From NCBI RefSeq assembly GCF_902686445.1, contig NC_062214.1:53293177-53357176 (forward strand): DNA of 64,000 nucleotides. The letters are read 5' to 3'. The notes below the pieces were generated by a model. It searched no databases and was not told the DNA's origin. It saw nothing but the letters and a program-made list of their open reading frames with translations. This document shows, piece by piece, positions 1 to 64,000 of the stretch (position 1 is its first letter; each line of letters opens with the position of its first letter). The DNA comes from Sciurus carolinensis (taxonomy: Eukaryota > Chordata > Mammalia > Rodentia > Sciuridae). Position numbers and translations under genes: made by a program.

Positions 1-1570
1 GTGAGAGGAAAGGTATAGAAAGGACTCATTTAGCTTTTGGTAGCTGTTTAGTTGAGAAAAGAAGGCAAGATAAGGTGAACTAGGATGAAGACAGGCTGGC
101 TTGCTCTGACACATTTAGATCATATTCCAAGCATATATTCCCATGAGTCTGGACTTGCAGACTCCTCTTCAGATGTCTGCAGGTTGTAGGACTAGGACAT
201 ACCTGTGGTTGATTTGAGTTTCAGCCAATTCCCAAAGCACACAGGAAACAGAGCATGAATAAAGGGTGATGGTGCTACCTAACACCAAATACTAACAGTC
301 CTAGTGACAGTAGATGCCCTGCTTAGTTTAAGAACTAGATGCCTCAAGAACCTGTCTACTGTGCTATAGACCTTTAGCACATGGAAGACCACAGAGTTCC
401 ATTCAAATGTCTTTTTTATGATCTACACATTTAGCCTTGAGATCCAAATGTTTCAAATGTGTTCTATTTCTGTGCTGTGATGCAGTATGAGTTCATGATT
501 TTGTATGTTTCTTAGTTAAGAGGTTGCTCAATAATAGTTTGAAAATGTGTCTTAGGATGTATGTCTGAAGAGTATAGCTTTGGGAATGACCTATTACTTT
601 GGTAGTCATTTAATAAAAGAAATAGCAAAAATACAGAAGTATTATTAAGTTAATGAGATATTTCATAAATATCTCACATGGAGAATTTCTGAAACTTTGT
701 TGTATCAACATTTAATTTTCAGGCATAAGTATGAATTTCTGCACAACAGGACAACTCCAGATATAAGAATAACAGTTTCCCCAAAGAAGATTGGCATTCT
801 ATTAGACTATGAAAATTCAAAGTTGTCATTTTTCAATGTAGACATTTCTCAACATCTGTACACATTCAATTGTCAGCTTCACCAATTTGTGCATCCCTGT
901 TTTTCTTTGGAAAAGCCAGGGTGTCTCAAGATACATAATGGCATTTCAATGCCAATGCATGTCACTTTCTATTAGACCCTCTGATGTCATTTCCTGTCTC
1001 TCTTCTGTATTTACCCTTCTCAGTCACTCATCCTCTGCTGGCTGAACTTGGCATTCAAGCACCATGCACTCAGCAAAATTTGTGGCTCATGTTATTATCT
1101 GGCAGACTGGTGTGCTGCCATCATCTCACCTGACTTGGATTCTAGTCCTGAGCACAGTATTAGGATGCTAGGGCCATCACTGCCAGGCCCGCTATGAAAT
1201 GAGGGATTGCACTAAATGAACTCTAAGGGCTTTCAAGTAGTCAAACTACATTTGTCAATTTGTGTATGTGCAAACTGTCATGAATCTCTAAGGCCTACAG
1301 AGCTTGGCAGGGAGGAAAGTCTCCATGTCTTCAGCAGCCTCTCCATATTCATCACATTTCATTAGTATGAAGAACAGACTTGAGAAGACAAGAAGCAGAC
1401 CAAAGAAAGCAAGGGAAACTACATGCCTTTCTCAATTAAAATCTCCATTTTTTAACAGCAGCATTGTGGTGAGGTTCCGACCACTGTACACTTTATGTAA
1501 CACCTTGTGTTCTCCTTCACGGTGCTGACACAACTAACTTTGAATTTACCTGTATAATGAGTAATTCTAT
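1..1570. other. Non-repeat sequence, no gene recognised
   Basis: No convincing exon or repeat is visible in this stretch. From remembered human gene order, the 3' end of FSD2 (same strand as AP3B2) should lie near the left edge of this window, so part of this could be its 3' untranslated region, but I see no SPRY or fibronectin coding sequence to support that. The short open frames here look like chance frames. Confidence 0.4.
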
Positions 1571-1574
1571 GAAG

Positions 1575-1668
1575 ATAGGCATGCAAAAGGGTCTGTCTTG
1601 TTCATCACCTGATCCTCAAAGGCTAATGTGTAATAGGTGCACACCAAATACTTGTTGAGTAAATGAAT
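1575..1668 (+). repeat. MIR-like 3' fragment
   Basis: The stretch ends in a pattern like the MIR tail (a run resembling 'ttgttgagtaaatgaat' preceded by 'taataggtgcacacc'). It is short and diverged, so this is a weak family assignment. Confidence 0.4.
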
Positions 1669-1669
1669 A

Positions 1670-1995
1670 TCTTCCTTCAACTAACCACTGCTCTTTGGCT
1701 TCTCACTGCTCTCCATGTGAGGACTGGCAGGCCTCTTTCAAAAATATAGCAAAGGACCTACAGCCAGGGGATAAGCAAAACCCGAAGGGAAACTTTAAAA
1801 AAGAACAAAAGGGTATCTACGTCTGGGTGGCAAGGCAGGGAAAAATAGGGCACTACTTACTATTACATGCCAACTACAAACATGCAGCAAATGTGCTTTC
1901 ATGGTGTGTATATGTGCTTAAGTAGAAAACCGAGGGGATAGACGGGAATAAATTAGAAAACATTACTTGCAACTGATTCTAGGAACTGTCTTGTA
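1670..1995. other. Unassigned intergenic sequence
   Basis: Nothing recognisable apart from a chance open frame; no splice-flanked exon or repeat family seen. Confidence 0.3.
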
Positions 1996-1997
1996 AT

Positions 1998-2205
1998 ATA
2001 AAGAGCCAGATTTGAAAACAGGAAGACCTGGGTTTGATCGCTACTTTGCTGCTACTTCACCTTATGACCTGGAAAAAAGTCATCTTATCCAGACTTTCTA
2101 TATCCCTTCAAAGGGAAAAATAATACTTGTTTCACAGAAATGGATGACTTAATAACGAAGCCAGTCTAACAATAAGTGGCACACAGCAAATATACAATTA
2201 AAAAA
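1998..2205 (+). repeat. MIR SINE
   Basis: Diverged MIR: 'gaagacctgggtttgatc' followed by a 'cttatgacctggaaaaaagtcat' type core and a tail with 'taataagtggcacacagcaa'-like sequence. An ancient mammalian tRNA-derived SINE, and the only clear old SINE near the left end. Confidence 0.65.
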
Positions 2206-2608
2206 AAAAAAAACCTGCCACAGAGCAAAGCTGGGTACTGGCAGGAAGAGTGGTGTGCAGTCAGTGGCTCTAGGGCATCCTGCCTCGTGGCCCCAGTGTC
2301 ATTCAGTAACCTTGGTGCCCTGCTCTGTCAGTGCATTGTTCTCCAGTTCCAGTTTCTAGTTGCCATTTAAGCTCTGCACACACAGCATTTCAAAGCTTGA
2401 GTCAAGCTGCAGAGTAACAACTTCGGATGCCCAAGATATGCCCCACTCTCTTCACTTACGGATTTGTAAAGGAAAAACAAATCTTTCACTTTGAAACTTC
2501 ACATTTGCCAGCACACTCAAAATTGGACACACCGAACACCTCTCATTTCCTACTGAACTCTGCCTACTCGTAAAAAGAGCAGCTCAGATTCCTGAATTAA
2601 CCACTTAC
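2206..2608. other. Unassigned intergenic sequence
   Basis: Unique-looking sequence with no recognisable repeat; it would lie downstream of, or in an intron of, the minus-strand SCARNA15 host transcript. Confidence 0.3.
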
Positions 2609-2664
2609 CATGATGACAGCTCTTCATAGATACACACCTGCCCTGTCAAGCTCTATCACTTACT
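2609..2664 (-). ncRNA. Candidate exon of SCARNA15 host transcript (SNHG21-like)
   Basis: Read on the minus strand, a pyrimidine-rich tract ending 'cttatttcag' precedes a 56-base segment that ends in ATG followed by a consensus donor GTAAGT. Both splice sites are strong. The segment joins to the candidate exon at 3295-3330 without giving a long open frame (stops appear within a few codons), as expected for a non-coding snoRNA host. It lies about 1.5 kb downstream of SCARNA15 on the same strand. Assignment to SNHG21 is inferred from position; expression cannot be seen from sequence. Confidence 0.45.
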
Positions 2665-3036
2665 CTGAAATAAGAAAGGTATAGCAGATGTAAGCTCAGA
2701 AATGGTTCAAGTTATAAACAATTAAAATAGGTGTATATTCAAAGATGTTCTCAGCTACTGAAATAGAAACAACCAAGTAGGAGGTATGATATTACAGATT
2801 GGGCAAATTTGAATTCAGAGTTCTAATAGGCTTTATGGATGGAGTACTTCACATGTAATATGAACATGGGTGAATGGATAAAATGATAAAAACTTGACAC
2901 CTATCATGTTTTAATAAAATTTTATTTGACCAAGAAAAAACTGTCTAGAATTATCTTTGACTTTTAAAAACCACTTAAACAAGGGAGATAACCAATTTCA
3001 AGCATTACAATTATGCAGCATAAGGATAATTTGTTT
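2665..3036. other. Unassigned intronic sequence with overlapping A/T-rich poly(A)-like motifs
   Basis: Near 2910-2930 AATAAA-like hexamers occur on both strands within a few bases of each other. Otherwise nothing recognised. Confidence 0.3.
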
Positions 3037-3037
3037 A

Positions 3038-3120
3038 AGGGCTAGGCATATGGCTCAGTGGTAGAGCATTTTCCTGAATCTGAGGCCCTGGGTTTCATTC
3101 CCAGTATGATACACACACAG
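3038..3120 (+). repeat. ID SINE
   Basis: tRNA-derived ID element: 'atggctcagtggtagagca' carries the A-box region, and 'ccctgggtttcattcccag' the B-box region, followed by a short A-rich tail. Diverged, so an older copy. Confidence 0.85.
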
Positions 3121-3294
3121 AGAAACACAAAAGAAAAAAATAACTTTTGTTTAAGTATTGTTCTCATCTTCTACTAGAAAAAAAAAAAAATTCTAGAATA
3201 AAGTCGAACAAAACTGCTTTTTCTAAGACTCAGTTCCTTAAAATAACACTGAACAATCTGCTAAAACTAATTTTAAACAAGGGGTAGAGTTTAC

Positions 3295-3330
3295 CTCATG
3301 GCCATGTTCACCTGCAACCTGCTGATAAAT
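3295..3330 (-). ncRNA. Candidate 36-base exon of SCARNA15 host transcript
   Basis: On the minus strand a long uninterrupted pyrimidine tract ends in 'tttctaacag', then come 36 bases ending ATGAG, then the donor GTAAAC. The acceptor is among the best in the window. The exon is open in one frame, but the next candidate exon (2609-2664) gives a stop after two codons, so either this is non-coding or it is the last piece of a very short frame. It lies about 0.8 kb downstream of SCARNA15, so SCARNA15 would be intronic between this exon and that at 4882-4936. Confidence 0.5.
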
Positions 3331-4132
3331 CTGTTAGAAACAAAACAGAAAAAAAGAGTCTTAAAAAATTAGACCATTGTAGTCACAATCCCTAATTATC
3401 GGGCAGTTAAAAAAAAATCAAAATCTTTTCTTTCTTAGCTTTACCTGTACCATTCTGTAACTCCTAAACAAGTCATTACATAAGCTTTAGCTTCCCTAGT
3501 TTAATGAAGGGGAAAGAGAATATGTAAAACAACCACAGAATCCTGGTGACATCTACCAAGGGTTTAGTAATCAGAATATTCAGAATTTAAAATACCCTCA
3601 CTAGATGGAATTGGAAAGTTGATTAGCAGCTTGGGACATTAAATGACATTGGTTCCTGATAAAATTAAATTGCCTTCTATTGATCAAAGTGCAGGTTTAA
3701 TAATTGACTTCCTGCTGGTTCAAATGATACATAATCACTTGTACATATCCAGTAAAATATTTCTGAAGCATGTACTTTGTCAGGATTGTAAAGCAGAGTA
3801 AATGAATGGGCAGTGGGGCCTTATTAATACTTCTCATCCTCCAAAATTTACAACTCACACCCTGAAAACTGCCCCAGCACTGTTCACTGTGTTGTGGCAT
3901 TCTATAAATAATACTGAATTCACCTCCATCCAAGGAGGTTCAGGTACCAGAAAACTTTCTGAACTCTCCACTATGAGAAAACATCCTCTCCTCAACTTGC
4001 CAACACCATTCTCCAATTTCTAGTAAGCTTCCTATCAATTAGTAGAGTTAAAAGACTCTTCTGTGTTCCTTATGCCTTTCTCCACCTTTCTCATCTAATA
4101 TTTCAGTTTTTTTCTACATAACAATATATAAC
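3331..4132. other. Intronic sequence downstream of SCARNA15
   Basis: No repeat recognised. The plus-strand open frame around 3802-4023 and its minus-strand partner look like chance frames: they lack splice signals and family resemblance. Confidence 0.3.
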
Positions 4133-4258
4133 TGATGTTGGTAGATAAGTAGGTCTTGAATTTATTTTGCAAACAAGACCTGTTCTATCTACCTTTTCAT
4201 TTAGGAGGCTAAAAGCAGAGTCAGCTTGACTTCAAGGACTCTATTTTCTTAGTCTCCA
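4133..4258 (-). ncRNA. SCARNA15: SCARNA15 (ACA45), H/ACA small Cajal body RNA
   Basis: The minus strand shows the full H/ACA architecture in about 126 bases. The 5' hairpin (4204-4257) pairs GGAG...CTAA against TTAG...CTCC arms. An H-box AAATGA follows at 4197-4202, then a long 3' hairpin (4139-4195) whose arms GGTAGATAG and CTTATCTACC and inner GGTCTTG and CAAGACC pair around the TTTGCAAAATAAATT loop. ACA then sits exactly three bases from the 3' end (4133-4138, ACATCA). The 3' hairpin matches the human ACA45 sequence I remember almost base for base. In human this RNA is intronic in SNHG21, is predicted to guide pseudouridylation of U2 snRNA in Cajal bodies, and its 3' hairpin is reported to be cut by Dicer into a microRNA-like product. 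The 5' boundary is uncertain by a few bases. I did not find a perfect CAB box. Confidence 0.93.
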
Positions 4259-4341
4259 GAATATGATCAAGCCCAGCATTTAAAATACTGCCCTTTAACA
4301 TGTCAAGGTATTAAAGGAAAGATAATTTATAACTTCAAGGG

Positions 4342-4475
4342 TTTTAAAAATTTTTTTTGAAGTTGTAAATGTACAGAATGCCTTTGTTTATTTTTATGTG
4401 GTGCTAAGGATCAAACCCAGTGCCTTGCACATGCTAGGCAAGCATTCTACCACTGAGCTACAGCCCCAGCCCTAT
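4342..4475 (-). repeat. ID SINE
   Basis: Antisense ID: 'gtggtgctaaggatcaaacc' (B-box side) through 'ctaccactgagctacagccc' (A-box side), with a T-rich stretch on the left representing the tail. Confidence 0.9.
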
Positions 4476-4477
4476 AA

Positions 4478-4881
4478 CTTCAAGTTTTAAGAGCACTGAA
4501 CTCTTTACATATGTTGATGTCACCGCAACTAATGGTTGATTAATCTAAATGCAAGATAATTGCTATTTAGAAAGAAGACCCCAGTTAGTTGGCATCTTTT
4601 TTGTCAGTAGGAAGTCCACTAGAAGGAACATGACTATGACCTGGGCACAGCAACTGCCCCTGAGGTAGAGGTGATTTTATTGGAGTTGATACTGCACAGG
4701 TGCTGGTTCTTGCCAAATACATCAAGTTCAACTGCTTTGCTGCTTGTTTTCTGCTATTATCAATCCCAGAAAACACTAAGCCCAATTCACAGATGGACAG
4801 CCCATTTTTCATTTCATTTTCATTTTTCTTTCATTTTCTGACTTTGTCAGAATCAGGGTTTTCTGTGTCATTTTTACTTAC
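4478..4881. other. Intronic sequence upstream of SCARNA15 (minus-strand sense)
   Basis: Nothing recognised; overlapping short open frames on both strands around 4585-4912 are unsupported. Confidence 0.3.
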
Positions 4882-4936
4882 TCAAATCCTGGCGGAATTA
4901 AAATTTCATTGATTTGAAATGTACAAATTAAACAGC
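4882..4936 (-). ncRNA. Candidate exon of SCARNA15 host transcript, upstream of the RNA
   Basis: On the minus strand the segment ends ...GATTTGA followed by the strong donor GTAAGT. The upstream acceptor (...gatcagctacag) has a weaker pyrimidine tract, so the exon start is uncertain. Together with 3295-3330 it would bracket SCARNA15 in one intron. Confidence 0.35.
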
Positions 4937-5568
4937 CTGTAGCTGATCAAACAACATGCAGTAACTCAGATAGTAAATAAAAATGTTTTTGCAGCAAGAA
5001 CTTGAATCCTAGTCTCACTGTCTCCCCCAGTCTCATTCCTAAGCTAAAATGGGAATCTTTTTCCCTGAAAGGACTTTAAGAGATGCTCTTAAATTCAAGT
5101 AGATCTGATTGGAGACAAGAGTATAATACTTTCAATAGGAAAGTAACCAACCAACAGAATTGCATTTTAATAAAGCAGGAACATAGTTTTTAGAGATGGA
5201 TTTCCATTACTTCTTGGTAAATTTATTATTCTGCCACCCAGATTCCTACGCTTCTACTTCTTTCCATATTGCAAACATCCTTCTAATTAAGGGGTAGGGA
5301 GGTAGAAACAGAGAAGGAAAAAAACAAGCAGCATTATCCAGAAGAAGAACACTCTGAAAAAGGTGTTAAAATACTTGATTACTATTCTTTGTACTACTTA
5401 CAATTTATAAACTAGTTACAATTCCTAGGCACTCAAAATGGAACTCCCCGTCCTTGTCTACTTCATGCCTGTATAACTCAAAAATCACCTCTGGGAAATA
5501 CTGCCTAATTCCTCCCTCTCCCAAACTGAGTTGAGTACCAAATACTCACCTACTTTTGAATACTTAAG
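4937..5568. other. Unassigned intronic sequence
   Basis: No recognised repeat or exon. Confidence 0.3.
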
Positions 5569-5570
5569 TG

Positions 5571-5790
5571 GGAGCTGGATGCAATGGTGCATGCCGGTAA
5601 TCCCAGTGGCTCAGGACAGAGGCAAAAGCATTGCAAGTTCAAGGCCAGCCTCGAAAATTTAGCAAGACCCTGTGTCAAAATAAAATAAAAAGGGTTGGGG
5701 ATGTAGCCCAGCAGTATACCACTTGCCTAGCATGTGCAAAGCCTTGGGTTCAATTCCTAGTACCACCAACACAAAAACAAACAAAAAACT
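5571..5790 (+). repeat. B1-ID composite SINE
   Basis: A 7SL-derived monomer ('ggtgcatgccggtaatccca', 'aagttcaaggccagcctc', 'gaccctgtgtcaaaataaa') fused to an ID unit ('ggttggggatgtagcccagc', 'cttgggttcaattcctag'), with an A-rich tail containing CAAAAA units. Confidence 0.92.
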
Positions 5791-5894
5791 TAAGTGGCTC
5801 CATTGTAGCCACTGGCTTCTCTGCTCCATTTGACTATAAGCAGTTCAAAGGCAGGGGCTGTGCCTTTATGATCTCTGAATTATAAGAATAGGGA

Positions 5895-6085
5895 AACAGT
5901 CAGCAGTGGCACACATTGTAAGTTCAAAGCCAGCCTCAGCAAAAGCGAGGTGCTAAGCAATTCAGTGAGACCCTTTCTCTAAATAAAATACAAAATAGGG
6001 CTGGGGATGTGGCTCAGTGGTCAAGTGCCCCTGAGTTCAATCCCTGGTACCAAGAAGAGGGAAAGAAAAAAAAAAAAAAGAATAC
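5895..6085 (+). repeat. B1-ID composite SINE, 5'-shortened
   Basis: Contains the B1 right part ('aaagccagcctcagcaaaag', 'ctctaaataaaatacaaaat') and a near-consensus ID unit ('ggggatgtggctcagtggtc', 'gagttcaatccctggtacc') followed by a poly(A) tail near 6064-6079. The start of the B1 monomer is missing or rearranged. Confidence 0.9.
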
Positions 6086-6790
6086 GGAAACAACTGTTTT
6101 CAGCTTTCAGAGAGAGCTTATATACCTGAAAAGAAAGGAGACATCAAAGTTTGTTTCAGATCAAAGGAAAAGACTCTTCATCAGAAGGCAAAGCAGCCTT
6201 CAAATCTGTGTGTGGTTGGGGGTAGAGAGTGAAGTTAACAACATTAAAAACAGTCATTTTCAACCTTCTGTCTCAATACATCTGAGACATCAGACACAAA
6301 AGTCCCATCAGTAAGTGCACATTGTGGTGACTTTGAATCTGGGAAGACAGGGAAGGGGCACAGAAGAATCTGGCGAGTGGGAAAGATGCATGTAGTTTAG
6401 AACATTCGTCCCACTGCTGTAAGAAAAACTGAGAACTCACATTTAATCTTTATTATAGTTTTAACTATTCTAAGAGAGTCCAAAGATCTGCAACATGTGT
6501 ATTTTAGATGTTCTGAATCAAACATTTGGCTCATAATCCCTGGAGGTTGGTGCACAGAAGTTGCCCCCTTGGTCACTAAGTTTAATTGTCCACAATTATG
6601 TGACTCTAGGCTACTTGCAGAATCTAAGAATTTTATAGAGAAAATTATACCCTGTAAAGGTAATAACAAACTTAGGTATTTATAAAGATCAAAGCTGATT
6701 CCTTCTCAAATGTCAAGTGTCTTTAAAACTCATTTTATGGGAGAGACTCCTTCACAAATGATACAAAGCAACAATTAAAGTAGCTCAGTA
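6086..6790. other. Unassigned intronic sequence
   Basis: No recognised repeat or exon; overlapping open frames on both strands around 6397-6685 have no family resemblance. Confidence 0.3.
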
Positions 6791-6792
6791 CC

Positions 6793-6985
6793 AGCCAGAT
6801 GCAGTGGTGTATACCTGTATTCCCAGCAACTTGGACGGCTAAGCCAGAAGGATTCGAGTTCTAGGCCAGTCTTAGTAACTTAGTGAGACTCTGTATTAAT
6901 TTTAAAAAATAAAAAAATAATAAAATTTCAGTGGCAAAGCACCCCTGGGTTTAAGTGTTTAATCCCCAGTCTGGGGAAAAAAAGA
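6793..6985 (+). repeat. B1-ID composite SINE, diverged
   Basis: Recognisable B1 start ('gcagtggtgtatacctgtat'), an A-rich middle and a degraded ID unit ending 'taatccccagtctgggg'. Confidence 0.82.
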
Positions 6986-7232
6986 AAAGATGTACCTTAG
7001 CACCTAACAAACAGTCCTTCTCTAAACACCTTTGGCCAAATTCATACATTTTCTGTAGAGTAGAAATCAAATGGAGGCATTATTAAAATCTCATCCTTTT
7101 CTAAAAAGGGGATGGATGTCTAAAATTTTCAGTTAGTAGGATCCTATGATCCATTATTTAAAATCAGAAATATACATTATCAGCTTTTCAAAGGACCATA
7201 ACTATCTATCCAGGATTTCTGTGTAATATATA

Positions 7233-7317
7233 GTTTTGTTTTTTGGCTGAGGAAAAAAACCTAGAGCCTTGCCCATGTTAGGCAAGCACTCTCCCGCTGA
7301 GCTACATCTCCAGCCTA
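7233..7317 (-). repeat. ID SINE
   Basis: Antisense ID: 'gccttgcccatgttaggcaa' through 'cgctgagctacatctccagc'. Confidence 0.85.
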
Positions 7318-7647
7318 ACATCCAGATATTTTAAATACCATTTACCTAATACACAACAATCATACTCAGTGATGAATATATTTCTGTGCAGTTAACTTAT
7401 CTATTGAAAAATCAGAGTTCTGGAATGGAGAATAAGAACATGGAAGATGGAGGCTGTAATCAACTGCTGGTTACTGGCAAGGAAAGGTGAGCAAGAGTTA
7501 ACTGGCCAAGGGAATGAGCAAAAATAAAAAATGCCTACGGCTTGTTCATATCCAAATCCAATAAATTAGAATCTTCTCTTCTTAGCCCTTGATTCTCTAG
7601 GAGTTGGTCTCAACCATTGTCTGAAGCCATATTAGAAAAGCAGTAAA

Positions 7648-7730
7648 GGCTTAGGGTAAAGCTCAGTGGTAGAGTGCCTGCCTAGCTTGTGCAAGGCCCT
7701 GGGTTCGACCTCCTTCACTACCCCCAACAA
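7648..7730 (+). repeat. ID SINE
   Basis: 'gggtaaagctcagtggtaga' to 'cctgggttcgacctcc', with an intact B-box GGTTCGACC. Confidence 0.88.
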
Positions 7731-9350
7731 AAGCCAATAGGATAAAAAGAACACAAAATGTACACCTATCTGTGTTTCTTGTGCCTGGAATTATACAGCT
7801 TCTGGAGACACAAGACTGCTTGTTATTGCATTTTTAGATGATACTTCTGTTCATGTCATAATCACAACTGCAATCATTTATGTACATAACCTAAAACATT
7901 TTGAAACATTTGCATAAAGCAGTTTTCTTAAAATATGTCCCTATGAGGACCTCTGAAAGTCCTTCAGGTGTTAAGTCAAAACTGTTTTCATAATAATATT
8001 AAGACATTATTTGCCCTTTTCCCTCTCATTCTATGAATGACAGTACAGTTTAACTATCTGATGAGTGAGAATATCCATCACTGACAACTATTGAAGTGTG
8101 TGCTTCCGTGTTCTTGTGTTTAAACATTTTTCGTCTTTTATTTTCTAATGCCATAAATATAGATAGAAATAACTCACAAAAACAAAAGCTCTTTGGACTC
8201 AATAATTTTTAAAGGTATCTTAAGACCAAAAAGGTTGAAATTATTTGTATAAAGTATCCATGTCTCTCCCACGATGAACATCAAGTTGAATTAATTCATT
8301 AGTAGTTGTGATTTCCCATATGCTAAGAGTTTTTTAAATATTTGCTTAAAGTACAATTAGTTTTCTGGAATTCTTAGGCGTCCTTACTTTCTTCACGAGT
8401 TTGTCACTTTCCTACAGCACATTTACATTTCATAACATGAGAAAGATAACAGCAATAATGCAAAAATACATTTGAACTGCACAAGGACCAGATGTCAAAT
8501 TACTTTAAAAAATAGCAGAGGTTTGAGTGTAGTGTACTCTACGGCACCTCAGTTGGACTTGTGAATAACTTACAACTTCCTTAGAGTTGGTATCATTCAC
8601 ATAGAATTGTGGGTAAACTTCTACAGGCAGCTTTAAGCAAATAGTCATAATGAAAGCACAGACAAGTGGTCAGCTATAAATCTTCTAGGGTGAAAACATA
8701 TCTTGTTGATCTCCAGGCAAAGGTCTGAAACAAGTAATGAAAGTTCCATCTTCACATTATTACTACATATATATTGCTAAATGGGACATGACAGAAGTGA
8801 CATGACATATTCATCTCCATCCATAGAATATTAAAAAGATGGATGATTACAGTTCTCCTGACACAAACCGACTTATTTAATTCCTTGGATGGATTCATAC
8901 TGTATCTAAACATACATCACCATCTTCACCCCTCACCTTCCACCCCTCACCAAAAGACAAATCATTAGCAATTCAGAATACAGTGAAGAAAAGGATTCTG
9001 GATTGGAAATGAAGAAAATGTACTTTCAGACCTGGCTCTGATATGAACAAGTGTGACTTTCCATCTGTGTCCTGTCATTATGCTTCATTTTATGCTTTAT
9101 TTTAAGGTGAAATATCGGGGATAATCAAAATGGCTTTGTTCCACCTCTAACATCAAACGACTTTGCTGCCAGATTTAGGAAGCTCAAAAACTCAACTCTT
9201 GCTAAGTGCTTAAAATTAACCCAACAGGTACTGCTGCTTCAAGCAGGAGTCACTCACTACCTGGGAATGCCTGAGTTTCTACAGGCCCATATGCAACACC
9301 TATACGAAAACTGATTTTTTTCTTTTTTTTTTAAATTGCTATTATTATAG
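7731..9350. other. Unassigned sequence upstream of the CpG promoter
   Basis: About 1.6 kb of A/T-rich unique-looking sequence. It would be intron 1 of the minus-strand host transcript. No exon or repeat family recognised. Confidence 0.35.
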
Positions 9351-9352
9351 CT

Positions 9353-9540
9353 ATTATTTTGCGGGTACCAGGGAATGAACTCAGGGCCTCGCATACGCTG
9401 GGCAAGGAATCTATCACTGAACTACGTCCCCAGCCTATTTTAAAAATCTGAGACAGGGTTTCGCTGAGGCTGGCCTCGATCTTCCTGCCTCAGTCTACCA
9501 AGTAGCTAGGAATACAAGCGTGCAACACCGCGAACGGCTT
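9353..9540 (-). repeat. B1-ID composite SINE
   Basis: Antisense: an ID part ('ggtaccagggaatgaactca', 'ctgaactacgtccccagcct') then a B1 part ('gagacagggtttcgctgagg', 'ctgcctcagtctaccaagta'). It abuts the CpG-rich promoter. Confidence 0.9.
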
Positions 9541-9639
9541 GAACTATTTTTCCTAAAATTTATTCTGTGTGAGTACGTATTCTCCCTCCCACACCTATTC
9601 CCATCACAGTTCCAACCTCATTTTTCAAAAGGAGGAGAG

Positions 9640-10142
9640 AAAAACCTCACCCGGCGACAGATACCCAGACTCCTCACCGCTCTTTCCGTTCCCTGCCACA
9701 TCCCCCAAAACCCGATAAGCCGGCCTGCCTGTTGGGACGCCACGGTCACGCGCCTCGCCGATGGCCAGAGACCCGCCTTACTCCACGCTACAGTTGCAGC
9801 CACCCACCCGCTGTCGGGTCTCGATAGTCACTCCTCTCTTCATCCGGCGGAAAATCTTTTTCCGGTTTCCGGGGCGTGGGCCGGAAATCCCGCCCCACGC
9901 GACAGCACGACGCCACGTAGCGGCGGGAGTTCTGCGCGCGGGCTCCGAACGAATCGGAGTGTTCAAGTTCTGTCGGAGGCCATAGGGGCTGTAGGGGCGA
10001 CTCCGGAGACCTGAACCTGCGCTCGTACTTCTCTGTCCACAGCCATAGGGAATGGAGGGAGTGCCTGAAACTTTCCGTGGTGTCTCAGAGAGCGGCATGA
10101 ACTCCCTTGTGACCCCGCGGGCGTCCACTCTAATTGGGGCTC
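9640..10142. promoter_or_regulatory. CpG-rich TATA-less promoter, probably of SNHG21 (minus strand), possibly bidirectional
   Basis: CpG density rises sharply here compared with the flanks. At 9859-9890 are clustered ETS-type CCGGAA/TTCCGG motifs around a GGGGCGTGG GC element, and CACGTAG follows near 9914. On the minus strand two consensus GTGAGG donors sit at 9645-9650 and 9672-9677, suitable for ending a first exon that starts around 9800-9900. From remembered human order, SNHG21 starts here and runs toward SCARNA15, away from AP3B2. No ATG-initiated frame of useful length precedes the donors on the minus strand, which fits a non-coding host. A plus-strand transcript is also possible. Confidence 0.7.
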
Positions 10143-10418
10143 TCCAACCTCAGCTATACTTCTTTCCTCGCTTTGCTCCACCTGCCTCCTGTATGTAATT
10201 TCTTGTTTATCCTTTAGTCCCATAAAGTGACCACCTTAAACTGAGCATTGACTTTCCCTCATCTCAGTAGAAACTCATAAGCGTCTGGTAATTCTTAACT
10301 ACTGGCGCAGCCATTTATTTACCATAGGAGGGATTGAGCATGCATCAACGTGGACTACTCTCTGGACCTGGTATTTCCGGGGCTAGAAAAATAAGTAGAA
10401 GTAAGAATTGCCTCTTTA
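10143..10418. other. Flank of the CpG promoter
   Basis: No exon or repeat recognised. Confidence 0.3.
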
Positions 10419-10419
10419 C

Positions 10420-10968
10420 TAGTTTTCTGGGACTGCCATAAGAAAGTACCACATACTGAATGACTTAATGTATTTGTTCTCTGACTTTCTGGAGTCTTGG
10501 AGTCTGGAATCAAGGCATAAATACGGTCATGCTTTCTCTGAGATTCTGAGTAGATTCCTTTGTTCCTTCCCAGCTCCTAGTGATAGCCAGCAATCATTTT
10601 GTGTTCTGTTTTTTAAAATATTTTTTTAGATGTTGATAGACCTTTATTTTTATTTATTTATTTATATGCAGTGCTAAGAATCGAAACCAATGCTTCCCAC
10701 ATGCAAGGCAAGCGCTGTACCACTGAGCTACGACCCCAGCCCCCTTTTGTGTTCTTTGACTTGTAGGTGCAACACTCCACTCTCCTTCTGGTCAGGTGCC
10801 TCTGGTTCTGTGTCTTATAAGGACCTTAGCCCTACTGGATAGTGGGCCCACTTTACTCCAGTTTAACCTGATCATAACTACTTATATTTGCAGTGACCCT
10901 ATTTTCAAATAAGGAGTCCTAGGAAGGACATGAATTTTAGAGGTGACACTAACCAATCTAGTACAGCT
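10420..10968 (-). repeat. MLT1-like LTR (ERVL-MaLR), antisense, interrupted by an ID SINE
   Basis: Ancient mammalian MaLR LTR pattern in reverse: 'tttctgggactgccataaga', 'ggaatcaaggcataaa', 'gtgtcttataaggacctta', 'gcagtgaccctattttcaaa' and 'taaggagtcctaggaaggac'. It is split by the ID at 10615-10742, and the flanking TTTTGTGTTCT appears on both sides as that SINE's target duplication. Confidence 0.7.
10615..10742 (-). repeat. ID SINE inserted in the MLT1-like LTR
   Basis: Antisense ID with a long T/A-rich left side ('gatgttgatagacctttatt') and 'gtaccactgagctacgaccc' on the right. It is flanked by the duplicated 11-mer TTTTGTGTTCT. Confidence 0.92.
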
Positions 10969-10969
10969 G

Positions 10970-11345
10970 TCTAAATTCTTAAGAAGTGGGCAAACCAAGA
11001 GCTAACAATAAACAGCTGCAGTTCAAATGAATGTAAACGTAGTTCATTTGGATCTGAGACGGTTGCATAAGTATTTGGGCCTTGAAAGGTGGGTAGGATT
11101 TGGATGTCCCATCATAGACTGTCATAGACAGTATTCTAGGCAAAAGAAACGTTACAGACAACGGAGCACAGGTTGCACTGTAAAACACAACATTAAAGCA
11201 GGAAGGATTTGAATGCTAGAATTTGGATTCTAGTGTCTATAAAATTCAGAGTAAATTTAAATGTTTTGGTAGAAGAATTGTACTTTGAAGATTAATTTGT
11301 TATCAATTTAACCTATTTGTTTATTATTCCAGTTTAAGAATATGT
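10970..11345. other. Unassigned intergenic sequence
   Basis: No recognised repeat or exon; the open frames on both strands around 10979-11212 overlap and look like chance. Confidence 0.3.
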
Positions 11346-11351
11346 AAATCT

Positions 11352-11475
11352 AGGCAGGGGTTGTGGCTTAGTGGTAAAGTGTGTGCCTAGCACGTGTGAG
11401 GCACTGGGTTCAATTCTCAGCACCACGTTTAAAAAAAATAAAGATATCGTGCATCTACAACTAAAAATATTTTTA
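11352..11475 (+). repeat. ID SINE
   Basis: 'ggggttgtggcttagtggta' to 'gttcaattctcagcaccacg', with a long A-rich tail containing 'aaataaagatatcgtgcatc'. Confidence 0.9.
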
Positions 11476-11825
11476 AAAGAATATTTAAATCCTGTTCTGT
11501 AGGCATAACCTGTGCTTTTTTTCATCCTGGTTCTCTGCGTATGCTATCTCCTCTACCTGGAATGCTGCCATCAAGCCGCACAATTTTCATTTGCCTATTT
11601 TGCTATCATGGTTTTTATATTTTAGCATGGGGAGGGGTGTTCAACTGATTTACAGTGTTGGTATCTTCCTAATACCAAAACTTGACAAAGATAGCAAAAA
11701 AAGAGAAAACTATACCAAACTCAGGTAGAAAAAAGCTCTCAAATAAAATATTATAGTATTTTCAATCCTAAATAGAACAAGAAAAGGTTTGTCCCAGAAA
11801 TGATTTAACATCAGAAAACCTATTA

Positions 11826-12032
11826 CTGCTGGACACTGTCGTACCCACTCATATCCCAACAACTTGGGAGGCTAACACAGGTGGATCATAAGTTCAAGGC
11901 TAGCCTCAGCAACTTAGTGAGACCTTGTCATAAAATAAAACCTAAAAAAATCTGGGGATGTAGCTCAGCTGAAAAGCATCCCTGGGTTTAATACCCAGTA
12001 TCAAACAAACAAACAACAAAAAAGAAAATCAA
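11826..12032 (+). repeat. B1-ID composite SINE
   Basis: 'gtacccactcatatcccaac' through 'ctggggatgtagctcagctg' and 'gggtttaatacccagtatca', with a CAAA-rich tail. Inserted in L1. Confidence 0.88.
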
Positions 12033-12049
12033 TTACTGTAAGTCATTGT

Positions 12050-12245
12050 GTTAGTTTTCTGTCACTGTGACAAAATGAGAAAAACAAAGATTGGCTCATG
12101 GTTTCAGAGGTTTTAGTTCATAGTCATTTGGCTGGCCCCGTTGCTGTGGACTTGTACTGGAGCAGAACATATTGGTGGAAGTGAATGATGGAGTAAAACT
12201 GCTCACCTCATGGCTGCCAGCAGTGAGGTGCTGGCAATGCCAATA
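12050..12245 (+). repeat. MaLR-like LTR fragment
   Basis: 'gttagttttctgtcactgtg' then 'ggctcatggtttcagagg' and 'ctgctcacctcatggctgcc', a pattern I associate with rodent ERVL-MaLR LTR ends. A short poly(A) run follows at about 12248-12264. Family call is tentative. Confidence 0.5.
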
Positions 12246-12507
12246 CCAAAAAAAAAAAAAAAAAGATATGACAAACTATTAGATGGCACAGCAAGGTGCT
12301 AAGCAGATTAACATATAAATACATTTTTCTTCTATGTCAGTAATAAGAAAAAAAAGGAATGCGTACAAAGGTGCCAAAATGAAGTACTTAGATATATGTG
12401 ACTTATAGGAAAATGTGAAATATCGAAAGACATTAAAATCTTCACAAGTGACTTGAGATTTGATGTTCCAGGATGGGAGAACCCAGTGTTGTAAAGATAT
12501 CAGTCTA

Positions 12508-12583
12508 GGGGCTGGGGAGATAGCTCAGTCGGTAGAGTGCTTGCCTTGTAAGCACAAGGCCCTGGGTTTGATCCCCAGCACCC
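12508..12583 (+). repeat. Young ID SINE
   Basis: Near-consensus young ID ('ggagatagctcagtcggtag', 'gggtttgatccccagcaccc'), flanked by a target duplication around ATATCAGTCTA on each side (12498-12508 and 12586-12596). It belongs to the AGATAGCTCAGTCGG subfamily seen in several recent insertions in this window. Confidence 0.94.
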
Positions 12584-12604
12584 AAATATCAGTCTATTGT
12601 AAAT

Positions 12605-12779
12605 TAATAAAAAGTTTTTGATAAAATGTCTATTAAAATATTAATATGATTTGCTTCATCAAATAACTGATGAAAGTATATTCTTTTGATACCCTATTAG
12701 GTTCCATTTATTGATATTTTATTTAGAATTTTTGATCTCTTACGAGTGAGTGGTATGAGGTTTTTTTCCCACTACTGTA

Positions 12780-12820
<41 letters not shown>

Positions 12821-13535
12821 TGAGCACCCCTTACTGTATTAATCAGATATTTATATTTAAAGTTATACTAGATTCCTCAAAATAAATTAGGGAGCATTTC
12901 ATATTTTTCTATGATCTGAAATAATTTAAGTAACTTTAGAATTTATCTCTTCTTTTAAAGCTGAATAGATCATTCAACTGTGAAACTTTTATTATATGAT
13001 GTAGTATTATATGATTGATTTATAATCATGTCTATTGTTTGATAATTGGAGTATTCAACTTTTCTACTTTTTCTAGGTTCAGTTATGGTAATTTGTATTT
13101 ACTTGGAAGTCACCCATTTCAAAGTTCTTCAAATTAGTCGTTATTGTAGAATGCCCTTGTAATTCTTTAATCTGGTCTTTTCATCTGATTGTTTTCTGTC
13201 TCATTTCTAATCTTACATATTTTGCTTTATTTTGTCCTAAATCAGGCTCACAGGAATTTATTATTATTTTTTATCTCTTCAAAGAAGCAGCTTTAAGCTT
13301 TCTACTATTTAATGTCTTCTGTTTCACAATTTTGTTTTTGTAATATTTACTCTTCCTATATTGTTTCGTTTTTTTCTAACTTCTTAATATGCATCTAAGA
13401 TCCTTTATTTTAATGTCTCATTTTTAGTGAAGACATTTTAAGGTTGTAAAATTGCCTTTGAATGTAGTTTGTATTGTGTTCCATACATTTAAGTGCAAAG
13501 TGTTCTTTCTCATTACTCTTTACATAGGTTATAAT
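12605..13535 (-). mobile_element. Ancient L1 fragment, antisense
   Basis: A/T-rich sequence with antisense L1 ORF2 character ('caaagaagcagctttaagct', 'tctctgtatcgttccaattt'). Heavily diverged; no open frame. Confidence 0.5.
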
Positions 13536-14305
13536 TACCTTAAAAAAAAAAGGGACTTTATTTTTAGAGCACTTTTGGCTTCACTTGAGAATTGAGAGAA
13601 TGGTATAGAGATATCCCATATATCCTGTACCCCGCATGTGCATATCTTCCTCATTATCACCGTCTTCCATAACATTTGTTACAGTTGATCAACCTGCATT
13701 GATGCATTATCACTAAAAGCCCATAGTTTATGATAGTATTCACTCTTGGTGTTGTACATTCTATGGGTTTGTATAAATGTATAGTAACATGGACAATTAT
13801 AGTACGATACAGTGTTTTCACTGCCTCTCAAATTCTTTGTGCTCTCTTTACCCCAACATTACCCCCAACCCTTTATAATGTTGCCATAATTTCGTCTTTT
13901 CCAGATGTCATAGTCAGAATCATATAATATGCAACCTTATTTCAGATGGATTTCTTTCACTCAGTAATACACATGGCTTCACAGTGCATTTCTTTTTAGC
14001 ACTGAATAATATTGCATTGTGTGAATGTGTTATGGTTTATATATCCCTTTGCCTACTGAAAGAAATCTTGGTTGCTTATAAGCTTTGGCAGTTGTGAATA
14101 AAGCTTTCATATACCTTCATGTTCGGGTTTTTGTGTGAACATTATTTTCAACTCCTCTGTGAAATTATTAAGAAGAATAGTTGCTAGATTATGTGGTAGG
14201 AATATGACAAACTGTCTTCCAACCTGGTTGTATAATCTTGTCGTCCCAACAATGTATCAGAGTTCCTGTTGCTTCAAATGCTTATCAGCATTTGGTGGTG
14301 TCAGT

Positions 14306-14760
14306 TGTTGGGACTAATGACACGTTAACTAACTCAGGCTGACTGACTCCTTACTCCCTGGCGAGTGAGGAAGATCAAGGCTCAAAGGCAGTTTCAAAGG
14401 TTCATGGCGATAAACCGGACCACCGTCAGGGATTGGTTAACAACAGTTCCGCGAATGTGATCAGCTCGTGCTTGCCATATAGTCCAATGGGACTCTTGCC
14501 TGCTGTGAACCCCCCTGCCTTGCTGACCTTTAAGCTGATTGGTTCCCGCCTAGCCCCCACTCTACATAAAAACTGTGTGACTTCCTCAATAAACGAGTTC
14601 CTGCTGTGACGGGTCTCCCTGACCCATCTGATTGTCCTCCACCTGGAGGGCTGGGAGCGGGCAGTCAGCCGGCCCTACCTATCCCGGTCTGACCTTGTTG
14701 GGGAGTGTCCCCTTCCCTTGCCGCTGGTTGAGAAGGGCAAGGGGGCTTAAGACCCCGACA
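14306..14760 (+). mobile_element. Solo LTR of an endogenous retrovirus, with 6-base target duplication
   Basis: A 455-base element starts TGTTGGGACT and ends CCCCGACA. It is flanked on both sides by GTCAGT (14300-14305 and 14761-14766), and removing it restores the L1 sequence around 'tggtgtcagtgttctggat'. It carries a TATA-like 'ctacataaaaac' near 14569 and a poly(A) signal AATAAA near 14589, both in plus orientation. No internal retroviral genes are present, so it is a recombined solo LTR. A 6-base duplication is usual for ERVK-type elements; the family is not identified. Confidence 0.9.
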
Positions 14761-15574
14761 GTCAGTGTTCTGGATTTTAGCTGTTCGAATAGGTACGTAG
14801 TGACTTCTCCTTGTTTTAATTTGCATTTCCCTGATGACATGTAATGTACATCATTTTATATGCTTATTTGTCATACAAATACATCTTCCTTGGGGAGTTA
14901 TCTGTTAATGACTTTGACCCATTTTTGTTGTTTAGTTTTACAGTTCTTTATATGTTTTGAATAACAGTCATTTGTCATGTGTGTCTTTTGCAAATATTTT
15001 TCTTCCAGTCTGTGCCTTGTCTTTTCAGTCTCTTGAAAATCTTTCACAGAGCAAAAGTTTTAATCATAATGAAGTGCAGATTATGAATTCTTTCTTCCAT
15101 CAGTCTTGTCTTTGGAGTCACATCAAAGATTTTCTCCTATGTTATCTTATACGAATTTTATTCTAGGAATTTTTGTGTTTTGTATTTAGGCCTGTGATCC
15201 ATTTTTAATTAATTTTGTGAAGCGTGTAAGATCTACGTTTTTTTTTTTTGCATATGGATGTCCAGTTGTTCCAGCACATATTTTGGAAAAGATTGTCTTT
15301 TCTCCATTGTATTGCTTTTGTTCCTTTGTCAAATATCATTCTAATGTGAATTTATTTCTGAGCTATAGTTTGTGATCCAGTGATCTACTTGTCTGTTGTT
15401 TTGCCAGTGCTGTACTATCTCTATTAATGTAGGTTTAGAGTAATCTTGAAGTCAGGTGGTTTCCATCATTCAATTTCATTCTCTCCTTTGATACTGTGTT
15501 GTTTATTCTGGTTCTTTTATTCCTTCACATACACTTTAGAATCAGTTTGTCAATATCTACAAAATGACCTGCTG

Positions 15575-15800
15575 GAATTTTTTTGGGGGGCAGGGGGTCC
15601 TGGGGATTGAACCCAGGGGCACTTAACCACTGAGCCACATCCTCAGCCCTTTTAAATATTTTATTTAGAGACAAGGTTTCCCTAAGTTGCTTAGGGCCTT
15701 GCTAAGTTGCTGAGGATGGCTTTGAACTTGCAATCCTCCTGCCTTAACCTCTCAAGCTGCTGGGATTACAGGAGTGTACCACTATGCCCAGAACCTGCTG
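15575..15800 (-). repeat. B1-ID composite SINE
   Basis: Antisense: 'tggggattgaacccaggggc' then 'tagagacaaggtttccctaa' and 'gctgctgggattacaggagt'. Inserted in the antisense L1 between 'cctgctggaatttt' repeats, which mark its target duplication. Confidence 0.93.
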
Positions 15801-16004
15801 GAATTTTGATTGGGATTGCGTTGAATCTATAGATCAAGCTGAGAAGAACTGATATCTTGACTATTGAGTATTTCCTATTCACGAATTGGGCTATCTCTCC
15901 ATTTTTTAGCTCTTTGATTTCTTTCATCAGCATTTTGTAGTTTTCCTCATGTAGATCTTACACATATTTTGTTAGATTTCTTTTTGGAGAGTGCTAGTGT
16001 AAAT

Positions 16005-16172
16005 GGCTTTCCCTGCCCCAGTATTGAATCCAGGGATACTCTATCCCTGAGCTACATCCCTAACCATTTTCATTTTTTGAGACAAGGTCTTGCTAAGTTG
16101 CTGAGGCTGACCTCAAACTTGCAATGCTCCTTAGTAGCTGGGGTTACAGGTGTTTGCATGGTACCTGGCTGG
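16005..16172 (-). repeat. B1-ID composite SINE
   Basis: Antisense: 'attgaatccagggatactct', 'gagacaaggtcttgctaagt' and 'agctggggttacaggtgttt'. Confidence 0.88.
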
Positions 16173-16194
16173 TGGTGGTGGTGTTTTTCTTTCT

Positions 16195-16298
16195 TCCTTT
16201 CTTTTTTTTTTTTTTCTTTTTATGGTGCTGGGGATTGAATTTAGAGTCTCATGTATGCTAGGCAAGTGCTGTACCACTAAACTCCATCTCCAGTGCTG
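16195..16298 (-). repeat. ID SINE
   Basis: Poly(T) then 'atggtgctggggattgaatt' and 'gtaccactaaactccatctc'. Confidence 0.88.
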
Positions 16299-16741
16299 GT
16301 CGTGTGTTTTTAATTTCAAATTGTACTTTTTCATTGCTGGCAAATAGGAAAAAAATTGACATTTGTATATTAACCCTGTATCCAACTACCTTGTTATAAT
16401 CACTTATCAGTTCCAAGACAGTTTTTATTGTTGTTGAATTTTTTGGATTTTCTTGATAGATAATCATGTCATCTGGTAACAAAGATCAATTGTTTTATTT
16501 ATTCCTTCTCAATCTCTATAGTTTTTATTTCTATATAATCTCTATAGTTTTTAGTTACATTAAGTTAGGCTTCCAGTATGATGTTGAAAAGGAGTGGTAA
16601 AAGGAGACATCCTAGCCTTGTTCCTTATCTTAGTGGGAAATCTTCAGGTTCATCACCCATAAGTATAATGTTAGCTATAGGGTTTGGGGAGATATTCTCT
16701 ATCAATTAAGGTGGTTTCCCTTTATTGGTAGTTTGCTGAGG

Positions 16742-16938
16742 TGCTTTTGTTTGTTTTTTTTACTGGGAATTTAATCCAGGGGTGTTTAACCACTGAACCA
16801 TATTCTAGCCCTTTTAAAATATTTTATTTAGAGACAGGGCCTTGCTAAGTTGATGACGCTAACTTTGAACTCACGATTCTCCTGCCTTTGCCTCCTGAGC
16901 CACTGGAATTACAGGCACACACCACCATGCCCGGCTTA
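16742..16938 (-). repeat. B1-ID composite SINE
   Basis: Antisense: 'tactgggaatttaatccagg', 'tagagacagggccttgctaa' and 'tacaggcacacaccaccatg'. Confidence 0.92.
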
Positions 16939-17932
16939 CTAAGATTTTTTAAAAATCATGAGTGGGGGTTAGATTTTGTCAAGTGCTTTTTTCTGTGTCT
17001 ACCAATATGACAATGTGATTTTTTTCTGCTCTAGTGTATTGGTGCCATCAGTTACTTAAATTGAAGTTTGAATGTTGAACTATCCTTGCATACTTGGGAT
17101 AAATCCCACTTGGTTTTGATGTATAATTCTTTCTCTACATTGTCGGATTTGTTTTGATAATACTTTATTGAGGATTTTTGAATCTGTATTCATGAGCAAT
17201 ATGTGGCCTATCATTTTCTTTTCTTGTAATGTTTCTGATTTTAGTATGGGGGTGATACTGGCCTCCCAGAATAAGTTAAGAAATATTCTCTCTGCTTCTA
17301 TCTTTTGAAATATATTGTAAATGTTTGGTATGATTTCTTCCTTGAATGTTGGGCAGAATTCACCACTGAATCCATCTGGGCCTGGTGCTTTCTGTTTTGG
17401 AAAGTTATCAATTATTGATTTGATTTCTTTAATAAAATTCTATTAAGATTGTTTTTTTTCTTGTGTGAATTTTAGCAGATTGTGTCTTTCAAGGAATTGC
17501 TCTGTTTTATCTAGGTTACCAAATATGTGAGCATAGAGGTGTTTATAATATTTCTTTAGTACCTCTTTGATGTGCATGGAATCAATACTGATATTCCCTC
17601 TTTCATTTGTTGTCAGTAATATGTTTCCTTTTTATTTTTTCTCCATTAGCCTGCATAGAGATTTATTGGTGTCACTGATTTTCTGTTTCCTGTTTTCAAT
17701 TTCATTGATTTATGCTCTAATTTTTTAAATTTTTTGTGCTTATTTTGTGTTTAATTTTTCTTCTTTTTCTGTTTTTCTAAGGTGTAAGCTAAGATGATTT
17801 GATAAGTTTTATTTTTATTAGCTTAAAATATTTTAAAATTTTTCTTGATTTTTTTTTTTTTTCCCCCTTTGGCTCATGTATTAATTAGAAGTTTTGTTGT
17901 AAGTGTTGGTGGTATTCTCTCCCTTCTGTGGT

Positions 17933-18025
17933 TGGGCTGGGAGTATAGCTCAGTGGTAGAGTGCTTATTTTCCTTGAAGGAAGTCCTCAATTCAATCCTC
18001 ACCACTGTAAAAACAAAAGAAAAAG
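17933..18025 (+). repeat. ID SINE
   Basis: 'gggagtatagctcagtggta' to 'caattcaatcctcaccactg'. It forms a close inverted pair with the antisense ID at 18050-18127. Confidence 0.85.
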
Positions 18026-18049
18026 CATTTTCAATAATTTAAAAACTCA

Positions 18050-18127
18050 GCCATTTTCAGTGCTAGGGTTTAAACCCAGAGCCTTATGCATGCTAGGCTC
18101 TATCATTGAACTATACCCCTAGCCTAG
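18050..18127 (-). repeat. ID SINE
   Basis: 'agtgctagggtttaaaccca' to 'gaactatacccctagcct'. Confidence 0.85.
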
Positions 18128-18439
18128 ATATATGTTTTTTAATCTCTGTGTATTTGGGAATTATTTAATTTCATTCTGTGGTCTATCTTGGTGACTCTTC
18201 CATTTGAGTTTGAGAAGAATATGTACTCTGCAGGTGTTAAAAGAAGTAATCTATAGATGTCATTTTTACCCAGTTGATGGATGAATAATATCATTGAATT
18301 CAACTGATTTTCTGTACATTTTGGATAGAGGGGTATTGTAGTCTCTAAGACAGTGGATTTATTTCCCTTTGCAGTTCTATCGGTTTTTGCTTCACATATT
18401 TTGATGCTCTATTTCTATATATATATCTATATATTAGTT

Positions 18440-18548
18440 GTCAGTGGATCTTTTATTTTATTTATTTATATGTGGTACTGAGTATTGAACCCAGGACCTC
18501 ACACATTCCAGGCAAGTGCTCTACCACTGAACCACAACTGCAGCCCTG
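18440..18548 (-). repeat. ID SINE
   Basis: 'tatttatatgtggtactgag' to 'ctaccactgaaccacaactg'. Confidence 0.9.
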
Positions 18549-18939
18549 ATGCTTTGTATTTAAATACCTATACTTTAGAATCATTATGTTTTCCTAGAGA
18601 AATAACCCCTTCATCATTATGCAATGCTACTTTTTACTCCTAATACATTTCCTCTCTTTGAAGTTTGTTTCATTTGAAGCAAATATAGCTATTCCCACTT
18701 TCTTTCATTTAGTGTTAGCTTAGTATATATTTCTCTACCCATTTACTCTTAATTTGTATGTATCCTTACATTTAGAGTGGGTTTTTTTTGTAGACAATAT
18801 ATAGTTGAATCTTATTTTTTGATGCACCCTGACAATCACTATCTTTTAAATGTTGCATTTAGACCATTGACAAAGTGATTATTGAAGTAGTTTGATTAAC
18901 ATATACCATATTTGTTAGTTTTCTATTTTTGGACCTCGT

Positions 18940-19165
18940 TCTTTATTTTAATTTTTTAATTTTTAGGGGGGTGCTGGGGATTGAACAAAGGAACACTTAA
19001 CTCCTGAGCCACATCTCCAGTGACATTTTTTATTTTATTTAGAGACAGGGTCTCAATGAGTTGCTTAGTGCTGCGCTTTTGCTGAAGCTAGCTTTGAATT
19101 CACAATCCTCCTGCCTCAGCCTTCGGAGCCTCTGGGATTACAGGCATACACCACCATGCTGGCCT
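18940..19165 (-). repeat. B1-ID composite SINE
   Basis: 'ggtgctggggattgaacaaa', 'tagagacagggtctcaatga' and 'ctctgggattacaggcatac'. Confidence 0.92.
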
Positions 19166-20104
19166 TTATTTTTATTTTTGCCTTTCACTCTCTTTGTGCC
19201 TTTTGTGGTCTTAACTGAGTATTTTATATGTTCTATTTTCATCCATTTCTTAGCATATTTCATATACTTTTTTTTACATTTTTTTTAGAGGTTGCCCTAG
19301 AGTTTCAGTGTACATTTACAACTGATCCAAGCCCACTTTCAGATAACACTATGCCATTTCATGTGGGATTTGATAATTAAATAACCCTAACACCTCCCTC
19401 CCGTTCTTTGTATCCTTTCTTATCATTCATGTTACTTATATATGAGCATATACAAGTAAGTATACATATATGTATTGTATGTAGAAGCATACATGACTGG
19501 ATATACTGTTCTGTTATTTTTAACAAACTCTTTTCTGTTATGTCAGTTAATAATAAAAAATTTTACAGTAAAAATGTTTTTTTTTTTAACTTTGGAAGTG
19601 GTATAAAGGAAATATTTTTGAGTTTTATTCATTTTATTTGGTTATTTCTTAACAGTTGGTACCAAATTCAACAATGAAGCTCATGTCAGCCCTTAGAAAA
19701 GAATGGAAATTTTAATAGTATACTAGTGCAAATTGCTAAACCTTCAGTGCGTTGAAATTGTTCCTTAATTTATGATCCTCTACCTCAATGAGAGTCAGTT
19801 CTTTGGCCCACTATAGTTTGGATTTCATTTTCTATGCTTTTAACTCTAGGAAGGTTTCGTGTATGTGGCTGTTGTCACCTTCCTCTACTCTTTACTTCCT
19901 GGTACTATACGTGCTGGTAACTTGGACAGAAGAGAAAAAGAATGCTTCCTGAAATCTTACATTTCCATTGATATCCTCTTTAATTGGTAGACCCAGGATG
20001 TACAGGTATTTCTTCAGTCAGGCCACTATGTTTCTCATTGGTTACTGCCCAAGCTGTGCATGGTTGGTAGGTGCCTTGCCAAGGTTTAATATGGTAAACA
20101 AATG

Positions 20105-20645
20105 GAATACATGATGTTTCTGTTTGTACATGTCCTTCCTTCCTCCATTCTTGTCCCCCTCCCTAACCCTAACTCTAACCCTAACACTAACCCCTCCCAC
20201 CCCCCATTATGTGTCATCATCCACTTATTAGCGATATCATTCGTCCTTTGTTTTTTTGAGATTGACTTATCTCACTTAGCATGATATTCTCCAATTTCAT
20301 CCATTTGCCTGCAAATGCCATAATTTTGTCATTCTTTATGGCTGAGTAATATTCCATTGTATATATATACCACAGTTTCTTTATCCATTCATCAATTGAA
20401 GGACATCTAGGTTGGTTCCACAGTCTGGCTATTGTGAATTGAGCAGCTATGAACATTGATGTGGCTGTATCTCTGTAGTATGCTGATTTTAAGTCCTTTG
20501 GGTATAGGCCGAGGAGTAGGATAGCTGGGTCAAATGGTGGGTCTATTCCAAGTTTTCTAAGGAAACTCCACACTGCTTTCCAGAGTGGCTGCACTAATTT
20601 GCAGCGGTGGGGCATTTTTATAACTAGAAATATAACACTGATTTT
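20105..20645 (-). mobile_element. Younger L1 3' end (ORF2 C-terminus and start of 3' UTR), antisense
   Basis: On the minus strand an open stretch at 20217-20648 gives the L1 ORF2 C-terminal pattern: '[20 protein letters not shown]', 'RCPSIDEWIKKLWYIYTMEY', 'SAIKNDKIMAFAGKWMKLEN'. It is followed by a 3' UTR containing a degenerate telomere-like tract. The element is 5'-truncated. It forms an inverted repeat with 21001-21840. Confidence 0.9.
20160..20196 (-). repeat. Degenerate TTAGGG-like tract inside the L1 3' UTR
   Basis: The plus strand shows CCCTAACCCTAACTCTAACC and further CTAACAC/CTAACCCC units: about five imperfect telomere-type hexamers. Position and strand place them in the G-rich polypurine part of the L1 3' UTR rather than at a chromosome fusion point. 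Confidence 0.75.
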
Positions 20646-21000
20646 CACAGGCTGAACGAGGGATGTCTGGTGCCAAGAAAGAGCTAAGGTATGATTAATA
20701 CTACCAATCCTCTAGAAAGTAATTAGTGGCAGCTATTCTCGGGGTGAGGAAGTTTCTTGCTGGATTTCATGGCCAATAAGTAAGTCAAAGTACTTCATTT
20801 TTAATTTGCATATTTCTACTAGAGGCCTTTGATTGGAAAATTAGTTATTTTGCATGTTTGTCAATTGTATCTATATTCAGTAGAAAAGAAAAACATATGT
20901 TTTTTAAAAAAATTTCCTAAGTTTTTTTGTGTGTTAATATATAAGTTTCGGTGAAGGAGAGAAACCATTTCAAAAATCAGTCTTTGTGTTCTAAAATCTG

Positions 21001-21845
21001 ATCGTAACTTCAGATAGAGCACTACTCTCCAGGATATATAAAGAACTGAAAAAACACACACACACACAAAAACAAGTAACCCAATCATTAAATGGACTAA
21101 GGAACTGAACAGACACTTCATAGAAGAAATACAATCAATCAACAAACATATGAAAAAATATTCATCATCTCCTGTAATTGGAGAAATGCAAATCAAAACT
21201 ACTCTAAGATTTCATCACACTCCAGTCAGAATGGCAATGATCAAGAATACAAGCAATAATAAGTGTTGGCAAGGATGTGGGAAAAAGGTACACTCATACT
21301 TTGTTGGTGGGGTTGCAAATTGGTGCAACCACTTTGGAAAGCAGTATAGAGATTCCTAAGAAAACTTGGAGTGGAACCACCATTTGACGTAGCTATCCCA
21401 TTCCTTGGTTTATACTCAAAAGACTTAAAATCAGCCTACTACAATGACTCGACCACATCAATGTTTATAGCAGTTAAATTCACGATAGCTAAACCATGGA
21501 ATCAACCTAGATGCCCTTCAACAAATAAATGGATAAAGAAACTGTGGTACATATACACAATGGAATATTACTCAGCCTTAAAGAAGAATGAAATTATGGC
21601 ATTTGCAGGTAAATGGATGGAATTAGAGAATATCATGCTAAGTGAAATAAGCCAATCCCAAAAAACTAAAGACCAAATGTTTTCTCTCATAAGGGGTGAT
21701 GATCCATAGTGGGGGGGGTAGGTAAGGAAGAATGAAGGAACTTTGGGTTGTGCAGAGGGGAGTGTGAGGGGGTGGGAATGGGAAGGATGGTAGAATGAGA
21801 CAGACATTACCCTATATATGTGTATGAAAAAAATTTTAAAAATAT
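21001..21845 (+). mobile_element. Younger L1 3' end, sense
   Basis: L1 ORF2 C-terminal coding sequence, frameshifted in places. The last part, 21371-21709, is open with '[20 protein letters not shown]', 'RCPSTNKWIKKLWYIYTMEY' and 'GKWMELENIMLSEISQSQKT'. It is followed by a G-rich 3' UTR and an A-rich end near 21840. A short CA run lies at 21053-21067. 5'-truncated. Confidence 0.9.
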
Positions 21846-22474
21846 ATTTCCTGGTTTTAATTATCTATAGTTACTATGATGTATCTTTTGGAGGAAGTTG
21901 AATGAACAGTACATGAGATTATCCCATATTATTTGTACAACTTTGTGTAAATCTATAATTATTTCAAAATAAAAAGTTAAAAAGCAAAAAAAAAAAGGTC
22001 CCCCAATATTCTTTCTTATTACAAATGTAAAAATGTCTCTGCTTCTGGGCAGGTAAGCCAGTATCTGCAAAGCATGGGCTGTTGCCCACATTTTCCACCT
22101 CTACTCCTCACTTCTCTGCCTTGGGTGAAGAATGTTTTTTAGCAAAAGTCAATTTTTATAATGTACTGTGGACACCACACATGCAAAGAAAAATATTACA
22201 TGAAATAACTAAGAGAATAAATTCACATATGGAGAAAAAAAATCTGCTTATGAAACCATGATCCCATTTTACATTGATATTAAAAAATTTTAACAGTGGA
22301 AAAAACTAAGAAAAAGTTTTAAATCTTTACTTAGTCCTTTGATGTAGTTTATGAGATCCAAGTTTCTGACCTATATTATTTTCATTCCTGAAAAAAAACT
22401 TCTTTTAACATTTATTGTCATTCCCAAAAAATTCCATTAATTTTTGTTTGATTTGGATTCTTTCTTTTTCCCCC

Positions 22475-22561
22475 CTCTCAGCATGTTCAATCTGTCAATC
22501 AATCAATAGCTCCCTCCCCCTCCCCGTCTCCCTTTTGACTCGGGGTGCACAAATACTAGGC
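22475..22561 (-). repeat. B1-ID composite SINE, ID-side piece split by an LTR-like insertion
   Basis: 'ggggtgcacaaatactaggc' is the antisense ID 3' side; the element resumes at 23088. Left boundary uncertain. Confidence 0.65.
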
Positions 22562-22568
22562 AAGTGCT

Positions 22569-23080
22569 ATTGGCATGAGATCTGCCATTTTCCTGCTGCC
22601 GGTATTCTGCCCCCCCACACCATTTTACAACCCAGATTGTTAGCCCTCGAACTTCCTAGTCAGTCATTGGTCCAGATTGTTAGCCCTCGAACTTCCTAGT
22701 CAGTCATTGGTCCAGATTGTTAGCCCTCGAAATTCCTAGTCAGTCATTGGTCCAGATTGTTAGCCTGAGAACTTCCTAGTCAGTCACTGGTCCAGATTGT
22801 TAGCCTGAGAACTTCCTAGTCAGTCACTGGTCCAGATTGTTAGCCTGAGAACTTCCCAGTCAGTCACTGGTCCAGATTGTTAGCCTGAGAACTTCCTAGT
22901 CAGTCATTGGTCCAATTGTTATTAGCCCACAAATTTCCACTATGTAAGAATAGCTCTACTGCCAGCCATTCTCTCTCACGCTCTCTCTCTCTTTCGCACC
23001 CTGTGGGCAGACACTGCCTGTTCACTTAATAAAATCTTTTGTGTGAGTTTCCACATCCGGAGTGGTTTCTGGGTGCTTTG
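22569..23080 (+). mobile_element. LTR-like insertion with internal 40-base tandem repeats
   Basis: A 512-base block interrupts a B1-ID SINE and is flanked by AAGTGCT on both sides (22562-22568 and 23081-23087). It has a tandem array (22632-22911), a CT-rich stretch, and a poly(A) signal AATAAAA near 23029 followed by a GT-rich sequence. That is the layout of an LTR U3-R-U5. It does not start and end with clean TG...CA, so boundaries or class remain uncertain. Confidence 0.65.
22632..22911 (+). repeat. Seven 40-base tandem repeats
   Basis: Units begin 'ccagattgttagcc' and end 'agtcagtcaytggt', with starts at 22632, 22672, 22712, 22752, 22792, 22832 and 22872. The first three carry 'ctcgaa' and the last four 'tgagaa' after 'agcc', so expansion went through two sub-types. 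This resembles duplicated U3 enhancer units of an LTR. Each unit carries a CCAAT-like 'ttggtcca' on one strand. Confidence 0.93.
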
Positions 23081-23087
23081 AAGTGCT

Positions 23088-23248
23088 CTACCACTGAGCC
23101 ACATCCCTTATCCCCCTTTTTATTCTTTTATTTTTATTTTGAAACAGTGTTTCACTAACTTGCCTGGGCTTGTCTTGAACTTGGAATCCTTCTGCCTCAG
23201 CCTCCCAGGTAGCCGCGAATATAGGCGTGTGCCACCCTGTCCAGCTCA
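23088..23248 (-). repeat. B1-ID composite SINE, B1-side piece
   Basis: 'ctaccactgagccacatccc' then 'gaaacagtgtttcactaact' and 'ataggcgtgtgccaccctgt'. Continuation of the SINE that begins near 22475. Confidence 0.88.
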
Positions 23249-23297
23249 ACCCTCTGGCTTCTTTCAGTAATTTTTTTCTTTTTTTAAAAAAAATTTA

Positions 23298-23389
23298 GGG
23301 GCTGGGGAGATAGCTCAGTTGGTAGATTGCTTGCCTTGCAAGCACAAGGCCCTGGGTTCGATCCCCAGCACCCCAAAAAAAAAAAAAAT
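23298..23389 (+). repeat. Young ID SINE
   Basis: Almost consensus: 'ggagatagctcagttggtag', 'gggttcgatccccagcaccc' and poly(A). A flanking AAAATTTAG / AAAAATTAG pair is a likely target duplication. Confidence 0.95.
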
Positions 23390-23505
23390 TAGTTGTCAAT
23401 GTATCTTTTTATTTTATTTATTTATATGTAGTGCTGAGTATCAAATCCAGGGCCTCACACATACCAGGAAAGCGTTCCACCACTGAGCCACAACTCTAGC
23501 CCCAG
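23390..23505 (-). repeat. ID SINE, inverted relative to its left neighbour
   Basis: 'atttatatgtagtgctgagt' to 'ccactgagccacaactctag'. Lies back to back with the ID at 23298-23389. Confidence 0.92.
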
Positions 23506-24234
23506 TAATTTTTTTTCTTTTTATTTGTTTTTCTGTTGTTTGAAATGATATTCCTAATTACAGGTTTGTTTGCTTTGGTATTTATCCTATTAGTGTCTCT
23601 GAGCTTCCCAGAACCATAGTCTGGTGCTTGACATTAATTTGGAGGAAATCATCCAGTCATTGTTTCAAACAATAGGAATGATTTCTCCTGTTTCTTTCTC
23701 TATATATATATAGGTTGTACCTTTTGATAATATATATGTTATATCTTTTGATACACATGACAAAAATTGTACATGTGAATGGAGTATTGTGATGTTAAAT
23801 ACATGTTACATTGTATAATCGAGCTGAACATATCTCATTTATCAATTCTTTATGGCAAAAAAAAAAACATTTAATAACCTTTTAGATTTTTGAGATATTC
23901 AGTCACAATTGCTATCTGTAGTCACACCATTATGCAATAGCACAATAAAACTTTTTACCCCTATCTAACTACTGTTTAGTACCCTTTTACCAATATTTCC
24001 CAGTCTTTCTTTTCCTCCTATTCTCCCATCCTCTATTCCGGTTTTTGTGTTTGTTGTTTTTTATTTGTTCACTTTGGTCTTTATTATTTAATTTTCATTT
24101 TGGAGGTTTCTGTTGATGCATCATGAAACCCAGAGATTCTGTATCCTTTCTACTAATTAGCCCATCAAAATTTAGCCCATCAAAGGCATTCTTCCTTTCT
24201 ATTAACAGCAGTTTGTATATGTAGCATTTATTTT

Positions 24235-24430
24235 TATTTTTTCTTAGGATTTCCATTTGGTGGAGGGTTGAATCCAGGGGCCCCTTTCCCTTGAGCTACA
24301 TCCCCAGTCCTTTTTAGTTTTTATTTTGAGGCAGGGTATCACTGAGTTGCTGAAGCTGGCCTGGAACTTGGAATCCTACCTCAGTCTCCTAAATCATTGG
24401 CATTACAGGTGTGTACCACCATACCTAGCT
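24235..24430 (-). repeat. B1-ID composite SINE
   Basis: 'ggttgaatccaggggcccct', 'gaggcagggtatcactgagt' and 'tacaggtgtgtaccaccata'. Confidence 0.92.
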
Positions 24431-25472
24431 CAGGGGTTTTATCTTTGCTTACATTAATCATTGTTCTTTCATACTGTTTCTTTATCTGTTAAAGCCCTTA
24501 GCATATTAATCAAAGTTGTTTTAAATTCCCTGTCTGATAATTTCAATATCCCTTCTATGTCTGGTTCTGATACTTGTTTTGTCTCTTCAAACTGTGCTAT
24601 TTTCCTTTTAGTATGCCTTGTCATTTTTTCTTCTTACCTGGACATTATGTACTGGGTTAAAAATAAAAACTATTATAAATATGCCTTTAGCAATTTAGTG
24701 GTAAGATGTGGAGGGAGAAGTTTTCCTTACAGTCCTTTGATTAGGTCTATCTTTTAATGAGCCCATGCCTCTGGGCTATGAACTTATGTGTGGCTCAGTT
24801 TTCTCACCCCCAGAAGGGAAGGGATGGCTAGAATTGGGCATGTCCCTACTCCCAGGTCATAGATGTAATAAAACCCTGCAATTTAGGCTCTGATTATGTA
24901 ATTTTTCCTAAGGACAGACTTTGTTAAGAAATGTTTCAAAATGGTTCCTTTCTCTGTCCTCCTCCTGAAAACTTGGGTGATTCTTCTCCAAGTCTTTATT
25001 ATGAGAACCTGGTCAAACTTCCAGAGGTAAAACAACATAGGCATGGCAATCTCCCTATTTCTGCTTCCTCCTGGAGTTTTTAACTCTCAGACTTGTCCTC
25101 ATTGAGCCTCCAGCAATTCGTCAATTACAGTTCAGGTTTTCCTACCCTGGAATTTTTTCCCATGGAGATTTCTTTCAGGGTATATTGTGATCTTGTGCCC
25201 ACCTGTATGAATCTCCAGTTTTGTAGGTAGTTTATCCTGTGATCTCATTTTTGCTATCACTAAGAAATTTGTTGTTCTTTCAGTTTAGCTTTTACTTGTT
25301 GTTAGAACAGAGTGATTCTTAAGTTCCTTAGGTAAGGAACAGGAAACTATAAGTCCCATAAGTTATCATTTTACTTGTAATTTTCTCTTTGATCCAAGAA
25401 TTATCTAAGAGAGAGTTATTTTTTTTTACCTATTTGTTTTTTATTTTATTTTTTCTAACTTCATTTTATTAT

Positions 25473-25855
25473 TGTAAGGAAAATCCCACGAAACCACGCT
25501 GGACACGGGAAATCACATAAGGGAGTTTATTAAGCAAACAGAGTGTCTCCCTGCAGGGTAAGAGAGAAAATGAGAGGAAAAGAGAAAGGAAAGAGAAAGT
25601 GCGCGCTAGAGAGAGTGGAAAGTGCAGGAGGAGGAAAAGCAAGTGTGTAGGACAGAGAAGCAAGAGAGAGGAAAGATGGTGGTTGAATTCCACCAGGCTA
25701 ACAGGACCAATATTGGAGAAGGATACTTGCAAGCTGACTGATGAACCAATAGCTAGCTAGGATGTTCACAGATTGACAAGTGGTTGGGAGGCGGGGAAAA
25801 TGACTGCAACGGAATGGGCAGGGGAGCATCTTTATACATTACATTGTAGTCAACC
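25473..25855 (-). mobile_element. Solo LTR, copy 1 of a family seen twice in the window
   Basis: Very similar along its whole length to 39504-39894, in the same orientation. On the minus strand it has a poly(A) signal in 'tgcttaataaactccc' (about 25526-25541) followed by 'gtgatttcccgtgtcc' and the TG...CA-type terminal 'ccttaca'. A polypurine plus-strand stretch occupies 25555-25680. No internal genes. I did not find a target duplication. Confidence 0.8.
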
Positions 25856-26029
25856 GTTCTATACTTTTAAATTAAGATTATCTTCTCTGTCAAGTACATG
25901 ATCGATGTGTACAAATTCCATGGTTATAAAAAATGTATATTTTCTATTTATAATTCAAATTTTCTGTGCCTCTGAAGCCAGAACTGGGGACAGGCAGTTA
26001 GTGTAGAAATAGGGGATCAGGTCAAATTG

Positions 26030-26480
26030 AGGAAGTGAATGGGGTCCATGAAAGTCATCTGTCTCTGGAAGTTGGAGACTGCCCCTGGGAGAATGGAATG
26101 TCAAGGCTCTCTGGAGCCCATTGATTACCAAGTTTTCCTGCCCTTATCAAGGACTGCAGGCAAGGAGCTGCTAATTAATGCCCCCTGGGCCCTTGCCTGG
26201 CTGAATCACTTTGGCCTCCCCCGCCCATCTGCTTCTCACTTTATGCATCTCACCTGCAAAACCAGTCCTAGTCACATAGGCAGGAAAGAGAGATGAGGGG
26301 GGAAAGAACTGGAGAACAAAAGAGACCTTAACCTATAAAATATTTAGGGCATGCTCACTTCTTGGGATTCTAGAATATCAGCCATGGCCCCTTCTCCCTC
26401 CCGGGAGAAGTCTGTAGTATTACTACTTTTAAATAAAACCTGCTTAATATGCTTGCCTTGGCATACTTCTCTAGTTTTCA
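26030..26480 (+). mobile_element. Possible LTR fragment
   Basis: The block contains 'ctataaaatatttagggc' (TATA-like, 26333) and, about 95 bases on, 'taaataaaacctgcttaata' (poly(A) signal, 26430), spaced as in an LTR. There is no matching second copy in the window and I cannot name the family. Confidence 0.4.
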
Positions 26481-27785
26481 AACTTCAACATTAGAGGAAG
26501 CAGAACTCGTCACTTGTAAATGGCAGTATCAACACCAACTCTGCTCAACCTACACTTTAAGCCTTTCCAGAAGCCGTCCCTATGTGGGAGGCCATAACAC
26601 AGACCTATTAGTGATTCTCCCAAAGAAAACGAGGGAATAACAATACTTTTGGACCTGCCATCTCTTTCTACTCCCTATTAGACATTTTTCTCTTCCCTAA
26701 CATGATGATTTTTAATAATGACTTTCATACTTTCCCATTTGTTCCCAGGATGATTCACATCCTGGCAGGACAGAGCAGAATAGTGTACTATTTCCTCATG
26801 TTGTGCAGAAAGCATGTAATTTAAAACTTACGAGTTGTTCACTTCTGGAATTTTCCATGTAATATTTTCAGATTGCTGCTAACTATAGATAACTGAAACT
26901 AGAACTCAAAACTGCAGGTAAGGGAGAAGTACTATACAATGCCGAGGCAGCAAGGAAAAAGATAAAGAGTACATCTTTTTATATCTTATATTTTTAATAT
27001 GTGGATACTAGATATTGAAAGGACTAAGAGACCAGAATATTATATTGGCACCAAAAATTTTGAAGTAGCTACTGAAGGTTGAACACAGAATCAAGCAAAC
27101 AGAGGTGCTATACATCATGAAATGTCAAATAGGAATCAAGCTCTGAAACTCCCTCAGTGGCCTAAGCAGTGGGAGTTATAGACCAATCTTGAGTGACCAA
27201 CTGGGTGCTCCAGTCTTCTGTAGGGAACTGCTGGATAGGCACGAAGGGTACCTTCTTGCCTACAAACCAGTCTGACCTCAGGTTGAGTAGCAATGGACAC
27301 AAGAACTGGCACAGTCCATTCACCATAATATTCATCCTCAATTCAGATGCATTTTCTAAGAGGAAAAGAAGAGTCTCAAGCTACACATGCAGGTCATACA
27401 GAAAGAACTGCTAACTGGGATTCCCTGTGACTCAAACAGCTGCATGTGAGTATCCTTCAGCATCATACTAGCACAGGTACTCCTGATAAACTGACTGGAC
27501 ATCCTTTTCTTCCCCTACATGAGGGCTCATTGCCTTCAATGAACTCTCACAGTAAACTAATTGCCTCCCCCTATTTCATTCCTTTCCAAATGTACCCATG
27601 AGTGAACACATCTAAACTCAGGCACTGTGATCCCTGAAGGCAAAGATCTGGTTTCCCCTCTCTACTAGATGATTTCCATCAGTTTATGGGTAGTTTGTAA
27701 TAACTGCTATTATATTTTTTTAAACCTCCCTTGACCCAATATTGTATTGCAGTCATCACTCTATACTTTTGTCTACAGAAATTCG
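26481..27785. other. Unassigned intergenic sequence
   Basis: No repeat family or exon recognised; short open frames (26449-26640, 27193-27414) show no family motifs. Confidence 0.3.
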
Positions 27786-27787
27786 TT

Positions 27788-30345
27788 TTTTTTTTTAAGT
27801 TTAATTTATTTTTAAATTTTTTAAAAATTTTACAGACTGCATTTTGGTTCATTATACACAAATGGGATATAACTCTTCATTTCTGTGGTTGTACACAATG
27901 AAGATTCACATCATTCATGTAATCATACATATACATGGGATAATACTGAGATATACATGGGAGATACTGAGATTGGTTTCCCTCTGAATGGAACATGTTT
28001 TTCTCTGGAAGCATTTAAAATTCTATCCTTATTAAGTATGTTAGGCATTTTCATAATAATGTGCCTTGATGTAGGCCTATTGTAATTTTGTATGTTTAGG
28101 GTCCTGTAAGCCTCCTATATTTGATTTTCCATGTCATTCCTTAGGTTTGGGAAGTTTTCTGATATTATTTCATTGAAAAGATTGAACATTCCAAGCTTTC
28201 ATCTATACCAATAAATCTTAAATTGGGTCTCTTCAGGTTATTCCCTATTTCTTGGAATTTTTGTTCATAATCTCTTAATATCTTTCTACATGGTCAATTT
28301 TATTTTCAAGATTATATATTTTGTCTTTGTTGCCTGAAACTCTTTCTTCCAAGTGGTCTAGTCTGTTGGTGATGCTTTCCATTGAATTTTTAATTTGGTG
28401 TTTTGATTCCTTCATTTTGAGGATTTATGTTTGTTTTTATTTTCAGAATCCCTATCTCTTTATTGATCCTTCACTTCCTGTATTTTCTTTCTCATTTCAT
28501 TCCTTACTTTGTCCTTTAGCTCAGATCAGTTTGACTATGTGCAATCTAAATTTCTTCTCTGACATTTCTTCCACTATGGTGTCATTGGATTCTGTTATTG
28601 AAGTATCTTGGTTTGTTTGGGGAGATTTGTTCCCTTGCTTTTTCATGTTGTTTGTGTGTCTACCCATCTAGCAGTATGAATCTGAGGTAGTAGAGTTACT
28701 ACCCTGTAGTGTCTCTGAAGATTGCTGGTATCTCAACATTTAGGAGGAGACAAATAATAACAACAACCAATGCAAATGGCATACAGCATTAAGCCAAATA
28801 GTTCCTGCGATGACATCTACAATGCTAATTGCCAGAACAAACAAATGATACAATCAGTTATTGCCCACAGTAAAAACAGTAAATTTGCAAAAGAGTTTAT
28901 AATTCAAATGGTGGACTGGGAGAGAACTGAAGTGATGTAGGATGTGATGATTATGCGGGAGAAGGATAGAAGATAGAAGTAAAAAATTGAAGAGTGAAAG
29001 AGAGAACAATAGAAATTGGCTCATAGCAGAAGAAAAGTGAAAAAGAATGAAGGGAAACAGATAAGTTAGAGAAAAAATATATAAAGTAAAAATTTCAAAA
29101 AAATAAAAGAATACAAAACAAAACTGAAATATACTAATCAAATATCATACTCCTCAAAATACTGATCCATGAAAAATAACTGACTTCAAAAATGCTAGAA
29201 ATGAGAAAAAAATATGAATATGTATAAATGTCCATGAACCATTAAGGTCACAATTAAACAGAGAAAAGAAAAAAGGAGGAAAAAAAAGATCTTGATTAAA
29301 AGTTAAAGAATTGTGTCTATTGGAGTTCAAAAGATTCTCAGTTTCCCTTCTCAGCAGTGGGGTTGTTAGGGTAAGAGAGGTAATCCCATAGGTGGAACTC
29401 CTGGAGGCATCATTTAAGCTTAGGTGGGCTCCAGGTTCTTCACAGAATGCCAACTGGTCTGGAGACTTCAAATCAGCACATCTCCAGGGCCCATCAATTG
29501 CCAGTTCACACTGGAAGACTGCACCACAGAGATCTCTCCTGGGTTCCACTTGTGTGGTTCAGGAGCCAATTCCTTGTCCACTATGTCACTTGCAGATCCC
29601 ATGTTTCCTGGTCTTGGGTTCAGTCTCCAAATTCAATCTCTTCCCATTCTGACCCTTTCAAATTCCTGACCAGGCACATCTCTCCCAGCCAGTCCTGCAA
29701 GCAGCTTGGTTGGAGGGGGAGGGAGAGAGCCAGGTGGGTTTGCATGATCAATTGTCCCCTGTGTAAACATGTCTCCACAGTTGATTTTCTCTTGGTCACT
29801 TAGGTACACTCTATGACAAGCAGTGTGGGTTTACCAAGCCTGTATTTCAGGCCAACATAGGTTTTCCAGGAATCAGCTCCCCTAACTGCTGCCCCACCTC
29901 CCACCCTGCACTGTAGCTGCAAAATGTTTCCTTCCTCTGTCCTCTGCATGAAGCCTGGAGAGATGGTGGCTTCTTTCCCACACAAGGATATTGTGCACCA
30001 CTCCTTTCAGTTTAGTCCAGTAGTGTCTTTGATCTCTAAACTCTCCATACCCAGACACACCTCAGGCCTCCTAAAAATGCATGTTCCTTTAATTCCCTTA
30101 TCACTCCACTTTGCTCATGGAGGGGCTGCTCTGGCTGGTATATCTGGCCACAGCAGTGGCTGTGGCACTGGGGATTTCTTCCTTATTATATCCAACCTCC
30201 TGAGTCCTGGATCTGTTTTGAATGTCCAGTTTTAAATTAGAGTTAAGTCCCCCACCTAATTTTTTGTTGTCGTTGTTCACCTACCTTGCTATGGAACAGC
30301 CAAATAAGCAACCTTCTGTATTCCACCATCTTGAATCTCCCAATC
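27788..30345 (-). mobile_element. Half-L1 (HAL1-like) element, antisense, apparently complete from 3' tail to 5' UTR
   Basis: Poly(T) at about 27787-27798 starts the antisense 3' end, whose 'ttacagactgcattttggtt' is the squirrel L1/HAL1 3' UTR end. ORF1-derived sequence follows at about 28140-28680, for example the reverse of the coiled-coil part around 'ttccaagtggtctagtctgt'. GC-richer 5' UTR-like sequence then runs to about 30335, ending 'caccatcttgaatctccc', which contains the CAAGATGG-type YY1 motif usual at L1 5' ends. No ORF2 lies between ORF1 and the 3' UTR. All frames are broken. Parts at 28680-29330 are hard to align by eye. Confidence 0.65.
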
Positions 30346-30440
30346 ATAATTTTTAAAAAAATGTTATTCTTTTTAGTTATACATAACACTAGAACGTATT
30401 TTGACATATCATACATACACAATCATACTAAATTTAAACA
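30346..30440 (-). repeat. Short L1 3' UTR-like fragment
   Basis: 'tttttagttatacataacac' and 'ttttgacatatcatacatac' are motifs repeated elsewhere in squirrel L1 3' ends; short and undated. Confidence 0.45.
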
Positions 30441-30559
30441 CACACACATCTGTGCACATCCTTGCAAGATTTTGGAAGGTTAAAGATAAAGGAAGAGCCC
30501 AAAAACTTTCAAGGAAGAAAAACAGGTTACCTAAGAAGGTATGAGAATTGGATTGGCAT

Positions 30560-30757
30560 CTTTTTCTCTGTGTGTACTGGGGATTGAAGCCAGGGGCACT
30601 TAATCACTGAGCTACATCCCCAGACCTTTTTTTAATGTTTTATTTTTGAGACAGGATCTCACTAAGCTGCTTAGGGATTCACTAAATTGCTGAAGTTGGA
30701 TTTGAACTCATGATCCTCCTGAGTTGCTGGGATTACAGGCATGGGACACCTGGCTGG
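30560..30757 (-). repeat. B1-ID composite SINE
   Basis: 'gtactggggattgaagccag', 'gagacaggatctcactaagc' and 'gctgggattacaggcatggg'. Confidence 0.92.
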
Positions 30758-32340
30758 TATCTGTTTTATTATTAGCCAAAATGTATATGAGAAGACATTG
30801 AAACAGTATCTTCAAAGGTGAGTAGAAAGTTTTTTGAGTCTAGAATTTGACACCCAATACAGAAATAGAAGAGTAAAATAGATATTTCATACATGCAAAA
30901 ATTCATGTTTATTTTACTGCATTTTTTCTAAAAAAGTACTTAAGAATATACTGTGGAAAAAATGAAATGTGAGCTAGGTAAAAGAACCCATCCTAGGAAA
31001 AGCAATGCAGCAAGACTGAAAAATAATGAATCCACATTCAAGAGGATGCCAGAGGGTTAGAAGAATGCCTTGAAACAAAAAAGTAGATTCCAGTTAACAA
31101 GCTAAAATTAAGAAGTTGGGTGATCATCACAAAATATATAGTGGTGTATGCTTCATTTTGTCAAATGACAAAGGTTAGTAAAAACACTAAGGAAAGCTTG
31201 AAGTATATGTTTGCGATTGCCTTAAAGTTTTGTAAGAGCACAATAGTTGAAATACAAAAACTAAAATGCAGCATGATTGTTAGAGCTGCTTGAGTATAAG
31301 AGAAGATTTGATTTGACCTTGACCATTGAATTGGCGTAGTTTTAGTAATAAAAGATTACATTTCCTATTCTATGAGTTCAAACTAATTCTTTGATTCTAT
31401 AATAAATTATATTTATAGAAATATAAGCTCATACACACTAGATACTGATTTTGAACTTTTTAGAATCAACCTATGTATACAGGAAACAATTAAAATGACT
31501 AAACTTACAGGGAAGGGTAAGGCTTTGCAATGACCATAGAAGAGAAAACCTCCAGAGTCCTAGAGAAGCCCAAATACTGAAGCAGTTGGTGGCAGGAGTA
31601 TGACCTAGAAATGTGGGCCTCTCTGACCTTTGTAACTAACCATTGGTGGCAGTGGTGGTCTCAGAAAAGAGTAGGAAATACTTCTGAAAAATCAGTGTGA
31701 ACCCCCAGCTGGAGTGAATCTTCTCCTGAGTTTTCTCATTCCAGAATGATAATCCTTAGGTGAGAAAGGTCTTTAATAGTGACTTATGGTATAGTACAAG
31801 GGTTATACCTGGGACCAAGAATCAGTTTGGCAAAGAAGTCACAGATCTTTCTTCAAAATTTAAGTTGTTACTACCAGAATAAAAATACCTCAACTTCACA
31901 GGGCAATCAGAAAATGTAGGAAACATTGTCCACAGTTGCTGAGAACAGAAATACATACTCATGAGCAGGTACTGAAACCAGTCCTGACCTCTGCCTAGGG
32001 TCCTTGGTAGGGTAATGTCCAGAATATAGAGAAGAGGCATCAGTTGTGCTGGGAAAATTGAAGAGATGTTTTGAATAAAGGACAAGTCACAGATGGTCTA
32101 ATGAGAATGAAAATGAGGACTTGGCTCACCCCCAAAATGTTCTAGAGATGCCGAATTATGTAGAAAGAGTTTCTGTAGAACCATAACATCTTTGCAATAA
32201 GTAGTAAAAGCTTTAGTTATGGTAAGTCATTACATAGCACCAGAGAGTCCACAGTGAAGAGAACATCTTTGAGATCAGTAAGCTTTGAAAGGCTTTTATT
32301 TTAGTGAGTTATTCCTTTCCCATCAAGAGATCTACTACAA
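30758..32340. other. Unassigned intergenic sequence
   Basis: About 1.6 kb with no recognisable repeat, exon or long frame. Confidence 0.35.
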
Positions 32341-32679
32341 GGAAAAATGTTTACAAGAATAAAGAAGGCAGATTGCTCCCTGTCAGGCACCTATCATCTG
32401 CCATTTGCCTGCCTCTGGCCTGTCCATTGCCTGCCTTACACCTATCCATCACCCAACACACAAGGTTCACCTCCCGATCGTCGAACAACAGTCAGCAAAT
32501 TGATCGCCGACTGCCAGTGGAGCACCAGCTGCCTGCTGTTGCCTGGAAGTTCACTGTTACAGTACCTGCAGGTTTGATTACACATGGCTGCCGCCATTTT
32601 GAGACAAGAGCCAGGCCCCATAGTCCCCCTGGGCAGACTGACTGAGCCCCGTCTCTAGGATCCCTCAGCCCAACTGATC

Positions 32680-32880
32680 ACTCCCTGCCTCTGGGGCTCT
32701 CACATCAACTGACTGCTCCCTGCCGCCAGGACCCCCAGACCAACTGACTGCGCCCTATCACCGGGACCCCAGACCAACTAATTGCACCTGGCTTCCAGGA
32801 TCCCGCAACCACACCAAACACACCCGACCTCCAGGACCCCTGCCTGACCAACTGCATCCCGCCTCCAGGACCTCCAGCTG
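32680..32880 (+). repeat. Degenerate ~32-36-base tandem repeats in the HAL1-like 5' UTR
   Basis: Five or six units of the form 'gaccaactgactgc', 'ccctgcc', 'ccaggacccc' follow one another with substitutions and small length changes. Such monomer arrays are typical of rodent L1 5' promoters. Confidence 0.7.
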
Positions 32881-33877
32881 ACCACATCCACACCCTGAAC
32901 TGCAGCTCTCCATTTGCCAACACATTTGGAAGCCAGAGCGGCCATCTTGAATAATCCTGGAAGCCATAGCTCTGATCTTTAGGTGGGGCAAATCCCATCC
33001 TGAGATGCCTGCTAGAGACTTGAAGCTCATTGTCAGGTACCTATCATGCATCAGGCTACTGAAGACTAGGAGGTTTCATTACTATATGACTGTTATACTG
33101 TAGATTTTCTTTTTTCTCCTTATTGAAAACTTTTAAGTTTTTATTTCTTTACTTTTCTTGCTCTCTTTTCCTTTTGTTTACCTGTTCCCTCAGAGTCTCT
33201 TTCTCCCATTTTTGCATGCTAACATCCAATTTCTTTTGATTACACTCTCACCCTTTCCATTATCTAGAACTTCTGTATATTCTTTTCTTATCCCATTAAC
33301 AGCCACATTCTACATCCCTCTGCATCCTCTTTGTTCTCCATTTGAAACTGTAGACCTTATTGAAAATCTGTTTGTTTTACTGAAGATAATATTTGAACTC
33401 ATTCTGTTTATTATGACAATTTTGTTATTGCCCTCATAGGGGCTATTTGGTCTAGGATTGCATAGTGTCTGAATTGGGCACTGCTAATATTGATCGCCCC
33501 TTAAAGAAAGGGTTTTGGAAACCTATAGGGCCACTATAAGCCTATAGGGGGAAATCTGCAATACCCCAGATCTGCACAGCTAGAAGGGAAGATACATGAA
33601 CAACATGAAAAAACAAGGGAAGAAAATGATCCAAACAAATCTAGATTCTATATTAATAGAATCCAATGACAGTATGTTAGAAGAAATGTCAGAAAAGGAC
33701 TTCAGATTATACATGGATGATTCACGAAGCAAAGGATGAGATAAGAGAGCAAATGCAGGCAATGAATGATAATACCAATAAGCAGTTGAAATAGCAACTG
33801 CAGGAAGCAAAGATCATTTCAACAAAGAGATAGAGATTCTCAAAAAAAAAAAAAAAAGCCAAACAGAAATCCTTGAA

Positions 33878-34255
33878 ATGAAGGAAATAATAAACCAAAT
33901 AAAAAACTCAATGGAAAGCATCACCAAAAGACTAGACCACTTGGAAGACAGAACCTCAGACAATGAAGACAAAATATTTAATCTTGAAAATAAAGTTGCC
34001 CAAACAGAGAAGATGGTAAGAAATCATGAACAGAATCTCCAAGAACTATGGGACATCATGAAAAGACCAAATTTAAGAATTATTGGGATTGAGGAAGGCA
34101 CAGAGATACAAACCAAAGGAATGAACAACCTATTCAATGAAATAATATCAGAAAATTTCCCAAACCTGAAGAATGAAATAGAAAATCAAATACAAGAGGG
34201 TTACAGAACACAAATGCACAAAATCACAACAGATTCACACCAAGGCACATTATAA
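33878..34255 (+). pseudogene. L1/HAL1 ORF1 protein remnant (coiled coil and start of RNA-binding domain)
   Basis: Translation gives a heptad-rich N-terminal part ('ITKRLDHLEDRTSDNEDKIF', 'NLENKVAQTEKMVRNHEQNL') and then the 'RPNLRIIGIEEG' signature that opens the ORF1p RNA-recognition domain. A stop at 34253 and a shift into the 34255-34551 frame ('VQNKDRILKAMREKHQITHR') break the protein, so it is a remnant. Intact ORF1p trimerises through the coiled coil and binds its own RNA. Confidence 0.85.
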
Positions 34256-34612
34256 TGAAAATGCCTAATGTTCAAAATAAAGACAGAATTTTGAAGGCCA
34301 TGAGAGAAAAGCATCAGATTACACATAGGGGGAAACCAATATGGATAGCAACAGGCTTCTCAACTCAGACTCTAAAAGCTAGAAGGGCCTGGAACAACAT
34401 ATTTCAAGCTCTGAAAGAACATGGTTGCCAACCAAGAATCCTATACCCAGCAAAACTAAGAATAAAGAATGTAGGAAAACTCTTAGCTATAGTGGCCTTA
34501 TATGACATCAAAGAATTGACATATGTACAACCTAGAAATGAAAAGTTGTAATCCATTTGTGTACAATGAATCAAAATGCAGTCTGTAAAAATAAAAAAAA
34601 AATTAAAAAAGA

Positions 34613-35295
34613 ATCAACATGCATCAATGTGGTAACTATGAGGAGGACTTTGCTTAGCAAGGAATCCTTACAGAACCCTGGAGAAAGAATGTAAGAATAC
34701 GTTCACCCAAAGTCAAGAGGGGAGAGATTTTATAAACAAGAATGTTGAAATACTTTTTATGGAATCACCAGCCTTCTTCAACATTGGAAAATTTATACTG
34801 CAGAAAAACCCTTGAAGTATAATTAGCATGGAGAAGTCTTCAGACAGAGTTTTGACCTTGGAAAACACCAGTGAACTCATATTAGAGAGTATTATAAAAA
34901 GTTGTATGGGCAGAGGTCAAACCTCAACAAGAGAGTCTCCACAATGCTGAAAAGTTAATGTAATTAATGTAAGTGGGCAAATTGTATAGGGAATGAGTAG
35001 TCTAAATTGCTCATTTTAGCCAGTAAAGTCATTAGATGAATGTCTCAGATAAAAAAAGAAGGAAAAAGAAAAAAATACTAAACTGAGAATTAAGTTTAAA
35101 ATGTGGCAAATTGAATGAATAAAAGAGATGCAGAAAGTTGGGGGATAATTTCCTCATATTGAACACAGTAGACCTACCCAGAGTAAACAGATCAATACCT
35201 AAGGAACTGTAAGAGAAATTAAAACAATGTAACATATTAGGGCAGATAAGAATAGGCACTGTCAGTGAGTTAACTTCATTTTTCATAGAATTAAA
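34613..35295. other. Unassigned intergenic sequence
   Basis: No recognised repeat or exon. Confidence 0.3.
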
Positions 35296-35299
35296 TATT

Positions 35300-35395
35300 T
35301 CTTTTTTTATTTTTACAGACTGCATTTTGATTCATTGTACAAAAATGGGGTACAACTTTTCATTTCTATGGTTGTGCATGATGTTGATTCATACC
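35300..35395 (-). mobile_element. L1 3' UTR end, short antisense fragment
   Basis: 'ttacagactgcattttgatt' and 'tggttgtgcatgatgttgat' match the 3' end seen at 27830-27910 in the same orientation. A severely 5'-truncated insertion. Confidence 0.75.
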
Positions 35396-35414
35396 ATTTG
35401 ATTACAATAAAAAT

Positions 35415-35495
35415 TAGGACTGGGGTATAATTGAATGGTAGAGCACTTGCCTAGCATGTGTGAGGCACAGAGTTCAATTTCCTACATAAGAAAAA
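35415..35495 (+). repeat. ID SINE
   Basis: 'ggggtataattgaatggtag' to 'cagagttcaatttcctacat'; diverged. Confidence 0.82.
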
Positions 35496-35504
35496 ATAGA
35501 TATT

Positions 35505-36000
35505 TACAAGTTTTGTGGAACTTAATAGTTAAAATGTATATAGAAGAGCAAAGCACCAAGAATAGACAAGACAATCTTGAAGAATAAAGTTGGAGGAATT
35601 ATCCTGCCAGCTACCTGGCCTTATCATAAAGCTATAGTAATTAAAATAATGTGGTACTAGTGCAATATTAGGCAAAATGACCAACAGAAAAGGAGGTCCC
35701 AGAAACACCCACACATAAGCACACCTAGTATGACAGGGGGGACATTGAAGACCAGTGGAGAAAAGAGAAGTTATTAAATGGACCTGTGATAAAATGATTA
35801 TCAAATATCAGGAGGAAATGAAATTAGGTTCCTATCTCATCACATCCTATTCTATATGCAACTAAAACTAGTCTAAAATTTTAATAAGAAAAATGCAAGA
35901 GAAAATCTTACTTAGGGAGATTTTGAAATGAAATACAAAATGCCAAGTTATACAGAAAAGATGGGTAAATTTGTATTATTAATTGGTGGTTTATGAAATC
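35505..36000 (+). mobile_element. Old L1 ORF2 fragment, sense
   Basis: 'acaagacaatcttgaagaat', 'ccttatcataaagctatagt' and 'gtggtactagtgcaatatta' correspond to the late ORF2 region of old L1. Same region as at 46290-46420. Confidence 0.75.
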
Positions 36001-37230
36001 ACCAAATAGCACCCTAAAGAAAATGAAAGTAAGCCACATACTAGGAGATTGCAACACATACAATCAATAGATATATTAAATCTCCTCCAAGGTAGTAAGA
36101 AAAAGCAAGTAATATATTTCATTAGATCCAAGATACTATCAACTGTAAAATGCACCATTATTTTATATACCATCAAAAAAGAAACAAATTGATATGTTTT
36201 CTCATCACTTCTTTTAAGAGAGCTTGTAAGAAAATTCAACAATTCCTCTTCCTAAATGCTGAGCTGTTTGTAAAACATTTTTTTAAAATCATTATCCTTT
36301 TTCCATTGAAAATGTTTCCACTGAAAGCATACTTATTGTAGATGGAATTAATCCTCTTATTTTAGCCCACTTACATTTCATTCATTCATTTACCAAACAC
36401 TTATCAAAATTTCCTTTGCATTAAAAACCCAGGATATAAAGATCAATGAGCTCATCTCTGTTATAGCTGGGAATGATTACAATGTTCTGTGAACATGTTC
36501 CAACTGAGATATGCTCAAAGAGATGAAAAGACTATTGAAAACTACATATTTGACTCTGAACTTTGAAAGATGAATGAAGACTAGACACTGAAAAGAAACA
36601 AAGATCAAAAGTCAGAAAAAACATAGGTTGAGTGAAGAACAGTGAGTACATTATGATGCTAGTGAATCATGACATATGAGGGAAGGAGCAGGAGCCAGCA
36701 ACAGGAAGATGGAGAAATTTCAACATGATGCATGATAAAGTCATTTTAGGCTTTAAAACTGTTGACAGTTGGAACCTCTCATGTTTCTAAATGCAGGAGA
36801 ATGATTTTGTAGAAAGAATTCTGGATGTTGTAGGAAGTAGACAGGTTGATTTGAATCTTAAGTCATGCTTTTATACAGAAGTTTGTTCTAGTGTTCACAC
36901 TTTTGAATCTGCTTTTGCCCAGCTCTCTATCACTGATGAGGCTAAAGTGTACTGGGTGTCATGGGTCAGAGTTCACTCTTAGTCAAGATCCTTCCCTCAA
37001 GGTCTCTAGCTCATTCTTCAGATTCCCATATAAATATCTCCCTTTGACACCTACTTGGAGTAAACTAATACCTTTATGTAATCTCTAGTAGCATTTATAC
37101 AGAGATATTTGTAATAGTTTCCTTATGGGCTATTTGTTATATTATATATCCTGAAACGAAAGCTACCTTTGATCTTCATAGTCAAATGCCAGGAACATAG
37201 AACATATTGTTGAGTGAAGAATTATAATAA
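36001..37230. other. Mostly unassigned; weak old-repeat character near 36370-36480
   Basis: 'cattcattcatttaccaaac' to 'gatataaagatcaatgag' resembles the common L2/MER-type 3' motif; otherwise nothing recognised. Confidence 0.3.
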
Positions 37231-37889
37231 ATGTGAACTTTGACTTCCAGCCAAGATGGAGTACCAGGAACTGGATTTACCCTGCTGCCTGAAACAACAA
37301 CAATAAAAGAAAAAGGTGTATAAACAACAGATTTCAAGGTACTGACATCAGATAACAAAGGACAGTAATCTCTGAAAGATGAAGATATGGGATGAGCCCT
37401 ATGATTGTCCCAGTTTACTGTCTTGAAAGTTTCCAAACAACAGTTAAAAGTGGGAGAACACAGGCAGAGCAGAATAGGCTCATTGAATTGAAGAGATGAA
37501 GTTGAGAGTGCAGGATAATCAAGGCAGTTAAGAGTTTTCAGGACCATATACCAGACAGGAGAGAAACAGAGATCTGCCAAGGTTTCACCGTAAGAATTCA
37601 GCAGAGTACTAATCAGTGCTTGTGTACAAGACAAATTACCTTATACCATGAAAAGAACCACCTGAAAGGATTAGAGCAAACAGTACCAGTGCTCACAGAG
37701 GACCAAGAATAGTGCCTATTTCCCAGCAAGAAAAATTCATAATTCATTGGATATCAGGGAGATTGCTAAAAAAAATAATAAATCTGGCTTTGGTAGTGAG
37801 TAATAATCATTACTAGACAAAACACATAATTCTAGTTCCATATAACACATTTTAAAAGCAAGATCTAAAATGTTTAAGCTGTTTCCAGG

Positions 37890-38005
37890 ACTGGAGTTGT
37901 GGCTCAGTAGTAGAGCGCTTGACTGGCACGTGTGAGGCCCTGTGTTTGATACTCAGTACTACATATAAACAAATCAAATAATGTTATTTAAAAAAAAAGA
38001 TCCAT
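37890..38005 (+). repeat. ID SINE
   Basis: 'gagttgtggctcagtagtag' to 'tttgatactcagtactacat' with a long A-rich tail. Confidence 0.88.
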
Positions 38006-38350
38006 TGACAACTAAAAAATTTTTTAAAAATATATGTATTTTTTAAAAAGTTTCCAAGTAATTTAACTTTATATTCAAAGCTCCAAAAGCTCTGTAACAA
38101 TTAAAAATAACCAGCAATTAAAAATATGAAATCACAATGTTTATCATCCAATTAAATTATCAGGCATGCAAAGAAACTACAAGCCATAATGAAGTGAATG
38201 ATAATTCAATTGAATTCATGTAGGAAAATATAATCCGTAATGTGGTAAGTAATAAATAAGACCAACCCAGAACTAACAAAGATATTAGAATTAGTTGAAA
38301 AGATTAGAAGTTACTGTTACTGTATTTTGTATGTTCAAAAAATTAAGCAG

Positions 38351-38443
38351 GAGGCTGGGGAGATAGCTCAGTCGGTAGAGTGCTTGCCTTGCAAGCACAA
38401 GGCCCTGGGTTCCATCCCCAGCACCACAAAAAAAAAAAAAAAA
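38351..38443 (+). repeat. Young ID SINE
   Basis: 'ggagatagctcagtcggtag' to 'gggttccatccccagcacca' and poly(A). Target duplication around AAAAATTAAG(C/T)AG on both sides. Confidence 0.95.
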
Positions 38444-38481
38444 ATTAAGTAGGGAAATGGAAAACAAAAATATCCGGTTGA

Positions 38482-38584
38482 ACTTTTTTTTTTTTTTTTT
38501 TTTTGGGGGGGTGCTGGGGATCAAACCCAGGGCCTTGTGCTTACAAGGCAAGCACTCTACCGACTGAGCTATCTCCCCAGCCCC
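38482..38584 (-). repeat. Young ID SINE
   Basis: Poly(T), then 'gtgctggggatcaaacccag' to 'ccgactgagctatctcccca'. The duplicated CCGGTTGAACTTTTT (38474-38488 and 38585-38599) gives exact ends. It lies 38 bases from, and inverted to, the ID at 38351-38443. Confidence 0.96.
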
Positions 38585-38849
38585 CCGGTTGAACTTTTTG
38601 ATATGAAAAATACTAAGATTAAGTTTAAACTTGGATTAATGACAGATTAGACATTACCGAAGATTAGTGAATTTGAAGTATAGTAATTGAAACTATCCAA
38701 CGTGAGGCATGGAGTGGGAGTAAATAATTTTGGAAAATGAACAGAGGACCAGTGAGCTATAGACAACTCCAAATGGCCTAATATGATTGGAATTCCTGAA
38801 GGACATGAGAAAGGGGAGGACAGAAAAAAAAATTTTAAAAATAGTGACC

Positions 38850-38975
38850 AGGGGCTGGGGTTGTGGCTCAGTGGTAGAACACTTGCCTAGCATGTGTGAG
38901 GTACTGGGTTTGATTCTCAGTACCACATATAAATAAATGAATAAAATAAAGGTCTATCAACATCTAAAAAGAAAA
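38850..38975 (+). repeat. ID SINE
   Basis: 'gggctggggttgtggctcag' to 'ggtttgattctcagtaccac' with the long 'aataaaataaaggtctatca' tail of this subfamily. Confidence 0.94.
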
Positions 38976-39371
38976 AAAAGAAAAAGAAATAGTGACCCAA
39001 AATTTTCCGCAATGGATAAATGCTGTAAAGCCACAGATGGAAGAAGCTCAGTGAGCACCAAGAACAACAAGCATAAAGAAAACTAGACAAAGGCATGTCA
39101 TAATCAAATTTCTCTAAACCAATGAAAGAGAAAAATATAAAAGCAACCAGAGGGAAAAGAAAACAGTACATACAGGGAATGAAGATACGTTGACAATAGA
39201 TAGTTCAATGGAAATAACCCCAAGAGAAAAGACTGTGGAGAAATACCTTTGAAGGTGGGGGGATAAAGAGTTGAGGGGAACCTTGCAAATTAGAATTCTA
39301 TACCAATTTATTACTTCTTTCAAAATGAAGGTGAAATGAAAACTTTTTAAAGACATAAAAAAGCTAAAAGA

Positions 39372-39458
39372 GGGGCTGGGGATATTGCTCAGTGGTAGTA
39401 CTTGCCTAGCTAGCATGTATGAGGTCCTGGGTTCAATTCCCAGCACCAAAAAAAAACT
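39372..39458 (+). repeat. ID SINE
   Basis: 'gggctggggatattgctcag' to 'gggttcaattcccagcacca' and an A-rich tail. Confidence 0.93.
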
Positions 39459-39503
39459 AAACTAAACTAAAAGAATATCACCAGCAGACTCACCCACCCA
39501 CCC

Positions 39504-39894
39504 TGTAAGAAATTTCCACGGAACCACGCCGGACACGGGAAATCACATAAGGGAATTTATTAAGCAAACAGTGTCTCCCTGCAGGGTAAGAGAGAAAATG
39601 AGAGGAAAAGAGAAAGGAAAGAGAAAGGGCGCCTGCTAGAGGGAGTGGAAAGCCAGGAGGATAGAGAAAAGTGTGTAGGACAGACAGAAGAAAGGAAAAA
39701 GATGGCGGGGAAGCTACAGTAAAACAGTTGAATTCTGCTGGGCTAACACGGGACCAATATGGGACCAATATGCAAGCTGACTGATGAACCAAGAGCTAGC
39801 TAGGATGTTCACAGATTGACAAGTGGTTGGGAGGCGGGCAAAATGGCTGTACCTGATGGGTGGGGGAGCAGCTTCATACATTATACACCCTACA
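39504..39894 (-). mobile_element. Solo LTR, copy 2 of the family at 25473-25855
   Basis: Shares the run from 'ggacacgggaaatcacataa' through 'gatgttcacagattgacaag' with copy 1, including the antisense poly(A) signal and the purine-rich middle. It differs by small indels and a duplicated 'gggaccaatat' motif at 39751-39773. Plus-strand ends TGTAAG...CCTACA give the TG...CA form. It interrupts an old HAL1/L1 that resumes with 'aaaactactaaaggatacca'. Confidence 0.85.
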
Positions 39895-40000
39895 AAAACT
39901 ACTAAAGGATACCACTCAGGAGGGAAAATAACAATAGGGACTCTGAATCTACCTAAAGAAATGAAGAACACCAGCAATTACAATGCCAGGATGGTATATG

Positions 40001-42105
40001 TTTTTTCCCAAACAGAAAAACCTATGATTTCTTACTAAGAGTTAGTCTATTCTTATGACACTTACGAAACGTTAAGATGACATTTTTCCCAATTTCTGTT
40101 TGGAATAAAATATAGATCATTGCATCCTATAGTATCACTTCTGTGATGGAACAAAAGCACTTGAAAAGTTATTTCTGTGACTTTAGCCTCCTAGGCCAGA
40201 GGCCTGACTCTAGAGCACCTAACAAATCAGATCTAGCTACTCACCCCAAAAACCAAACAGAAAAGTAAGGATGAAAAAGCAGGAAAGGAGTGCAGTTACA
40301 TAGGGAAAAGAGGGAGACCTACATCCTTAGTTCTGCCTTCAGGGGTATTGATAAGAGTTTCCGGATTAGACAAGGGGACCAGAAATATGCATAGACAAGC
40401 AGTCTTGGTCAAACTGTGGTCTGGTTGATCATTAGGATTGGTTAGGTAGGGCCTTATTGAGGTGAGAAAGTTGCTGTTGCTTGGGGAGTAGTTTCAAGTC
40501 ATTACAAGATGTTTATTCATCAGTCCTCTTCCTGGAATCCAAGGTAACTCACAGCAAAAGAGACATATAAAATGGAGGCAGAGATGCTGAATTTTTTATC
40601 CTGCTTTTAGTTACCCATTGGACATTTTCAGGACCAACAAAGAGTCTCAGTCCTTGTTTTTGTTTCATGAACCTGGAAAAAAACAATAGTGGTAGGAGGC
40701 GGGTTTTTTTCCTTAATTTTTCTTCAGTGTTTTACCTAACTTTTTTCTATGGTTATAAAGTGAACAAATTATTTCTTCTCTCTGATATGTGAAATTTAAA
40801 ACATTAGGAAGCCCAAAATTTAAAAATAAAGATCAACGTGTGATTTGTGAATTGCATAAGGATCAACTTTATATTTTTCAAGGTTTTCACAGGGTTTTCC
40901 ATTTCAGCCTTACATGTGATTTTACTGCTTACTTTCAAAACTTTGGTTTGGGACATTTGTCATCTATGTGTGTATTCCTCATGAGTTTCAGGGATGGTTT
41001 TCACTCTGATTGTTGTGAGGATCTTGTCTCTGTTCTTATTACAAACAGCATTCTGACAACTCAAACCTGAGCCAGAATACCTAACCCAGAATACCTTGGA
41101 ACATGTATCACAGCTTGTATCCTGCATGTGCTCAGGTTAAATCTGGTAGTTTTCTCAGGAGACCATTTCCACTGGAAATGGAGTTAAAATCTGTTCCCCA
41201 CTCAGGTCATGCTGACCTTGTCCTGTGGCATTTGCGCTGCATCACTTCCCTTCCTTTTCCTCTGCTTCTTCCTCCAGGAGGTTGGCTAGTGATGCCAGGT
41301 CAATAACAAAGAAATAATGGGTCATTTGTAGATGAGATGAACTTATTAAGTAAAAAAGTATGCCTCTCAGACCCCAGAATCTTTTTATTCCTTTCACTTA
41401 AATCCCTAAATATCCTAAATATGAATGTTCAGATAGCCTATACGTGTGTGGGGATAAGATCCAAAATGGGATCAGTTCTCTATTTTTCCTACAGGGATCT
41501 CAACCCCACAAATAAAAGCAAATACAGAATTACACAGATGCACCTTAAAGGTTTTCCCAATTTCAACACAGATGACCCAATCCAGGCACATGTACATTCA
41601 GGGTTACATGCAAGATGAAAACTCATGAAGAGTATGTGATGGCAATAACCTCTAAGATATTACATTAAAGGAAAGTTGGTTCTTAATTACTTGGAGCCTT
41701 CTCCTTGGTTGGTTCTGGAGGTCCCTAGCCTTCAACTGGAGGCAGGAATCAAACATGGGGTAAGACTGATACAATCAACACCATTGGGAGCAGGGATAGA
41801 CTGTGGAAGGTGAAAAACCAGTTTTGCCTGGATGCTTTAAGAGAAGTCCCAACTATTAAGGCTATTGAGGAAGATTGGACACAGGCAGAAAAGATATTGT
41901 GATGAACTTCTCTATTTGAAAACTTCTGAATGTATTCCCTCAGAATGATCCTGAACAGAGTTGAGAAATGAGTTTTTTCTGTACCAGGCCAAGAGTGAAA
42001 CTCCATGAAGATGTATGTTTTGTTCTCTCAATAACACTAACAACAAAACAGACTGTAGTTCCTATTGTTACCCATCCAGTTCTACTCACAGAATATCTCA
42101 AATAA
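40001..42105. other. Unassigned intergenic sequence
   Basis: About 2.1 kb of unique-looking sequence. Short open frames on both strands (40789-41070, 41103-41306, 41337-41618) have no recognisable motifs or splice sites; I see no gene. Confidence 0.4.
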
Positions 42106-42120
42106 ATCAGTATTATAGCA

Positions 42121-42121
<1 letters not shown>

Positions 42122-42152
<31 letters not shown>

Positions 42153-42226
42153 GGTACTGGAGATTGAACCCATGGCGTTATGCTTGCGAGGCAAGCACTC
42201 TACCAACTGAGCTATCTCCCCAGCCC
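42122..42226 (-). repeat. Young ID SINE
   Basis: Long poly(T), 'ggtactggagattgaaccca' and 'accaactgagctatctcccc'. Exact target duplication AGTATTATAGCACTC at 42109-42123 and 42227-42241. Confidence 0.96.
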
Positions 42227-42241
42227 AGTATTATAGCACTC

Positions 42242-42782
42242 TGAGAGAGGATAAAGTGGTATTATTTACCAGTGGACATGAATCAAGGACCAGGGTGGAA
42301 AAAACCTTAGTCTTAACCTATTTCAGTTAGGAAGAGAGACTGAAATATCTGGGGATAACCCAATCAAAAGGATTCTCAAACGTCAATCACCTCAATCTCT
42401 TTTATGTTCCCTTTTATTCTTCCTACCACTGCCTTAGTTAACACATTTATTGTTAACTTATTCATTTGCCCTTATTTGGCCTCCCTAAAACAACAACAAA
42501 ACACCCTGCCTACCTGGTTTCCATTATCTTTTACACTGACCACTCATTATTCCTTAAAATATGTATCTTAACTACACATTTTCTAGGCTTAGAAACCTTC
42601 ACTGGCTTATTAGGGGATGACAGTGTGATCAAACTTTCCATGGTATGTAAAGTCCCTTCCCTTAGATTTCAACTTTATAAACTGCTTTATAAAAATCAAA
42701 TATTAACATATAATGGATGCAGTCATTATAGACAAAACCATGTAAAAGAATAAGACCTCATTAAATAATCAAGTCTGTTACC

Positions 42783-42785
<3 letters not shown>
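42242..42785. other. Unassigned sequence ending in a long poly(A)
   Basis: No family recognised. It ends directly at the 42-base poly(A) run, so it may be the body of an unidentified retroposed copy. Confidence 0.35.

Positions 42786-42827
<42 letters not shown>
42786..42827 (+). repeat. 42-base uninterrupted poly(A)
   Basis: A pure A run, longest in the window. It precedes rather than follows the B1-ID at 42850, so it looks like the tail of something upstream or of a lost SINE. Confidence 0.9.
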
Positions 42828-42829
<2 letters not shown>

Positions 42830-42849
42830 AGACCAATAATACAAGATCT

Positions 42850-43070
42850 AGCTGGGTGCAGTAGCGCACGCCTAGGAGGCTGAGGCAGGAGGATCTTGAG
42901 TTCAAGTCCAGCCTCAGCATAAGAGAAGCACTAAGCCACTAATTGAGACCCTGTCTCTAAATAAAATACAAAATAGGGATAGGGTTGGAGATGTGGCTCA
43001 GTGGTTGAGTCCCTCTGAGTTCAATCCCCAGTACCAATAAATTAAATAAATAAATAAACAAATAAAAAAA
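42850..43070 (+). repeat. B1-ID composite SINE
   Basis: 'gctgggtgcagtagcgcacg', 'gagaccctgtctctaaataa', 'gagatgtggctcagtggttg' and an AAAT-rich tail. Confidence 0.93.
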
Positions 43071-43089
43071 ATCAAATTCTAGAATTATA

Positions 43090-43255
43090 TTATCTCAGTT
43101 CAAGTCTTGGTTTTTACCACCCAGCTGAGTTTAGAGACCTTGGGCAGTTAGATAACATTTCCTGATAATTTCTTCATCTATAAAATGTGAAAACATGTAT
43201 TTAATAGGTATCTTTCCAGATCATGTCCAAACTCATAAGAAATTTATAACAAAAA
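43090..43255 (+). repeat. Possible MIR SINE
   Basis: 'cagttcaagtcttggttttt', 'accttgggcagttagataac' and 'cttcatctataaaatgtgaa' follow MIR order, with divergence. Confidence 0.6.
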
Positions 43256-43604
43256 TGTATAATAGCTTAGCACAGCTGAATCAATAGTACTGGGCCTCCC
43301 CATAGCATAACCTGAGGCAAAGAAAAAATGTGCACCAAATGCATGTCTTAATGTATTTTTATAATGATTAATTTTTCTTCAGTACATTAAAGTAGTTAAA
43401 AAATATTGAAGAACTAAAAAGTAAGTGTATTAGAATTCAGAATGTTCAAGTTTACCTATTTTACTTATAGTAAAACAGAATTTATTAGTTTTAAATAAAA
43501 ATTAAGAGCTTCACATAATCAAGAAAAATTATCAAACATGACAATTTTCTCTATTGAAATGAGAGAAGTAAAGTATATCTTGAAAATACTAATGAGTTTA
43601 CTTC

Positions 43605-43790
43605 CAGTTGGCATGGTGGCACATACCTATAATCACAGCCACTTGGGAGGCTAAGGCAGGAGGATCACAAGTTGGAGGCCAGTCTCAACGACTTAGTGAA
43701 ATCCTATCTCAAAATAAAATAAGATGGGTTGGGGATGTAGCTCAGTGGTAGAGTATCCCTGGGTTCAGTCCCCAGTACAGAAAGAATATA
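43605..43790 (+). repeat. B1-ID composite SINE
   Basis: 'ggcatggtggcacataccta', 'ggatgtagctcagtggtaga' and 'gggttcagtccccagtacag'. Confidence 0.93.
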
Positions 43791-43877
43791 TATGATGGGT
43801 TCAGGGGCATGCTTTTTGTTCTTTTGCCTCAGGCTCCAATATGGTTCTGTATCACGCTGGGCTTTGTTTGTCTGTTT

Positions 43878-44057
43878 TGGTACTGGGGATTGAACCCAGG
43901 GGCACTCAACCACTGAGCCACATCCCCAGCCCTTTTTATATTTTATGTAGAGATAGGGTCTTGCTAAGTTGTTGAGGCTGGTTTTGAACTTGAGATCCTC
44001 CTGCCTCAGCCTCCTGAGCCGCTGGGATTACAGGTGTGTGCCACCGTACCCAGCTAT
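43878..44057 (-). repeat. B1-ID composite SINE
   Basis: 'actggggattgaacccaggg', 'gagatagggtcttgctaagt' and 'gctgggattacaggtgtgtg'. Inverted relative to its neighbour at 43605. Confidence 0.94.
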
Positions 44058-44379
44058 AGCACTGGTCTTTATTTTAAATTATACTATTTTGTTCATCATG
44101 GGTTGATTTGCATTAATTTTGATATTTTAAATGTACATGAAAGTATTATTTATCTTGACTATTGGAATTTTTGGCACTCCTTAAATTTGTGTCCAAGACA
44201 AATACTTAATTTGCCTTATCCAGTCCTGGCCTGTCAATTAACTCCCTCCCTTTTTTCCAGGCAAAATCCCTGGAGGAGAGAACAGAAGCTTTACTGATTT
44301 GGTCTATGTGTCCTATATGTCTCCTATGTCACTATGGGTTGAACCTACTATGACCAGATAGTCATTAAAGAACAGAGGT

Positions 44380-44485
44380 TTTGAAATCAAGCAGTCCTGG
44401 GTTATTTGACTGGAACTAGTAACATCATCCATTTCTCAGACTCCATCTGTAAAATGGAACATCAAGTTTATATGGGACTTGTATC
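44380..44485 (+). repeat. MIR SINE fragment
   Basis: 'caagcagtcctgggttattt' and 'catctgtaaaatggaacatc' match the MIR core order. Confidence 0.6.
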
Positions 44486-44702
44486 TAGAATTATAATTCT
44501 GAATATCAAGTATCATTTATTTTTTCCAAAAATAAGTGTTATGCTTTACTAGTGTACTATAGTAATAAATAATATATACTTAACTTTGACATATTCAAAG
44601 ATGCATTTAAAAATTTGCTCCATTTCAATCCCCAGGACTTTCCCTTTCCCTCTGCTCCTCATTCCTTTGCTCTCCTTCTTCTACTCTACTGGTATTCCTT
44701 CC

Positions 44703-45180
44703 ATTTATTAATTGTTTTTTTAATTGGTGCATTATGGTTATACATAAAACTGGAATTCATTGCTATGTATTCATACATGCACAAAACATACTTTGATCAA
44801 TTTAATTCCTTAGTTCCTCCCCTTTATCATCCCTCTTCTTTCACTCAATCCCCTTCCTCTACTATACTGTTTTCCCTTCTATTTTCATGAGATCATCCTT
44901 TTTATTTTATTTTAGTTTAGTTCTGGTTCTTTTTTTATTGTAAACAATGGAGTACAACTTGTTTCTCTGGTTGTACGTGAAGTAGAGGCACACCATTTGT
45001 GTAATCATACATTTACATAGGGAAATGGTGTTTGATTCATTCTGTTATTTTTTCCTTCCCTGCCACCTCTCCCACGCCTCTTTTCCCTCTATAGAGATCC
45101 CCCTTTTTAAATTCCTCATTTCTCTCTAGCTTCTGCATATGAGATAAAACATTATACCCTTGACTTTCAACTTGGTCATG
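44703..45180 (-). mobile_element. L1 3' UTR fragment, antisense
   Basis: 'tggttatacataaaactgga', 'ctctggttgtacgtgaagta', 'atttgtgtaatcatacattt' and a pyrimidine-rich run (45050-45115) correspond to the antisense 3' UTR of squirrel L1. No coding part remains. Confidence 0.7.
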
Positions 45181-45961
45181 ATTTTTTATACATTTCTAGA
45201 TTCATTTTGCTAATATTTCAGAAGATAGTTTTGTCTCCATGTACTATGCTTTTCTATTATGTTACTACAATGGCCTCATACAATGAGTTAAGGACTTTAA
45301 CAGTTTAGAGTAATGTGACAGTACTAGTTGTTTCCGTTTGGGATGATGGAAAAATTCTGAAGATAAATGGTGATAGTTACACAACAATGTAAATTTACTT
45401 AAGACCATTGAACTATATACTTAGAAATTATTAAAATGATAAATTCTATGTTATGTAAAATTTATGATGGGTTTGTTTTTATTAAAATCAGGGCACACTT
45501 TTTTTCTTTTGCCTCAGGCTCCAACAGAGCTCTGAACAGCTATACAGAGCTAACATCATTAAGTTATGAAAATACTAATACACATAACCCAGAGCTAACA
45601 TCATACTTGATGAAAGACTAAAAGCTTCCCATATAACATCAGGAATACTACAAGGATGTCTGCCCTTGTTACCCCCAATTCAACATGAATCAAAGTCTCT
45701 AATAAGGGCATTAGGCAAGAAAAATAAACAGCATCCATATTGGAAAGGATGTAAAATTGTTTCTATTTGAAGATGCATGATCTTATATGTAAATAACCTT
45801 AGGGATTCACATTCACACAAAAGCTAATAGAACTGGTACACAAGTATAGCAGTGTTGGAGAATATAAGATCAGCACACGAAAAATATGCTACTAATGAAC
45901 AACTTGAAAATTAAACACAGAAAACAATTCCATTTACAATAGTATCTCCCAGAATACTTAA

Positions 45962-46040
45962 GACTGAAGGTCTGGCTCAGTGGTAGAGGGCTTGCCTAGC
46001 ATTGATGAGGCTCTGATTCAGTCCCTCACACACATCACGT
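45962..46040 (+). repeat. ID SINE
   Basis: 'ggtctggctcagtggtagag' to 'gctctgattcagtccctcac'; tail drifts into CA-rich sequence. Confidence 0.83.
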
Positions 46041-46481
46041 GCACACATGCACATGTGAGTCATACAGAGAACTACACTGAACACTACAAAATATTTTTGA
46101 AAGAAATTAAAGAAGACCTAAATAATGTGAAGATGTCCCCTATTTCTTGGACTGGAAGACAACAGTAAGATGCCAAAACTCCCTACAATGATGTGTGGTT
46201 CAATGCAACCCCAATGAAAATTCCAACTGCCTTTTCCAGAAACAGAAAAGCTTATCCTAAAAAATTCTAGTATCATTAGAATTGCAAGTGATCCTAGATG
46301 GACAAAACAATCTTGAAAAAGAAGAACAATATTGGAGAATTCATATTGCCAAAATTTAAGCTTATTACAAATCTATAATAATCAAGATAGTGTGGTACTA
46401 TCATAAGTGTACACATATAGATCAATGGAATAGAATTGAAAATCCAAAACAAGCCCATGTATCTATGGTCAATTGATTCTT

Positions 46482-46585
46482 AGGGATGGGGATATAGCTC
46501 AGTGTTAGTGAGCTTGCTTGGCACGTGCTGGGCTGTAGGTTTAATCCCCAGGACCACAACAAAACAAAACAACAACCAAAAACCC
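46482..46585 (+). repeat. ID SINE
   Basis: 'ggggatatagctcagtgtta' to 'ggtttaatccccaggaccac' then a CAAAA-rich tail; 'caattgattctta' flanks both sides as target duplication. Confidence 0.93.
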
Positions 46586-46698
46586 GAACAAATTGATTCT
46601 TAACTAGAGTCCCAAGATCACTCAGAGAAGAAAAGACTATTTCTACAAATGGTGCTGCAAAACCTTAATAACCACATGCAAAAGAATGAAGTTGGGGG

Positions 46699-46785
46699 AC
46701 TGGGGAGATAGCTCAGTCGGTTAGAGTGCTTGGCTTGCAGGCATGAGGCCCTGGGTTCGATCCCCAGCACTGCCAAAAAAAAAAA
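46699..46785 (+). repeat. Young ID SINE
   Basis: 'ggagatagctcagtcggtta' to 'gggttcgatccccagcactg', poly(A), and flanking AAAGAATGA duplication. Confidence 0.95.
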
Positions 46786-46884
46786 GAATGACCCTTACCT
46801 CATTCTTTACAAAATTAACTCAAAATGGATCAAAGGCCTAAACTAGAAAACTCTTAGGAAAAACAGGTATAAATTTTTGTGACC

Positions 46885-46975
46885 TTAAGGGCTGGGAATG
46901 TAGTTCAGTGGTAGAGCACTTGCCTAGCATGTGAGAGGCCTTGGGTTCCACCTTTAGCACCACACACATAAAAAA
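46885..46975 (+). repeat. ID SINE
   Basis: 'ctgggaatgtagttcagtgg' to 'gggttccacctttagcacca'; flanking 'tgtgacctt' repeated at both ends. Confidence 0.9.
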
Positions 46976-47691
46976 AAGTGTGACCTTGAATTAGGCAATA
47001 GTTCTTTAGATATGGCACGAAAAGCATAAGCAAACTCCTCCCACACACACACAAAACTGGAGTACTTCCAACTAAAAAACTTGTTTATCAATGGATGCCA
47101 TACAAAGAGAGTGAAAAGACAACCCACAGAATGGGAGAAAATATTGCAAACCATACATATGGTAAATGTATAGTATCCAGAACATATAAAGAACTCTTAC
47201 AAGTTAACAATAAAAAGCAACCCAATTAAAAATAGTAAGATCTCCAAAGAAGATACATAAAAGGTCAATGAGCATATGAAAAGATGCACAGCATCAGCAG
47301 TCATCTGGAAAATACAGATCAAAACCACAGTGTAATATCACTTCATACTTGCTAGGATGGCTATAATATTTTTTTAAAGTGATGGTGAAAATATGGCAAA
47401 ACTGAAACACTGCTAATGGAAACATAAACAGTGTAGATGCTTTGGAAAGCAGTTGGGTATGTCCTCAATAAATTAACATAGACTTGTCATATGACCCAGA
47501 AATTTTACTCCTAAGTATATTTTCAAAAGAATTGAAAATACATGTTCAAACACATGTGAATGGTCATAGCAGTATTATTTATAATATTCAAATTTGGAAA
47601 CAACCCAAATGTCTATCAACTGATAATTGGATAAACAAAATGAAGTATCTCCATACAATGAAATATTATTCAGTCATAAAAAGGAATGGAA

Positions 47692-47900
47692 GCTAGGCAT
47701 GGTGGTGCATGCCTGTAATCGCAGCAGCTCAGGAGACTGAGGCAGGAGGACTGTGAGTTCAAAGCCAGCCTCATCTACTTAGTGAGGCCCTAAGCAACTG
47801 GAAGAGACCCTATCTCTAAATAAAATATAAAAAAGGGCTGGGGATATTGTTCAGTGGTTAAGTACCCCTGGATTCAATCCCCAGTAAAAAAAAAAAAAGG
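47692..47900 (+). repeat. B1-ID composite SINE
   Basis: 'ctaggcatggtggtgcatgc', 'gaccctatctctaaataaaa', 'gggctggggatattgttcag' and poly(A); flanking 'aaaaggaatg' on both sides. Confidence 0.95.
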
Positions 47901-48384
47901 AATGAAATAGTGATAAATGCTGCAACATGGATGAATCTGAAAATATGCTAGGTAAAAGAACAGAGCGTAAAAGGTAATAAAATAACCAGAAGACCTATAT
48001 TTATAGAGACAAAACAGATTGGGGGTTATTAGGAGGAGAGAATGGGGAGTGAAATGAGATATTTTATGGGGTTGGTTGTATGAGAATATTCTAGAATTAG
48101 ATGGTTGTGACAGTTGCACCAGCTTGTAAACATGACAAAAAAAATCACTGAATTATACATTTTTAGATGATAGATTGTGATGGTGTGTGAATTAGATCTC
48201 AAATAGAAAAGCGGGCAAAAGACTTGAACAAGTGCTTCACCAAAGAGATTATACAGATAGAAAATAAGCACATGAAAATGTGTTCAATAAATTAAAATCA
48301 GGGTGACAAGAGGAACCTAAGGAGAAATGATGACTAAATATAATATGGTATCAGGGATGGAATCTTGGAACAAAAAAAGGTATT

Positions 48385-48470
48385 TAGGGGACATGATGGA
48401 ATATGTGCTTAGTGTGCATGAGGTCCTGGGTTCAATCTCCAGCACCAAAAGAAAACAACAAAAACAACAT
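48385..48470 (+). repeat. ID SINE, diverged
   Basis: 'gcatgaggtcctgggttcaa' and 'tctccagcaccaaaag' are clear; the A-box side is degraded. Confidence 0.78.
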
Positions 48471-49074
48471 CAAAAATGAATTTTAACCTGAACTAAGGAA
48501 AACTGAATGAAGTACAGACCTTAGTTAATTAATACTATATTAATGTTAATTTGTTATTTGTGACAAATGGATCAGACCATTCTAAGACATTAAAAAAGAT
48601 TAGTTTTTTAATATGGTGGAACTATTCAATATCTTGATTATGATTAATCTATACATGTATAAAATTCACAGAAAGGTATAACAAAAATAGTTTTACTGAA
48701 CATCAACTTAAAACATAAAATTTTAAAAAATGATTTGGAGGAATTGGAGAGTAATCCAGAGCCAGCAGAACCTGGAGAGTTAGCCCTTTAAAGAACAGAA
48801 CTGCACTGAATGAGATCGTATTTCCAAAGCTTTCCTCGGGACTCCCCAGTCTGCACAGTGGCTAATAGGGTGGCAAACACTTAATCCAGAAAGCCACAGA
48901 CTTCTTGTTTTAAGATACCAGTGGAGAAAGTTCATAGTTTTTAGAGAAACTTTAAACATTTTTTTAACCATTCCAGATATTTAATTTTTTTAATTTTTTT
49001 ACAAGCAAGAGTTTGTTAGCCAGGGTGAGAAATTAGCAAGACATGCAGCATAGAGACTGCATGGACCAAATGTC

Positions 49075-49280
49075 CAAGCTGGGCATGGTGGCACACACCT
49101 ATAATCCCAGCAGCTCGGGAGGCAGAGGCAGGAGGATCTAGAGTTCAGAGCCAGCTTCAGCAAAAATGAGGTGCTAAGCAACTCAGTGAAACCCTGTCTC
49201 TAAATAAAATAAAAAATAGGGCTGGGGATGTGACTCAGTAGTTTAGTGCCCCGGAGTTCAATCCTCCATACCCCCCAAAA
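49075..49280 (+). repeat. B1-ID composite SINE
   Basis: 'gctgggcatggtggcacaca', 'ctctaaataaaataaaaaat' and 'gggatgtgactcagtagttt'. Confidence 0.94.
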
Positions 49281-49344
49281 AAGAGTGAGCTTAATAGTAA
49301 ATTTGGGGTGTCATAATAAAGCATCAATGAAATCAAATAAGTAT

Positions 49345-49478
49345 TTTTTTATTTTATTTTTTGTTGTTGTTGGCAATGGACCTTTATTTTCTTTGTTTTT
49401 ATGTGGTGCTGAGAATCGAACCCAGTGCCTTGCACATGCTACGGAAGTGTTCTGCCACTAAGCCACAACCCCAGCCCC
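49345..49478 (-). repeat. ID SINE
   Basis: 'tttatgtggtgctgagaatc' to 'gccactaagccacaacccca'. 'atcaaataagtatt' on both sides is the target duplication. Confidence 0.94.
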
Positions 49479-50534
49479 ATCAAATAAGTATTAAGACATA
49501 ACTGTCTGTGAAAAAAAATTTATCAAACAGTATTAAGGTGACAGTATTAACTGGAATTCTAGAAGAAGAGAAAGTAGAGCAGGAAAAAATGCAAAGTAAT
49601 AACGGCAAAAAATTGGTGAAACACAAAATTTTATAGATTAAAAAATTCCAGGGAACCATATGATAAATATGAAGAAAACCACTCTGAGGTTTTAAAGCAG
49701 TCAGAGATGACACATTATAATGTGGAGAACAACAATTTGAGTTGTTGATTTCTCACCTGGAACCATGAAGCTCAGACATTAATAGAGAAAAAACTTTGAA
49801 GAGACATAAGAAAAAGAATATTAATATAGAACATTGTGTCCAACAGGATGAATGAAGATAAAATAAAGGTGTTTTCAAATAAAACTAAAGAATTCAGCCG
49901 CAGCAGATCTAAACCACAAGAAATGCTGAAGAAAATTCTTTGGTCTGAAGGGAAATAAGATCAGAGAAAAATCAGACCTTCAAAAAGGAATGAGGAGGAT
50001 CAGAAATGGTAAATATCTGAATAAATATCAATGCCTTTTTTCTTCTCGCTTTCTTTAAAACAGTTTAAAGCAAAAATAACTCTTGTGAAGTGTAAAATGT
50101 ATGTAGTTAAAATCCATATGACAAACATAGTATAAAAGATGGTCAGGAGATAGTGGTAAATCAACCTATATTGTCATGAGGCTACATTTGACATGAAATT
50201 GTACAATATCATTTCTAGGTAGGCTGTGAAAAGTTAAGCAGTTATATTGTAATCCTCAGAGAAAACAGGTATAAAACAGGTATTTTTCAATAGATAATTA
50301 AAATGGAATTCTTTAAAATCTCCAAATAAGTCATAAAAAGATAAGAATGGGAGAACAAAGAAACAAAAATCAGAACAAAAAGATAGAAAACAAACAAATA
50401 ATGGTATACCTAAATATTACCATATCAATTATTACATTAACTATCTAAGGACTAAACAGAATAATAGGCAGAGAATGCCAATATGAATTTAAAAAGCAAG
50501 ACTCGACACAATGCACTTTAAATATTAAGACATA

Positions 50535-50645
50535 GGGGCTGGGGTTGTGGCTCAGAGGTAAAGCGCTTGCCTAGCATGTGTGAAGCCCTGGGTTTGATTT
50601 TCAGCACCACATATAAATGAATAAAATAAAGGTCCATCAACATCT
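50535..50645 (+). repeat. ID SINE
   Basis: 'gggctggggttgtggctcag' to 'ggtttgattttcagcaccac' with the 'aataaaataaaggtccatca' tail. Confidence 0.94.
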
Positions 50646-50722
50646 AATACATATATACATATATATAAAACATCATATATATGTATGTTTTAGAATATAT
50701 ATATATATATATATAGAAAAAA
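50646..50722. repeat. AT-rich microsatellite
   Basis: TA/ATAT units grow out of the tail of the ID at 50535; a purer (AT)n block lies at about 50695-50716. Confidence 0.85.
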
Positions 50723-50737
50723 AATTTAAGATATAAA

Positions 50738-50865
50738 GCCAGACACAATGGTGCATGCCTGTAGTCCCAGATACTGAGTAGGCTGAGAAGTGAAAGATCA
50801 CTAGGAACCAGAAGTTCCAGACTAGCCTGGGCAACATAGTGAGATACCAGTTCAAAAATGAAAAC
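50738..50865 (+). repeat. 7SL-derived monomer SINE (FLAM/proto-B1 type)
   Basis: 'atggtgcatgcctgtagtcc', 'gaagttccagactagcctgg' and 'gcaacatagtgagata' are the left-monomer pattern without an attached ID unit, unlike the B1-ID copies elsewhere. Likely an old copy. Confidence 0.8.
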
Positions 50866-51290
50866 CAATTTAAAGATAAATAGATTGAAAGTAAATGACT
50901 GGTAAATGATATAGATGTAAATAATGAACATACTATCAGATAAAATAGACTTCAGATCAGAAAGCATTACCCAAGGTACAGAGAAACATTCATAATGATA
51001 AAAATTCAATTCATCAGAAAGATTTAATAATCATAAAATGTTTATATACCTAATAATAAAATTTCAAAATCCAGAATGAAATTTGACAGAATTAAAGGGA
51101 GAAATATAAGATCCTGTAATCATGGTTAGAAGTCTTGACACCCCTCTCAACTGACAGAAAAACTGAACAAAATACCCCAATAAAGTCATAGATGATCTAA
51201 ACATTATCAACCACCTTGGCCTAATTGAGGTCTATAAAATACTATACCCTGATCTGCAAAATACATACTTGCAAGTGTGCATATTATTTC

Positions 51291-51669
51291 CACCAGTATA
51301 GACCATATGTAATCCATAAAATAAACCTCAATAAAACTAAAGGAATTGAAATCAGACATTCTCCTCTGACCATAGTAGGATAGGTATGAAGCATCTGAGC
51401 ACCCCGGAGGTCAGTGAAAGGTGAACAGCTGCTACTGAGAGCAGGTGCAAGTGGCAGTGACGGCACAAGCAGGGCTTGCATAGGGTTGAATAGCAGGAGG
51501 AGGGAAAAGAGGACACCAGTTACCCACCTTGTACCCAGCCTCAGTCTCTGGCTTCTCACCTACCCCCAGAGTTGTAGGAGGAGGGGTTGCTATTGTCAGA
51601 CTGGCTGGGGCACTGATATCAGAACAGGGCCCCAGGGCTTCCTGCTTGGCCCCTTTATCTGCCCAAGGG
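51291..51669 (+). promoter_or_regulatory. Probable 5' region of the LRAT/PLAAT-like gene
   Basis: GC content rises from about 51400. No TATA box or CpG island stands out. The sequence just before the start codon is pyrimidine-rich ('ctttatctgcccaagg'), and no other exon is clear, so the transcript start cannot be placed. Confidence 0.35.
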
Positions 51670-51744
51670 ATGAACAGCTTTTCCTCTCTGCTCTGGCCAC
51701 AGAAGAAGAAGATTCTACAAGGTGTGGTGCGTGGCCACTACGAG
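51670..51744 (+). CDS. LRAT/PLAAT-like gene, exon 1
   Basis: Encodes 25 residues, MNSFSSLLWPQKKKILQGVV and then RGHYE, ending in phase 0 at the donor GTGAGC. The start context (AAGGGATGA) is acceptable. Alternatively the pyrimidine-rich 'ttttcctctctgctctggccacag' at 51679-51702 could be an acceptor, which would make this an internal exon beginning AAGAAGAAG in the same frame with the true start further upstream. The 3.3-kb intron after it holds a MIR pair, a B1-ID and a CA repeat. Confidence 0.65.
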
Positions 51745-54438
51745 GTGAGCTGCTTGAATTGGGGGCTTATTTCAGGTAGGATCACTGTGTGCCAAGAGGG
51801 GACTGGTAACCAAAGTCTCTCGTGGAAAAAAAAAAAAAAAAAAGGTCACAGTAGGAGCTCTAACCTTGTTCTGGCTAAAAGATGGCTGGCTGGGAGCAGT
51901 AACCCCACAGCCTTGCCTTCCACAGAGGTACTCTTGCCCAGGGCTAGACTGAAGAGTGAGGGCAGGGGCTGGAAGTTCAGGCCAAATCATGGCCCAGGCC
52001 TGATATATTGCCTCCACTGGGTTGAGGTCCTGTAAAGGCCTGGTTCTGTGAGAAAGGCAGGGTCCTGTGCCACAAAGAGAATGTCACCCTGTGCCCAGTC
52101 ACAGGTACCCCCACTACTCTGTTCCCCTGAAAGCCTTAGCCAAGGTGAGAGGAGGGGAAGCTCAAACCCCAAGCAAGGAACCTCAGTGGGGTGGGCTGTG
52201 TTGTCAGGCCAAGTGCCCCAAAATTGGAATGCTTTGTCCCCTCTGCTCTTATAGCTCCAGGGCCTAGCTCCTTTTCCTTTCTTACAAAGGAACAGATGAC
52301 TCAGCCAAATGAAAGTCAAGTGGAAGGGTGACTGTTTTACCAGGTCAGGAAGGATATAGGGGGTGAGTCTTCCTGGTGTAGAATCTGGGGAAGGGAGACC
52401 CCTGTGCTAAGATTATGAGAGAGGGAGTCCTCCACAGTGGTTAAGGACACAGAAGCTAAGCCAGATCATCTCAACTTGAATCCTGATTCTGCCACTTTCT
52501 ATCTTGTAACCTTAGCAAATTCCCCAAACTTCAGTTTCCTCATATATAAAATAACAATGAGGACAATATCTCCTTCATGACATTGTTGTTAGGCCTTAGC
52601 ACAATTTCTGGCAATAAATGCTATTATCGTTATGAATTGAGAACCATGCATAGACCTAGATTCCCTACTGAAGGGGCATGTTGTGATCCAGACTCTAACT
52701 TAAAGTCCAGGAGCCCAGATGACAGTGGCCAAAGTGCCTCCCTGCCAAACCCCAGTGGGAACTTTTAGAGGTAAAGTCAGAGGTGGGGCCCTGCTCTGTA
52801 GGGCCTTTCCAGCTGGGTGATTCCCTTTGAGCTCTGGGGCAGGGGTCACAGGGAGGCCACCAGCCTCTGAAGGCCCATTGTTCTTCTCCTCTGAGCTGAG
52901 AAAGATGTATTCTCCCCACCCTCCTCTTGGCACCCAAATCTGCATACTCAGGAGCAGACCTTAGATAAACCAACCCTGCCCTGCCCTCCTGCCTTGTCCA
53001 GTGCTTCACAATAGCTCTCTGACGTCTATCCCTCCAACTTTATTGTCCCCAGTTCACAGATGAGGAAGTTGAGGTCCAGAGAGAGGAAGTGGCTTATTTT
53101 ATGTCCCACATAGAAAGGTAACATTGCCAGTACTAGGTTTCAGTCACAGACAGCATTCTAGCACAGACTCTTAGGCACACCAAATGCACAACCACGCACC
53201 AACACACAAACTCACTGATGCAGTGCACAGTTTTAAGGGGACAACAGAGGCAGAGAGTCAGGCAGTGACGGCTGTTTTTTTGTTTTGTTTTGTTTTTCTC
53301 CCTAGATGAGCTTCACATCCCAGGTAACTGAAACAGAAATCCTTGGCTCATCTTGTCTTCTTCCAGGCAGGTGCCTACTGCCTCAACAGTGGGAAGGACA
53401 GCTCATCTTCTTCCACAGCTGTAACCTCTGTTTGGCCCAGTAGGTTTTGAGGGAGAATGAAGAAGGAAGAAAGGTGCACTCCCTATGTTGGGAGAGCATG
53501 ACCCAAGACCAAAGTGTTGTTCACATAAGTTTCTCCCTGTGGTCTTTTGAGGTCAAGGGTAACCAAATGTCCAAGTTTTCCTGGGTTCCTGGGATGGAAG
53601 ACTTTCAACTTTACAATATGCAAAGTCAGACAGACTGGGATGAGTTGGTTACCTGAATTGTCCACAGTTCCCAGTCAGAAAATGAGGCTCACTCAGCAAT
53701 AAGCAGAGGATATTCTAGGCTGTGGCCAGGAGAGAAAGGAAGGGTCAAGGGAGACACATGGTAAACCATATAATGGCTAGTATTATGCAGCATGGTCTTG
53801 GACAGCTTCTCATTTAAATATGAGTCCTTCCTATCCAAGTCAGATATGCTGGAGTCAACCCTTTCTTTCTTCACAAAGATGCCCAGAGACCTGGTATAAT
53901 GGGTCACTTCCTGTTCCCAGTTCTTCTGTTAGCCTGGGGGAGCTTAGTATACTAGGCCCTACCTTCACTCCCTTTCCCAGTCTCTGAGGCCAAAGCTTAG
54001 GCATAGCTCATGCAATAGAGCCATCCTCCCAAGTCCCCAAAACCCTCTGTTCCCAGTAGAGATAGGAAAAACCTGAACTAAACTGCATTTCTCATTTTAT
54101 CTTGTGGAGGAAGAACATGTGACTGATGTTTAGTACAAGGGACACAGGACACAAAATTATGCAGGCATATGTTAGCTGTGTGCACTCTGGTAAAGTTTGT
54201 GAACCTCAGTTTCTTTATCCTAAAAATAGTGATATTAGCCAGATATGGTGGTGTAACCTGTAATCCCAGCAACTTGGGAGGCTGGGGCAGCAGGATTGTC
54301 AAGTTCAAGGCCAGCCCAGGCAATTTAGTGAGACCCTGTCTCAAAATATAAAGGACCGGGGATGTAACTCAGTGGCAGTGATTGCCTAGCATGTGCGAGG
54401 CCCTGGATTTGATCCCCAGCAACACAACACACACACAC

Positions 54439-54485
<47 letters not shown>

Positions 54486-56603
54486 GATACTTTACCCATC
54501 TTGTATTAAGGATCCAGTGAGCCACTACTCAATAGATATTTGCTGCCAAGGTTGCTGGACTTGGGAGGAGGGACCTGTCCTGGGTCCAGATCTCACTTAG
54601 GTTTTCCTCTTTCTTCAGGTCTCCTGCTCAGTACAGGTACCAGCTGATATCCAGTCCCCAGTGTTGCTTCCAGGAATGGCAAGATGGGAGATGGTTGGGG
54701 AAAGGGATCCAGGGGCAGGGGAAGAGAATAGAATGACCAAATTTTGAGATGAGAAGACAAAGGTGGATGGAAGGGAGGTCCTATTAGCTGGAAACTGAGG
54801 GGTTCTCGGGTAGCTCAAGGCCAGGATAATCTGGGATGTCCAGGCCTCTGGAGTGTCGGTGGGGCGGGGGGTGCAAATGTGGGGCAAAGAAGACATTCTG
54901 CCTAGAGTCCAGTTCCAAATCAGGTCTTCCTGAACCGTGGGCTCAGGTGCCATCTATGATCAGTGGAATGATCCAGCTCCTCTTCAACCAGGTCTGTGCA
55001 AACACCCTGAAGACTATTCCCTTTCTCCCCCCAGGCAGTGACTGGGGCATCTACCACCATTCAGTTCTTCCTCTCAGAAGCTTTCCTGGGTCAGCACTTT
55101 GAAGCTGTGGAGTTGGAACAAGGTGATCCTGAGCCTGGAGACCTCTTCCTGTTTAGGCTGCGGTCCCCAACTGGACGCTGGTGTGGGGCCCATGTGGGTG
55201 TATACTGTGGCCATGGAGAAATCATTCACTTTGAGGGTGAGTGCCTCCAGTTGAAATTAAGGCTCAAGTGTGCAAAGAGAGGTTGCCCCATTCAAGCATA
55301 CCCCACCAGTGGGTGGGCTACATGAAAATGCAGGCTGTGGTCCTGGGCTGGTGGTACGGGTCTCTGAAGATAGGGGATTGGGCAGTCAGCATATGGGGCC
55401 CAGGGACACCAGATCCAAGGAAATACAAGTGTGGGGGCCACAAGGTATCAAAGATGGTTCTGATGTGTACCTGGCCTGCAATCCCTATAGGCAAGAAACC
55501 TGGCAGTTGTGGGCCACATAGGTTTCTGGGCTCCTGGGAAGGAGTTGTATGCAAACAGGGGCAGGGCCCAATGCTGCGCTCCCGCTCCCTCTGGCGAGTG
55601 CTGCGAAGGCGAGGTGGCATTAACCGCACATTGCTGGAGCTCCGTGTGCGCGAAGCTATGGACACAGACCCACCTCCCTATCATCCCACACGCAACAACT
55701 GTGTGCACTTTGCACTGCACCTGCTCGGCTTGGACAGGAACCCCAACTCGGTGAGCACAACCCAGCTACTCATGTAGAATCCCCCTCCAGCTTCAGGACC
55801 TGCTAACAGCCTTACCAACTGCTCTGGCAAAATTCAGGCCCTCCCCCTCTCTACTCCACTGAGGCCTCATTCCTCCAAACTCAAGATCTGCTTTACTCTG
55901 GCAGGTCCAAAACCCTCAGAACCAAATAGGCCAAGCTAGTTGTTAAAGTTCCAGGCTGAGGCTGGGATTGTGGCTCAGTGGTAGAGTGCTTGCCTAGCAT
56001 GAGTGAGGCACTGGGTTGGATCCCCAGCATTGCATTAAAAAATAATAATAATAAAATAAAAAATAAAGTCCTAGGCTCTTTGAAACCCTTTTGTGCCCAT
56101 TCCAAGTAGGCCCCAGGCCCCAACCCACAGATCCTGGCCACATGTATTTACTTTAGCCTATCAACCTCCAAGTCAGGTCCAATTTCCATCCTAGTCCTGG
56201 TCAAGCCCCTGTTATTCTCATTCCTGCAATAAAACCTTTCTACTGAGCTAAGCTCCACCTTTCTGAGCCCCATTCATTTCCAACCAGGCCAACCAATTCT
56301 GGCCTGGGAGACTTCAGACTCAGCTCTTAGGAACTCTCCCACTCTCCAAGCCCAGCCAAGAAACTTCAGTCACCCAACCTGATGCTCAACTAGATCCAAT
56401 CCCTTTCCCAAGCCTGGTTCACTACTTTCCCTCCGATCCAGACCTTCCTTGCTTGGCCCTTGGGGTATTTCAGACCTTGGGAACTAGAGGCATCATATCA
56501 TCCAGGAGTCCTGGCAATTGCACCAGACCCTAAACTGGTCTCTTCCATTTTCCTTTATTTTTAGGCATTGGTGGACCTGGAGCTAACCATGGGTGAGGCA
56601 TGA
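51670..56603 (+). CDS. LRAT/PLAAT-superfamily gene, four coding exons, intact 191-residue product
   Basis: Exons 51670-51744, 55035-55236, 55491-55750 and 56565-56603 join in phase (0, 1, 0) into a 576-base frame with stop. The fold signature is PGDLF at residues 59-63 (PLAATs start PGDLIE), a first His at 78 in GAHVGVYCG, a second His at 90 in EIIHFE and Cys 163 in NNCVHFA (family NCEHFV). His-His spacing is 12, as in PLAAT3, and His78-Cys163 is 85 against about 90. Family members form an acyl-thioester on the Cys and act as phospholipase A or N/O-acyltransferase on phospholipids. It differs from PLAATs in a longer N-terminus (about 58 residues before PGD), Glu replaced by Val after the Cys, and no hydrophobic C-terminal anchor. 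It ends 0.8 kb before AP3B2 on the same strand. Catalysis is inferred, substrate unknown. Confidence 0.82.
51745..52425. other. Intron 1 of the LRAT/PLAAT-like gene, first part
   Basis: GC-rich unique-looking sequence. A poly(A) run lies at 51827-51843. Overlapping open frames on both strands (for example 51987-52319 minus, 52048-52267 plus) have no flanking splice logic or family match. Confidence 0.4.
52430..52628 (+). repeat. MIR SINE
   Basis: Good MIR match: 'acagtggttaaggacacaga', 'atcctgattctgccactttc', 'cttcagtttcctcatatata' and 'tctggcaataaatgctatta'. Intronic. Confidence 0.9.
53030..53165 (-). repeat. MIR SINE fragment, antisense
   Basis: 'ccagttcacagatgaggaag', 'gaggtccagagagaggaagt' and a degraded 'gtactaggtttcagtcacag' follow reversed MIR order. 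Confidence 0.75.
53166..54160. other. Intron 1, middle part
   Basis: One striking acceptor/donor pair ('ttttgtttttctccctag' then 18 bases then 'gtaact', about 53305-53324) could be a micro-exon, but it is not needed to keep the frame and I do not call it. Otherwise no features. Confidence 0.35.
54162..54232 (+). repeat. MIR fragment
   Basis: 'gttagctgtgtgcactctgg' and 'cctcagtttctttatcctaa' match the MIR core. Confidence 0.65.
54237..54423 (+). repeat. B1-ID composite SINE
   Basis: 'tggtggtgtaacctgtaatc', 'gagaccctgtctcaaaatat', 'ggggatgtaactcagtggca' and 'tggatttgatccccagcaac'. Its tail has become a CA microsatellite. Confidence 0.94.
54424..54483 (+). repeat. (CA)n microsatellite
   Basis: About 60 bases of nearly pure CA with one CG interruption, grown from the tail of the preceding SINE. 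Confidence 0.97.
54484..55034. other. Intron 1, last part
   Basis: Contains splice-like motifs around 54618-54636 and 54945-54992, but neither segment improves the frame. The acceptor used in the model is 'ctttctccccccag' at 55021-55034. Confidence 0.4.
55035..55236 (+). CDS. LRAT/PLAAT-like gene, exon 2 (PGD motif and both catalytic histidines)
   Basis: Acceptor 'ctttctccccccag' and donor GGTGAGTG. Encodes residues 26-92 plus one base of codon 93. Carries the PGDLFLFRL strand, a WCGAHVGVY motif with the first His and EIIHFE with the second. A weaker internal acceptor (55066-55078) could shorten the N-terminal part. The 202-base exon is the clearest coding exon of the gene. Confidence 0.87.
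55491..55750 (+). CDS. LRAT/PLAAT-like gene, exon 3 (catalytic cysteine)
   Basis: Acceptor 'cctgcaatccctatag', donor TCG|GTGAGC. Completes Gly93 and encodes residues 94-179, including an Arg-rich segment (RSRSLWRVLRRR, 122-133) and the active-site block YHPTRNNCVHFALHLLGL with Cys163. The intron before it is only 254 bases. The frame stays open through that intron's second half, which fits but does not prove the acceptor. Confidence 0.85.
55955..56062 (+). repeat. ID SINE in intron 3
   Basis: 'gctgggattgtggctcagtg' to 'gggttggatccccagcattg' and an AAT-rich tail. Confidence 0.94.
56565..56603 (+). CDS. LRAT/PLAAT-like gene, last exon
   Basis: Acceptor 'tcctttatttttag'. Encodes ALVDLELTMGEA and stop TGA, in phase with exon 3. 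PLAATs usually end in a hydrophobic membrane anchor; this acidic tail does not, so the product should be soluble or peripherally bound. A 3' UTR of about 60 bases follows. Confidence 0.75.
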   Translation, partial: ALVDLELTMGEA

Positions 56604-56647
56604 CCTTGTGCCCTCCTGGATGGCCAGAGGGGGTTTCAGAAAGGGTC

Positions 56648-56653
56648 ATTAAA
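56648..56653 (+). terminator. Poly(A) signal ATTAAA of the LRAT/PLAAT-like gene
   Basis: ATTAAA lies 44 bases after the stop codon and is followed by a T/G-rich element ('gttcgttgtcctttctggtt', 56681-56700), the usual arrangement for cleavage and polyadenylation. Confidence 0.75.
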
Positions 56654-56659
56654 GTATTT

Positions 56660-57135
56660 CCCAAAGCTTAATTAGAGAGTTCGTTGTCCTTTCTGGTTCG
56701 TCTCCCACCTGTCTGCCGAAAGCCCACTAAGCGTTCCTTGGTGCTTGCCCATAAATTCCACCTCTTCCAAGAAGCTACTCAGCTTCCCACTTAAAAGGGA
56801 AGACGCCATCAGAGAACCCCAGGTTTTCTACAAAAGACAGGACAGGAAAGGAAGCATTCTTAGGTCTCTGTTGCTGGTCTTCTGTGCAGTGCTTCCTTCC
56901 CCTCTAGGCCTGGGAGTACTGCCTTCCTTTCAACCCCTTTGCCCTTTCCCTCCATTTCAGGGTTGTGTGGAACCCCTAGAGGTCGTTCCGTCGAGGCCGG
57001 ATGATCAGGGATGGGTGAGGACGTTGTGCACTCTTCCACCCTCAGAAGGGTGTTCCATCATCAAAGTCACAGACTCACACGCCCCAAGATGTGGAGGTGC
57101 TTCAGGTCCCTTTAAAGGGCTGGAACTAGCCTTCC
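56660..57135. other. Short intergenic space before AP3B2
   Basis: Unique-looking sequence. The plus-strand open frame at 56745-57146 lacks splice or family support. Confidence 0.4.
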
Positions 57136-57423
57136 AGGAAGGGTGATTTCCGCGGGATTGGGGCGGGGCAGACGCTGCAGCCCCTCCTCACCCGCCCCCT
57201 AGCTGACACGCCCTGAGCTCCGCAGGCGCTGGTGCCTTTAAGAACCTCCGAGCGCGGCCCGGAGTGATAAATCCGAGCGCAGCCTCCACTGTTGCAGATT
57301 GCAGTTCTGCAGAGCCGGGGCTGCGCTGCCGATTCCGCCTAGGTCTTGCGCCCCCTTCCACGACCCCCGCCGGACTCCGGCCGTGCGGCCTCCTCCCCAG
57401 CGAAGCCTTCTCCCAGCTGCCCT

Positions 57424-57536
57424 ATGTCGACCGCCCCTGCCTACAGTGAAGACAAGGGCGGCTCCGCTGGCCCTGGGGAACCTGAGTATGGCCACGACCC
57501 GGCGAGCGGCGGCATCTTCTCCTCCGACTACAAGCG
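57424..57536 (+). CDS. AP3B2: AP3B2 coding exon 1 (AP-3 complex subunit beta-2)
   Basis: Starts [20 protein letters not shown] and continues through [17 protein letters not shown] plus the first two bases of an Arg codon, then the donor GTGAGG. It matches the human AP3B2 N-terminus I remember except for a Thr in place of Ala at position 3. AP3B2 is the neuron-specific large beta subunit of the AP-3 adaptor, which sorts cargo from endosomes into synaptic vesicles and related organelles. This exon is the disordered leader before the adaptin trunk, which begins in the next exon (HDDLKEML...), not in this window. The exon ends in phase 2. A CpG island and a REST-like element surround it. Confidence 0.95.
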
Positions 57537-57577
57537 GTGAGGGAGCCGGCCGCGAGGGCTGGGACTTGGCGGATGTC

Positions 57578-57598
57578 GCGGGCACCATGGACAGCGCC
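57578..57598 (+). promoter_or_regulatory. REST/NRSF (RE1)-like silencer element in AP3B2 intron 1
   Basis: GCACCATGGACAGCGCC (57582-57598) matches the RE1 consensus core GCACCNNGGACAGCGCC at every specified base; only the four leftmost positions differ. It lies 41 bases after exon 1. REST represses neuronal genes outside neurons, which suits brain-specific AP3B2. The assignment is by motif only. Confidence 0.75.
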
Positions 57599-57745
57599 CG
57601 GGCCCGCCCGCCGCGGCGGAGCCGACCGGAAGCCCGCCCAGCCCCCTCCCGCCGCGGCCCGGGGCCCCAGCGCCGCCACTCAATCCCGAGGGACCCACCT
57701 GGACCCGGACCCGGGGTGGGAGTCTAGGCTGATGGGGTTTGGGCT

Positions 57746-58265
57746 AGCCAGCTCGGTTTCGGGAGGACAAGCCGTCCGTCCGGTCCCAGGTCCACTGGTT
57801 TCAACCCAGGTTTATAGGTGCCCAGCCTTTTTCGCGCAGGGCGGGTTGGCTCCAAAACAAAAACAAAAATTTATTTTTTAAAAAGTGGGGGAGGGGTCTG
57901 AGCCGGTGAACTTGAGTTTGAGCCTGGGGCCTCTCCAGGAAGGTGGGTCCAGAACGTAGACGCAGAAATTCCCAGGCCTGGCTCCTCCTACAAATCCATT
58001 TCCTCTTGTTCTGGCCCCCATCTGCCCTCTGGCACATACACCTTTGCAGCGCACATTGCCCTTACAGTTCAACCCTACCTTAACTTCCCCCCACTTTTGA
58101 CACGTTCGTTCATTTGTTTATTCGTAAATTCTGCAACAAGCATGCATTAAAGGTCTATCATGTGGAGTCCTATGCTAGTCACTGAATACAGATGTGAACA
58201 CGGAAAGTCCTTTTCCTCAGAGGGAGGCACAGATGAAGCAGTCTGACTATTTAGTATAAAGAGGG
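57746..58265. other. AP3B2 intron 1, first part
   Basis: No further exon. About 58100-58215 has an old-repeat pattern ('acaagcatgcattaaaggtc', 'gctagtcactgaatacagat') like a common L2/MER 3' motif. Confidence 0.4.
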
Positions 58266-58267
58266 CT

Positions 58268-58455
58268 GTGGACTGGTTATGGTAGTGAACACCTGTAATC
58301 CCAGCAACTGGAGAGGCTAAGGCAGGAGTATCACAAGTTGGAGGACAGCCAGGGCAATTTAGCAAGAAACTGTCTCATTAACAAATTAAAAGGGCTGGAC
58401 ATGTAGCTCAGTGGTAAAACATCCCTGGGTTGGGTCCCCAGTACTGCAAAAAGTG
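58268..58455 (+). repeat. B1-ID composite SINE
   Basis: 'gttatggtagtgaacacctg', 'ggacatgtagctcagtggta' and 'gggttgggtccccagtactg'. Confidence 0.92.
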
Positions 58456-59218
58456 GGGAACCATGGGAGAGAGTGGAGAGCCAAGATTGAAATGTTGAGG
58501 AATTAAGTCAATCCAGGTTTAAGTTTTGTATGTTCTAGTACAGTGTGACCAGAAATGAGGGTAGGGAGGACTACTTAAGGGTTCTAAGAATGTATCATCA
58601 TCAGGTTTGTATTTTCAAAAGCTCACAGGATGAACTGTGGAGAAAAAATTGGAGGGTTTGTTCAACTGAGCAAGAAATAAGTAATGGGGGTGTTGACGTT
58701 GACAGGCAGGGCATGCTGGTGGTCTAGAAAGGAAGGACAAAGAACAAAGAATTTAAGGATTTCAGAGAAGAGCAAACCTGACTTGGATGTGGGTAGTAGG
58801 GGTAAGAGGAAGTGGCTGGAAGCAGTTAAGGATGATACTCAGGTTACTAATTCCTGTAACTGAATAGATGGTGGCGTGATTCAGTGTAATTATAAATAAA
58901 GATGATGTTACAAAAAAAAATTTGTGGAAGTGTTGAGCCCAACTTTGAACATGCTATGATTTTAGACTCTGAGTGATGTTCAGATAGCTGGATATTAGGA
59001 TTTGGGATTCTAGGAGAGAGACAAGGACATTGTTAACATCTATATGTTAATTAAGGACACAGAAGGCAGTGAAAATAATCAGGGAAAGGGTGTAAGTTCA
59101 GATCAGGCACAAGTCTGAACCCTAAAGACACTAAGTTAGGGCAAGAGAGAGCTAAGGGAGTGTTTCAAGGTACCTGAGAAGAAGTGGACCAAAAGGCAGG
59201 AAGAAAACAAAATGCAAT
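58456..59218. other. AP3B2 intron 1, unassigned
   Basis: No repeat family or exon recognised. Confidence 0.35.
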
Positions 59219-59326
59219 TTCTTTTTTTTTTTTTTTTTTTTTTTCTTTTTTGGGTGCTGGGGATCAAACCCAGGGCCTTGTGCTTACAAGGCAAGCACTC
59301 TACCGACTGAGCTATCTCCCCAGCCC
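59219..59326 (-). repeat. Young ID SINE
   Basis: Poly(T), 'ggtgctggggatcaaaccca' to 'gactgagctatctccccagc'. Target duplication AAAATGCAATTTC on both sides. Confidence 0.96.
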
Positions 59327-59778
59327 CAGAAAATGCAATTTCAAGGAGAAAGTAGTCAGTAGTGTCTATGCCCATTAAGGCCAAGTCAAACAAGAAGTTT
59401 GAGACTATTGGTTCACAAAGAGGTCAACTCCTTCCAGTTCCACTCCCTACCTCCTGCCCTGCGAGACCAGTTCTAGCAAAGTGAAGAGAACAGGAGTTAG
59501 ATTATTTTTCCCCAAAATTCTATTATGAATTATTTTAAACAGTCAGAAAAATTGAATGAATAAAGCAATGAATACATATATATAACCCACCTAGAATCAA
59601 CCATCATTAATGCTTGCTTTTATCTAGCCATCTCCCCATGTCTATTTTTAGTTGAAACATGTAATTTGAAGAGATCATGACCCTTCATGATATATATTCT
59701 AAACATCTAAAGCCAGGTTAGAGTGAATAAAGGAACAAATAGGAGACTAATAAATAATATACAATGGAAATTTTGCTT

Positions 59779-59779
59779 T

Positions 59780-59813
<34 letters not shown>

Positions 59814-59882
59814 TGGGGATCAAACCCAGGGCCTTGTGCTTGCAAGGCAAGCACTCCACCGACTGAGCTATCTCCCCAGCCC
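59779..59882 (-). repeat. Young ID SINE
   Basis: Poly(T) with a GT run, 'ttggggatcaaacccagggc' to 'gactgagctatctccccagc'. Target duplication TGGAAATTTTGCTTTT on both sides. Confidence 0.96.
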
Positions 59883-60780
59883 TGGAAATTTTGCTTTTAA
59901 GTAGTTTTTAAAGAAAAAAAAGAAAGAGTTGACTGGAGGGGATTATCAGTTCAAGTAATTTAGTTTTTGGCAGGTATTTTTGTTTGTTTGTTATTAGGGT
60001 AAGGATCCTAGAAAAGAATTTGAGTGTTGATGAGAAGTAACCAGTAGCAAGGGAAAGACTGTAGGGAATGAAGTAGCCTCCTCCTTGATGGGAAGGGACT
60101 AGATTGGGTACAAGGAGGATCAGCTCTGCCCAGAGGGAAAAGGGAGAGAAGACTATAGATGCAGATGTGTGTGAGTCTGGGGCAGGGAACTGCAGGCAAT
60201 TTCATCTGAAGACTTTCTGGGAGAAGCAGACAATACAGCTATGAGAGGCTGGGCTGAGGGCCAGGACTTGGTGGTCCTAGGGATTTGAAATATGGTGAAT
60301 AAAGCAGGGTGGGGCAGTGGAGGGCAGTGAAGGGCAGTGGGACTGGAGTGCCAAAGATGAGTGAGAGAGCAGTAGGAGAAAGGGACCCTGGACTTGGGAG
60401 GAAGGAAGCAGAGATCAGAGAAGGCTAATGGGAAGGAAGACCTCAAGGCACTGACTCTGGAAAGGCAGGTGAAGATCAAGAGGCTTGGGAGAAGGATCAT
60501 ACACGCAAGATTTCTGGGGAGAAGCAGTTCTCAGGAAACTAAGGTCCAGCTGGGGCTGTGGAATTGGAGGTGAAGAAAGCATCCCTTGCCTCTGTCTGCA
60601 TCACCTCCCCTGAGGGAAGTTCCTGGCCCAGAGATTGGGGTAGACTTTGTCCACAGGCCCTGCCCTTCTGTCCCTTCTGAGACCTTGTCTCTAGGTAGGG
60701 AAGAGGAAACCAGAACCTCCCTCCTGGCCAGTGTCTGGTTACTTTGAGGGGCGGGCCTCCTGTTGACAGTGACAGGAAGC
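59883..60780. other. AP3B2 intron 1, unassigned
   Basis: Purine-rich from 60020 to 60540, with no repeat family recognised. Minus-strand frames here (60008-60500) are pyrimidine-coded chance frames. Confidence 0.35.
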
Positions 60781-60831
60781 TGTAGCTCACTGACCAGCTC
60801 AGCCCTATCCTGGAGCAGGACTTGATGCCCT

Positions 60832-61079
60832 ATGCAGCGATTCCTGCAGCTCCCGGGGGCCGTGGTGAGGCCAGGGGCCAGAGGTACCTGTGGGGCAGAT
60901 CAGGAGGCTGCCAGCCCTGTGCTGGCCCCTGAAGGTGGACCCCCACCCTGGTACCAGGCCCTGCAGCCTGAGGAACTTCGGTGGCTTCAGGCCCCAGAGG
61001 AAGACACAACTCTAGAAGCACCCCCTGAAGGATCTTGCCCAGAGGCTGGCCAAGGTCAGAGCCAGAGCCAGCCATTAAG
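60832..61079 (+). CDS. Candidate coding first exon inside AP3B2 intron 1
   Basis: An ATG at 60832, with an in-frame TGA nine bases upstream, opens a frame that runs to the donor AAG|GTAAAG. It encodes 82 residues: MQRFLQLPGAVVRPGARGTC near the start, then a Pro/Glu-rich part with PPWYQALQPEELRWLQAPEE. The frame stops at the very codon spanning the donor, as expected if splicing is used. It ends in phase 2, the same as AP3B2 exon 1, so it could splice to AP3B2 exon 2 as an alternative start. A nested or unrelated gene is possible. I do not recognise the protein. No CpG island or TATA box is obvious. Confidence 0.45.
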
Positions 61080-61695
61080 GTAAAGAGGGACCCCCAAGAA
61101 CTCCTAACTGGACAGCCTCTTCAGGTGCAGGAAATGGACTGGCATTTAGGGTTGGGGCTCAGGGGCTGAGTGCTGGGGGGAGGCCACAGGGAATATATGG
61201 GTTGAGAGTGTGAATGGGAGGAAATAAGGAGCTAACTCCCTGGAGACTCTGAGGTAAGGAGGACCGTAAAATATTTAGAGTCGGGGTCCCACCTTGACTG
61301 TTTTTTTCCCCACAGACCTTGGTTGGAGTGGGCTCAGTAGGGCTTGGGGTCAGGATAAAGCACAGACTAAGTTTGACCAGCTCCTGCCTGGCTAGTAGAA
61401 TGGGACTTGGATGGTGAGGGGAGGCAGATGTACTGACCTCAAACACCATGTCTAACCCCCCCTGGCTGACTCCAGCCATCCCAGGAGAGTCCCTCAGGCC
61501 AGGCCAGGGGTCAAGACAGAGTGAGTACAGTGTAAGGGGATCTGACTGTGGGAGATGAATGTTTCATGGCCTTGGGGTGTTGCTGTGTATTTTTCCCTTC
61601 CTTTGCCTCTTGGAAACATAAGCTGGTAGAAGCAAGGATGAGAGAACAACCAGGACTGCCTCACCTGAGGAGGGTGCTGCTCTTTGGGTAGTGGA
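61080..61695. other. AP3B2 intron 1, unassigned
   Basis: An acceptor-like 'ctgtttttttccccacag' ends near 61315, but an in-frame continuation of the candidate exon at 60832 is not convincing. Confidence 0.35.
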
Positions 61696-61699
61696 TATT

Positions 61700-61820
61700 T
61701 TTTTTTAGTTGTGGATGGACCTTTATTTTATTTATTTATTTATATGTGGTGCTGAGGATTGAACCCAGGTTATCACACATGCCAGGCAGGTACTCTACCA
61801 CTGAGCCACAACCCCAGGCC
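61700..61820 (-). repeat. ID SINE
   Basis: 'gttgtggatggacctttatt', 'ggtgctgaggattgaaccca' and 'accactgagccacaacccca'. Confidence 0.94.
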
Positions 61821-61824
61821 TGTT

Positions 61825-62240
61825 AGTGGGTATTTGATGATCAATTCTGCTCTGCTGTCTGTTTTATACCCAGTGATTCCCTCCCTTCTCTCAATTTCCC
61901 TTTTCCTTCAGGGGCTTGGAATGTGTGCACTAGGTGTTGCCCTGGGTGTGTGCATTTGACAGGGGTCTGTGGCATTTGTGGGTATGGTGAGGACACCTGG
62001 GTGTGAGGAAGTCAGCTTTAGGAAACACCCAGAATTAAAGGAGACTGAGCAACTCCATCCACTTCCCAATAAAGGCAAATGAAGAATCACCCCAGGATGA
62101 GCCCTCAGAAGGAAGTCAGAGTAGCCTTGAGGCTGGATGTATTTGATCTTCAAAGCCTAAATTTATCATTTAAAAAAATCTCAAAAAGTGATCCACTGAC
62201 CATTTTGGTGAATGAGATGGGAGTCGCTAACTTTTGTCAA
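61825..62240. other. AP3B2 intron 1, unassigned
   Basis: Nothing recognised. Confidence 0.3.
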
Positions 62241-62254
62241 AGTTGAACTTGTAT

Positions 62255-62650
62255 TAAGTGTGACCTAATGATATGTGTGACTGTAGGGGGCATTATGGGG
62301 TGTGTGTATCTGTGTGGAGTGTGTAGGTCCATATGAGGATGTGGCAGAGCATAGAGAGATCTTGTGGTGGTAGGGTCTGTGGGGATGGTATGTATTTGTG
62401 GGTACATACATATGGAGGTTATAGGTGAGGAGTGTTTCTGTGGGAGGTGCCTGTGTTGGGTGTGTGGGTGTGTTTCTCTGAGAGTCATAGATGTGTGTTT
62501 GCAGGGGTTGTATGTATATGTTTTTATGTATGGATTGTTCGGATGTGTGTGGATTTATATCAAAGGTATAAGTATGTCCATGGCGGGGGATATGGGAGTG
62601 TCTATGGTATGTGTGTGTCATACTAGTTGCAGGTATCTGCGGGGTGTGTA
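62255..62650 (+). repeat. GT-rich low-complexity tract
   Basis: Roughly 400 bases of irregular TGTG/TGTAT/GGTGTG units, very low in C. A decayed (TG)n-type array. The His/Thr/Pro-rich minus-strand frames over it are artefacts of this composition. Confidence 0.8.
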
Positions 62651-63118
62651 AATTGACTGTGAGAAGCATATATAGAGGATCCTGGGGGGTGTAGTGGTGT
62701 GTACTTGTATGTTTGGGAAGCTGGTGACACTCCTACCCAAATCCCTCTGAATGATCTGTGGCTCTGTCCACACCCCAGCTGTTCTGAGCTTGACACCTGT
62801 GAACAACTGACAACCTGGGCTTTGTTTAGGGTTATAAGGTGGTTATCTTCTGGTCCTGGCTTGACCATGGGAAAGTAGATGTCCTCTGGTTTGGGGGGCA
62901 TTCCCCAGACTTGGGTTAATTTTAATTTAACATGAGCAGGTCTGGGTATGCTCTTCCCTCTCTTAGTACTTCTGGCCCCAATTTCTGATTTTCTGTTGTT
63001 TGTAAATGTTTCACTTCTGTGACTCACTTTGCACACACTTTGCACACATTTTTAATTTCTACCATTTATGATCCTTCTCAGGACTGTGTTCTTGCACTAG
63101 AATAAAAGCCGTGGGTTA
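62651..63118. other. AP3B2 intron 1, unassigned
   Basis: No exon or repeat recognised. Confidence 0.3.
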
Positions 63119-63119
63119 A

Positions 63120-63302
63120 CCAGGTACAGTGTCACACACCTATAATCCAAGTGACTGGGGAGGCTGAGACAGGAAGATCTCAAGTTCAATGCCAGCCTGG
63201 GCAACTTAGCAAGACCCTGTCTCAAAATAAAAAGAGCTCAGGATGTAGCTCAGTGGTAAGTTACCCCTGGGTTCCATTCCCAGTACCAACCAACAAACAA
63301 AA
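63120..63302 (+). repeat. B1-ID composite SINE
   Basis: 'accaggtacagtgtcacaca', 'gaccctgtctcaaaataaaa', 'ggatgtagctcagtggtaag' and a CAAA tail. Confidence 0.93.
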
Positions 63303-63740
63303 ACAAATATAAAAAACACCAAACCCTGTTGGTTATCAGTGTTATCAGAGTGTCATCTGGGAGATTAGTGTGTGCAGGTCCCTCCACACAACTACTTACT
63401 ACATTTTGAAATTGTCTTGGCAACATGAATGTATTGTTGCCAACAATTCTATCAGCTATATATAAACACATTCTTCATGTGTTTTTTCACAATTCTCTCT
63501 TCACTTTTTGACCACCGGATCCAGGACCTCTGAGTATGGTTGGGCATGTTATTTACTACACAAAGATATTTAACTGAGGAATACAGGCCCATGCTATACT
63601 CAGTGAATGGGGAGCAACAACTCAGGGCTCTTTCTACCTGATGGGGCAAGCAGATGACTAAAGAGCCTATAGCATCCCTGACAGTGAATGTTGGACATGG
63701 ATCTTATAAATTTATATCAGTTTTGAATATTAAAATTTAA
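63303..63740. other. AP3B2 intron 1, unassigned
   Basis: No exon or repeat recognised. Confidence 0.3.
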
Positions 63741-63744
63741 AAAT

Positions 63745-63866
63745 ATTTTAGATGTTGATAGACCTTTATTTTATGCATTTTTTTATATGTGGTGCTAAGA
63801 ATCAAACCCAGTACCTTCTGAATGCTAGGCAAGTGCTCTACCACCGAGCCACAATCCCCAGCCCCT
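63745..63866 (-). repeat. ID SINE
   Basis: 'gatgttgatagacctttatt', 'tggtgctaagaatcaaaccc' and 'ccaccgagccacaatcccca'. 'cttgaacatta' on the right and 'ttttgaatatta' on the left may be its target duplication. Confidence 0.93.
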
Positions 63867-63917
63867 TGAACATTAAACTTTTATTTACCATATCCCAAAT
63901 ATTTTCCTTTTTGTTAC

Positions 63918-64000
63918 TGCTATGGGCTAAATTGTGTCCCCCTCAAATTCATATATTGAAGGCTTAGCCCCCAGTACTTCAGAAAGTGTCCTTATTTGGA
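63918..64000 (+). repeat. MLT1-like LTR (ERVL-MaLR) start, cut by the window end
   Basis: 'gctatgggctaaattgtgtc', 'ccccctcaaattcatatatt' and 'gtgtccttatttgga' match the opening of MLT1-type LTRs in sense orientation. Confidence 0.8.

Follow-up and report, generated by a model that had tools for sequence, protein, structure and literature searches.

The probable BC048679 orthologue of Sciurus carolinensis, a divergent PLAAT-type gene with a predicted soluble thiol acyltransferase/phospholipase product

Enzymes of the PLAAT group (PLAAT1-5, also HRASLS or PLA/AT) make the precursors of N-acyl-ethanolamines, degrade the organelles of the lens and act in the control of lipolysis (PMC4624172, PMC10318531, PMC10760033). 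The catalytic triad of PLAAT3 is given as Cys113-His23-His35 and an acyl-thioester of LRAT has been detected by mass spectrometry (PMC4624172); the third catalytic residue of LRAT is a histidine (CHH), and LRAT-like homologues number six in humans (PMC10318531). PLAAT5 (HRASLS5) has no membrane helix, is mainly cytosolic and has a dominant N-acyltransferase activity, and PLAAT3 is inactive once its membrane helix is removed (PMC4624172). A hydrophobic pocket is described for the permuted NlpC/P60 enzymes, as is a conserved Tyr (PMC3142127).

We analysed a window of 64,000 nucleotides from Sciurus carolinensis (C2:53293177-53357176) in which an initial annotation had proposed a four-exon gene for a divergent enzyme of the LRAT/PLAAT type. 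The four segments do join across GT-AG borders into one frame of 191 residues, with a TGA at 56603 and an ATTAAA at 56648, and the last three are real exons. However, when the N-termini of relatives were compared with the squirrel DNA, two further exons of 18 nt were found that the model had lacked, both in phase, with the borders tag-ATGAGCTTCACATCCCAG-gta (53306-53323) and cag-GTCTCCTGCTCAGTACAG-gta (54619-54636). They match the N-terminus of a Marmota protein (P0002, MSFTSQVTSSVQ), in which MSFTSQ is identical, and that of P0003 (MSFASQVSCSVQ), which reads MSFASQ and has an identical VSCSVQ. Because both micro-exons are multiples of three, skipping them keeps the frame open and they are easily missed. 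Judging from the relatives, the main frame begins at MSF, and the corrected coding sequence has five coding exons and 178 residues, with the putative triad at His65, His77 and Cys150 (Table 1). The 58-residue N-terminal lead proposed earlier derived from the model without the two exons and is not supported.

Table 1. Features of the gene in the window
Feature	Position	Strand	Borders and remarks
Exon 1 of the initial annotation (MNSFSSLLWPQKKKILQGVVRGHYE)	51670..51744	+	donor GAG/gtgagc; probably 5'UTR or alternative leader exon
Coding exon 1 (18 nt, start codon, MSFTSQ)	53306..53323	+	tag/ATGAGC...CAG/gtaact; not in the initial annotation
Coding exon 2 (18 nt, VSCSVQ)	54619..54636	+	cag/GTCTCC...CAG/gtacca; not in the initial annotation
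Coding exon 3 (N-terminal helix, PGDLFLF strand, GAHVGVYCG with His65, IIHFEG with His77)	55035..55236	+	end phase 1
Coding exon 4 (remaining domain, Tyr143, NNCVHFA with Cys150)	55491..55750	+	end phase 0, 51 nt from Cys codon start
Coding exon 5 (12 codons and TGA, no membrane helix)	56565..56603	+	splice borders, hydropathy
ATTAAA, polyadenylation-signal-like hexamer	56648..56653	+	44 bases past stop

The first segment of the initial annotation encodes 25 residues, and similar leaders occur in Castor (P0005) and Peromyscus (P0031) models. We treat it as a leader because a cattle model (P0047) uses the corresponding exon in a different frame; it is probably no conserved coding exon. An isoform that includes it is possible, and an in-frame reading of 203 residues with this exon exists. 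The searches for Pfam families, solved structures, the first protein set and copy number were run with the 191-residue model rather than the 178-residue one.

P0003, a protein of 217 residues, is encoded on a 980-base contig of a close relative in the order MSFASQ-VSCSVQ-TVTGAS...FEG-KKPG. Over coding exons 1-4 it is identical to the squirrel gene at 158 of 166 residues, and past exon 4 only 4 of 12 residues match exon 5. As the same stretch spans 2445 nt of squirrel genomic DNA, the contig most likely represents a spliced transcript that kept its last intron, and less probably a processed copy. Sciurus vulgaris (P0053) shows no amino-acid difference over the 67 residues of coding exon 3. These findings bear on whether the locus might be decaying or non-coding (a pseudogene or lncRNA) in the squirrel, as could be argued from the damaged appearance of the cattle, camel, elephant and tamarin models and from the fact that no S. 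carolinensis transcript was seen. Given the intact frame and splice sites, the unchanged exon 3 in S. vulgaris, the spliced contig and a family that extends from birds to rodents, we consider this very improbable. The gene is complete in the squirrel genome, in agreement with the original proposal.

The squirrel genome carries a single copy. SCARNA15 lies at 4133-4259 of the window on the minus strand; 23 kb beyond the window, on the same strand, an exon matches the AP3B1_C family, which bears out the suggested position upstream of an AP-3 beta gene. We take the SCARNA15-AP3B2 neighbourhood to be that of human 15q25, which the squirrel locus fits, and the first exon of AP3B2 presumably lies at about 57425 of the window.

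The gene had been presented as unnamed and perhaps overlooked. In the strict sense it is neither, as there is a mouse symbol, BC048679, together with gene predictions for numerous mammals and birds and expression data from mouse. The published qPCR primers for BC048679 (PMC8088568) translate to VYCGQGE and, reversed, HPTSSNCV, which match the catalytic strand and Cys motif of the family, so that the comparison with mouse is made through the primer motifs. At least three listed homologues (P0030, P0038 and P0114) are named 'cDNA sequence BC048679'. By the primer-encoded motifs the mouse gene and the uncharacterised LOC orthologues appear to be the same gene, with no defining difference seen, and on these sequence grounds the squirrel gene is very probably the orthologue of mouse BC048679 (NM_183143). 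It is thus already known under a placeholder symbol, with LOC-named predictions in many placentals, marsupials and birds. No functional study and no enzyme assay was found in the literature naming the gene, NM_183143 or chicken LOC415324, and literature on AP3B2/FSD2 with pseudogene or LRAT yielded nothing on BC048679. We conclude that this is a real, complete and conserved gene that is uncharacterised in the searchable literature.

A protein search with the 191-residue model gave 101 matches at E<=1 with a best E of 2.5e-102, which rules out chance for the gene. A second search gave 246 matches at E<=0.01 and a third, started from the tamarin protein, 62 at E<=1; all 101 and all 62 matches were examined, and the 120 listed among the 246. 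Among the matches listed, relatives cover placental and marsupial mammals as well as birds, the latter ranging from ostrich to songbirds, and the named ones are labelled uncharacterized, hypothetical or by a domain. The hamster and vole models have two tandem domains; several bird models fuse a second, more divergent domain, and the bird Cys motif is NCI/VHFA. No named catarrhine protein was present among the 101, the 62 or the 120 listed of the 246, and the named primates comprise a tamarin protein (P0081) without the His-His segment and a lemur exon-3 fragment (P0090) with both His residues. Since no named catarrhine protein appears in these searches, the gene has likely been lost in humans. 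The remark in the initial annotation that the human region upstream of AP3B2 carries no such named gene is consistent with this result, the comparison being one at the protein level.

The triad inferred initially is present, with two His residues 12 apart and the Cys in NNCVHFA. Of the 129 homologues that could be scored, 120 have the complete triad in the permuted order, with the Cys near the C-terminus after both His residues; the second His is kept in 139 of the 148 homologues that reach that position, gaps being counted as misses. Tyr143, which precedes the Cys by seven residues, is invariant in a 57-row alignment and has the same -7 spacing as in the PLAATs. The nine homologues without a triad residue are those of camel (Cys to Gly), elephant, rhinoceros (first His to Pro), brushtail possum, raccoon dog and arctic fox, a lemming copy and two others, and the cattle model is without the second-His segment; some of these may be assembly or model errors. 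These nine homologues could also point to a catalytically dead LRAT-domain scaffold resembling LRATD1/2, and squirrel LRATD2 indeed has Ser in place of the Cys (NSESF). BC048679, however, keeps the Cys, and with the triad intact in the window gene and in 120 homologues and the Tyr at -7 invariant, a dead scaffold is distinctly improbable.

Compared with PLAAT1-5, which carry HWAIYVGDG and NCEHFV, BC048679 has GAHVGVYCG and NCVHFA (NNCVHFA in squirrel; the NCEHFV signature is absent), about 20% identity, an N-terminal segment of about 45 residues and a separate clade. The domain order of the LRAT superfamily is common to LRAT, LRATD1/2 and BC048679. PF04970 (LRAT), the profile suggested initially for a check, is the best Pfam family for the window protein, but the score is 20.8 bits against a cut-off of 24.3; the Marmota protein likewise scores below the curated cut-off. 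At E<=1, PF04970 matches 31 of 32 homologues (best 3.5e-7), as does NLPC_P60 (best 8.4e-5), while PF05903 (PPPDE/DESI) matches two of the 32 (best E 0.017) and has no match to the window protein. In sequence searches of solved structures NlpC/P60 peptidases rank above the PLAATs. Alignment of profiles with HHalign against seven squirrel PLAATs gave 95.6%, E 1.2e-8 and 22% identity with the triad in register. An NCBIfam scan of three homologues returned only NlpC/P60-type names far below cut-off, one family being called enterotoxin, and we discarded these as a name effect of the common strand motif.

When an AlphaFold2 model of the Marmota orthologue was compared with known folds, the eight best VIA matches were all PLAAT2, PLAAT3 or PLAAT4, with identities of 19-23% in the fold alignments; DESI/PPPDE structures were not in the fold list, which excludes nothing. 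The structure alignment was made from 57 chosen proteins. Foldseek on the predicted model gave a best E of 2.7e-3 and no match at E<=0.001. Points that count against reading the protein as a lipid enzyme are the LRAT scores below cut-off, the NLPC_P60 matches, this Foldseek value and the first rank of NlpC/P60 among solved structures.

Gene structure provides, at the level of sequence, the most telling independent evidence for kinship with the PLAATs. The comparison covered intron donors as judged from sequence, and it included the squirrel loci that we take to be PLAAT1, LRAT and LRATD2 (the last two L012 and L013). Each of the eight squirrel PLAAT loci has a phase-0 GT at a distance of exactly 51 nt from where the Cys codon begins, and a phase-1 GTRAG donor at 16 nt from the beginning of the second-His codon. 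The squirrel BC048679 gene shares the 51-nt phase-0 position exactly; its phase-1 donor, at 10 nt, is nearer to the His by two codons. In contrast, the LRAT and LRATD2 loci are uninterrupted between the His and Cys motifs.

An alternative assignment is to a permuted papain-fold isopeptidase or lipoprotein amidase of the PPPDE/DESI or YiiX/C92 type, which would not act on phospholipids as an acyltransferase. The PPPDE/DESI isopeptidases (C97) have a permuted papain fold like that of BC048679, and the N-C-x-H-F motif is common to both; the NlpC/P60 peptidases (C40) have the PGD strand and the HVGxYxGxGxxIH motif found in BC048679. In the latter, however, the Cys precedes the His residues, whereas BC048679 is permuted, and PPPDE1 has Phe at the position of the second His of BC048679 (both from PMC3142127), the third catalytic residue here being His as in LRAT (PMC10318531). 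PLAATs also head the fold comparison, the best E for LRAT is 3.5e-7 against 8.4e-5 for NLPC_P60, with LRAT spanning the permuted order, and the intron donors are of the PLAAT type. We therefore regard the isopeptidase or amidase assignment as unlikely and favour an LRAT/PLAAT-superfamily protein.

A tree was built from 18 chosen of 167 homologues, the window gene, two bird second domains, seven of the eight squirrel PLAAT loci, LRAT and LRATD2, PLAATc being omitted because of a stop within the matched stretch. The 21 family rows stood apart from all nine PLAAT/LRAT/LRATD2 rows with a support of 100/100, in an unrooted tree with long separating branches. LRAT and LRATD2, on far branches, fell among the PLAATs (PLAAT monophyly not rejected, p-AU 0.34), and the bird second domains fell among the family rows (family monophyly not rejected, p-AU 0.54). 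That the gene might be a recent duplicate of a known PLAAT, to which the common intron donors and fold could be taken to point, is contradicted by this separation at full support and by identities to PLAATs of 19-23% (fold alignments) and 22% (HHalign profiles); such an origin is hardly conceivable. In the tree the gene stands outside the PLAATs, in line with the initial annotation. As the intron donors and fold are common to both and yet the tree sides are separate, we conclude that BC048679 is PLAAT-type by architecture and predicted fold and a separate branch by sequence.

The C-terminal membrane helix was correctly reported to be missing, the maximum 19-residue hydropathy at the C-terminus being 0.51. 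PLAAT1-4 have such a C-terminal hydrophobic helix, and it is absent from PLAAT5 as well (PMC4624172). By analogy PLAAT5 may be a fair model for the BC048679 protein, although PLAAT3 loses activity without its helix. An amphipathic N-terminal helix was considered as a membrane anchor and rejected, as its moment of 0.20 was reached by 25% of shuffles.

The squirrel orthologue of BC048679 is probably an LRAT/PLAAT-superfamily protein acting as a soluble thiol acyltransferase/phospholipase, where catalysis, lipid substrate and soluble state are all predicted from analogy. The triad and Tyr have the same order and spacing as in PLAATs, which makes thiol-based acyl transfer from a lipid ester the best prediction. 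In a mechanism like that of PLAAT3, Cys150 would lose its proton to His65, which His77 would hold in orientation. The resulting thiolate would then attack an acyl ester at sn-1 or sn-2 of a glycerophospholipid, giving an acyl-thioester enzyme. Transfer of the acyl group to water would amount to phospholipase A activity, and transfer to an amine or hydroxyl acceptor to N- or O-acyltransferase activity.

Published mouse data give some indication of where such an activity might be used. When mice had received a high-fat diet for 21 weeks, BC048679 ranked first by significance in gastrocnemius (log2FC 2.81, adjusted P 8e-44); fatty-acid degradation and PPAR signalling were enriched in the same data, and other genes exceeded its fold change (PMC12982024). 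In bone of HFD/streptozotocin mice it appears in a table of six up-regulated genes with a logFC of 2.92 (PMC10115794), and Angptl4, Acot1 and Fbp2 are common to that table and the muscle list. PPAR control may be supposed because BC048679 is co-listed with such PPAR-type genes. A motif scan of 49500-57450 found 18 DR1-like sites against 5.8 in crude shuffles (the best with two mismatches), five ERRE-like sites against 1.2, and 52 EREs against 47; we give the scan no weight because the shuffle control ignores dinucleotides and SINEs. In lens BC048679 differs 1.55-fold (PMC3084220). In the reproductive tract it rose 21-fold in the oviduct of ESR1KO mice, or 222-fold with PMSG (PMC4725743), fell from 45.5 to 5.5 RPKM in uterus between day 3 and day 4 (PMC5131473) and was higher in glandular than in luminal uterine epithelium (PMC6418183). 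These reports show that oviduct and uterus expression depends on ESR1 and pregnancy stage and that high-fat diet induces the gene, and they suggest a role for BC048679 in muscle lipid remodelling under fatty-acid load.

A wider reading, which we offer tentatively and hold to be possible but on the doubtful side, is that BC048679 represents a sixth, amniote-wide PLAAT-type branch: a soluble Cys-thiol acyltransferase that would remodel phospholipid/N-acyl-lipid pools under fatty-acid load, induced in mice by high-fat diet with PPAR-type genes, under hormonal control in their oviduct and uterus, and subject to separate losses in humans (or all anthropoids), in camel and in some bovids. If this were true, mouse diet studies would include a lipid enzyme that humans are without, and if humans are without the gene the species difference would bear on the translation of mouse diet and fertility work. 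An ancient extra branch that retains its catalytic site intact, has no assigned function and, through its mouse member, heads one muscle dataset on high-fat diet by significance offers a directly testable missing enzyme.

Further observations that run counter to a lipid enzyme are the lack of a membrane helix, the nine triad losses among 129, the first donor two codons off, and expression that is not uniform. BC048679 was 3.5-fold lower in soleus of exercised KK-Ay mice (PMC5542511) and higher by log2 2.28 in muscle of active mice (PMC4339580). In ischaemic muscle it appears in a Venn list and not among the significantly different genes (PMC12013106).

Two LRAT-type domains lie in tandem in hamster and vole models of the BC048679 family, to which the window gene belongs, and the family also has more diverged copies (both kinds are among P0103, P0004, P0009, P0104, P0133 and P0160). 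In two of the diverged copies, P0133 and the lemming copy P0160, the second His of the triad, the counterpart of His77, is replaced by Gln. The tandem-domain models and the diverged copies together represent a cricetid expansion. Several bird models (P0106 and P0107 among them) have a second, divergent paralogous domain joined on, reading GDIVLF...KHVGIYCGDGEVMHF...NNCNHFALWLLGL, which is probably a neighbouring bird paralogue.

The cattle model P0047 is without the segment carrying the second His, and in P0163, a similar fragment, this segment is in a shifted frame, whereas P0164, a fragment of 87 residues that is very similar, is intact. It is possible from these models that the gene was recently lost in some bovids.

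Within the squirrel PLAAT cluster, PLAATb, PLAATd and PLAATe are three near-identical copies, and PLAATc has an in-frame TGA. Additional AP3B1_C-family matches, lying in long uninterrupted stretches, were seen on smaller contigs of the squirrel genome (C41, C93, C296 and C38); stops are present in one of them. In appearance these matches resemble processed copies made from an AP-3 beta gene.

We take the SCARNA15 match to fix synteny of the window with human 15q25. The tRNA-family matches are most likely tRNA-derived rodent SINEs, and the two open reading frames resemble fragments of LINE-1 ORF2 (minus strand) and ORF1 (plus strand).

Coordinates of features in the window and of the squirrel PLAAT cluster
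Feature	Sequence	Position	Strand	Details
SCARNA15	window	4133-4259	minus	150 bits, complete
tRNA-family matches (9)	window	3047, 11357, 12515, 23304, 38357, 38506, 46702, 59251, 61747		30-40 bits
ORF	window	20217-20648	minus	
ORF	window	33878-34255	plus	
PLAAT cluster	G000 (squirrel genome), contig C11	11748684-12036382		at least 7 loci
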